A stretch of 13,883 bases of DNA from Gemmatimonadota bacterium (GTDB lineage Bacteria; Latescibacterota; UBA2968; UBA8231), in contig JAPOZF010000245.1 of the NCBI GenBank assembly GCA_026706165.1, positions 1 through 13,883 of the forward strand, written 5' to 3'. The first letter of the stretch is position 1; every line of letters begins with the position of its first letter. The translations under genes and the position numbers were made by a program. Below the pieces are notes generated by a model. That model made no database searches. It saw only the letters and a program-made list of their open reading frames with translations, and had not been told where the DNA came from. Positions 1-13,883 of the stretch are shown in pieces.

Positions 1-2076
1 GCGTCCGTTGCTGCGGTTGTAGAAGAAGCAGAACGGGTTGGGGTTGATTTCGAGTATGCTCAGGCCCCCGGAGCCGTCGATGACGTCGATGGCGTAGAAC
101 CCGAGCCGGATCACATCCGCGGCGCGCCGGGTGAGCTCGGCCATCGCCGCAAGCAGGGGACCTTCCCCGACCCTGACGGCGCGCCCGCTGGCGTGGTGCA
201 GGGGGTTGAGGCCGCCCCCGCCGATCTCGTCGCTGGTCTTCTCGTAGGCGAGCAGCAGCTCCGCTTCGCTGGCGACGATGCGGTACTCCGCTCCTTCGAC
301 GAAGGCTTGGACCAGCAGGGTGTTTTCGAGAAAACCCCCGCCGGTGAACAGGTTCTCCAAGCGCCTCGAAGCCCCCTCCCGGCAGCGTTCCAGGTAGACT
401 CCCTGGGAGACGGAGGCGCGCGGCTTCTTTATGAGCAGCGGATACGGAATGCGTTGTTCGATATCGTCGAGCATCTCCTCGACGCTGGCGTGGGTCTGGT
501 AGCGGTGAAAGCGGTCGTCGGCGTACGGGTTGAACACCTGCATCGAGCAGGGGACCGGCAGTCCTGCGGCGGCGAAGAGCTCGTGCTGGTAGCCCTTGTC
601 CCCGGCCAGCCTGGCGGCGGCATAGTCGTTGAACGGGTGGCGGTTGCGCAGGAAGTAGAACGGCCTCCCCGCCTCGTTTACCCGCAGGAGGTTGCCGTTG
701 CCCGAAACCCTCTCGCACTCGAGCCGGCGCCTCCGGCAGGAGATTTCGACGCACTCGAGGCTTTCCAGGGCGACCTCTTCGGTGATCCCCTCGGTTTCGC
801 ACGGGAGCCGGAAATGCTCGCGCGCCCGCGCCACCAGGGCCAGCGACCCGGTGACGCAGACCGGAAGCTCGCCGGAAGCGGCGGCCTCGAAGGCACGGGG
901 AAGAGGCTCGACGGTGGACGGGATCCCGGCGGGGAGGTGGCCCAGCAGGACCTCGGGCGGCCGGGCCCTGGGGTGGCCGGAGGAGGTGGCGATCACCTGT
1001 CCCGCAAGAGGGGCAAGGCAGTCGAGGATGGCGCCGGCGTCGTGGCCGCCCCCGACCCCGACGACGAAGCTCCACTTCGGATGCAGGGCGCGAAGGTCCG
1101 CGGCGAGGCCGGCGGCGGCGGCGCGGTTGTGAGCGCCGTCGAGCAGGACCAGCGGCTCCCCGTCGCGCTCGACCGCCTCGAAGCGGCCGGGCCACTCGTG
1201 CCGGGCGATCGCAGCTTCCGCCTCCGCGGGTACCAGGCGGTCCCCCAGCAGGAAGGCCGCGGCGGCCAGGGCCAGGCGCGCGTTGGCCGAGTACGTTCCG
1301 GGCCGCAGGCCCTGCCCCCGCGGGCAGGCCGGGTACGCCGCCTCGGCGCTGCAGCCCGGGGAGCCGGGAGGGAGCGCACCTTCCGGGGCCGCGGTGTAGA
1401 GAGGCACTCCCTCGGATTCGCAGTGGCGGCGGATTTTCCCGGAAACCCCGGCCTCGTGGGAATCGGTGGTGAAAAGGGGGTGTCCGGACCGGGTGATGCA
1501 GAGCTTGTCCGCGGCGATCTCCAGGACATCCTCCCCGAGGACGTCGGCGTGGTCGACGGAGATGCTGGTAAGAACCGAGAGCTCGTGGTCCCAGGCGTTG
1601 GTGGCGTCGCAGCGCCCCCCGAGGCCGACCTCGAAAAGCCCGTACTCCACTCCGGCGGCCGAGAACAGGTGGGCGGCGAGCCCGGTAAGCGCCTCGAATT
1701 TCGAGAAGCCGCCGAACCCCTCCGCGTCGAAGCCGCGGGTCGCGTCGTACAGGAAGGTCACCGCGTCCGCCCACTCGTCGGCGCCGAGCAGCTTCCCGTC
1801 GACCTGGATGCGCTCCCGCTGGGTGTGCAGGTGGGGGGAGGTGTAGAGCCCGGTCCTGCCGCCGCCTCGGAGCAGCGCCTCGAGGAGGCTGGCAACCGTG
1901 CCCTTGCCGTTGGTCCCCCCGACGATGATCGAGCGGAAGTCGTTCTGCGGGTTCCCCAGCCGGCGCAGCAGCGCCCGGGTGCGGGGCAGGTAGTGGTGCA
2001 GGGGACCTGCAGGAGGGCGCCCCCGCTCCCAGTCGGGCAGGGTGTCGAGGAATTTCCTGGCTTCCGGGTATTCCAT
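1..2076 (-). CDS. FolC-like Mur ligase fused to C-terminal ATP-grasp domain (3' end missing)
   Basis: An uninterrupted frame of 692 codons runs from the ATG at 2076 off the left edge. An in-frame TGA lies three codons upstream of the ATG, so the start is firm, although the ribosome site is weak. Residues 1-425 read as folylpolyglutamate synthase (FolC)-type Mur ligase: P-loop GTNGKGT at 54-60, TSPH near 79-82, FEVGLGGRCDATN at 148-160, SVDH at 173-176, a lysine in the usual carbamylation region (K191), WPGRFE near 295-300, DGAHN at 313-317 and VTGSLALV at 408-415. Residues 470-692 read as an ATP-grasp ligase (RimK/cyanophycin-synthetase-like): AAGLPVP at 503-509, a lysine pair K550-K551, VQAFVEGAEYR at 589-599, D664 and a metal-site EINPNP at 676-681. 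Both catalytic sets look intact. Known for the families: both form amide bonds through acyl-phosphates using ATP. Inferred: a two-step peptide or polyamino-acid ligase. The substrate is unknown and the C-terminus lies outside the window. Confidence 0.88.
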   Translation of the reverse strand, partial: MEYPEARKFLDTLPDWERGRPPAGPLHHYLPRTRALLRRLGNPQNDFRSIIVGGTNGKGTVASLLEALLRGGGRTGLYTSPHLHTQRERIQVDGKLLGADEWADAVTFLYDATRGFDAEGFGGFSKFEALTGLAAHLFSAAGVEYGLFEVGLGGRCDATNAWDHELSVLTSISVDHADVLGEDVLEIAADKLCITRSGHPLFTTDSHEAGVSGKIRRHCESEGVPLYTAAPEGALPPGSPGCSAEAAYPACPRGQGLRPGTYSANARLALAAAAFLLGDRLVPAEAEAAIARHEWPGRFEAVERDGEPLVLLDGAHNRAAAAGLAADLRALHPKWSFVVGVGGGHDAGAILDCLAPLAGQVIATSSGHPRARPPEVLLGHLPAGIPSTVEPLPRAFEAAASGELPVCVTGSLALVARAREHFRLPCETEGITEEVALESLECVEISCRRRRLECERVSGNGNLLRVNEAGRPFYFLRNRHPFNDYAAARLAGDKGYQHELFAAAGLPVPCSMQVFNPYADDRFHRYQTHASVEEMLDDIEQRIPYPLLIKKPRASVSQGVYLERCREGASRRLENLFTGGGFLENTLLVQAFVEGAEYRIVASEAELLLAYEKTSDEIGGGGLNPLHHASGRAVRVGEGPLLAAMAELTRRAADVIRLGFYAIDVIDGSGGLSILEINPNPFCFFYNRSNGR

Positions 2077-2386
2077 CTTCTGTCAGTTCAGCGGCCAATG
2101 AACGCCGACGGGGGAGAGACTTTCATGTCGCCGGCGTTTCGAGGGCGGGCATGTTCATGTCTTGTACCCGTACTGGAAATCACGTCTCGGAGAGGGGCCC
2201 CCCAGTCCGAATCCGTGGCCGTTCGCCGTCAGGCGAACGGTATTGGGAGGCGCGTCACACACTGAAAGTCCCAACGCCTTTCCAAGCGCCGCCCTCATCC
2301 GGAATCCCTGGCCCTTCGCCTGGCGGCGAAGGTATTGGGAGGCGCGTCACACACTGTATTTCCCAACGCCTCACAGAGCGCCGCCG
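2077..2386. other. Intergenic region between moaA and the ligase gene
   Basis: This 310-bp gap separates two genes on the same strand. Most of it (from 2209) is the two-unit structured repeat. The remaining part next to the ligase start (2077-2208) holds a short GC-rich inverted repeat around 2103-2135 and no convincing promoter or ribosome site. Whether moaA and the ligase gene are co-transcribed cannot be decided from sequence. Confidence 0.5.
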
Positions 2387-2392
2387 TCATCC
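2209..2392. repeat. Two-unit tandem intergenic repeat with conserved hairpins
   Basis: Two units of about 92 bp follow each other (about 2209-2300 and 2302-2392). They share an identical 26-bp core at 2239-2264 and 2331-2356. Each unit contains a 4-nt-loop hairpin: arms 2219-2227 and 2232-2240 in the first, 2313-2320 and 2325-2332 in the second. Pairing is kept although both arms differ between the copies. Each unit also has a second stem, TTGGGA with TCCCAA (2243-2248/2269-2274 and 2335-2340/2361-2366). The second unit covers the moaA stop codon. It resembles a dispersed extragenic palindromic element. The stems could act on the transcript between moaA and the ligase gene. No conserved protein is encoded here. 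Confidence 0.75.
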
Positions 2393-3430
2393 ACCCCGGG
2401 TGTGCATCTCGCGATGCGGGTCGACCTTCAATTCCTCGACGTGATAGAGCGCTCCCCGCGTCGGCTCGTTCAGCCGCTCCTCGGCGCCGCGGTCCCTGCG
2501 GCCCTCCCAGACGCGGCGGATCTGCGCGACCAGATCCCGGTGCGTGAGCCCGTCCCGCAGCCACTCGCGCAGATTGTACCCCTCGTTGGCGTACAGGCAG
2601 AGGTACCACATGCCGTCGGCGGTGACGCGGCTGCGGTCGCAAGTGGCGCAGAACGGCTCGGTGGTGGAGGCGATGATGCCGAAACAGGTGCCGTCGGGAA
2701 GGTGAAAGCGCTCCGCCGGGGCCGCCCCCCGGCCCGGAACCTCCGCGATGGCGCCGTAGTGCCCCCCCAGCCGTGCGAGGATGTCCGCTTTCGAGAAGAC
2801 CCGTTCCATCGACCAGAGGGTCGCCCCGCCGACGTCCATGTACTCGATGAAGCGGACCTCGGCCCCGACCTGCCTGCCGAACTCGATCAGGTCGACGACC
2901 TCGTCGTCGTTGAACCCCCGCATGATGACGGTGTTGATCTTGATGTCGGAGAAGGCGACGCGGGCGGCCTCGCGGATGCCGGTGAGAACGCGGTCCAGGA
3001 CCACCCGCCGGGTCAGGGTTTCGAAGCGGGCGGGATTGAGGGTGTCGAGACTCACCGTTACCCGGCTGAGCCCGGCGTCGTGCAGGGGTTCGGCCCATTT
3101 GGCCAGCTGCGTCGCGTTCGTCGTCATCGCCAGGTCCTCGACCCCGGGGCGCCGTGCCAGGCGCGCGACGAGGTCGACGAGGCCTCCGCGCAGCAGCGGC
3201 TCCCCGCCGGTCAGGCGCACCTTGCGCACCCCGAGCTCTCCGAAGGCGTCGACGGTTCGCTCGATCTCGTCGAAGGAGAGGATGTCCTCCTTCGGCAGCC
3301 AGGTGTAATCCTCCTCCGGCATGCAGTAGGCGCAGCGCAGGTCGCAGCGGTCGATGACGGAGAGGCGGAGACTTTCGAGGGGGCGGCCGAAGAGATCGTG
3401 CGCAGGGCCGGGGTTGGTGTTTGGGCTCAT
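2387..3430 (-). CDS. moaA: GTP 3',8-cyclase MoaA
   Basis: This 347-residue radical-SAM enzyme catalyses the first step of molybdenum-cofactor synthesis: GTP is converted to 3',8-cyclo-7,8-dihydro-GTP, which MoaC then uses. The radical-SAM cluster motif CDLRCAYC has cysteines 29, 33 and 36. The SAM-contact segment LTGGEPLLR lies at 73-81. The second, GTP-binding cluster is given by C261, C264 and C278, with the usual CDRSR context. The protein ends in the Gly-Gly tail (346-347) that MoaA needs for activity. Length and all key residues are normal for the family, so the enzyme should be functional. No other molybdenum-cofactor gene is visible here. It is divergent from the AAA+/VWA pair, with a plausible promoter at 3593-3620. 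The ATG at 3430 has no strong ribosome site. Confidence 0.97.
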   Translation of the reverse strand: MSPNTNPGPAHDLFGRPLESLRLSVIDRCDLRCAYCMPEEDYTWLPKEDILSFDEIERTVDAFGELGVRKVRLTGGEPLLRGGLVDLVARLARRPGVEDLAMTTNATQLAKWAEPLHDAGLSRVTVSLDTLNPARFETLTRRVVLDRVLTGIREAARVAFSDIKINTVIMRGFNDDEVVDLIEFGRQVGAEVRFIEYMDVGGATLWSMERVFSKADILARLGGHYGAIAEVPGRGAAPAERFHLPDGTCFGIIASTTEPFCATCDRSRVTADGMWYLCLYANEGYNLREWLRDGLTHRDLVAQIRRVWEGRRDRGAEERLNEPTRGALYHVEELKVDPHREMHTRGG

Positions 3431-3592
3431 GCGGTAGAAACGGGATGATCAGAGGTGCGAGATCGACGCGCCGCGAACCGTGGAGGGACCGCGTCGAAGG
3501 GGTGGTTGATCCGGCTGGCGATTCATCGGTCCGCGGCCTTCCACAAGCCTGTCGAAAGGACCATTCGGGCTGCTAAGTCGAGAAAGGACAGG

Positions 3593-3620
3593 AATATACG
3601 GACTGCCACCGGGCCGGCAA
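3593..3620 (-). promoter_or_regulatory. Candidate sigma70-type promoter for moaA
   Basis: On the minus strand TTGCCG (3620-3615) is followed after 16 bp by TATATT (3598-3593), which match the consensus at 4/6 and 5/6 positions. This would give an mRNA leader of about 155 nt before the moaA ATG. The prediction is by eye and assumes a housekeeping consensus of the usual type. Confidence 0.35.
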
Positions 3621-3625
3621 TCCGG

Positions 3626-3654
3626 TTGCGACCCCACCCTGCGGGGGGCATATT
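3626..3654 (+). promoter_or_regulatory. Candidate sigma70-type promoter for the AAA+/VWA pair
   Basis: TTGCGA (3626-3631) and CATATT (3649-3654) are separated by 17 bp and each match the consensus at 4/6 positions. Transcription would begin near 3661, leaving a leader of about 95 nt before the ATG at 3757. It sits back to back with the proposed moaA promoter, as expected for a divergent control region. This is a weak match. Confidence 0.28.
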
Positions 3655-3756
3655 AAGGGCCCGCCGAGGCGCGGCATGGCTGGCCAGACCCGGCCACGGC
3701 GGTTCCGCCTCGACGATCTCCATCCATCCCGGTTCAGTCACCCCTCCAGAAAGCCG

Positions 3757-4710
3757 ATGGCGAACCCCGAAACCGAACGCCTCGAGAAGATGCTGCGCGA
3801 GCAGCAGTACGTCGCCGATCCGGCCATCGCCATGTCCCTGCACCTGGCGCGGACCCTGAACAAGCCGCTCCTCGTGGAGGGGCCGGCGGGGGTCGGCAAG
3901 ACCGAGATCGCCAAGGTGATGGCGCGCGCTCTCGATACCGACCTGATCCGCCTGCAGTGCTACGAGGGCCTCGACACCAGCACCGCCCTGTACGAGTGGA
4001 ACTACCAGCGCCAGCTCCTCCAGATCCGCCTCGAAGAGGGGGGAGAGCGCACCCTCGACGAGCGCCAGTCCCACATCTTCAGCGAGGCGTTCCTGCTAAA
4101 GCGGCCGCTGCTCGAGGCGATCACCCACCACCGGCCCCCGGTTCTGCTGATAGACGAGCTCGACCGCGCCGACGAGGAGTTCGAGTCGTTCCTGCTCGAG
4201 GTGCTGTCCGACTGGCAGATCTCGATCCCGGAGGTCGGAACCATCGCCGCGACCCACGTCCCCCACGTCGTCATCACCTCCAACCGCACCCGCGAGCTCT
4301 CCGACGCCATTCGCCGGCGCTGCCTCTACCTGTGGATCGACTACCCGGAATTCGACAAGGAGCTGGCGATCGTGCGCGGCAAGGTCGACGGCCTCGACGC
4401 GCAGCTCGCCGACCAGATCTGCCGCTTCATGGCGCTGGTGCGGCGGCAGAAGCTCGAGAAGATCCCCGGCGTCGCCGAGACCCTGGACTGGGCAAAGGCG
4501 CTGGTCGCCCTGCACCGCAACCACCTCGATCCCGGGATCGTCGAGGAGACCCTCGGGGTGGTGTTCAAGGACTGGACCGACGTGCGCCAGATGCAGAAGT
4601 CCCTGCCCGAGTTCCTCGAGGAGCTCGGCATCCGCGCCAAGGCCCCGCCCGGAACCGAGCAGGCCCCGGAAGCGGGACAGCCCGCGGAGAGGACCGCCGG
4701 TGGCGGATAG
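3757..4710 (+). CDS. MoxR-family AAA+ ATPase (CoxD-like)
   Basis: A 317-residue single-domain AAA+ ATPase of the MoxR type. Visible motifs are Walker A GPAGVGKT (42-49), Walker B VLLIDE (129-134), sensor-1 region VITSNRTRE with N176, and the arginine-rich AIRRRC segment (185-190) that usually supplies the trans-acting arginine. MoxR ATPases work as hexamers with a VWA-domain partner to remodel or insert metals into client enzymes. CoxD, in carbon-monoxide dehydrogenase clusters, is the closest characterised type. I chose the ATG at 3757 rather than the upstream in-frame ATG at 3676, because homology-like sequence begins at MANPETERLEK and the 27 upstream residues are low-complexity and arginine-rich. 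The gene overlaps the VWA gene by 11 bp, so the two are translationally coupled. The client enzyme is not in the window. Confidence 0.9.
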   Translation: MANPETERLEKMLREQQYVADPAIAMSLHLARTLNKPLLVEGPAGVGKTEIAKVMARALDTDLIRLQCYEGLDTSTALYEWNYQRQLLQIRLEEGGERTLDERQSHIFSEAFLLKRPLLEAITHHRPPVLLIDELDRADEEFESFLLEVLSDWQISIPEVGTIAATHVPHVVITSNRTRELSDAIRRRCLYLWIDYPEFDKELAIVRGKVDGLDAQLADQICRFMALVRRQKLEKIPGVAETLDWAKALVALHRNHLDPGIVEETLGVVFKDWTDVRQMQKSLPEFLEELGIRAKAPPGTEQAPEAGQPAERTAGGG

Positions 4711-6088
4711 TCCGTCCAACGGCCGCGGACCGGCCGGACCGGAGGACCTCGCCCTGCGCGGGGAGCTGAGCGCCAACGTCGTCGGCTTCTGCCGGCTGCT
4801 GCGCCGCGAGGGTGCCGGCCCGGGGGCGGCGGAGGCCGCCGAGGCCCTGCTCGCCCTGGAGCGGGTCGATCTGGGCACCGGACGGCATTTCTACGAAGCG
4901 CTAAGGACCTGTCTCGCCAAGAGCCGCCGGGAGCAGGAGATCTTCGACTCGGTTTTCGACTCCTACTGGAAGGTCTGGGACCGCGCCGGCGAGCTTCTGC
5001 GCGGGCAGGGAGAGAATCGGGAAGAGGAGGAAGAGGAGAACAGGGAGATCCGCAATCCCTGCGGCCCGGAGCAGCAGCCGGCGCTGAAAGCGGTAACCGC
5101 CTGGCTCAAGGGAGAGAAGAAGACCGGCGACGAGGAGCCGGCCCCGGGATACAGCCCGTTCGAGGTGATGGCCCGGCGCGACTTCGCCGGCTTCCGCGCC
5201 GACGAGCTGGACGAGATCGGCCGCCTGGTGGCGCTGATCGCCAGGATCCTCGCGAGGCGCTTCAACCGCCGCTACCGCGACAGCTCCCGCCGCGGCCGCC
5301 TCGACCTGCGGCGCACCCTCAGGCGCAATCTTCGCCGCGGCGGCGAGCTCGTCGATCTCAGCTTCCGGCAGCGGCGCCGCCGGCGCCTGAAGCTGGTGCT
5401 TCTGTGCGACGTCAGCCGCTCGATGGACCTCTACAGCAGCTTTCTCATCCAGTTCGTCTACGCCTTCCAGCTCGCCTGCCGACGCGTCGAGACCTTCGTC
5501 TTCAGCACCTCCATGAGACGGGTCACCGACACTTTGGCCAACGAGGATCTCGACGAGGTGCTGGCCGCCCTGTCCCGGCAGGTTCCGGAGTGGTCGGGGG
5601 GATCACGCATCGGCGCCTCCCTGCGGACGTTCCTCGACGGCTTCGGCGACGCCCTGCTCGACCACCAGACCGCCGTCATCCTGCTGAGCGACGGCTGGGA
5701 CACCGGCGACATCGACCTGTTGCGCGACGCCATGCGGGAGATCCACCGCCGCTCGCTGGCGGTGATCTGGCTCAACCCGCTGCTCGGCTCCGAGGAGTAC
5801 CGCCCCGACACCCGGGGCATGCGCGCCGCCCTGCCGCACGTCGACCTGTTCGCCCCGGCTCACAACGCCGCCAGCCTCAAGGAGCTCGCCTCCATCCTCG
5901 GGCGCGTACAGCGCCGCGACATCCCCGCCCGCTTCGGGTTTCACCAGCGCGAGGAGGTGGAGGAAGCCGGACCGGCGGTGGCGCCGGAAGAGGACACGCC
6001 GCGGCCCAGCTCGGCAGCAAACCTCGAGCGGCTGGGCCGCGAGATGCGGGAGAAGCGGCAGAGCCGCAGGGATCAGCCGCCGGCCTGA
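4700..6088 (+). CDS. VWA domain protein, CoxE family
   Basis: A 462-residue protein starting at a GTG inside the end of the ATPase gene, preceded by a purine-rich GGAGAGG-like ribosome site. The N-terminal 100 residues are helical. An acidic stretch (about 107-115) and an arginine-rich helical segment (185-230) precede the VWA domain (about 230-410). The MIDAS metal site DVSRS has D237, S239 and S241. The conserved third-loop threonine is replaced by serine in GGSRIG (S302), and D331 of LSDGWDTG completes the site. This arrangement is typical of CoxE-like proteins, which act with CoxD-type MoxR ATPases in maturing molybdenum hydroxylases. That role is inferred here from family and pairing, as no hydroxylase gene is present. 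It is probably cytoplasmic, since no signal peptide or membrane segment is seen. Confidence 0.88.
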   Translation: MADSPSNGRGPAGPEDLALRGELSANVVGFCRLLRREGAGPGAAEAAEALLALERVDLGTGRHFYEALRTCLAKSRREQEIFDSVFDSYWKVWDRAGELLRGQGENREEEEEENREIRNPCGPEQQPALKAVTAWLKGEKKTGDEEPAPGYSPFEVMARRDFAGFRADELDEIGRLVALIARILARRFNRRYRDSSRRGRLDLRRTLRRNLRRGGELVDLSFRQRRRRRLKLVLLCDVSRSMDLYSSFLIQFVYAFQLACRRVETFVFSTSMRRVTDTLANEDLDEVLAALSRQVPEWSGGSRIGASLRTFLDGFGDALLDHQTAVILLSDGWDTGDIDLLRDAMREIHRRSLAVIWLNPLLGSEEYRPDTRGMRAALPHVDLFAPAHNAASLKELASILGRVQRRDIPARFGFHQREEVEEAGPAVAPEEDTPRPSSAANLERLGREMREKRQSRRDQPPA

Positions 6089-6145
6089 GCGGCTTGTGTC
6101 GAAGGAAGACCTGCCTCACCAAAGTCCGGACCGAACCTGGAAGTA

Positions 6146-6189
6146 ACTGTTTCAGTTCCCTGACAGCCGGGGCCGGGAACGGAATCAGT
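6146..6189 (+). terminator. Imperfect hairpin downstream of the VWA gene
   Basis: Arms 6146-6160 and 6175-6189 pair at 13 of 15 positions (ACTG, TTC and GTTCCC with their complements, with two internal mismatches) around a 14-nt loop. It starts 57 bp after the VWA stop codon. A pyrimidine-rich stretch follows (CCTTCTTCTC near 6191-6201) but no clean T-run, so it is either a weak intrinsic terminator or a 3'-end stabiliser. Confidence 0.4.
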
Positions 6190-6304
6190 GACATCCTTCT
6201 TCTCGTCCCACACCCCCCAAATAATGCTCGCAGGGTTTCCAACCCGGCCGGCAAATGCAAGCAAGAAAAGCAAATCAAGCCTTTCTATTTCCAAGCGGAT
6301 TTCC
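6190..6304. other. Non-coding stretch upstream of the leader RNA
   Basis: This stretch is less GC-rich than the rest of the window and includes A-rich sequence around 6255-6280. Apart from a small GGGTT/AACCC hairpin at 6233-6245 I see no gene or clear signal in it. It probably contains the upstream part of the promoter for the lipoprotein transcript. Confidence 0.4.
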
Positions 6305-6310
6305 TATACT
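6305..6310 (+). promoter_or_regulatory. Candidate -10 element (TATACT)
   Basis: TATACT matches the -10 consensus at 5/6 positions. No good -35 hexamer lies at the usual distance, so an activator or another sigma factor may be involved. Transcription would start near 6317, which coincides with the 5' edge of the predicted closing stem of the leader RNA. That coincidence is the main support. Confidence 0.35.
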
Positions 6311-6316
6311 GCCTTC

Positions 6317-6531
6317 ATCTCAAACGCCTTGCGCAGTCCTCCCATGAGTCGGGTGGCCTGCTGAATACAACAGCCGCTGTATCCGGAGGATGGGTAGCTC
6401 CCGGCCTCCCGGTGAATAGGCAGGAACATTCCCGCATCTGAAACTGCGTGAGCGTTTGAGAACTACCCGGCACCAATGCGGTGCCGGCAAAGTCGAAGTA
6501 CGTCCATTCTCAAACGCACGGAGGAGATGCG
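6317..6531 (+). ncRNA. Candidate structured 5' leader (possible riboswitch or attenuator)
   Basis: About 215 nt lie between the proposed transcription start and the lipoprotein ATG. The 10-mer TCTCAAACGC at 6318-6327 is complementary to GCGTTTGAGA at 6452-6461. An inner helix, CGCAG (6332-6336) with CTGCG (6444-6448), extends it, closing a domain of about 145 nt. The same 10-mer occurs again at 6508-6517, just before the ribosome site GGAGGAG (6520-6526). The middle copy can therefore pair either upstream or downstream (11 bp), and the downstream pairing would enclose a hairpin at 6467-6474/6480-6487. The inner domain has further helix options, such as TCCTCC (6337-6342) with GGAGGA (6385-6390). 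I do not recognise it as a known riboswitch class. The three copies could instead be protein-binding DNA sites. Confidence 0.5.
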
Positions 6532-6945
6532 ATGCTGCCGAAGTACATCCTGCCATTTATTGCCCTGACAATGTTGACTTTCGCCCTCGGCGCCTGCGAG
6601 GGTCCTATGGGTCCGGAGGGGCCCCGGGGAGCCCGGGGAGTTCAAGGAGAGAAAGGTGAACCCGGTTTCCCCGAGTACACCCTCATCGAAATCACTCTGG
6701 GATCCAGTTTCTACAATGATGAACTCGAGAGATACATAATTCGAGACGAACGCATAGGTCTCGAAACTGTGATCAATGTCTACTTCGTAAAGTTCTATCG
6801 CAACACGAGAACCCCTTACTATGAATCATTAAGTATGATCGACGACGACGTCCGGTACTGGGTCGATGAGGGAAGGCTGCATATATACGACCGGCGTGAA
6901 GAGTTGGCGGGCGAAACGATTGTCGTCCTGGTAACGGGGGACTGA
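6532..6945 (+). CDS. Small lipoprotein with collagen-like repeat
   Basis: A 137-residue protein. I place the start at 6532 because a strong ribosome site, GGAGGAG, lies 5 nt upstream and the signal peptide begins there; an in-frame ATG at 6481 is inside the leader and lacks these. A hydrophobic signal segment (about 5-19) ends in the lipobox LGAC, with C22 as the lipidated cysteine, so export and lipid anchoring are expected. Directly after it come seven Gly-X-Y triplets (G24 to P44, closed by G45), a short collagen-like stalk rich in proline and charged residues. Residues 46-137 form a tyrosine- and acid-rich domain, probably beta-structured, of unknown function. From about 6700 onward the gene is noticeably less GC-rich than its neighbours, which may reflect transfer. 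Bacterial collagen-like stalks usually project surface domains. No partner can be named. Confidence 0.8.
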   Translation: MLPKYILPFIALTMLTFALGACEGPMGPEGPRGARGVQGEKGEPGFPEYTLIEITLGSSFYNDELERYIIRDERIGLETVINVYFVKFYRNTRTPYYESLSMIDDDVRYWVDEGRLHIYDRREELAGETIVVLVTGD

Positions 6946-7015
6946 GAGCGGCTGACCCAACTCAGAAAACCGGTTCGCACCCATCGATCCCGAAGTAGTC
7001 CTTCTCCCCTCAGGC

Positions 7016-7047
7016 TGAGAGATCCGGGAGCGGCCGGCAATCTCTCA
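7016..7047. terminator. Hairpin between convergent genes
   Basis: TGAGAGAT (7016-7023) pairs with ATCTCTCA (7040-7047). An inner CCGG/CCGG pairing (7024-7027 with 7034-7037) leaves a 6-nt loop and a 2-nt bulge, giving 12 pairs. It lies between the stop codons of the lipoprotein and DUF5916-type genes and could work in both directions. There is no T-run on either strand, so it would be an atypical terminator. Confidence 0.4.
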
Positions 7048-7067
7048 AGCGGCGCTGTCCATCCCCT

Positions 7068-9464
7068 TCACAGGCGCAGCCAGTAGTTGACCTTGGCGAG
7101 CCAGATGTTGTCCCCGTCGTCGGTGAAACTGGAGGCCAGGTCGCCGGCGCCGAGGCCGGGGTCGTCGTCCAAAGCGCTGCGCGACTGCGCCCAGACGAGG
7201 AACAGGGTGCTCCCGGGGGCGTACTCCCAGCGGAATACGAGGTTGCTGCGCAGCGAGCGCCTCCTGAAGTCGGGGTTTGACCCATACTCCCCGTACGGGG
7301 AGAAGCGGTAGGATTTCGGGGCGGTCAGCTCCTTGATGGCGCCGTAGTCCCCGGCGGCGGCGAACGGCTGCATGTACAGCTGCAGGCTGGCGTCGGGCGA
7401 GAACAGCAGGTCGAAGCGGGTGGTCCACTCGAGCACCCTGCTTTCGAGCTCGCCGTAGATGAACCGGTCCGGGGCACCGTCCCCGTCTTCGTCGAGGTTG
7501 GCCAGCCACTGGCCGTTGTCCTCGTTCCAGCGGAACTCCGGCCCCATGCGAACGCTGAGGCGGTCGCCGGCACGCCAGCGGAGGTCCACCTCGAGACTGC
7601 GCCAGCGGCTGCCGGCGCTGTTTCCGGCCCAGGAGAAGTCCGCCTCGGCGATCAGGGTGCGCTGGTCGTCGGTTTCGACGTCGATCCAGAAGCTGTTGTC
7701 CCGCGGCCGCCGGATCGGCGGTCCGCCGCGGGTCCCGAGATCGTCGAACACCGGGAAACCGTGCGTATAGCCGCAGCCGAGCCACCAGTAGAAAGTGGTC
7801 TCGAGGAAGGTGTAAACGTCGACCTCCTTTTCCAGCTCCAGGCCGTCGTAGTTCCAGCGATACCCCCCGTTGAACCCGAGAAACCTGCGCCGCAGAATGC
7901 CTTTCGGCCGGTATCCCTGGAACTCGACCCAGGAGCCGAGCCGGTGGTAATCCGAGCGGCGTATGAAGCCGAGGTCGTTGGCCGAGAAGCGGGGGGAGAA
8001 GGTCGTATAGCTCAGGCCCCCTTCCAGTGCGCCGCCGCGCTTACCGAAGTTCCCCTGGAAGGCGGCTCCCTGGCCATCGTCGCGGGTGCGGCTCGAGGCG
8101 AGCTGGCCGCGCAGCTGCCACCTGTTGTCGCTCCAGTTGAGATTCCAGTCGGCCCCGCCGGCGTAGGCATTGCCGCCGCGGGAGCGGTTGACCGCGGTGA
8201 CGATGCCGCCGACGTGGGAGTTCCCGGCGAGCAGGTCCCGCTTCAGGCGCGCCACCCCGTAATGGGTTCGCGGCTCGACCAGGTGGCGGCGGGATCCGGA
8301 TTCTCCCGGGTCCCGCACGCGCGCCTCTTCCCCGGAGGTCAGGGCCTGCAGCAGTCCGAAGGTCGTGCCCCCGGAAGTGCGGCCGGTGACCTTGGACGCC
8401 TCGAGGATGGTCGTGAAGTCGGGCCGGTCGATCTCCTCGGCGCCGTCCGGGATCGGGAACCGGGAGGGTGGCCGGCCGATGCGGCGCGAGTAGAAGAGGT
8501 CGAACGGCGTGTCGAACACCTGTGCGTCCTTGCTGAAGAAGGGGCGCCGCTCCTCGTAGAAGGTCTCGAAGACGCCGAGGTTGAGCACCGCGGGGTCCGC
8601 CTCCACCTGGCCGAAGTCGGGGTTCGCGGTGCCGTGGAGGCTGATGTTCGAGGTCAGTCCGTAGCGGACGTCGGCCCCGAGGTTGCCGAGATATCCGCGC
8701 CCGTCCGGGTCGACGGATGTCGGCGGCGAGAAGATCGACCGCCCGACGAGGTGGGGCCGCACCTCGAGGGCGGTTTCCGGGGAGACGTCCCGGATGCCGC
8801 GCAGGTCCCCGAAGCGGGACACGAACCCCTCGTCCTGCACGCGGAGGGGGACCCAGAAAGAGTTCTCCTTCAGGCGCGACGTGTAGCGGTCGATCTGCAG
8901 GCCCCAGGTCGAGTCGGCCCCGGTGAAGCGGAAGTTGTGGAACGGGATGCGCACCTCCGCGGTCCAGCCCTGTTCGCCGACCCGCGTGTGCGATTCGAAC
9001 ACCCCGTCCCAGGTGTAGGTTTCCCGATCGTCGTTGAAATACACCCCGTCGATCACGGTACCGCCCGCGGTGATGAAGAAGGAGTAGGCGGTCTGGCGGT
9101 CGTGGTTGGAGTCGAGGGTGAGGTGAATCCAGTCCGTCTCCTTGATGATCCACTGATCGCGCCTGCCGAGGCGGGTGACGATCTCGTCCGGCTGCTCGTC
9201 GAAGCAGACCGCTCCCATGTACAGGGCTTCGTCGTCGTAGAGGAAGCGGACCTCGGTGCGCTGGGTCGCCGGGAGGCCCTCGTCCGGGAAGCGCTGCGTG
9301 AAGGAATCGATGACCGGGGCGGTCAGCCACGACGGTTCGTCGAGGAAGCCGTCGCAGCGGATGGGGCTGTCGGTCCGGACCGCCTCGGCGGTTGGCACGG
9401 AAGCGGAAGCCGCGGCGGGCAGGGCGGCGAAGGTGAAAAGGGGGATCAGGAATGCTGGAATCAT
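7068..9464 (-). CDS. Outer-membrane CBM9-like/DUF5916 family protein
   Basis: A 798-residue exported protein counted from the ATG at 9464. Residues 1-22 are a signal peptide, with a hydrophobic core followed by an AAASAS cleavage region. Residues about 30-195 form a CBM9-like beta-sandwich: IRCDGFLDEPSW near 35-46, VRFLYDDEALYMG at 72-84, and TAEVRIPF near 168-175. The rest, with alternating strands and many aromatic residues, reads as the DUF5916 beta-barrel region, including the family-typical FETFYEERRPFF. Proteins of this type are common in GC-rich environmental bacteria and are predicted outer-membrane barrels with an outward carbohydrate-binding-like domain. No reaction is established. 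In-frame starts also exist at 9485 (ATG, inside the duplicated start segment) and 9518 (GTG); the latter falls within the proposed -10 box and is unlikely. The protein ends in VNYWLRL, without the usual terminal aromatic residue. Confidence 0.85.
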   Translation of the reverse strand: MIPAFLIPLFTFAALPAAASASVPTAEAVRTDSPIRCDGFLDEPSWLTAPVIDSFTQRFPDEGLPATQRTEVRFLYDDEALYMGAVCFDEQPDEIVTRLGRRDQWIIKETDWIHLTLDSNHDRQTAYSFFITAGGTVIDGVYFNDDRETYTWDGVFESHTRVGEQGWTAEVRIPFHNFRFTGADSTWGLQIDRYTSRLKENSFWVPLRVQDEGFVSRFGDLRGIRDVSPETALEVRPHLVGRSIFSPPTSVDPDGRGYLGNLGADVRYGLTSNISLHGTANPDFGQVEADPAVLNLGVFETFYEERRPFFSKDAQVFDTPFDLFYSRRIGRPPSRFPIPDGAEEIDRPDFTTILEASKVTGRTSGGTTFGLLQALTSGEEARVRDPGESGSRRHLVEPRTHYGVARLKRDLLAGNSHVGGIVTAVNRSRGGNAYAGGADWNLNWSDNRWQLRGQLASSRTRDDGQGAAFQGNFGKRGGALEGGLSYTTFSPRFSANDLGFIRRSDYHRLGSWVEFQGYRPKGILRRRFLGFNGGYRWNYDGLELEKEVDVYTFLETTFYWWLGCGYTHGFPVFDDLGTRGGPPIRRPRDNSFWIDVETDDQRTLIAEADFSWAGNSAGSRWRSLEVDLRWRAGDRLSVRMGPEFRWNEDNGQWLANLDEDGDGAPDRFIYGELESRVLEWTTRFDLLFSPDASLQLYMQPFAAAGDYGAIKELTAPKSYRFSPYGEYGSNPDFRRRSLRSNLVFRWEYAPGSTLFLVWAQSRSALDDDPGLGAGDLASSFTDDGDNIWLAKVNYWLRL

Positions 9465-9500
9465 TGCATGCTCGCAGGTAATCATTGCATGCTCGCAGGT
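9459..9500. repeat. Perfect 21-bp tandem duplication at the DUF5916 gene start
   Basis: Positions 9459-9479 and 9480-9500 are identical. Each copy contains the minus-strand ATG and its upstream ribosome-binding region, so there are two in-frame starts (9464 and 9485) seven codons apart. Starting at the upstream one adds MITCEHA before the signal peptide. The repeat length is a multiple of three, so it does not break the frame. It looks like a recent slippage event. Confidence 0.9.
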
Positions 9501-9516
9501 GAAGTGGAATGAATCC

Positions 9517-9546
9517 ACGCTACGGGGGGTAGTGGAACAGTGTCAA
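9517..9546 (-). promoter_or_regulatory. Candidate promoter for the DUF5916-type gene
   Basis: On the minus strand a perfect TTGACA (9546-9541) is followed after 18 bp by TAGCGT (9522-9517), a poor -10 match (3/6). Transcription would start near 9510, about 25 nt before the first ATG (9485) and 46 nt before the second (9464). This argues against the GTG at 9518 as the start codon. Confidence 0.35.
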
Positions 9547-9627
9547 AAAACCTGGGCAGGGTGTGCCGCGCATTCCTGGTTCGGGACCGGAACCGGGCAC
9601 GGGTCGCTGATAGGACATCGGAAAGTT

Positions 9628-9649
9628 CGGGCCGCTTCGCCCGGTTTTT
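9628..9649 (+). terminator. Short hairpin with T-run upstream of the isomerase gene
   Basis: CGGGC (9628-9632) pairs with GCCCG (9639-9643) around a 6-nt loop, followed by G and five T residues (9645-9649). It has the form of a short intrinsic terminator on the plus strand. A TATATC segment (9652-9657) lies immediately downstream, so the hairpin may insulate an isomerase promoter there, or it may be an attenuator if transcription starts further upstream. Confidence 0.35.
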
Positions 9650-9793
9650 CGTATATCCTTGCGCGCGGGTTGTGCGTCGCGAGGGCAGGGGGGGAGACCG
9701 TTCGGGACGATTTCGCGTTTTCCCGAGACCCTGTCGTCAGGATCAACCGCGGCCGTTACGCAGTCCCCCGGGACCCGAATAGAAAGAGGACCC

Positions 9794-10543
9794 ATGCCGG
9801 CACCGATCGCCCTGCAGCTGTACACCCTGCGCGAGGCCGCGGCGAGGGATTTCGAAGCCGCGGTCCGCTCGGTCGCCGGGATCGGTTACCTCGGCGTCGA
9901 GCCGGCCGGCTTTCCAGGCACCACCCCGGAAGGCGCCAAGCGGCTGTTCGACGACCTCGGGCTCGAGGTCTGCAGCGCCCACCTCCCGCTTCCGGCAGGT
10001 GACGACCTGTCCGAGTCGCTGGAGACCGCCGAAGCCCTCGGCATCGAGCGCGTGATCTCCGGCCGCGGGCCGGATCAGTTCTCCTCCCTCGACCGCATAG
10101 CGGAGTCGTGCGACCTATTCAACGAGGCGGCCGCCAACTGCGCTGAGCGCGGTTACACCTTCGGCATCCACAACCACTGGTGGGAGTTCCTCGAGGTCGA
10201 GGGAGAGCCCGCGTACAGGCACCTGCTCCGAAAGCTCAGCCCCAAGGTCATCTTCCAGATCGACGCCTACTGGGTGCAGACAGCCGGCCTCGACCCTGCC
10301 CGGGTCATCGCCGAGCTCGGGTCCCGCGCCCCTCTCGTGCACCTGAAGGACGGCCCGTGCACCCGCGAGGACGACATGCTGCCGCTGGGGGAGGGAATCA
10401 CCGACGTCGACCGCATCGCCGCGGCCGGCGGCAGCGTCGAGTGGTGGATCGTCGAGCTCGACCGCTGCGCCACCGACATGACCGAGGCGGTGGCGAAGAG
10501 CCATGCCTTCCTGACCGGCGGGGGGTACGCCCGCGGCAGATAG
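9794..10543 (+). CDS. Sugar phosphate isomerase/epimerase-like TIM-barrel protein
   Basis: A 249-residue protein of the xylose-isomerase-like/AP-endonuclease-2 superfamily, which use a divalent metal to interconvert or epimerise sugars and polyols. Family features in order are QLYTLRE (8-14), a conserved SAHLPLP (61-67), the barrel motif GIHNHWWEF (124-132), FQIDAYW (154-160) with D157, VHLKDG (182-187), and WIVELD (218-223) with E221. The histidine, aspartate and glutamate at the ends of these strands are the expected metal and acid-base residues. The ATG at 9794 is preceded by AGAGGAC, a good ribosome site, and longer in-frame extensions have none. The length is a little below the usual 260-290 residues but the barrel appears complete. 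The specific substrate cannot be told. It precedes the DUF6785-like membrane protein gene by 166 bp on the same strand. Confidence 0.85.
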   Translation: MPAPIALQLYTLREAAARDFEAAVRSVAGIGYLGVEPAGFPGTTPEGAKRLFDDLGLEVCSAHLPLPAGDDLSESLETAEALGIERVISGRGPDQFSSLDRIAESCDLFNEAAANCAERGYTFGIHNHWWEFLEVEGEPAYRHLLRKLSPKVIFQIDAYWVQTAGLDPARVIAELGSRAPLVHLKDGPCTREDDMLPLGEGITDVDRIAAAGGSVEWWIVELDRCATDMTEAVAKSHAFLTGGGYARGR

Positions 10544-10656
10544 GGGGATGGGACTGCAACGGGTTGCCGCGGCTGTCGGGGAGAAGGGGGCGTCCCCGGC
10601 GTGAGGTTGCCCCCCGCCGGATTGTCGGGGCGCGTGAGCTCCCGGGGCTGGCGGTA

Positions 10657-10693
10657 ACCGCCTGCATCCGGGACGAGCCAGGCGGTCCCGGAT
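10657..10693 (+). promoter_or_regulatory. Two mutually exclusive hairpins upstream of the DUF6785-like gene
   Basis: ACCGCCTG (10657-10664) can pair with CAGGCGGT (10679-10686), an 8-bp stem with a 14-nt loop. ATCCGGGAC (10666-10674) can pair with GTCCCGGAT (10685-10693), a 9-bp stem with a 10-nt loop. The stems interlock and share two bases, and the connecting loops look too short for a pseudoknot, so they probably exclude each other. The second ends 16 nt before the GTG start at 10710. This is consistent with control of translation or with processing between the two genes, but is not proof of either. Confidence 0.4.
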
Positions 10694-10709
10694 CGAGGGC
10701 GGCTGCGAA

Positions 10710-12863
10710 GTGAGCGAGACTGAAACAACAGGCCGCGGAATGCCTGCCGGGTACCGGGAGCACCTGGCCAGTCGCGACCGCGCCTCCCTCCGGCTTCGGT
10801 CGGGAGACCTGACCTGGCGGGGATTCCTGGTCGGCGGTCTGCTCAGCTTCTTCCTCGCCACCGGCGCCCCGTACGCCAACATGGTGCTGACGGACTACGT
10901 GTCGGCCGACTTCGACACCCGGGGCGCCATCCTTCTCTTCTTCCTCCTGGTCGGGGGGCTGAACCTCCTTTTCAAGCTTGCCGGCCGCGGCATGGCCCAT
11001 GCCCTGGCTCTTGCCGCGGTCACCTCGGCGGGCTGGGTCTGGGCTTATCGGCCGTTGGAGGAGATCGATCCCTACTCACCCGGCTTCCTCTTCAACAGCC
11101 TGCTTGCGCTGGCCTCCCTGACCAACGTTCCGGCGGTGGCGCGGGGCCGCAGCCTCGCCCTCAATCGCTCGGAGCTGATCCTCGTGTACGCGATGATGCT
11201 TATCGTCTCCGCCCTCTGCACCATGGGGATGAGCGAGCAGCTGCCGGGGATGATCAACGCCATCTTCTACTACGCCTCGCCGGAGAACCAGTGGGCCGAG
11301 CGGCTGTTCCCCCTGATCGACAGGCGCATCGTCGTCGACGACGGCGCCGGCAACGTCCTGTTCTACGAGGGGGTGGGGGAAGGGGAGATCCCGTACGGCG
11401 CCTGGGTCGAGCCGATGCTCTGGTGGGCGGTCTTCCTGCTGGCCCTGTACGTGGCGATGGTTTCGGTCGTCGTGATCCTGCGGCGCCAGTGGATGGAGCG
11501 GGAACGGCTCGCCTATCCGGTGGTGCAGGTGGGGCTGGCGATGATCCGGGGAGAGCGGCAGGACCGCCTGGTCAACCGCTTCTTCAAGAGCCCCTCCATG
11601 TGGATAGGATGGTCGATTCCGATGTTCGTCGGCCTTCTCGCCGCCCTGCCGTCGTACGGAATCAACGTTCCCAGGCCGACCCTGACCTGGACCGCCTCCC
11701 TTTTGGGGGTGCAGGGCATCAACATGAAGGTCAACTTCGTCGTCCTGGGGTTTTCCTACCTGATCCACACCCACCTCGCTCTGGGAATCTGCGTCTTCCA
11801 CCTGGTGGCCAAGTGCGAGAAGGCCATTTTCCAGATCGCCGGAATCACCTCGCCCCAGACGATCGTCTTCGGGGTCGGCGGCTTTCCCCTGCTGGGGTAC
11901 CAGGGGACCGGGGCGCTGATCGCCATGGTCCTGGTCGGGCTGTGGGTGGGCCGCGAGCATCTCAAGGCGGTGGTGCTCAAGGCGGCAGGCCTGGCGCCGC
12001 ACGTCGACGACAGCGACGAGATCATGTCCTACCGCGGCGCCGTGGCCGGGGCCGCGGGCGGGGTTCTGGTGATGGTTGTCTGGCTCTGGATCATGGGCAC
12101 GCCGGCGTGGATCTCCCTGCTCTTCGTCGTCGCCGCGCTGCTGATCTTCATCGGCATTACCCGCATCGTGGTCGAGGCCGGGGTGGTCCAGCTGCGGGCG
12201 CCGATATGCGCCCCCGACCTGGTGATCCAGGGGATCGGCTCCAGCTTGGTCGGAACCACCGGGGTGTTGAACCTGTCCCTCTCCTACCTGTGGGCGGCCG
12301 ACGTCAGGGTTTTCGTCATGGGCACCTGCGCCAACGCCCTCAAGATGATCGAGGAGATGGACCCTCGCAGCCGGCGCCTGGTGTTCTGGGGGATCGTCCT
12401 GGCACTGCTTATCGGAGCCCTCGGCTCGCTGTGGATGATCTTCCACCTCACCTACAACTACGGCGGGGTGAACATGAACAGCTGGTTTTTCCACAGGGGG
12501 CCGGCCGTCGCCTACGAGAATGCGGTGCGCAACCTCGGGCCCCGGGGGGTGTACTGGCCGGGGGTTGGGTTCTTCGCCGGCGGGGGGGTGGCCATGGCGC
12601 TGATGATGCTCGCCCGCGCCCGCCTCTCCTGGTGGCCTGTGCATCCCATCGGGTTCCCCATAGGCGCCAACAGCATGACCGACTGGATCTGGTTCTCGGT
12701 GTTTCTCGCCTGGGCGGTAAAGGTGTGCGTGCTGCGCTTCGGAGGGGGGAGCGGCTACCGCCGCAGCCTGCCGTTCTTCCTCGGGATCCTCACCGGCGAG
12801 GTCACGAGCATGGGAGTGTGGCTCGTCGTCGACTACTTCACCGGAACCATCCTGAAGGCCTGA
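10710..12863 (+). CDS. DUF6785/DUF6784-like polytopic membrane protein
   Basis: A 717-residue integral membrane protein with about 14 predicted helices, from residue 38 to near 712. Segments match the large uncharacterised family often annotated DUF6785 with C-terminal DUF6784: LNRSELILVYAMML (151-164), a soluble loop with YASPENQWAERLFP (188-201), RRQWMERERLAYPVVQ (258-273), a conserved region around ITRIVVEAGV, and the C-terminal WWPVHPIGFPIG (641-652) followed by an YRRSLPFFLG helix. The topology recalls OPT-type transporters, so transport is plausible, but no substrate is known. The GTG at 10710 has only a weak ribosome site; an ATG at 10740 is an alternative start that would remove ten non-conserved residues. 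The family is frequently found beside carbohydrate-handling genes, and here it follows a sugar isomerase-like gene. The family assignment is from memory of motifs. Confidence 0.75.
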   Translation: MSETETTGRGMPAGYREHLASRDRASLRLRSGDLTWRGFLVGGLLSFFLATGAPYANMVLTDYVSADFDTRGAILLFFLLVGGLNLLFKLAGRGMAHALALAAVTSAGWVWAYRPLEEIDPYSPGFLFNSLLALASLTNVPAVARGRSLALNRSELILVYAMMLIVSALCTMGMSEQLPGMINAIFYYASPENQWAERLFPLIDRRIVVDDGAGNVLFYEGVGEGEIPYGAWVEPMLWWAVFLLALYVAMVSVVVILRRQWMERERLAYPVVQVGLAMIRGERQDRLVNRFFKSPSMWIGWSIPMFVGLLAALPSYGINVPRPTLTWTASLLGVQGINMKVNFVVLGFSYLIHTHLALGICVFHLVAKCEKAIFQIAGITSPQTIVFGVGGFPLLGYQGTGALIAMVLVGLWVGREHLKAVVLKAAGLAPHVDDSDEIMSYRGAVAGAAGGVLVMVVWLWIMGTPAWISLLFVVAALLIFIGITRIVVEAGVVQLRAPICAPDLVIQGIGSSLVGTTGVLNLSLSYLWAADVRVFVMGTCANALKMIEEMDPRSRRLVFWGIVLALLIGALGSLWMIFHLTYNYGGVNMNSWFFHRGPAVAYENAVRNLGPRGVYWPGVGFFAGGGVAMALMMLARARLSWWPVHPIGFPIGANSMTDWIWFSVFLAWAVKVCVLRFGGGSGYRRSLPFFLGILTGEVTSMGVWLVVDYFTGTILKA

Positions 12864-12902
12864 CTCTGCCCGCAAGGGACTGAGGGGACTCTGCCTGCAG
12901 GG
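12862..12902. repeat. Short imperfect direct repeat after the DUF6785-like gene
   Basis: GACTCTGCCCGCAAGGG (12862-12878) recurs as GACTCTGCCTGCAGGG (12887-12902), 25 bp apart. The first copy begins inside the stop codon of the membrane protein gene. Its function is unknown and it may be a small local duplication. Confidence 0.5.
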
Positions 12903-12924
12903 CCGAATCCGCCGGGAATCGGCC
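12901..12924. terminator. Hairpin between convergent genes
   Basis: GGCCGA and TCC pair with GGA and TCGGCC around a 4-nt GCCG loop, with one A-A mismatch (arms 12901-12910 and 12915-12924; nine pairs). It lies between the stop codons of the DUF6785-like gene and the edge gene. On the plus strand TCCCTT follows, a modest pyrimidine run. It is a possible bidirectional terminator. Confidence 0.45.
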
Positions 12925-12933
12925 TCCCTTGAA

Positions 12934-13883
12934 CTAGCGGTAGGGGATCCCGTCCCGGTGCCAGGGGAAGCGGAAGCTCGGGGCCGCGGCGTAGCGCTGC
13001 ATGGCAATGTCGAGATCGACCTGGGCGCCGGGCCGCAGGTCCACCTGGAAACAGCCGCCGTCGACGGCGATCTCCTCCCCGTCCGCGGAGACCACCTTGC
13101 CGAAGCCGTGCTCACCGAAGGAGCCGGCGGCCACCAGCAGGTCGCGCGCCTCGACCGGGCTGAGGTTGATCAGGGTCAGGCCAATGCCGCCGGCCTCCAG
13201 CCGCGTCACCAGGGCGGCGACGTCGGGGGGCAGGCCGGGGCGCCGCCGTTCCGGGTCGTAGTAGCGCACCCGCCCCTGGGCAAGCCCGCCCCAGTAGATC
13301 GGCTGCGGGCCGCCGGTGGTCAGCTGCACGAGGGCCTCGGTCACCACCGGGTTGACCTGCTGCCACCAGTGCACGTCGAGGGTGGTCAGGTCCTGCTCGT
13401 CGGCCAGCACCCTGGCGAGCCGGTTGCAGACCTCGCGGTAGTTGGCCTGCAGAATGCGCTCGGGATAGTCGGGAACCTCGCCGGCGAGGAAGCGCGTCCA
13501 GGCGCGGTCGTCGGCGGCGCGCACGGGCCGTTGCGTAACCCCGGCCCACTCCTCCTCCCGGCCGCGGCGCAGGACCTCGAGGCGGTCCCGGTCCTCCCCG
13601 GCCATCGAGGCGGCCCACAGGTGCACCGGCATGTGGGGGGCGGCCGGACCGAACTCGCACCAGCCGTCGGAGGTGTGCTTGTGCGGCACCAGCAGGCGGC
13701 CGTCCTCCTCCCTGGCATGGGCGATCAGGGTGTCGAGATGCATGCGCGGCAGCTCGAGATACCCCTCGTCCCCGGTCACCAGGAGAGCGGCTTCGGCGGC
13801 GATGGTCACGGCGCAGGACATCATCTGGTGTCCGAATCTGCCGGTCCACCCGTAGAAGCCGCCCCACCATTCCCCGTCCCGGG
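12934..13883 (-). CDS. Unrecognised protein, possibly helical toroid plus beta domain (5' end missing)
   Basis: The frame is open from the right edge to the TAG at 12934, giving 315 residues. Internal ATGs at 13824 and 13821 are not the start, because coding-like sequence (WWGGFYGWTGRFGH) continues upstream without a stop. The visible N-terminal half has aromatic-rich turns and helix pairs such as YLELPRMHLDTLIAHAREED and a histidine/aromatic patch HKHTSDGWCEFGP. This pattern is reminiscent of alpha/alpha-toroid polysaccharide lyases and glycoside hydrolases, but no family motif is certain. The C-terminal third is strand-rich and could be a beta-sandwich. It is convergent with the DUF6785-like gene, and both may belong to one carbohydrate-related module. 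That link is inference from position only. No catalytic residue can be assigned. Confidence 0.7.
   Translation of the reverse strand, partial: RDGEWWGGFYGWTGRFGHQMMSCAVTIAAEAALLVTGDEGYLELPRMHLDTLIAHAREEDGRLLVPHKHTSDGWCEFGPAAPHMPVHLWAASMAGEDRDRLEVLRRGREEEWAGVTQRPVRAADDRAWTRFLAGEVPDYPERILQANYREVCNRLARVLADEQDLTTLDVHWWQQVNPVVTEALVQLTTGGPQPIYWGGLAQGRVRYYDPERRRPGLPPDVAALVTRLEAGGIGLTLINLSPVEARDLLVAAGSFGEHGFGKVVSADGEEIAVDGGCFQVDLRPGAQVDLDIAMQRYAAAPSFRFPWHRDGIPYR

Follow-up and report, generated by a model that had tools for sequence, protein, structure and literature searches.

The window, a stretch of 13,883 nucleotides, carries at one end a gene whose product is a single chain in which a complete FolC ligase is followed by an ATP-grasp ligase. 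This fusion is real and widespread, being found in a large part of one phylum, and it suggests that these uncultured bacteria may finish the folate tail in an unusual, two-step manner. The features on which the analysis draws are listed here, with residue conservation counted in 58 aligned relatives.

1..2076, minus strand: fusion gene, 692 codons present, with the 3' end outside the window
805..2076, minus strand: FolC half, folylpolyglutamate/dihydrofolate synthase fold, residues 1-424
1897..1917, minus strand: P-loop GTNGKGT, residues 54-60; G54, N56, G57, and K58 in 58/58 relatives, T55 in 54/58, G59 in 55/58, and T60 in 56/58
1549..1554, minus strand: D175-H176, with the SVDH segment ending at residue 176; 58/58
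1504..1506, minus strand: K191, 58/58, pairing in the alignment with the lysine of REKAGI in Escherichia coli FolC and presumably the residue that becomes carbamylated in FolC enzymes
1126..1140, minus strand: DGAHN, residues 313-317; D313 and H316 in 58/58, G314 and N317 in 57/58 (residue 315 lay outside the count)
1039..1047, minus strand: GHD, residues 344-346, replacing the ordinary FolC DKD segment; H345 in 58/58
1..780, minus strand: ATP-grasp half, RimK/LysX/ArgX-type ligase fold, residues 433-692, with the last 18 residues beyond the window
427..429, minus strand: K550, 58/58, pairing with the K of VVK in RimK (5zct) and taken by us to be the ATP-binding lysine of this half
85..87, minus strand: D664, 58/58, pairing with the D of RimK and taken by us to belong to the metal site
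37..51, minus strand: E676-N680 (EINPN), metal site; E676, N678, and N680 in 58/58, with the E and the first N pairing with the E and N of RimK
2387..3430, minus strand: moaA, upstream of the fusion gene on the same strand and 310 nt away from it; TIGR02666 at 351 bits, against a cut-off of 284.05

Read on the minus strand from position 2076 to position 1, the frame contained 692 codons and zero internal stops and was open at the window edge. The same protein was found in another record (P0003) with a length of 710 amino acids and a single residue difference, at position 72, so that the window's copy is short of the final 18 residues. The initial annotation had described one 692-codon frame with a P-loop at residues 54-60, an SVDH motif, K191, DGAHN at 313-317, and EINPNP at 676-681, and all of these were recovered at those residues, on the minus strand. 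Its view that both active sites are intact agrees with the invariance of the catalytic residues across all 58 relatives.

The FolC half matched the curated NCBIfam folC model (TIGR01499) over residues 30-420 with a score of 251.5 bits, compared to a cut-off of 162.65, and combined a whole-length FolC fold with the P-loop, DH pair, lysine, and DGAHN motifs. This is the usual FolC motif set, and the half was aligned to solved FolC structures. The half is predicted to be a dihydrofolate synthase (DHFS) and perhaps also a folylpolyglutamate synthase (FPGS). The canonical DKD segment, which is frequent in FolC and was not taken as defining, was absent from the fused FolC halves; five aligned, solved FolC have DKD or DKN at the site occupied by GHD (DKN in Thermotoga maritima FolC). 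Position 344 was G in 91% of 116 fusions (those of the 120 listed relatives left after filtering by length and motifs). Position 345 was K in 95% of the unfused relatives, a biased sample of 116 sequences longer than 400 amino acids among 120 that were listed when an unfused Latescibacterota FolC served as the query. From 81 columns kept at ≥90% in the unfused relatives, 62 had the same consensus in the fusions and 19 had a different one, including K345H (of DKD) and K196R, both with a frequency of 1.0, as printed, in the fusions. These 19 changed columns possibly reflect altered substrate use. In MurD, a lysine in this neighborhood contacts the incoming glutamate; if it corresponds to the replaced lysine, the amino acid site of the fused FolC may be altered, a possibility offered as a lead. 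Pfam PF27239, which is annotated on the relatives of the fusion, was first suspected to be a linker domain between the halves; it is also annotated on most unfused FolC and thus seems to be part of FolC.

The ATP-grasp half had the fold, the ATP lysine, and the metal-binding D, E, and N of the ATP-grasp superfamily. Its scores were below the family limits of the NCBIfam rimK_fam model (TIGR00768; residues 482-681, 37.5 bits against a cut-off of 143.4) and the Pfam RimK model (18.5 bits against a gathering threshold of 21). The fusion protein was also far under the limit of the cyanophycin synthetase model (25.7 bits against a cut-off of 850). Structure comparison of the isolated ATP-grasp domain of a related locus (L005) placed RimK, LysX, and ArgX among the nearest folds in the 50 matches listed per comparison. 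D-Ala-D-Ala ligase (20.4) and cyanophycin synthetase (20.3) scored level with RimK in the VIA list, only 2 Z units under the best match listed, so the fold does not reveal which amino acid is used. Mean pairwise identity was 59.7% for the ATP-grasp half and 56.4% for the FolC half, and the ATP-grasp half was the more conserved of the two in 1,305 of 1,653 pairs. Judged by residue conservation, both halves are under selection, with the main catalytic residues invariant in the 58 relatives and the P-loop almost invariant.

When just residues 425-692 were used as the query, 206 proteins were returned (E ≤ 1e-5), well past what chance would give, and 119 of the 120 listed were of fusion length (678 to 784 amino acids), the exception being P0097, at 519 amino acids. 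FolC precedes ATP-grasp in the window's protein and in each of 31 aligned relatives, an order opposite to that of cyanophycin synthetase, as the earlier remark had it. Scanning of one genome per species across 84,980 species for two exact peptide patterns yielded 39 loci, and this design misses members without either pattern. All 39 loci had coordinate counterparts among the genomes of one phylum, seven of them by more than one match; this phylum is called Latescibacterota here from record titles and is that of G001, a Latescibacteria record. Records titled Gemmatimonadetes, Gemmatimonadota, or Gemmatimonas (L006, L008, L013, L019, and others) share a phylum with G001, so those names look wrong.

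Both halves were matched in 42 of 64 genomes of the phylum, including four chromosome-size assemblies (among the 42, the match in G044 reaches residue 672 and that in G053 consists of two pieces in one frame). Two further genomes (G054 and G049) contained a close FolC half truncated at a contig end, 15 contained FolC with no ATP-grasp match (as fragments only in G016, G022, and G023), and no match was found in five. Twelve of the 15 unfused FolC were fetched; they were open frames of 432 to 464 amino acids, with 29.5 to 35.4% identity and no second half, and their alignments ended at query residues 371 to 430. The possibility that an assembly error or frameshift had joined two genes, named in the initial annotation as the observation that would overturn the fusion, was looked for and not borne out: it is hard to reconcile with 42 genomes that match both halves, with four chromosome-size assemblies that carry the fusion, and with the near uniformity in length of the listed protein clusters. 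It is refuted for the family, and the probability left to it is negligible.

An ATP-grasp profile had 44 matches in the 64 genomes, all 44 within fusion frames (one a partial second copy), and no free-standing ATP-grasp half was found in these genomes by this profile search. A second, partial fusion-like FolC lies beside the whole fusion in G029 (G029:C48:1690-3048). Against proteins, with the 7,999 candidates that shared the most words scored, the profile identified 35 at E ≤ 1e-5, and seven of these were examined as possible free-standing copies. P0126, P0138, P0139, and P0140 bear a FolC end in front of the domain, and the start of P0143 falls inside it. P0141 and P0147 have the ATP-grasp half after unrelated protein parts (Pfam PF04898 and PF00902) and are probably chimeric contigs. 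Several of the remaining 28 proteins are also annotated with the FolC-side domain PF02875. A tblastn search for viral contigs, its patterns drawn solely from the window's protein and its reach thus limited to close relatives, found none.

A quick, unrooted tree search drew on 36 other rows and on 21 fusions from the 120 listed. The 21 fused FolC halves formed one group on a long branch (SH-aLRT, 100), which measured 1.23 changes per column to one side of the midpoint root and 0.78 to the other (support, 100). Since the outgroup rows came from the search with an unfused Latescibacterota FolC, the tree shows one group and not the nearest FolC relative. The grouping is consistent with a single origin of the fused FolC halves.

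The earlier suggestion to look for a separate, normal folC was followed, and in each of the 10 genomes searched no protein but the fusion scored above the FolC cut-off; weaker matches to the FolC model in those genomes were taken for Mur ligases. Dihydropteroate synthase (DHPS) was present in all four chromosome-size assemblies, and a CofE-type FolC substitute, of the kind known from chlamydiae (in passages of PMC1971073), was found in none of the same four. With a single FolC over the cut-off, DHPS present, and the CofE-type substitute not found, the fusion most likely serves its host as the housekeeping enzyme for folate. thyA and/or folA (thymidylate synthase and dihydrofolate reductase) were located within about 4 kb of the fusion in 9 of 39 loci, on the opposite strand and with rimO between. 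Because of this proximity, the sole-FolC result, and DHPS, an ordinary folate role is the first assumption. No protein passed the RimK cut-off in three of the four chromosome-size assemblies (G001 to G003), where the fusion scored 42.0 to 54.8 bits; G004 has a separate RimK (274.9 bits) besides the fusion.

The gene immediately upstream of the fusion on the same strand was moaA in 20 of 39 loci, with a gap of only −1 to 86 nt. In the window, the wider interval between the two genes holds a 62-nt direct repeat in two copies that are 87% alike (2239-2300 and 2331-2392), the second of which overlaps the end of moaA. A Cys/Met-type PLP enzyme was present in 19 of 39 loci and lay directly downstream in 16. 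Ten loci had neither moaA nor thyA/folA, in two cases (L003 and L026) owing to a contig end. Neighbors were named by profile for moaA in the window, for the PLP enzyme in L002 and L009, and for thyA, folA, and rimO in L022, and via BLAST clusters for the rest. Positions 2387-6088 of the window encode moaA, an AAA-type ATPase, and a CoxE-type VWA protein, a group that may serve in the maturation of a molybdenum hydroxylase; the best match of the ATPase was the MadB family, under its cut-off, and the description MoxR-like is our own label. An XdhC-like protein (under cut-offs) was nearby in seven related loci. The remainder of the window includes a putative lipoprotein of small size, in which a brief collagen-like segment, GPMGPEGPRGARGVQGEKGEPG, occurs and for which no Pfam match was found (6481-6945), a DUF5916 protein (7068-9518), and a DUF6785/DUF6784 protein (10710-12863), the latter two from families of unknown function.

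With moderate confidence, the gene is proposed to encode the host's folate-tail enzyme, a bifunctional synthase in which the ATP-grasp half extends the product of the FolC half. The FolC half would turn the carboxylate of dihydropteroate or folate into an acyl phosphate and then join glutamate to it, yielding dihydrofolate and perhaps the first gamma-glutamates. The ATP-grasp half, of the RimK/LysX/ArgX/MptN type, would take the glutamate-ended folate and attach at least one further amino acid, most likely glutamate and possibly via the alpha-carboxylate. As a variant, the FolC half would add the first glutamate only, and the ATP-grasp half would add all others. FolC followed by ATP-grasp would then parallel, for folate, the succession of CofE and CofF. 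Folate as the substrate of both halves, glutamate as the second amino acid, and the linkage are inferred from the features above. Several observations count against this proposal: the ATP-grasp half scores under the curated cut-offs for RimK, its fold does not single out an amino acid, 19 conserved FolC columns are changed, the frequent neighbor moaA is a molybdenum cofactor gene and not a folate gene, and ten loci have neither moaA nor thyA/folA. More tentatively, a whole lineage within Latescibacterota may make an undescribed folate whose tail is ended by a dedicated second ligase with an alpha-glutamate or another residue, the intermediate being handed on by the FolC site to the ATP-grasp site. 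The initial suggestion of two amide-bond steps on a single product is probably right; the accompanying hint of an undescribed polymer is less well supported given the folate genes of the hosts and the absence of a second FolC over the cut-off.

The two halves could instead have separate targets and be joined for shared expression, with FolC acting on folate and the ATP-grasp half on another metabolite or, in the way RimK modifies S6, on a protein or peptide. RimK is among the nearest folds listed for the ATP-grasp half, and with no RimK over the cut-off in three of four assemblies, this half could be a local RimK stand-in; the genome in which a separate RimK accompanies the fusion argues against such a role, as does the confinement of every ATP-grasp match in the 64 genomes to fusion frames, which a free-standing function would not need, and the arrangement is considered unlikely. 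Rather more doubtful is a scenario in which the FolC half has left folate and the fusion starts from some other carboxylate, pterin-like or not, to build a different molecule that ends in glutamate. The long branch that unites the fused halves and the 19 changed columns, with the K of DKD among them, would fit such a departure, but the other 62 columns agree with the unfused relatives, and with the fusion as sole FolC over the cut-off in the 10 genomes and no CofE-type substitute found in the four assemblies, cells that possess DHPS would be left without a known enzyme for the following step. A polymerase that resembles cyanophycin synthetase, has its domains swapped, and produces a branched polyamide is very improbable; it was rejected on the model score, the domain order, and the sole-FolC result.

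Among open-licence publications, no paper was found that treats a FolC-first, ATP-grasp-second fusion by title or abstract, and passages of PMC11915815 present CphA as a fusion of ATP-grasp and Mur ligases and name FPGS without such a fusion. The component parts are of known kinds, and it is their combination, FolC first with ATP-grasp as the lineage's only FolC, that was not found in this literature. The initial statement that no characterized enzyme with a FolC-like half first was known held there; for the broader Mur-first order there is a precedent, the characterized MurC/Ddl fusion of Chlamydia trachomatis (in passages of PMC4803751). That protein likewise joins a Mur ligase to an ATP-grasp ligase, with the MurC-first order taken from its name, but it serves peptidoglycan synthesis and has no FolC, and it is likened to the fusion by description and not by sequence. 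Cyanophycin synthetase CphA1 also has ATP-grasp and Mur-type ligases in one chain, arranged as N domain, ATP-grasp, and MurE-like domain (in passages of PMC9427784), whereas the fusion has the reverse order, with FolC in front.

Compared with FolC of E. coli (1w78), Mycobacterium tuberculosis (2vos), and Lactobacillus casei (1jbw), the fusion shares the whole fold, P-loop, DH, lysine, and DGAHN but adds an entire C-terminal ATP-grasp ligase and has the invariant H in place of the K of DKD. With the RimK, LysX, and ArgX ligases, a group whose published members add glutamate or a relative of it to carboxylate ends and in which LysX and ArgX act on LysW, the ATP-grasp half shares the fold, lysine, and metal residues but differs in scoring under the curated cut-offs and in being fused to FolC, never free-standing in the 64 genomes. 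CofF, MptN, and MyfB are likened to it by published activity and not by sequence: passages of PMC8141765 describe RimK acting on ribosomal protein S6, MyfB acting on the methylofuran glutamates, and MptN acting at the hydroxyglutarate end of tetrahydromethanopterin, and passages of PMC8498797 describe CofF adding an alpha-linked glutamate to F420 after gamma-linked ones. Such ligases thus end the tails of other one-carbon or redox cofactors (PMC8141765 and PMC8498797, in the same passages), and the folate tail is generally described as made of gamma-glutamates (in passages of PMC1971073). With FolC joined to such a ligase, the structure of the gene ties the second activity to folate, a link that is directly testable in E. 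coli. If the proposal is true, the ATP-grasp logic would provide the first bacterial gene for alpha-linked folate tails, as far as the open-licence searches extend. The gene for an alpha-glutamate folate activity of E. coli is, to our knowledge, still unassigned; that activity, reportedly seen by Ferone and others in 1986 in an enzyme preparation that added alpha-carboxyl-linked glutamates to folates, with such glutamates in E. coli folates also reported that year, is the same as the one proposed here for the ATP-grasp half.
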